Of a DNA stretch of 6,335 bases, positions 1-6,335 are shown in pieces. The stretch lies in assembly GCA_017545365.1 (NCBI GenBank), contig JAFWOP010000169.1:1-6335 (forward strand), read 5' to 3'. Source of the DNA: Bacteroidales bacterium. GTDB lineage: Bacteria; Bacteroidota; Bacteroidia; Bacteroidales; P3. The notes below the pieces were generated by a model. That model ran no database searches, had not been told where the DNA came from, and worked only from the letters and a program-made list of their open reading frames with translations. A program made the position numbers and the translations under genes. Positions within the stretch are counted from its first letter, which is position 1. Each line of letters starts with the position of its first letter.

Positions 1-11
1 GGAAATCATCG

Positions 12-20
12 TAACTTTGC
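12..20 (+). promoter_or_regulatory. Bacteroidota-type -7 promoter box
   Basis: TAACTTTGC matches the Bacteroidota primary-sigma -7 consensus TAnnTTTG exactly. The partner TTG-type -33 element would fall before base 1, so it cannot be checked. Transcription would be expected to start a few bases downstream, around 24-28, leaving a leader of roughly 105 bases before the small gene at 133. The match to the consensus is seen directly; promoter activity is inferred. Confidence 0.65.
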
Positions 21-132
21 ATCGTCAAAACCGCGATTAAGCGAGCAAAGAGCCGAAAGAATTTCGAGCTATTTCGAGCGGAAGCGGCTTCGAATGAAGT
101 TCAAAGTATAAACAATTAATAATAAAAAGATT
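21..132 (+). other. Structured 5' leader of the small gene
   Basis: This untranslated stretch holds several short repeats. There is an inverted repeat CGAAA-gaa-TTTCG at 54-66, a direct repeat ATTTCGAGC at 61-69 and 71-79 (10-base period), a compact hairpin GAAGC-g-GCTTC at 81-91 and an overlapping CTTC-gaat-GAAG at 88-99. Some of these are mutually exclusive, so the RNA could fold in more than one way. The last 30 bases are AT-rich and unstructured up to the ATG, as is usual for Bacteroidota start sites. No known riboswitch class is recognisable. It could be a regulatory leader or a member of a dispersed repeat family. Confidence 0.45.
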
Positions 133-285
133 ATGGCAAAGACAAGAATGATGGTAAAGCAGGTGCTCATGAGCATCGTTACCCTGGTGAGTTTCGTAAT
201 GGCACAGTATGAGGACTTCAACCGCGTGACAAGTATCGGTGGCGGGCTTGTGGGCATGGGCTACTACTCTTCTGAAGACAGGTGA
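133..285 (+). CDS. Small membrane or secreted peptide, 50 residues, unknown function
   Basis: The frame runs from ATG at 133 to TGA at 283-285. Residues 1-10 are basic (K3, R5, K9), followed by a hydrophobic stretch at about 11-24 ending V-M-A, then a polar and glycine-rich tail containing a GGGLVGMGYY segment at 37-46. This is either a signal peptide cleaved near A24, releasing about 26 residues, or a single membrane segment with a short tail. There is no cysteine, so it is not a lipoprotein. ATG at 148 or 151 could also serve as a start, but 133 keeps the basic N-region and follows an AT-rich leader behind a good promoter box. A terminator-like hairpin follows closely. I do not recognise the family. 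It could instead be the remnant N-terminus of a longer decayed gene. The promoter, signal-like N-terminus and terminator together favour a real gene. Confidence 0.6.
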   Translation: MAKTRMMVKQVLMSIVTLVSFVMAQYEDFNRVTSIGGGLVGMGYYSSEDR

Positions 286-308
286 GAGGTGAATGTTTGG
301 AGGAAAAA

Positions 309-362
309 GGAAAGAGGAAAGGGATTAGCGACTGTCGCAGAAGTAATCTCTTTCCTCTTTCC
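309..362. terminator. Bidirectional terminator hairpin between convergent genes
   Basis: The arms at 309-327 and 344-362 are complementary over 19 bases with one mismatch, which is a G-U pair in RNA. The 16-base loop itself contains a perfect small hairpin GCGAC-t-GTCGC (328-338). On the minus strand the stem is followed by TTTTT (304-308 read in reverse), and on the plus strand by a T/C-rich tract. The arms are nearly pure purine and pyrimidine. A second pairing register exists between 305-316 and 369-380. The position, 24 bases after the stop at 285 and 17 bases beyond the stop at 379 of the opposing gene, fits an intrinsic terminator shared by both transcripts. Confidence 0.75.
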
Positions 363-378
363 ACTTTTCTCTTTCCTT

Positions 379-2973
379 TTACTTTAGCCGGAAGGTGGCG
401 AAGAGGGGGAAGTGGTCGCCCAGCGGCTCCTCGTGGTCGGCAGCGAAGCCCGACGGCTTGAAGTAGTCGTGGCTGTTGGCGGCGTTGTCGTAGGTGCAAC
501 TGAGCAGTTCCACGCTGTGGCCTCCAGTGGGGTTGATGTAGAGGATCTTGTCGGGCATCTCACCTCGGATGGTCCATCCCAGGTAGTCGCCGTCATCCTT
601 GATCTTCTTGTCATCTTCCAACTTCGGATATACGCCGTCACGGCACTTCTCTATCCATGCGTCGCCGCAGGTGGCACGGCCCGAGGCATTGATGTAGTCG
701 ATGAAGTTGGCCTTCATGTCGTCGCGGCAGTAGTAGGTATTGAAGTCGCCGATGACGAGTACGGGCCTCGTGTCGAGCTTCGACAGGATGTGCTCGCGGA
801 GCTGTATCCACTGCTTCAGGCGGCATGCGCGGTCCTCATCGTCGGTACCGCCCACCTCGTCCTCGCGCTCGCTGGCCTCCATGTGCATGTTGTAGACCAC
901 CAGCTGGTAGCCCTCGCGGGTGGTGAGTTCATAGCGTCGGAATCCTTTGGTGGCAGCCTCGTCGAGACAGTGGTTGGCATAGCCGTAGCGGTCGTTCCAG
1001 CGCACGCTGTCGGTGCGCACCACGCTGTGATGGCTGCGCCACCAGGCCTTGCAGCCGTCGGTATGGAACACGGCCACGTGGATCCGGTCGTTGAACAGGT
1101 TGCCGAGCGTCATGCCGCCGGCCCAGTTGTCGTGGTCGTAGTTGGCCGTGAGGCAGCGTCCCAGTTCCTTGTCGAAGTCGAAGTTCTCCTGCACGCCGAT
1201 GAAGTCGAAGGCCTTGTCGGCCAGGTAGCGGCTGATGACGGTGGTGAACTCCTTGTCGGGCCCGTCGTTATTGACAAAGTCGAATGCCGGCAGGCCGTCC
1301 ACGTTGAGCGTGCAGACGCTGAACAGCGAGCCGTCGACGGTGCCCGGCGTGCGGAAGTTCTGGTTGATGAGTGCCTCGATGAGCTGCAGGCCAGAGGCGT
1401 CATAGACAGTGTTGCTGTTATAGCCCGGTGTCTGGTCCATGCCGGCATAGTCCATCATGATGATGCCCGTGGCGGCGTTGTGGAGCGGGTTCTTCAGATA
1501 GTCGATGACGAGCCGGTTGGTGCGTGCGGCATTCTCGCGGTAGTGGTCGGAGCATGCCAGTCCCACGTAGCCTGAGGTGTAGTTGAGCACCCAGGCGGGG
1601 GTCTGCGATGTCATGTCGCGGGCGGCAGTGGCATCCAGCATCTTGCGGATGACCTCGTCCTTGCCGGTCAGGTCGGAGCCTGGGTCGTAGTAGTCCTGAG
1701 TCCAGAGGGGTGTCGACTGGCCATTGACACCCTTGATGGTGCCGTTCTGCTGGCGGTCGAAGTGCGCGTTGCTGCTCCAGCCTTTCAGGAATCCGCCGGC
1801 GGTCAGGCCGTCGCAGGCGTCACGCAGGAGCAGCAGCACGCGGCCGCGCAATTCGCCGACCGTGATGTTGGGCTTGAAGTCGGCGAAGAGTCCGCTCAGG
1901 TCGCTGCTGTTAGTCAGTGCGGCGAACTCCTCTGCCCAGGCGTTCTTATCGCGCGTTGCATCCACACTGGAGGTCACGATGCACAGTTCCGTGGGGTTCT
2001 CGGCGAGGAATGCCTTGAGCTTCAGGAAGAAGTCACGGACCAGCAGGTTGGTCTGCACGATGCCGTGACAGCAGCGCAGGTCGTAGCCCATCGTGGCGGC
2101 GTTGTAGACACGCTCCGGGCGCAGGTCGAACACGCGCACACCGGCCTTCAGCTGCTCGTCGATGGTCAGGTCCTGGGTCTTGGCGGTGCTTTCCGATATC
2201 AACTGTTCCACATGCCAGCCCTCACCGGTGCAGGCATCGTGGGTGCCGGGCAGCGAGAGGTCGGCCACCATTCGGCTGTCATTCAGCGGGGCCATCCAGC
2301 GGCTGTGGTCTGCCTTGGGCTTGTAGGCATCGGCAGCAGAGGGGGTGGATGTGCCGCCACCTTGTCCCCACAGATGGTTCAGGTAGTCGGTCATCGTTTC
2401 GTCGGCGGCTGTCAGGCTGATCTCCTGGCCGTTCTGTCCGCTGGCGGTGATGCTGCCGTTGTCATAGTAGAGCGTGGCGCTTGTCGGCGCATTCTCTCTC
2501 CATGGCCATGTGTTGTCTTCAATAGGAGTCATGGCTACCTGCCCTTTGACGATACCGTATTTCTCGTAGGCTGGCGATTGTTCCAGTGTCGATGTGTAGT
2601 CGAAATGGATGATGTTGAAGGCCGTGGGCACCAGATTGCCGTCGGCATAGTAGTAGCGTATCAGGGTGCCATACGACTCGTCTCCCAGGTCGCCGAAGTA
2701 GTAACTGTCCATCACCTGGGTGTAGTCGACGGTGGTTTCCGCCGTCATGTCATCCTTCTTCCAAGCCTTTGTGGTGCCAGTGGCGCTATAGACGGCATAC
2801 CAGTCGCCCGCGATCAGTTCGCCCAGCGGATTCTGGCCTGCGGGGATGGGTACTGCATTGTCGTCGTTGCCGACGCATGCTGTGAGCGACAGTCCCATGA
2901 CCATCGCCACGAGGCAGGCGAGGATGCTGCTCATCCTCCTGCCACTGATTGATTTGAAATTCACCATATTCAT
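379..2973 (-). CDS. Lipoprotein fusing a PI-PLC X domain to an EEP (sphingomyelinase-like) phosphodiesterase domain
   Basis: This is an 864-residue predicted surface or outer-membrane lipoprotein. A basic N-region (K7, R12, R13), hydrophobic core and lipobox LTAC give the lipidated Cys33, followed by an acidic GNDDN stretch that resembles a Bacteroidota surface-export signal. Residues 46-205 are a module shared with the upstream gene. Residues about 225-535 are a PI-PLC X barrel: LPGTHD carries His245-Asp246, FDLR carries Asp283 and Arg285, and CCHG carries His303, matching the two catalytic histidines and their helpers in bacterial PI-PLC. Residues about 549-863 are an EEP domain: Asn557 in TLNVDGLP, Glu596 in GVQEN, His697 in YNMHMEA, Asp743 and Asn745 in GDFN, and Asp853-His854 in GDHFP, the full Mg-dependent set of neutral sphingomyelinases and DNase I-like enzymes. 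Both domains look active; substrates are unproven. The start was chosen at 2973 (the in-frame ATG at 2967 is as good), 22 bases after the upstream gene, with a weak GGAAAG nearby. Confidence 0.92.
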   Translation of the reverse strand: MNMVNFKSISGRRMSSILACLVAMVMGLSLTACVGNDDNAVPIPAGQNPLGELIAGDWYAVYSATGTTKAWKKDDMTAETTVDYTQVMDSYYFGDLGDESYGTLIRYYYADGNLVPTAFNIIHFDYTSTLEQSPAYEKYGIVKGQVAMTPIEDNTWPWRENAPTSATLYYDNGSITASGQNGQEISLTAADETMTDYLNHLWGQGGGTSTPSAADAYKPKADHSRWMAPLNDSRMVADLSLPGTHDACTGEGWHVEQLISESTAKTQDLTIDEQLKAGVRVFDLRPERVYNAATMGYDLRCCHGIVQTNLLVRDFFLKLKAFLAENPTELCIVTSSVDATRDKNAWAEEFAALTNSSDLSGLFADFKPNITVGELRGRVLLLLRDACDGLTAGGFLKGWSSNAHFDRQQNGTIKGVNGQSTPLWTQDYYDPGSDLTGKDEVIRKMLDATAARDMTSQTPAWVLNYTSGYVGLACSDHYRENAARTNRLVIDYLKNPLHNAATGIIMMDYAGMDQTPGYNSNTVYDASGLQLIEALINQNFRTPGTVDGSLFSVCTLNVDGLPAFDFVNNDGPDKEFTTVISRYLADKAFDFIGVQENFDFDKELGRCLTANYDHDNWAGGMTLGNLFNDRIHVAVFHTDGCKAWWRSHHSVVRTDSVRWNDRYGYANHCLDEAATKGFRRYELTTREGYQLVVYNMHMEASEREDEVGGTDDEDRACRLKQWIQLREHILSKLDTRPVLVIGDFNTYYCRDDMKANFIDYINASGRATCGDAWIEKCRDGVYPKLEDDKKIKDDGDYLGWTIRGEMPDKILYINPTGGHSVELLSCTYDNAANSHDYFKPSGFAADHEEPLGDHFPLFATFRLK
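382..1329 (-). other. EEP / neutral-sphingomyelinase-like catalytic domain (residues about 549-863)
   Basis: The domain opens with SVCTLNVDGLP, directly after a short linker (RTPGTVDGS) from the PI-PLC barrel, and closes with GDHFPLFATF at the end of the protein. Asn557, Glu596, His697, Asp743, Asn745 and His854 correspond to the metal-binding and catalytic residues of the family. PDKILYI (807-813) matches the DKI/DRI strand found in phosphodiesterases of this superfamily. EEP domains include sphingomyelinases, DNases and inositol polyphosphate phosphatases, and sequence alone does not separate these here. The lipoprotein context and the fused PI-PLC make a phospholipid or phosphoinositol substrate the better guess. 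Confidence 0.85.
1369..2301 (-). other. PI-PLC X catalytic domain (residues about 225-535)
   Basis: The domain begins at WMAPL-x-DSRM and ends just after the strand GIIMMDYAG. The first catalytic pair is His245-Asp246, the Asp283/Arg285 pair follows in VFDLRPE, and the second catalytic histidine is His303. Two cysteines (301, 302) sit immediately before this histidine, which is unusual. In known bacterial enzymes this fold cleaves phosphatidylinositol to diacylglycerol and cyclic inositol phosphate without calcium. Its length of about 310 residues is normal for the family, so this is a complete domain, not a fragment. Confidence 0.88.
2359..2838 (-). other. Shared N-terminal module, copy in the phospholipase lipoprotein (residues 46-205)
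   Basis: This segment starts at NPL shortly after the lipid anchor and aligns along its length with residues 44-200 of the neighbouring 477-residue lipoprotein. Shared landmarks in order are NPL, WY, Y-x-A-x-GT, K-x-W, V-(D/E)-Y-(T/S)-x-VMD-x-Y-x-F, R-x-(Y/F)-(Y/F) with D four residues on, Y-(T/S)-(S/T)-T, a (A/V)TL-x-YD strand and a final (D/E)-(E/D)-x-(M/L) helix ending in WG. It is rich in aromatic and beta-prone residues, suggesting a small beta-sandwich or beta-barrel fold. No catalytic motif is visible. It ends in a Gly/Ser/Thr linker (GQGGGTSTPS) leading to the PI-PLC domain. I cannot name the family. Confidence 0.75.
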
Positions 2974-2995
2974 TTTACAATTTTCTTTCCAAATC

Positions 2996-4429
2996 CTACA
3001 GTCCTTTCGGCACGGCCTTCAGCTTGGGGCATCCGGAGAACACCGTCTCGTCGATCTTGGAGTAGAACTGGCCAGGTGTCACGGTGAGCAGGCTGGTGCA
3101 GTTGGCAAAGGCATACTTGCCGAACTTCAGGTTGTCGTTATGGCAGGTGAGCGTGATCAGGCTGGTGCAGCCCTCGAAGGCATAGTCGCCTACGCTTGCC
3201 AATTTCTTGGGCAGAATCAGCGGGTTGAAGCCAGCACAGTTGCGGAAGGCCTCAGCCTCGATGTCGACCACGCAGTCGGGAATCTCTAACGACATCAGCC
3301 CTCGGCAGCCGTAGAAGGCGCGACGGGGGATGGTCACCAGACCCTCGCGGCTGAGCGACACCGTGGTCATGCTGGGGCAGTTCTCAAAGCAGCTCTCGCC
3401 CATCTCATTCACGCCGGGCATGTTGGCCGTCTTCAGGTTTGTGCAGTTCATGTAGACCTCCTTGCCCAGTACGGTGCAACTGGCGGGGACGGTGGCCGTC
3501 ACCAGACTCTTGCAGCCCTTGAAGGCCTCGTCGCCGATTTTCTGTATGCCGCAGTCGGTCAGGTTGATGCTGCGCAGATGCTTCAGGCCGCGGAAGGCTC
3601 CCGGGCCGATCCTGCTGATGAGGTACACCTGTGCGGTGCTGATAAACGAGGTGTTGTGATAGCTGTCCACGCTGATATCGGTGAGATTGTAGTCTGTGAC
3701 ACCAATGATGGCCGCGCGCTTGTTGGCCTCCAAGAGGTAGCACAGGCCGTGCCAGTCGAGGGTGGCGATGCCTTCGAGGCTGATGATGCCTGCTCCGGCG
3801 GCAGCGGCTCCGGCACCTGCGGCCTCATCCTCCGGGCCACCCCATTCCACGATGATTTTACTCAGCTCATCACTGGCGGGCAGCAGTATGATGTCATTTC
3901 CGTTGATACCTTTGCCGGCGATGTTGTCGTCGTCGTAGAGCAGCGTCACGTCTTCAGGCGTTTCCCCGTAGAAAGTGTCTTCCTTGAAATCGATAATCAC
4001 ACGGCCACTGCCCAGGTCTTCGTCGCCGGCCTGCGGTCTTTCCTCCGTTGTACTGTAATAGAATTCGTTGGTTCGCACACCATGAGGCTTGAACTCGGTG
4101 TCGCTGAAGTAGAAGCGTCTTCTATAACCCGTCTTTCGTCCAGTAAAATTGTACACATCCATGACGTGTGAATACTCTACCGTCGCCCTGTGGACGGCAT
4201 CGCCGTTTTCGTCCCACGTCTTGGCTACCACCGTGCCCTCGGCATCGTAGATGGAATACCACAACTCACCATAGAGTCGGTCAAGCAGCGGATTGTCGTC
4301 AGTGGGGAGAACGGTTGGCTCACTGACCGGGGAGTCGGGCACGCTACAAGCCGTGAGGAACGCTGCACCACTGCACACCAGCATGGCGGTGAACAGCCAT
4401 TGTCTGAGATTTTTCTTCATAACGATCAT
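2996..4429 (-). CDS. BspA-like leucine-rich-repeat lipoprotein
   Basis: This 477-residue lipoprotein has a basic N-region (KKNLRQ), a hydrophobic core and lipobox LTAC with lipidated Cys28. Residues 44-200 are the module shared with the downstream phospholipase lipoprotein. Residues 201-214 are an Ala/Gly linker, 215-274 a short non-repeat cap, and 275-477 eight full plus one partial repeat of about 23 residues with the pattern G-x-x-AF-x-x-C-x-x-L-x-x-(V/L)-x-(I/L)P, the TpLRR/BspA class (LRR_5). In this class the repeats form a solenoid that binds proteins or glycans and often mediates adhesion; the ligand here is unknown. The longest start is 4429, but ATG at 4420 (MKKN...) gives the more typical signal peptide and may be the true start. 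The stop lies 22 bases before the next gene, so the two are probably co-transcribed. The protein ends within a repeat with no visible C-terminal sorting domain. Confidence 0.9.
   Translation of the reverse strand: MIVMKKNLRQWLFTAMLVCSGAAFLTACSVPDSPVSEPTVLPTDDNPLLDRLYGELWYSIYDAEGTVVAKTWDENGDAVHRATVEYSHVMDVYNFTGRKTGYRRRFYFSDTEFKPHGVRTNEFYYSTTEERPQAGDEDLGSGRVIIDFKEDTFYGETPEDVTLLYDDDNIAGKGINGNDIILLPASDELSKIIVEWGGPEDEAAGAGAAAAGAGIISLEGIATLDWHGLCYLLEANKRAAIIGVTDYNLTDISVDSYHNTSFISTAQVYLISRIGPGAFRGLKHLRSINLTDCGIQKIGDEAFKGCKSLVTATVPASCTVLGKEVYMNCTNLKTANMPGVNEMGESCFENCPSMTTVSLSREGLVTIPRRAFYGCRGLMSLEIPDCVVDIEAEAFRNCAGFNPLILPKKLASVGDYAFEGCTSLITLTCHNDNLKFGKYAFANCTSLLTVTPGQFYSKIDETVFSGCPKLKAVPKGL
2999..3607 (-). 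repeat. TpLRR / BspA-type leucine-rich repeats (residues 275-477)
   Basis: Repeat units begin at residues 275 (GPGAFRGLKHL), 299 (GDEAFKGCKSL), 322 (GKEVYMNCTNL), 344 (GESCFENCPSM), 368 (PRRAFYGCRGL), 391 (EAEAFRNCAGF), 414 (GDYAFEGCTSL), 437 (GKYAFANCTSL) and 460 (DETVFSGCPKL). Spacing is 22-24 residues. From the second unit on, each carries the buried cysteine at the (N/G)C position. The ninth unit is cut short by the stop codon. The repeats have diverged at DNA level, so the array looks old rather than freshly expanded. Confidence 0.9.
3830..4300 (-). other. Shared N-terminal module, copy in the LRR lipoprotein (residues 44-200)
   Basis: This segment runs from NPLLDRLYGELWYS to KIIVEWGG and aligns with residues 46-205 of the phospholipase lipoprotein (landmarks are listed under that copy). 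Its version is more acidic and ends in an EDEAAGAGAAAAGAG linker rather than a Gly/Ser/Thr one. The two copies are clearly diverged, so this is not a recent tandem duplication. Its position between lipid anchor and effector domain in both proteins suggests an anchoring, spacing or partner-docking role, which is inference. Confidence 0.75.
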
Positions 4430-4525
4430 TTTTTTATACGTGTATTTCAGATATTTGCGGCTTTTTATCGCATTTTACTGATTCAGCGGGGTTCACCGTC
4501 GGTGACGGCTACCGCCTATCACAGC
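4430..4525 (-). other. Intergenic gap with overlapping small palindromes
   Basis: This 96-base gap separates the upstream large gene from the LRR lipoprotein gene. On the plus strand it contains TCACCG-t-CGGTGA (4493-4505) overlapping CCGTC-ggt-GACGG (4496-4508), so two alternative hairpins are possible just past the upstream stop. No U-tract follows, so it is at best a weak terminator; a processing site or operator is also possible. The part next to the lipoprotein start is A-rich when read on the minus strand. I find no TAnnTTTG promoter box on the minus strand here, so read-through from the upstream gene is plausible. Confidence 0.4.
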
Positions 4526-6335
4526 TTAATTAATAGCATTTGGGTAGATGAGTTTCATCTTGTCCAGCATGCGCTGCTTGTGGAGTTCGTATGTGGGATT
4601 GTAGTCGGGGTATTTCTGGTAATAGCTGGGGCCTTTTTTTACCCTGTTCCACAGCGCTACCCATTCGTCGGCTTTCAACTGCCATGCCAGGAACTCGATT
4701 TCGGGCAGGAACTCGCCGCTGTACATGAACTTCTTGCCGTTGCTCTTGAGTTTGACGGTGACAACGACATTGACCACGACAGGTGGAGCAGTGCAGCATT
4801 TGCTCTCGTCTTTAGTGGACATCATCGGCTCGATGATGAATTTGGGCGTGCCGAATATTGACAAGTTATCGGTCATACCAGCTCCCCATATGCCCATATT
4901 CAGGTCTTCATTGCTTGACTTGTGCATTATCGAAATCGGGAAACAGACGTCCTCAGGCATACGATCGTAGAGATTCTCCCTAGAGTAGAAGTTTCCAATT
5001 GTATTCCAAGCCTGAAGGTCGGAAAGATCGATCTTCGTCTGGATATTGCTATTTGTGTAGTTGCTCTGGTAAATCTTACGGTCCTTCAGTCCCAGGGCCG
5101 AGCGGTACTTGTCGATGCTTGACCACGAAGTGCCGTCACGTACCAGACAGACGGCATCGACCCGCAACGAGTCCACATCGTCGCCGAACACTTCGGGATT
5201 CAGATCCACTTCAATGCTGCTGGGATCGAAGAACCATACGCATCCATAGGGCCGGGTTGCGAGAGATTCTGTTGTCATGACGTTGGTCATATAGATCTTG
5301 GGGCTGGACTTGAGGCTCCATACGCCCTTGCCGAGACCGGTGCCCTTCAGTTTGAAATTCTTGCCGATGCTCATCTCGGACGATACGATTTCATCGACTT
5401 TGGTGTACGCCTTGATGGTGCCTTCGGTAGAGGCATTGGCAGTGAGTGCCAGATTGATGGTGGCGTTCATGGTGCCTTTGAAACCCGTCAGTTTGTCTTG
5501 TCCGTATTCGGTGCAGATGTCGCCAATGGTACCCAAAGCATTACCGATGTTGGCTATGCCGCCAGCAGGATCTTTCCCGATAAAACTGGCTATGCCGGCC
5601 CCAATATCGGCGGCGCCCTTGAGGGCCTTGAAGACGGTGCCGCATACCTTGGCGGCCTTATTGCCCTTCTGGAATTGTGCCTGTAGGTTGATATCGCCTT
5701 TCAGTGAACCGTCGAGTGAGCCTTGTATGGCGGTGACCAGCGTCACGTTGGACGTCGTGGTCTCGTCGACCCACATCTTGATTAAATTGTCGGTGAGGTC
5801 CACGTCGGGGCGGTAGGTCGACAAGTCCAGGTCGAAGGCCCACCATCCCTGCCTGGGAACGATGCCGTCAGTGGTGAGGTCGACCTCCGTCCATGGTGTG
5901 ATACTCATGTAGAGTTTGTCGCTCTGCGACACACCTTCCAGTCCGAATGTCTCAGGCTTGGTAATGGTCACGTCCTGCGGAATGGAGTATATCATGGGCG
6001 AGCGGTACACCATGTCGCCATTTAAGCGTACGCACCAGTAGTGGTCGTTGCCATCGCCACTTTTTGCCGGCATGTAGTAGAACATGCGCAGGATGCCTAA
6101 GTACTTGTTGTACAGGGCAAAAAAGTTCTCATTGGCAATAGCACTGTTGCCACAGCGGTTCATCACCAGTTCCCAGCCGTTCTCTGGGGTGATGTCGTCG
6201 CAGAAATTCATGGGGAGGTTGCTCTGTCTGTCGCTATCGTTCCAGGGCAGGGGCACCTTAATATATCCCCGGTATATGACATCGGCTACGTCATAGTCCT
6301 TGCCGGTGTAGAGATAGATGTCCTGCTTCGCGCGC
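4526..6335 (-). CDS. Large protein of unknown function, C-terminal 602 residues (start outside window)
   Basis: The reading frame stays open to the right edge of the window, so the N-terminus, any signal peptide and the true length are unknown. A GTG at 6254-6256 is not a credible start because an in-frame, protein-like sequence continues upstream of it. Visible residues 50-110 are rich in aromatic residues (NGWELVMN, FFALYNKYLGILRMFYY, HYWCVRLNG) and beta-prone. Residues about 231-275 are Gly/Ala/Ile-rich with small residues at regular spacing, like a glycine-zipper or membrane-interacting helix pair. Residues 285-310 are Thr/Asn-rich beta strands. Near the C-terminus are a CC pair (513-514), a Val-rich strand and a basic, Tyr-rich tail (about 565-600). 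I see no enzyme motif. It has the look of an exported Bacteroidota surface protein, but export cannot be shown. It lies upstream of, and in the same direction as, the two lipoprotein genes. Confidence 0.8.
   Translation of the reverse strand, partial: RAKQDIYLYTGKDYDVADVIYRGYIKVPLPWNDSDRQSNLPMNFCDDITPENGWELVMNRCGNSAIANENFFALYNKYLGILRMFYYMPAKSGDGNDHYWCVRLNGDMVYRSPMIYSIPQDVTITKPETFGLEGVSQSDKLYMSITPWTEVDLTTDGIVPRQGWWAFDLDLSTYRPDVDLTDNLIKMWVDETTTSNVTLVTAIQGSLDGSLKGDINLQAQFQKGNKAAKVCGTVFKALKGAADIGAGIASFIGKDPAGGIANIGNALGTIGDICTEYGQDKLTGFKGTMNATINLALTANASTEGTIKAYTKVDEIVSSEMSIGKNFKLKGTGLGKGVWSLKSSPKIYMTNVMTTESLATRPYGCVWFFDPSSIEVDLNPEVFGDDVDSLRVDAVCLVRDGTSWSSIDKYRSALGLKDRKIYQSNYTNSNIQTKIDLSDLQAWNTIGNFYSRENLYDRMPEDVCFPISIMHKSSNEDLNMGIWGAGMTDNLSIFGTPKFIIEPMMSTKDESKCCTAPPVVVNVVVTVKLKSNGKKFMYSGEFLPEIEFLAWQLKADEWVALWNRVKKGPSYYQKYPDYNPTYELHKQRMLDKMKLIYPNAIN
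5510..5644 (-). other. Glycine-zipper-like segment in the unknown protein
   Basis: Visible residues 231-275 start at CGTVFKALKG and contain repeated G/A-x-x-x-G/A spacing (GAADIGAGIASFIG, then AGGIANIGNALGTIGDI), split by a KDP turn, and end near a second cysteine. Two short amphipathic or hydrophobic helices packed through small residues would fit. Such segments occur in membrane-inserting or oligomerising proteins, but also in soluble linkers, so function is open. Confidence 0.45.

Follow-up and report, generated by a model that had tools for sequence, protein, structure and literature searches.

Can one lipid-anchored bacterial protein act on two classes of phospholipid? The question is raised by the window, a 6,335-nucleotide stretch of Bacteroidales DNA (contig JAFWOP010000169.1) analysed here at its full length, in which an earlier note had read a single gene as encoding a lipoprotein with both a PI-PLC X domain and a sphingomyelinase-like domain of the endonuclease/exonuclease/phosphatase (EEP) type, each with an intact active site (Table 1). 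The frame is indeed intact: the ORF list and the translation give 864 residues from an ATG start, uninterrupted by stops. The two domains of this one chain correspond to mechanistically different phosphodiesterases, as had been claimed, the first matching the B. cereus PI-PLC (E 2.2e-15) and the second, when excised, the family PF03372 (E 1.7e-5; 25.2 bits, the cut-off being 24.5), so that neither resemblance is accidental. All the residues named for the two sites (H245, D283, R285 and H303; N557, E596, H697, D743, N745, D853 and H854) are present at those positions, and D508, R384, D427 and Y429 of the PI-PLC site and the D671/K676 pair of the EEP site can be added to them. Moreover, the predicted structure model contains both folds in the one chain. 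The lipid anchor also stands, given the lipobox LTAC, whose Cys33 is unchanged in 17 of 17 aligned fusions. The residues that follow this cysteine are acid-rich in 18 fusion N-termini (window included). Since they resemble the acid-rich export signals that mark surface-exposed lipoproteins of Bacteroidetes, as described in parts of PMC5080379, we infer that the fusion protein is exposed at the cell surface.

Table 1. Coordinates of the features read in the window
Feature	Positions	Strand	Description
Fusion gene	379..2973	(-)	864 aa lipoprotein: beta-barrel N-domain, PI-PLC X domain and EEP (neutral-sphingomyelinase-like) domain
Signal peptide and lipobox	2875..2973	(-)	residues 1-33; LTAC, +1 Cys33, then VGNDD
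N-terminal beta-strand domain	2359..2835	(-)	residues about 47-205
PI-PLC X domain	1348..2313	(-)	residues 221-542; H245, D283, R285, H303, R384, D427, Y429, D508
EEP domain	382..1338	(-)	residues 546-864; N557, E596, H697, D743, N745, D853, H854
DK-switch-like motif of the EEP domain	943..963	(-)	D671-x4-K676-G677
Upstream gene, BspA-type	2996..4429	(-)	477 aa lipoprotein with BspA-type leucine-rich repeats; LRR_5 E 1.4e-44
Upstream gene, FAM1 member	4526..6334	(-)	open at the window end; no Pfam match at cut-off

The architecture is real, conserved and lineage-restricted, and it is made of two known enzyme types. Among 5.8 billion proteins, with scoring limited to the 7,995 best word-sharing candidates, 53 matched the fusion, and 17 of these carry both domains in the same order; one of them (P0001) is 97% identical to the window fusion and may belong to the same species as the window. 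When one genome for each of 84,980 species was scanned with patterns made of two short EEP peptides, 11 loci emerged, all titled Prevotella; one of the 11 (L011) is the remnant described below. Some match was present in 111 of the 299 genomes of a host-genus sample, and the full fusion in seven among the places listed, while in an eighth (G109) it is truncated where the contig stops. Across the phylum, a sample of 395 yielded at E 1e-20 nothing beyond the host's own genome and a single PI-PLC match. In named genomes the fusion was thus found only in Prevotella, and the Bacteroidota range envisaged in the earlier note holds within these narrower limits. Note that a domain-architecture search, as had been proposed, would miss the protein if run at Pfam cut-offs, because the whole chain scores below both curated values (PF03372, 22.4 against 24.5 bits; the PF00388-type PI-PLC-X model, 17 against 23.1 bits). 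In the literature, covered through titles and abstract starts and with most subscription papers outside this coverage, we found no report of a PI-PLC and EEP fusion. The source is named for 5 of the 11 loci (four assemblies) and is the rumen or abomasum of sheep, goat or cattle. Therefore, host lipids, one of the sources that had been suggested, are not favoured over lipids from the diet, protozoa or bacteria, which are just as plausible.

The 18 fusions (window included) make up a single clade, supported at 100/100, in a tree built from 58 EEP domains. The EEP domain of P0021, a protein with the two domains in reverse order, falls among the 39 sampled stand-alone EEPs of this tree; a genuine P0021 would therefore mean two separate origins of the pairing. 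P0021 is known from a single contig and may be a product of assembly, though its joint is in frame and its C-terminal tail resembles those of stand-alone relatives. When it served as query against 399 family genomes, its two halves lay apart in the places listed, the one exception being a fusion of the window type in G008. The PI-PLC tree (40 rows) says little, because the fusions do not form one resolved clade there and P0021 sits elsewhere on a long branch. One genome (G009) holds a 232 aa ORF (L011, 7902-8600) in which fusion residues about 203-252 are joined in frame to 721-864; this remnant, adjoined by a phosphatase and a FAM1-like gene, is without most of both active sites and represents either a deletion or an assembly fault. 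Likewise, the very similar fusion loci on two contigs of one metagenome-assembled genome (L007 and L008) reflect either a recent duplication or assembly redundancy.

The PI-PLC half has the PI-PLC X fold. Its residues H245, D283, R285, H303 and D508 align to H32, D67, R69, H82 and D274 of the B. cereus enzyme, which we take to be catalytic there, with R163, D198, Y200 and K115 as inositol contacts. These five are kept in 46-47 of 47 relatives (D508 in all 47), and at the inositol-contact positions R384 is found in 44, D427 in 46 and Y429 in 38. The K115 position, S336 in the window protein, varies across the 47, and D246 is replaced in six of them. Among the fusions, P0008 carries D427N in this site; in P0016 the general acid H303 is replaced by N. 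Unlike the PI-PLCs of B. cereus, S. aureus and Listeria (PF00388), the window domain sits inside a larger lipoprotein. The lipoproteins P0022-P0024 and P0026-P0028 are 41-44% identical to the fusion over the N-domain and PI-PLC, but their chains end after the PI-PLC domain, with no EEP.

Sequence profiles alone did not place the EEP half. Neither single sequences nor plain profiles pointed clearly to one family in the PDB; EEP profiles built without the bridge sequence described below (A2, A6) found no SMase there, their weak best matches being ExoIII-like or unrelated; and TIGR03395, the curated model of bacterial SMase C, gave no match to the window protein up to E 1. It was fold comparison and a bridge sequence, L142, that placed it. 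By VIA, the best match is nSMase1 (8j2f), with about 20% identity to SMPD2. The bridge first surfaced in a search with PF22669 and scores 91 bits with the EEP profile. It carries the DK pair, aligned there to the B. cereus SMase, matches nothing but sphingomyelinases and beta-hemolysin in the PDB, and scores 33.7 bits with TIGR03395 (cut-off 248.2). An EEP profile that includes L142 matches the B. cereus SMase at E 2.4e-6, a value that depends partly on one sequence, because L142 was chosen for its appearance with PF22669 and its 91 bits. The description of the domain as sphingomyelinase-like thus finds support: VIA places the fold of the EEP half closer to sphingomyelinases than to nucleases, whereas Foldseek puts TDP2 first, and in sequence one bridge points the same way as VIA.

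Like the neutral sphingomyelinases (human SMPD2/nSMase1, yeast Isc1 and bacterial SMase C), the EEP half has the set N, E, H, D, N, D, H and a DK pair at i, i+5. Paired by motif order, N557, E596, H697, D743 and H854 match N15, E49, H136, D178 and H272 of hSMPD2, which parts of PMC10682184 describe as Mg2+ ligands or catalytic residues, and the D671-K676 spacing is that of D111-K116, the DK switch of the same account. The five residues are kept in 136-137 of 137 EEP relatives and the DK pair in every one; this count includes P0020, a whole EEP domain behind a SpoIIE-type domain (P0020 and P0025 look like assembly joins). The lipid-stabilising W17 and W51 of hSMPD2 are absent, D559 and F598 standing two positions after N and E, and parts of PMC10682184 indicate that these tryptophans differ in SMPD3 too. 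SMPD2 is also described there with C-terminal transmembrane helices, in contrast to the N-terminal lipid anchor of the fusion. The stand-alone EEPs of the same subfamily (604 matches at E <= 0.001) are unfused; among the best 120 of the 604, from which identities were taken, they are 41-52% identical to the fusion and have the same catalytic and DK residues.

The fusion gene has recurrent neighbours. In the window, 22 bp separate it from the BspA-type gene. All nine host genomes have a FAM1-like gene, in some cases distantly similar, no more than about 7 kb from the fusion, and FAM1 was found in 17 of 200 genus-sample genomes at E 1e-15, including the fusion-bearing G008, G109 and G004. In six of the nine, an alpha/beta hydrolase resembling lipases occurs within 10 kb; it scores below cut-off with PF03583 (secretory lipase) and matches a solved esterase, 3h2g, at 4.7e-6. 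A PF13350 phosphatase (PtpB at 4.7e-14) also lies on the same contig, at most 12 kb away, in six, once as a fragment; of the remaining three genomes, one lacks it and two encode it elsewhere. Some fusion loci also contain genes for a metallophosphoesterase, a C13 peptidase or a TonB-dependent receptor, or AraC-type genes. In L005, L006 and L011, the TonB-dependent receptor gene is upstream of the FAM1-like gene, and a role in uptake of the released product would fit. N-domains related to that of the fusion begin several neighbouring lipoproteins; this domain is shuffled between neighbouring genes. A fusion-type N-domain stands ahead of an esterase-type body in P0029 (65%) and of a FAM1-type body in P0030 (59%). 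On the plus strand of the window, a short ORF (133-285, 50 codons) begins, by eye, like the shared lipoprotein leader VKxVLMSIVT and is perhaps a truncated gene start.

Could the EEP head instead be a nuclease working outside the cell, or a phosphodiesterase of general type, that domain shuffling among surface lipoproteins brought together with the PI-PLC and that has no joint function with it? Such an origin would suit the shuffled N-domain, and Foldseek ranks TDP2 first for the EEP half (5ino, 2.8e-11). The weak NCBIfam matches of 25 EEPs are mostly to nuclease models (ExeM/NucH in 17, ExoIII in 9); among those listed for the window piece, ExeM/NucH is the one nuclease model, at E 0.047 and with 12.6 bits where the cut-off is 300. 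Moreover, separately encoded PI-PLC and EEP genes are unlinked. An EEP was absent from 19 of 20 stretches around separate PI-PLC genes and lay about 15 kb off in the other (L063), and a PI-PLC was present in 0 of 20 stretches around separate EEP genes; these 40 stretches, from the host-genus sample, are 5-19.5 kb long, and many are cut by contig ends. Rosetta-stone support from split genes thus failed, so that an obligatory pairing becomes less convincing; this is the main result against a strict partnership. Against a nuclease stand the DK pair and the bridge to the SMases, as well as the single EEP clade of the 18 fusions, with its EEP site conserved and its PI-PLC site too, bar the H303N of P0016 and the D427N of P0008. 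The bare DK pattern also occurs in 2 of 23 other EEP ORFs (L127, L135), where its place is unaligned; for this reason we slightly lowered our confidence in a two-headed phospholipase and slightly raised that in a nuclease. The secretory-lipase-like hydrolase adjoins stand-alone EEP genes in 10 of 20 stretches, which looks far above the level of a scattered gene, since each of nine host genomes has 1-6 matches to the hydrolase query (N-domain-only matches counted). This is the main non-structural reason for thinking that the EEP acts on lipids, and we consider the nuclease reading unlikely.

Another alternative takes the EEP head for a 5-phosphatase-type phosphoinositide or inositol-phosphate phosphatase that would trim phosphorylated inositol lipids or the PI-PLC product, with both heads releasing inositol phosphate. 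The DK pair, invariant among the EEP relatives, argues against this, as we know of no 5-phosphatase with Asp at that place. In addition, L142, itself found with PF22669, has sphingomyelinases and beta-hemolysin as its only PDB matches, and the best VIA match is nSMase1; the 50 VIA rows listed contain no 5-phosphatases, which is not decisive. We consider this alternative improbable, although nine of the 25 EEPs match PF22669 (Exo_endo_phos2) at E <= 0.01 (3.9e-5 at best; the window piece is not among the matches listed), INPP5K is listed at E 0.51, a PtpB-type phosphatase lies nearby, and D808-K-I-L presumably echoes the 5-phosphatase CDRIL motif.

The reading that we prefer, and to which we give slightly better than an even chance, is that of a surface-anchored two-headed phospholipase C, with the PI-PLC head acting on inositol glycerolipids, the EEP head on a phosphosphingolipid, and the products finished by neighbours. 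This predicted function is plausible. Following the route of the B. cereus enzyme, the PI-PLC head would cleave phosphatidylinositol and perhaps GPI as well, yielding diacylglycerol and (cyclic) inositol phosphate; presumably, H245 and D508 would serve as base and H303 as acid, R285 would replace Ca2+, and R384, D427 and Y429 would hold the inositol. In the EEP head, N557 and E596 would hold Mg2+, while the scissile phosphate would be the target of H697, D743, N745, H854 and the DK lysine K676, in the manner of the neutral sphingomyelinases; the phosphosphingolipid would be split into ceramide and a phospho-headgroup. The neighbouring lipoproteins (lipase-like esterase, PtpB-type phosphatase and metallophosphoesterase) may then deacylate and dephosphorylate the products. 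The outcome would be the scavenging of lipid, phosphate and inositol, or an attack on foreign membranes.

The same chemistry could also serve chiefly to damage foreign membranes, those of protozoa, host cells or competing bacteria, with FAM1 and a 708 aa protein helping to breach them. The FAM1 proteins (in L010, 3940-6300) are lipoproteins of about 600-1030 aa with 122 database relatives. Their model (pLDDT about 36-73) has strand pairs of alternating hydrophobicity (383-408 and 467-495) that flank a helical hairpin (420-464), the layout of some membrane-inserting proteins. The 708 aa lipoprotein, encoded after the fusion in L010 (10628-12754), resembles C. perfringens enterotoxin weakly over residues 416-491 (E 0.041), and its relatives are found in the L053, L054 and L055 stretches with stand-alone PI-PLC genes. 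Membrane damage as the main role is nevertheless doubtful, as both resemblances are at noise level, fold searches with FAM1 gave no credible match outside its N-domain, and the esterase and phosphatases fit feeding.

The two-headed phospholipase C may have suitable substrates available within its own community, because, according to PMC9246714 (which we take to be the work of Heaver and colleagues), Bacteroidetes make PI-DAG, PI-dihydroceramide (PI-DHC) and PE-dihydroceramide, the inositol lipids being PI-DAG and PI-DHC, and a putative inositol-lipid cluster is common in Prevotella. A narrower version, which we offer tentatively as a minority possibility, is one enzyme for both phosphoinositol-lipid backbones, with the PI-PLC head on PI-diacylglycerol and the Isc1/nSMase-like head on inositol phosphoceramide. 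Plants, fungi and protozoa also carry phosphoinositol lipids of both backbones. If this version is true, the locus would encode a dedicated bacterial machine for digesting inositol lipids, with the esterase and phosphatases finishing both products.

Commensal Bacteroidota have been studied as makers of sphingolipids and inositol lipids. To our knowledge, the enzymes with which they may degrade such lipids, whether from the diet, protozoa, the host or their neighbours, have been little studied, and the fusion is a specific candidate, a single chain that might serve both lipid classes. Finally, our results suggest that a large family annotated as 'endonuclease/exonuclease/phosphatase' (the 604 matches) consists of relatives of the neutral sphingomyelinases and not of nucleases, a kinship that can be checked with a few point mutants.
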